Positions 1 to 5,461 of a DNA stretch of 5,461 nt are shown here, in pieces (the stretch's first letter is position 1; each line of letters starts with the position of its first letter). A program made the translations under genes and the position numbers. This stretch comes from Candidatus Mcinerneyibacteriota bacterium (GTDB lineage: Bacteria > Macinerneyibacteriota > Macinerneyibacteria > Macinerneyibacteriales > DSCS01): positions 1 to 5,461 of the forward strand of contig JAFGWL010000066.1 in NCBI GenBank assembly GCA_016937175.1. The letters run 5' to 3'. Below the pieces are notes generated by a model that saw only the letters and a program-made list of their open reading frames with translations, had not been told where the DNA came from and did no database searches.

Positions 1-28
1 CTGGATAAATCTTTCCATTATATCAAGC

Positions 29-155
29 GACGACATCCGGAGTCGTCCCGCACTCAAATTTATTTCCTCACGATAAAATCAGATTAGCATCTCATATTCA
101 TCATTAACTCACATGGGGACACTCATCATTATTTGAGTGCGGTGAACCTGACCCC
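29..155. repeat. Inverted-repeat cluster, possible remnant of a REP/RAYT-type or MITE-like element
   Basis: Seen directly: a hairpin GACGAC (29-34) / GTCGTC (42-47) with a 7-nt loop abuts a perfect 12-bp inverted repeat CCGCACTCAAAT (48-59) / ATTTGAGTGCGG (131-142). The right arm can instead fold locally, with CACTCA (120-125) pairing TGAGTG (134-139) across an 8-nt loop, flanked by GGGG (115-118) and CCCC (152-155). The two foldings are mutually exclusive. From memory, GGGGACACTCAT and GGTGAACCTGACCCC resemble sequences found around Y1/IS200-like REP-associated transposase genes. I could not search this. No transposase gene lies in the window, so this would be a non-autonomous copy or a solo end. 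Confidence 0.4.
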
Positions 156-172
156 GTTATACCCGATATACA

Positions 173-236
173 GTTTTCCCATCGCTGAAGTGTGATCTCT
201 GAAAGGGTTTCTCTCCTGCGCACAGGATGGGAAAAC
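173..236. repeat. 11-bp perfect inverted repeat (long-loop stem)
   Basis: GTTTTCCCATC (173-183) is the exact reverse complement of GATGGGAAAAC (226-236), with 42 nt between the arms. The interior contains a small GAAA/TTTC hairpin (201-211). No T-run follows either arm, so it does not look like a rho-independent terminator. It lies upstream of the promoter proposed for the LoaP-like gene. It is therefore either part of the upstream repeat cluster, a DNA-level site, or the 3' end of a transcript from outside the window. Function unknown. Confidence 0.5.
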
Positions 237-296
237 ATTATGTCATAACACTCTTCATTCTATCAGGAAAAGGGACGTTTTCAAGATGATTTCACG

Positions 297-313
297 ACTA
301 ACCGTTCGTTAGT
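297..313. promoter_or_regulatory. Palindrome upstream of the LoaP-like gene, possible operator
   Basis: ACTAAC (297-302) and GTTAGT (308-313) form a perfect 6-bp inverted repeat around a 5-nt centre, CGTTC. The centre is about 55 nt upstream of the predicted transcription start at the ATG, a position typical of an activator site. It could also form a short hairpin. The regulatory role is inferred from position only. Confidence 0.3.
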
Positions 314-325
314 TGCGTTTCTCTC

Positions 326-353
326 TTGCTTTCTTTTGTGTGAAAAGTAAACT
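326..353 (+). promoter_or_regulatory. Candidate promoter of the LoaP-like gene (leaderless geometry)
   Basis: TTGCTT (326-331), a 16-nt spacer and TAAACT (348-353) are followed by 6 nt and then the ATG. On its own this is a weak sigma70-type match: 3/6 at -35 and 4/6 at -10. It is reported because spacer length and distance to the ATG equal those of the two better promoters at 1984-2011 and 2027-2054. Transcription would start at or next to the A of the start codon. No Shine-Dalgarno sequence is visible before the ATG. Confidence 0.4.
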
Positions 354-359
354 TAAAGC

Positions 360-890
360 ATGGAAATAAGATATGATGCTTCTCAACCCTGGCATGTCCT
401 TCAGGTCCAGGGGGGAAAAGAAGAGTATATCAAAAAATTTCTCTCCGAAAACTTTCCGGGAGTCATCCCCTTTCTTCCGAAACGGATCCTTCTGGAAAGA
501 AGACGGGGAAAAATGGAACGCATCGTCAAGCCTCTCTTCCCCGGGTATCTTTTCTTCACGGGCCATTTCACCCACGAAAATCTGGCCCTTCTCCACAAGG
601 CGACTTTCTTTAAAAAAATCCTTTACAATGAATCTTGCGAATTCGCCCGAATCCCTCAGCGTGAAATTGAATTTCTCTTTTCCCTGACCGGGGGAAGCGA
701 TTTCGTGGATATCTCTGATGCAGCGTTTGATGAAAACGACCGGATCCGTGTCATCTCCGGACCACTCAAAGAGATGGAGTTCAGTATCACCAAGGTGGAC
801 CGCCGCCGTCAGCGGGTAACGGCCACCATAGAGTTCTTCAATGAATACCGCGAGATCACTCTATCCTATGATGTTATCGAAAAGTGCTAA
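360..890 (+). CDS. loaP: NusG-paralog transcription antiterminator, LoaP-like
   Basis: This 176-residue protein has the two-domain NusG plan. The N-terminal NGN domain spans about residues 9-105. It contains the opening 'WHVLQVQGGKEE' (11-22) and the family signature 'KPLFPGYLFF' (57-66). The C-terminal KOW domain spans about 125-173, with 'DRIRVISGPLKEMEF' (127-141) followed by a basic 'DRRRQR' (147-152). In the family the NGN domain binds RNA polymerase at the clamp and beta' coiled coil and makes it pass terminators. The IPQREIEFLFSLTG linker, ISGPL and DRRRQR stretches look like LoaP, the specialised paralog that controls polysaccharide and antibiotic operons, rather than housekeeping NusG. 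No secE, rplK or rplA lies nearby, which supports a specialised paralog. The start is fixed by an in-frame TAA at 354-356; there is no ribosome binding site. The last 17 nt overlap the convergent glycosyltransferase gene, and no long co-directional operon follows. LoaP versus another NusG-like subfamily is an inference. Confidence 0.85.
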   Translation: MEIRYDASQPWHVLQVQGGKEEYIKKFLSENFPGVIPFLPKRILLERRRGKMERIVKPLFPGYLFFTGHFTHENLALLHKATFFKKILYNESCEFARIPQREIEFLFSLTGGSDFVDISDAAFDENDRIRVISGPLKEMEFSITKVDRRRQRVTATIEFFNEYREITLSYDVIEKC

Positions 891-1977
891 GGGATTCTAA
901 TATCTTCACGATATTTTCTGTAAACGCATCCCAGGTGTAGGATTCGGCGACCTTTTTCATCTCTTTTACCCGTTCAGGATCGGGATAGGATAAAAGGTCC
1001 CGCACCGCCCGGGCCAGAGCCGGAGCTCCTCCTTCAAGAGAAAAGTATGCCGCCAGGCCTCGGGTCACTTCTTTCATAATGAGGATATCACTCACAAGAA
1101 GGGGGCACTCTCTGAGGGCCGCTTCCAATGGCGGAAGGCCGAACCCTTCGAAGCGTGTGGGAAAGAGAAAGCCGCGGGAGTTTTGAAAGAGGTACTCGCG
1201 CTCTTCATCACTCACCCGCCCCAGGTAGAACAGGCGCTCATGACGATTCAAACCCTCTTCCAGAAGAGGAGAAAAGCGGGCTTCCAGATTGCCTGCGAGG
1301 ATGACATTGACGTCTTTCGGAAATGCCTCTTTCTCCATAGCTTGGATGAGAAGGTCGATCCCCTTCCAGTAACAGATGCGACCCACAAAAAAGAGAAACG
1401 GGCCGTCAGGAAGGCCAGCCGGTTTTTGCTGCGGGCATTCCCTGCCGTGGTCGATCCCCGGAGGATTGACAAAGATCTTCTCTTCGGGAAAGGTGAAAAA
1501 TTCGTTTATCTCCTCTTTGGCCTGAAGAGATGGTGTCATCACAACGTCTGTATATCGGAGTGTCCTCAATGAATTGATCCACCTCTTCAGTTTCATCACA
1601 ACTCCCAGTTTTTCTACTCGCCGGAACGTATAGAAATCATGGATCATCACAAGCGCTTTGGCCGGGCGAGGGTCAAAGAGGAGGTTATGGTTGATCTCCA
1701 GATAAAAGTCCGGAGTATTCCTCTTCACTTGTTTTCTCATCCAGGCCTGATAACGCAGATGCGACCAGTTTTTCACAGCAGGTTTTCCCTGGTACAGATT
1801 CTGTTCCGGATTCAGGTTCAATCGTTTCAGAAGCGTTCTGTCCAGGGGAATGTCTGATAAGACGGTGACCTCATATTTTTGAGCCAGGCGCGGAATCGTC
1901 TCCAGAAGGATCTGCTGCATACTGTGAAGGACAGGACGGGTCAGCTCCCGGCCGTTGATAAAGAGTCTTTTTTTCAT
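874..1977 (-). CDS. GT4-family (GT-B fold) glycosyltransferase
   Basis: This 367-residue protein has the length usual for family 1/GT4 enzymes, which transfer a sugar from a nucleotide-sugar to a lipid-linked or glycan acceptor at the cytoplasmic face of the membrane. The N-terminal acceptor domain covers about residues 1-165, with 'MIHDFYTF' (111-118) and 'TPSLQAKEEI' (148-157). The C-terminal donor domain begins near 'NPPGID' (171-176). It includes 'FVGRICYWKGIDLL' (197-210), with G199, R200 and K205 in the donor-phosphate loop, then 'LGRVSDEE' (252-259). It also has 'FPTRFEGFGLPPLEA' (272-286), where E277 and E285 form the E-x7-E motif of retaining GT4 enzymes. The enzyme looks intact; donor and acceptor cannot be told from sequence. 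The start is the ATG at 1977, with a TACAAT -10 box 6 nt upstream and no ribosome binding site. It is divergent from the ATP-grasp gene at 2061 and overlaps the LoaP-like gene by 17 nt at its 3' end, where no terminator is visible. Confidence 0.92.
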   Translation of the reverse strand: MKKRLFINGRELTRPVLHSMQQILLETIPRLAQKYEVTVLSDIPLDRTLLKRLNLNPEQNLYQGKPAVKNWSHLRYQAWMRKQVKRNTPDFYLEINHNLLFDPRPAKALVMIHDFYTFRRVEKLGVVMKLKRWINSLRTLRYTDVVMTPSLQAKEEINEFFTFPEEKIFVNPPGIDHGRECPQQKPAGLPDGPFLFFVGRICYWKGIDLLIQAMEKEAFPKDVNVILAGNLEARFSPLLEEGLNRHERLFYLGRVSDEEREYLFQNSRGFLFPTRFEGFGLPPLEAALRECPLLVSDILIMKEVTRGLAAYFSLEGGAPALARAVRDLLSYPDPERVKEMKKVAESYTWDAFTENIVKILESLSTFR

Positions 1978-1983
1978 TACTGA

Positions 1984-2011
1984 ATTGTAACAGGTGAAAG
2001 TTTATTTTCCA
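1984..2011 (-). promoter_or_regulatory. Promoter of the glycosyltransferase gene (leaderless geometry)
   Basis: Read on the minus strand: TGGAAA (2006-2011, 4/6 to TTGACA), a 16-nt spacer, TACAAT (1984-1989, 5/6 to TATAAT), 6 nt, then ATG at 1977. The start of transcription would fall at the first base of the coding sequence. Its -35 box is only 15 nt from the -35 box of the divergent promoter at 2027-2054, so one bound regulator could affect both. Confidence 0.6.
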
Positions 2012-2026
2012 TTCTTTTCTTCCCTC

Positions 2027-2054
2027 TGGACGCTCTGCCCTTATCTTCTATAAT
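2027..2054 (+). promoter_or_regulatory. Promoter of the first ATP-grasp gene (leaderless geometry)
   Basis: TGGACG (2027-2032, 4/6 to TTGACA), a 16-nt spacer and a perfect TATAAT (2049-2054) are followed by 6 nt (AGAGAC) and then the ATG at 2061. The expected start of transcription is the A of the ATG or its immediate neighbour, giving an mRNA without a 5' leader. The short GAGA before the ATG is too close to the start codon to act as a Shine-Dalgarno sequence. Confidence 0.65.
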
Positions 2055-2060
2055 AGAGAC

Positions 2061-3209
2061 ATGAAAAGAGGTAAAAACTATTTTTCGCCGTTCAAAGGAC
2101 GGCTGAGAAGTCATTATGTCTTCAAGAAGATCTTTAAAACGCGTTTTTTCCTTAACACTCTCTATCGTTTTTGTTTTCCCAAACGCCTTGTTTTTAAACC
2201 TCCTGCCCGCAATACCGAAGATCTTATACCCGTCCCCTTTCGCCCACCTTCGGGAGATGAAACTTATTACGGGATCTGCCCGGATACAGACTCCTTCCCC
2301 TGGTACACGACTTTTATCGATTTTTGTAAAGAGAATAATCTCAGGTATAAGGTATTCAATATTCACCGGTCTGATTGGCTGGAAGAAGCCCGTCCCTGTG
2401 ACATTGTCCTTTGGCGGCCGTCCAATGCTCAGCACAGCATCAAAGAAGCCCTGATGAAAATCAAGATACTCAACGATATGGGCAAGAAGACTTTTCCTCC
2501 TCTCTACGACCTGATGCTTTATGAAAATAAAAGCATGCAGTATGCTCTTCTCTGCGAAAACAACCTCCCGGTTATTCCGACTTTTATATCCCATGACTAT
2601 GATGAAAGCAGACTCTTTATTCAATCCCGTGACCGATGGCCGTTGATTTCTAAAATCAAAACGGGATCGGCCTCTATAGGTGTCCGCCTTCTAAAAAATG
2701 AAAAAGAAGCTTTGCGATTCCTCAAAAAAGCCTTCTCACGGGGCATACGTTATTTCTGGCACGGAGACCGTCAAAAAGGCTATGTCTTTTTCCAGGACTA
2801 TATGGACAACATGGGGTATGACTTGCGTATTATCACCGCTGGCGAGGCCCTTTTCGGTTACTATCGTTATCCCAGAAAACATGATTTCAGAGCTTCAGGA
2901 AGCGGCCTCTGGACCTTTACAGAACTTCCGCAAGACGCTTTGAAACTAGCACAGAAAGTAAAAAAAACTTTGGGGCTGACCGATTGCTCCGTTGACTTTC
3001 TCCGGGATAAAAACGGAATACTTCATATCATCGAAGTCTCGCTTTTTACTCTGATCTCCTCTCCGGCCCAGGCCATCGTCAACGACCACCCCGGATTTTA
3101 TAAGCAAAACAACGATGGTACTTTTATCTTCCGCGAGGGGCGTCTGTGGCCCCAGCAACTGATGCTCAAGTCGTTTCTTGAAAGAGACGTTTTGCGACAA
3201 TCTTCATAA
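2061..3209 (+). CDS. RimK-like ATP-grasp protein (putative carboxylate-amine ligase)
   Basis: This 382-residue protein fits the ATP-grasp superfamily, whose members activate a carboxylate with ATP and join it to an amine or thiol. A pre-ATP-grasp region holds 'CDIVLWRP' (113-120). It is followed by 'LYENKSMQ' (153-160) and 'NNLPVIPTF' (168-176), the RimK-like helix and strand before the ATP lobe. 'PLISKIKTGSASIGV' (194-208) supplies a likely ATP-binding lysine (K198 or K200) and a flexible loop. 'VFFQDYMDN' (242-250) and 'YDLRII' (253-258) match the nucleotide-binding segment. 'DCSVDFLRD' (308-316) and 'IIEVS' (323-327) match the metal-binding strand with D312 and E325; the usual Asn two residues after the Glu is Ser327. 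The first 47 residues are unusually basic (14 Lys/Arg) and aromatic, and are absent from the neighbouring paralog. The substrate is unknown. The neighbouring glycosyltransferase suggests modification of a glycan or glycolipid (inference). The 3' end overlaps the convergent paralog by 44 nt. Confidence 0.8.
   Translation: MKRGKNYFSPFKGRLRSHYVFKKIFKTRFFLNTLYRFCFPKRLVFKPPARNTEDLIPVPFRPPSGDETYYGICPDTDSFPWYTTFIDFCKENNLRYKVFNIHRSDWLEEARPCDIVLWRPSNAQHSIKEALMKIKILNDMGKKTFPPLYDLMLYENKSMQYALLCENNLPVIPTFISHDYDESRLFIQSRDRWPLISKIKTGSASIGVRLLKNEKEALRFLKKAFSRGIRYFWHGDRQKGYVFFQDYMDNMGYDLRIITAGEALFGYYRYPRKHDFRASGSGLWTFTELPQDALKLAQKVKKTLGLTDCSVDFLRDKNGILHIIEVSLFTLISSPAQAIVNDHPGFYKQNNDGTFIFREGRLWPQQLMLKSFLERDVLRQSS
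3166..3209. other. 44-nt convergent coding overlap with a near-palindrome
   Basis: The last 14 codons of the plus-strand ATP-grasp gene and the last 14 codons of its minus-strand paralog lie on opposite strands of the same DNA. Inside is a near-palindrome CGTTTCTT (3172-3179), GA, AAGAGACG (3182-3189), pairing over 8 bp with one G-T wobble. It could form a hairpin in either transcript. No T-run follows on either strand, so a conventional bidirectional terminator is not supported. Confidence 0.6.
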
Positions 3210-4005
3210 GTTCTGAATGAATTGAACGGCCCTCTTCCTTTTCATCCCGATCCTTGACCGGGTGCCGGGAAAAATCTGCAAGGAAAGGAGAGACCGCTTC
3301 GATGACGATTTTTCCCTCTTTCGGAAAAACACACAGGCGGGCCTCAAAATCCCCGAATCCCGGAATGTTGAAAATCCTTCTCATCAGGTCCTTGTTGCCG
3401 TCAGAAAAAGAACCATCATGGCCTTGGAAGAGGATCTTTCCGTCGATACCGTAGCACCTTTTCTGTAGCCTCTCCGGAGCGGGAGCTTTCAAAAAAAAGA
3501 CCCCTTGCTTAGATCGATGCCCGGGATGGGCTCCGGGAACACCTAACCGAAAAGCCGATTCAGCTCTTTTCCTGGCGCTCCGATACGACTTGAGGCACTC
3601 ATATGTCCACGGCTTTTTCCCCCAATCTTTATAAAAGTACAACGGATAAGCGGCTTGTTTTAAAAAATCAACGGCCTCTTCATAATCGAAGGAGTTAAAA
3701 GCGCTGACTACCGGTAAGCCGAAAGCTTTCAACTGATGATGTTGAAAGGCTCTGTTTTCATAAAGGAGAATCTGGTCAAATGAGGGGTACACTGTTTTCT
3801 TAAGGATTTTTTCCATCAAAAAGATCTTTTCGACAGCTTCATCCCCTTCCCAGGGAGCCCGGGGCAAGGGCCAGATAATTACATCAAATCGTCGTGCCTC
3901 CTGGCGCCAGGAATGTTCATGAATGTAGCAGGGCTCCGCATCGGGATAGGCGAAATGATCCGCCGGTGTTTCACCCCGCCGTTGTACCAGTCCTATTTTG
4001 GCCAA
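3166..4005 (-). CDS. Short, degenerate ATP-grasp paralog (possible pseudoenzyme)
   Basis: This 279-residue protein is a diverged relative of the product of 2061-3209. The shared order is 'FDVIIWPL' (40-47, matching CDIVLWRP), 'KKTVYPSFDQILLYEN' (69-84), 'FGLPVVSAF' (95-103), 'DYEEAVDFL' (107-115), 'KQGVFF' (166-171) and 'IVIEAVSPF' (233-241). Several positions expected for catalysis are changed. The glycine-rich loop after the ATP lysine is replaced by 'YKDWGKKPWTYE' (125-136), the FQDY segment by 'FLKA' (171-174), the metal-binding Asp strand by 'ARLCVF' (222-227), and E-x-N by E-A-V (236-238). It may be an inactive partner subunit, a substrate-binding protein or a very diverged ligase. The start is TTG at 4005, preceded 5 nt away by AAAGGA. 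An in-frame TGA at 4024-4026 limits any upstream start, and no ATG gives a better fit. It also lacks the basic N-terminal extension of its paralog. Confidence 0.72.
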   Translation of the reverse strand: MAKIGLVQRRGETPADHFAYPDAEPCYIHEHSWRQEARRFDVIIWPLPRAPWEGDEAVEKIFLMEKILKKTVYPSFDQILLYENRAFQHHQLKAFGLPVVSAFNSFDYEEAVDFLKQAAYPLYFYKDWGKKPWTYECLKSYRSARKRAESAFRLGVPGAHPGHRSKQGVFFLKAPAPERLQKRCYGIDGKILFQGHDGSFSDGNKDLMRRIFNIPGFGDFEARLCVFPKEGKIVIEAVSPFLADFSRHPVKDRDEKEEGRSIHSELMKIVAKRLFQETT

Positions 4006-4010
4006 AACAA

Positions 4011-4016
4011 TCCTTT
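4011..4016 (-). promoter_or_regulatory. Ribosome binding site deciding a TTG start
   Basis: AAAGGA on the minus strand ends 5 nt before the TTG at 4005. It is the only convincing Shine-Dalgarno sequence before a gene in this window, and it supports TTG as the start of the short ATP-grasp paralog. The spacing and a closed upstream frame argue against alternatives. Confidence 0.55.
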
Positions 4017-4036
4017 CTGCTGGTCACTCTTTTCAC

Positions 4037-4064
4037 ATTATAGGGGAAAACAGAAGTCTTTCAA
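4037..4064 (-). promoter_or_regulatory. Strong promoter of the short ATP-grasp paralog
   Basis: On the minus strand, TTGAAA (4059-4064, 5/6 to TTGACA), a 16-nt spacer and a perfect TATAAT (4037-4042) predict a start of transcription near 4030. The leader before the TTG codon would be about 25 nt. This is the best sigma70-type match in the window. It lies downstream of the terminator at 4077-4116, so this gene is probably transcribed independently of the surface-protein gene. Confidence 0.7.
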
Positions 4065-4076
4065 AGCTTCCTTCAT

Positions 4077-4116
4077 AAAAAAGCCCCCCGGGCGGACATC
4101 GCCGTCCGGAGGGCTT
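4077..4116 (-). terminator. Rho-independent terminator of the sorted surface-protein gene
   Basis: On the minus strand, 20 nt after the TAG stop, AAGCCCTCCGG (4106-4116) pairs with CCGGGGGGCTT (4081-4091). The stem has 11 bp with one G-T wobble and is GC-rich, and it is followed by a run of six T (4077-4082). Part of the loop can extend the pairing through GGAC/GTCC in an alternative register. Read on the plus strand there is no T-run, so it terminates only leftward transcription. Confidence 0.88.
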
Positions 4117-4136
4117 CTTGCAGAGGCAGGTTATGG

Positions 4137-5461
4137 CTACTTCAGCATGACCATTTTTTTCGTATACAGGTCTCCGTTGACAATGAGAACAGCATAGTAG
4201 ATACCGCTGGGACATTCATCCCCCCGGTTGTTTTTACCGTCCCAATGGGCCTGGTAATAACCGATGGCCTTCTCTTCGTTTACCAGCGTTGTGACCTTAC
4301 GGCCCCGGGCGTCATAGACCTCCAGTTTCACCCATCCGGCCTTTTCCACCTCATACGGGATATCCGTTTCCGGGTTGAAGGGGTTGGGATAATTCTGTTT
4401 GAGTCTGTTCCCCTCGACTTTGGGAATAAAACTGTATCCTGAATCCTGGTACAGCATATAGATCCCGCTTTCAGTCAGGATCAGTTCATCGGTACTCCAT
4501 GCCACAGGCTCCCAGAGAGCACCCTCTTTTCTGAGGAGAACGCCTGTAGAGCCCCAGGGATTGATGACCGAAGTCCTCTGGCCTTCCCGGCTGAAACGGA
4601 CCGCAAAGGTCTTTGACTCACCGGTCAACGGAGCCGGCGCCTCTTCAGGCTCGTAGAAAAAGGCTTCTACGGAGTCGATTCCCCTGATTGCTACTCCTGA
4701 AAAAGAGGTCGACACTCCGCTGTACAACTCACCCAGGGTGATGTGCATCACATTGTAGAGGACACTATTCAGGTATAATTCGATGGTATGACTTCCGTTG
4801 CTGAAAAGATAGGCATTAAAGGCGTCTCCGCTGACCCATTCAGCAGTATTCACCAGGCCTCCGGGTGCGCCATAATCTTCCATGAGATATGCGTTCACAC
4901 CCCCGTCGATGGTCAGGTAGGCATCGGAAACGTCATGATCCCCGGCCATGTAAGTGTAGACTTTGGCATGCCCCCAGATGACATCATTGGGGATGACATA
5001 GGGGTCCACACCCGAGATCATGGCCGTGACCGTATTGGAAAAATCAGAGCCGGACGATGTATTGACTCCTCTGACTCTGAAATCCCATGTCCCGATACTG
5101 TCAAAGGAGACCGTCAGGCTCGTCACATCGGGACCAGCCGTCTCGGCCAAAGTGTTCCAGAGTCCTGATGCATTGACAGCATACTGGACTTCAAACTTAT
5201 CTTCATTGCCGGAATTGTCCGTCCAGGCAAATTCAATTTCCGCTGCAGCAGGATCGAAGGAGGCCGTCAACCCTGTGGGGGCCGTGATGGGATCCACAAG
5301 ATTCAAGCTGCGTGCATCACTCCACTCCCCGTAGCTGAATACCAGGCTCTCTCCCCGGACACGCCAGTAGTACTCTCCGGCGGGAATCGAGCTTTCGATC
5401 CGGCTGGTGGAAGAGATGTCTTCGGCATCAACGACCACATCAGTGGCAAAGGTCGCGTCGC
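4137..5461 (-). CDS. Secreted surface protein with FN3/Ig-like domains and a type IX-type C-terminal sorting domain (5' end outside window)
   Basis: The frame is open to the window edge. About 440 codons are present, and the true start and any signal peptide lie beyond 5461. The GTG at 5438 is internal: the frame continues upstream through the same FN3-like domain. Numbering from that codon, residues 1-48 are the end of one fibronectin-III/Ig-like domain ('EYYWRVRG', 'YGEWSDARSL'). Residues 52-142 are a second FN3-like domain ('APTGLTASF', 'DFRVRGVN'). Residues 145-345 are a beta-rich region I do not recognise. Residues 349-433 are a FlgD/Ig-like sorting domain with 'NYPNPFNPETDIPY', 'VYDARGRKV', 'HWDGKNNRG', 'SGIYYAVL' and a Lys-rich end. 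In Bacteroidota such a C-terminal domain directs the protein through the type IX system and is cleaved at the outer membrane. Several candidate phyla carry the domain without a proven system. A terminator follows the TAG stop. No functional link to the genes on its left is evident. Confidence 0.88.
   Translation of the reverse strand, partial: DATFATDVVVDAEDISSTSRIESSIPAGEYYWRVRGESLVFSYGEWSDARSLNLVDPITAPTGLTASFDPAAAEIEFAWTDNSGNEDKFEVQYAVNASGLWNTLAETAGPDVTSLTVSFDSIGTWDFRVRGVNTSSGSDFSNTVTAMISGVDPYVIPNDVIWGHAKVYTYMAGDHDVSDAYLTIDGGVNAYLMEDYGAPGGLVNTAEWVSGDAFNAYLFSNGSHTIELYLNSVLYNVMHITLGELYSGVSTSFSGVAIRGIDSVEAFFYEPEEAPAPLTGESKTFAVRFSREGQRTSVINPWGSTGVLLRKEGALWEPVAWSTDELILTESGIYMLYQDSGYSFIPKVEGNRLKQNYPNPFNPETDIPYEVEKAGWVKLEVYDARGRKVTTLVNEEKAIGYYQAHWDGKNNRGDECPSGIYYAVLIVNGDLYTKKMVMLK

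Follow-up and report, generated by a model that had tools for sequence, protein, structure and literature searches.

Three neighbouring genes raise the question whether their mRNAs begin with the start codon itself. They encode a LoaP-like protein, a glycosyltransferase and a first ATP-grasp protein, and they share one layout of -35 box, 16 nt, -10 box, 6 nt and ATG (Table 1). The window, the whole stretch of DNA analyzed here, is a complete contig of 5461 bases (C19) from a genome of 1.88 Mb in 71 contigs with about 50.5% GC. Two genomes were compared with it: G001 (MAG SpSt-1200, DSCS01), a sister species of the same genus and the closest relative compared, and G002 (Candidatus Mcinerneyibacterium aminivorans, VSIX01), which belongs to the same order, is more distant and is very AT-rich (29% GC). 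Since G001 shares its genus and G002 its order, the host is a member of the Candidatus Mcinerneyibacterium order in the candidate phylum that NCBI names 'Candidatus Macinerneyibacteriota'. Genome-wide counts are based on about 914 kb of the host genome with 813 genes, 688 of them with an ATG start, and on 307 ATG genes of G001 for the distance from -10 box to start; genes were called by coding potential, blind to upstream motifs.

Both ends of the contig carry features of their own. A short repeat whose end is of the CCTGACCCC type occupies positions 1-155; C43:9086-9245 (L002) carries a copy of it with 81% identity, and this element may be the reason for the contig end at this point. In G001, the same place is taken by another insert, which is palindromic (GGGGTCAGGTC...GACCTGACCCC). 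At the other end, a minus-strand frame at 4137-5459, cut by the contig end, encodes the C-terminal portion of a protein, with a sorting tail of the FlgD-Ig/T9SS type (TIGR04183, 33.9 bits).

Table 1. Promoters and genes of the window, with database matches and the equivalent sites in the sister species G001
Feature	Position	Strand	Match or G001 equivalent
-35 box TTGCTT, loaP-like gene	326..331	+	identical in G001, 16-nt spacer kept
-10 box TAAACT, loaP-like gene, 6 nt before ATG	348..353	+	G001: TAAAAT, equal distance
loaP-like gene, LoaP-type NusG paralogue, 176 aa, predicted leaderless	360..890	+	NF033641
GT4/GT-B glycosyltransferase, 367 aa, predicted leaderless	874..1977	-	Pfam PF00534, 69 bits; G001 orthologue 60%
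-10 box TACAAT (extended TGn), glycosyltransferase gene, 6 nt before ATG	1984..1989	-	G001: TACTCT with TGn, equal distance
-35 box TGGAAA, glycosyltransferase gene	2006..2011	-	identical in G001
-35 box TGGACG, first ATP-grasp gene	2027..2032	+	identical in G001
-10 box TATAAT, first ATP-grasp gene, 6 nt before ATG	2049..2054	+	G001: TATACT, equal distance
RimK-like ATP-grasp protein, 382 aa, predicted leaderless	2061..3209	+	Pfam PF08443, 40 bits; G001 orthologue 73%
Fourth gene, second ATP-grasp-like protein, 279 aa, TTG start at 4005, SD-led	3166..4005	-	
Promoter TTGAAA-16-TATAAT, fourth gene	4037..4064	-	G001: TTGAAA-16-TATACT

Start codons and two modes of translation start

When the sequence was read again, the coordinates and the promoter geometry of the original prediction proved exact for all three genes. 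Each ATG is the furthest-upstream ATG, GTG or TTG of its open frame, and for the loaP-like gene an upstream start is excluded by an in-frame TAA at 354-356. That all three lack a Shine-Dalgarno (SD) sequence is borne out by weak anti-SD pairing of -2.1 (loaP-like), +0.6 (glycosyltransferase) and -2.9 kcal/mol (first ATP-grasp) vs a genome median of -8.1 kcal/mol; the anti-SD tail was taken as the standard sequence, since a 16S rRNA gene was not found in the host assembly. Pairing is similarly weak in the 24 host genes with TANNNT at 6 nt, with a median of -1.6 kcal/mol. However, the -10 box covers the position of an SD sequence, so that its absence is evidence of limited independence.

We consider it quite likely that the three genes have sigma-70-type promoters which give leaderless mRNAs with a 5'-terminal AUG. 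In each of them, 6 nt separate a putative sigma-70-type -10 box from the ATG. A hexamer at -12 to -7 would place the A of this ATG at the canonical +1, and thus RNA polymerase would start at, or within 1-2 bases of, the A. Translation of the resulting mRNAs would not involve SD pairing; instead, 70S ribosomes would presumably bind the 5' AUG directly, as described for leaderless mRNAs elsewhere. Such genes would form a minority class in the host genus, beside a dominant SD-led class that includes the fourth gene of the window. For the three genes, what we infer here is where the transcripts begin and how ribosomes initiate on them.

The fourth gene is indeed leadered, as had been claimed: its TATAAT is distant from the start, 31 nt lie between -10 box and TTG codon, and the predicted leader of 25 nt contains the SD-like AAAGGA. 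In its G001 orthologue, which lies on contig C45 and encodes a 46% identical protein, 34 nt separate the -10 box from a GTG start. Thus the distance drifts between the two species in this leadered gene. A Pfam search with the fourth-gene protein gave no match of its own; its similarity to the first ATP-grasp protein is weak (33% over 145 aa). The proposal that the window holds two modes of translation start is therefore real at the level of sequence, with a 6-nt set that is predicted to be leaderless on one side and the leadered fourth gene on the other.

Conservation and genome-wide occurrence of the promoters

The three promoters were compared with those of G001, where the orthologous LoaP-like, glycosyltransferase and first ATP-grasp proteins are 69, 60 and 73% identical. 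The G001 promoters read TTGCTT-16-TAAAAT-6-ATG, TGGAAA-16-TACTCT-6-ATG (with the TGn kept) and TGGACG-16-TATACT-6-ATG, respectively, and all three align with those of the host ungapped. Identity amounts to 18/18 positions in the -35 boxes and 9/9 at T1, A2 and T6 of the -10 boxes, while the other -10 positions reach 5/9. Outside the boxes, 21/48 spacer positions, 5/18 positions of the 6-nt gap and 19/33 positions in the 11 nt above the -35 boxes are identical, together 45/99. At this 45% background, identity of 27/27 core positions has a probability of about 6e-10.

These numbers bear on the suspicion that the agreement among the three genes is mere chance, noticed afterwards. TANNNT stands 6 nt ahead of the start in about 3.5% of ATG genes. 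The loaP-like promoter is weak on its own (consensus score 8/12), as the original prediction had cautioned. Yet finding three such genes among the four with complete starts has a probability of about 2e-4, before correction for the post-hoc choice, and the cross-species conservation of the promoters, including that of loaP, settles the question. The original prediction had called the loaP match the weakest of the three and had remarked that some agreement could be accidental; we regard chance as extremely improbable.

Alternatively, the mRNAs might carry longer leaders from promoters further upstream, the -10-like boxes near the ATG being an AT-rich coincidence. TANNNT is a loose motif that is present at every distance, and the region upstream of loaP includes a conserved block (window 146-250). 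However, this block is better read as the leader of a divergent gene with a minus-strand promoter of its own (TTGAAA-16-TAGAAT, see below), both hexamers and both distances are exactly conserved in the three upstream regions, and such leaders would have no SD available. The ATP-grasp gene is 83 bp away from the glycosyltransferase gene in the host and 1.5 kb in G001, and the sequences upstream of its -35 box differ between both species, yet the promoter is kept. The conserved upstream unit is thus a short one that reaches no further than the start codon, and promoters further upstream appear very unlikely as the source of these mRNAs.

The original prediction had named a lack of genome-wide enrichment of such -10 boxes as grounds against it, and the counts speak otherwise. 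Both the host and G001 show a sharp peak at the 6-nt distance, which is confined to ATG starts and whose genes as a rule possess -35 boxes but no SD sequence. In the host, 24/688 genes have a TANNNT separated from the ATG by exactly 6 nt vs a mean of 8.2 at control distances of 0-4 and 8-14 nt (Poisson 5e-6), and in G001 in 14/307 genes vs 2.9 (2e-6). Full promoters, defined by a score of at least 9/12, occur at this distance 12 times in the host and 10 times in G001, while shuffled sequences gave expectations per position of 0.81 and 0.45. GTG and TTG starts showed no peak of -10 boxes at 6 nt genome-wide. Within the 6-nt set, -35 boxes matching at least 4/6 positions are found in 58% (host) and 79% (G001) of the genes vs 37 and 31% of the controls, TGn is enriched relative to controls, and SD sequences are rare (4% and 0%, vs 56% and 55% among all ATG genes). 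A second, broad hump of -10 boxes at 18-28 nt, accompanied by SD sequences, represents the leadered majority. In G002, no clear peak at 6 nt was seen, with 2 full promoters vs 0.75 expected. Thus a predicted leaderless class is supported within the host genus, by host and G001, and G002 lacks a clear peak.

From the excess at 5-7 nt (about 26/688 host and 13/307 G001 genes), it follows that roughly 4% of the genes are predicted to be leaderless in a genome that is mainly SD-led. Further candidates comprise an ArsR-type regulator, a DHH phosphoesterase, a prepilin-like protein, an M28 peptidase and a GT2 enzyme. In the ArsR-type gene (C10:48058-48348), the palindrome ATATAAGAATATTCTTATAT fills the spacer between the -35 and -10 boxes (L041, about 8348-8390, minus strand) and is identical in G001 (C20), which makes self-regulation probable. 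The spacing common to the three genes must be divided into its two parts. While the 6-nt distance is conserved and enriched, the shared 16-nt spacer is the norm of the genome: 52/107 leadered-type promoters have it and it is their commonest spacer as well, and we therefore rejected it as a mark of leaderless genes.

The peak has shoulders in the host, with 11 genes at 5 nt and 16 at 7 nt vs about 8 at control distances. They could indicate that the promoters are real, but that initiation is variable or falls 1-5 nt from the ATG, which would yield minimal leaders or mixed 5' ends, close to leaderless in function. Start-site selection downstream of a -10 box is known to be variable, and a displacement by 1-3 nt would either add a few leader bases or place the 5' end within the AUG. 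On the other hand, the peak itself lies at 6 nt, where the A of the ATG falls on the canonical +1. Furthermore, 7/10 orthologous pairs with TANNNT at 6 nt keep it there, compared with 36/138 for the remaining distances (Fisher 0.007) and 0/5 for 5 or 7 nt. Initiation away from the ATG is hence unlikely, if less so than promoters further upstream. Taken together, the 6-nt enrichment and the indel-free conservation in G001 support the prediction that transcripts of the three genes are leaderless. In practice, start codons in host-type genomes could be fixed by looking for a -10 box at this distance from an ATG.

The LoaP-like protein and a probable divergent leader

The LoaP-like protein scores 140.1 bits against NCBIfam NF033641 (antiterm_LoaP), above the family cutoff of 125. 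Its gene has the glycosyltransferase and ATP-grasp genes as neighbors in the host, and in G001 a TupA-like ATP-grasp and a GT2 gene are divergent from loaP. Upstream of the gene, positions 146-259 of the window are 93% identical to G001, whereas the LoaP proteins share only 69%. A minus-strand promoter (TTGAAA at 284-279, 16 nt, TAGAAT at 262-257; TTGAAG-16-TAAAAT in G001) would give a transcript that begins at about position 250 and leads away from loaP, in G001 toward the TupA-like ATP-grasp and GT2 genes. Midway between the divergent promoters, an inverted repeat, ACTAAC-CGTTC-GTTAGT (window 295-315), was observed; CCGTTCGTTA is kept in G001, and the repeat is a possible operator.

The divergent leader contains the hairpin UCCUG-UGCG-CAGGA (UCCUGUGCGCAGGA) with a UNCG tetraloop at 227-214 of the minus strand, and the same hairpin is found in G001. 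LoaP of Bacillus velezensis depends on a UNCG hairpin within its target leader (PMC12691694), which makes the hairpin of the host a candidate recognition element and the conserved divergent leader a candidate LoaP target. G002 has a leader-like site as well: UCCUG-UUCG-CAGGA at C102:973-987 (L152) follows the strong promoter TTGACA-17-TATAAT by about 28 nt, and this hairpin and the G002 loaP are on different contigs. One Treponema and one Clostridia genome contain sequences that match the UNCG hairpin exactly or nearly; the three that were checked are located inside coding frames and were dismissed as chance. We also rejected block 146-250 as leader of loaP itself, because the good promoter conserved here is on the opposite strand, with a transcript that would run through the block, and the UNCG loop exists on the minus strand only. 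A free-energy test of the block (z -2.9 on the plus, -0.6 on the minus strand) left the strand undecided, and an Rfam search gave nothing above the gathering score.

One might speculate that, in this candidate phylum, both modes of translation are joined in an antiterminator switch, in which a leaderless loaP controls a divergent polysaccharide operon with a long, structured leader and a LoaP-bound UNCG hairpin. This idea is rather doubtful. If it were true, LoaP synthesis would respond to conditions that favor leaderless translation. The candidate LoaP leader RNA may be worth more than the leaderless finding alongside it.

Comparison with known systems

Leaderless genes are a bacterial class already known, a minority mode of translation start, of which the host is a further case. 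In the survey of Zheng et al. (2011; PMC3160421), they make up 1.8-6.9% of genes in those Spirochaetes that possess them (3.9% on average) and on average 4.2% in Firmicutes, while Actinobacteria and Deinococcus-Thermus are far higher. The predicted share of about 4% in the host is within the range of the former two and inside the span known from many phyla of bacteria. The three genes resemble the 'TA-led' genes of that survey, in which a -10-like box is located some 10 nt upstream of the start codon and an SD is missing. However, the survey predates the candidate phylum of the host, and the class predicted here is backed by promoter footprints in two species. Such a cross-species footprint documents a minority leaderless class in a poorly studied candidate phylum and widens its known spread.

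A -10 box directly before the open reading frame is also found in the -10-adjacent ORFs of Deinococcus-Thermus, which give leaderless mRNAs (Zhong et al., 2025; PMC12340547), and in the leaderless transcriptome of Mycobacterium tuberculosis (PMC3898074). In contrast to the host with its roughly 4%, about a third of the genes of D. radiodurans are leaderless (PMC12340547) and the leaderless set of M. tuberculosis is extensive (PMC3898074). The host differs from both systems furthermore in its good -35 boxes at a 16-nt spacer and in its otherwise SD-led genome. The LoaP-like protein resembles LoaP of B. velezensis (PMC12691694) in that it exceeds the NCBIfam cutoff of this family; the gene of its G001 orthologue is divergent from ATP-grasp/GT2 genes of the surface-polysaccharide type, whose leader carries a candidate UNCG hairpin. 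Unlike in B. velezensis, loaP of the host is predicted to be leaderless, and the leader hairpin is a candidate element.
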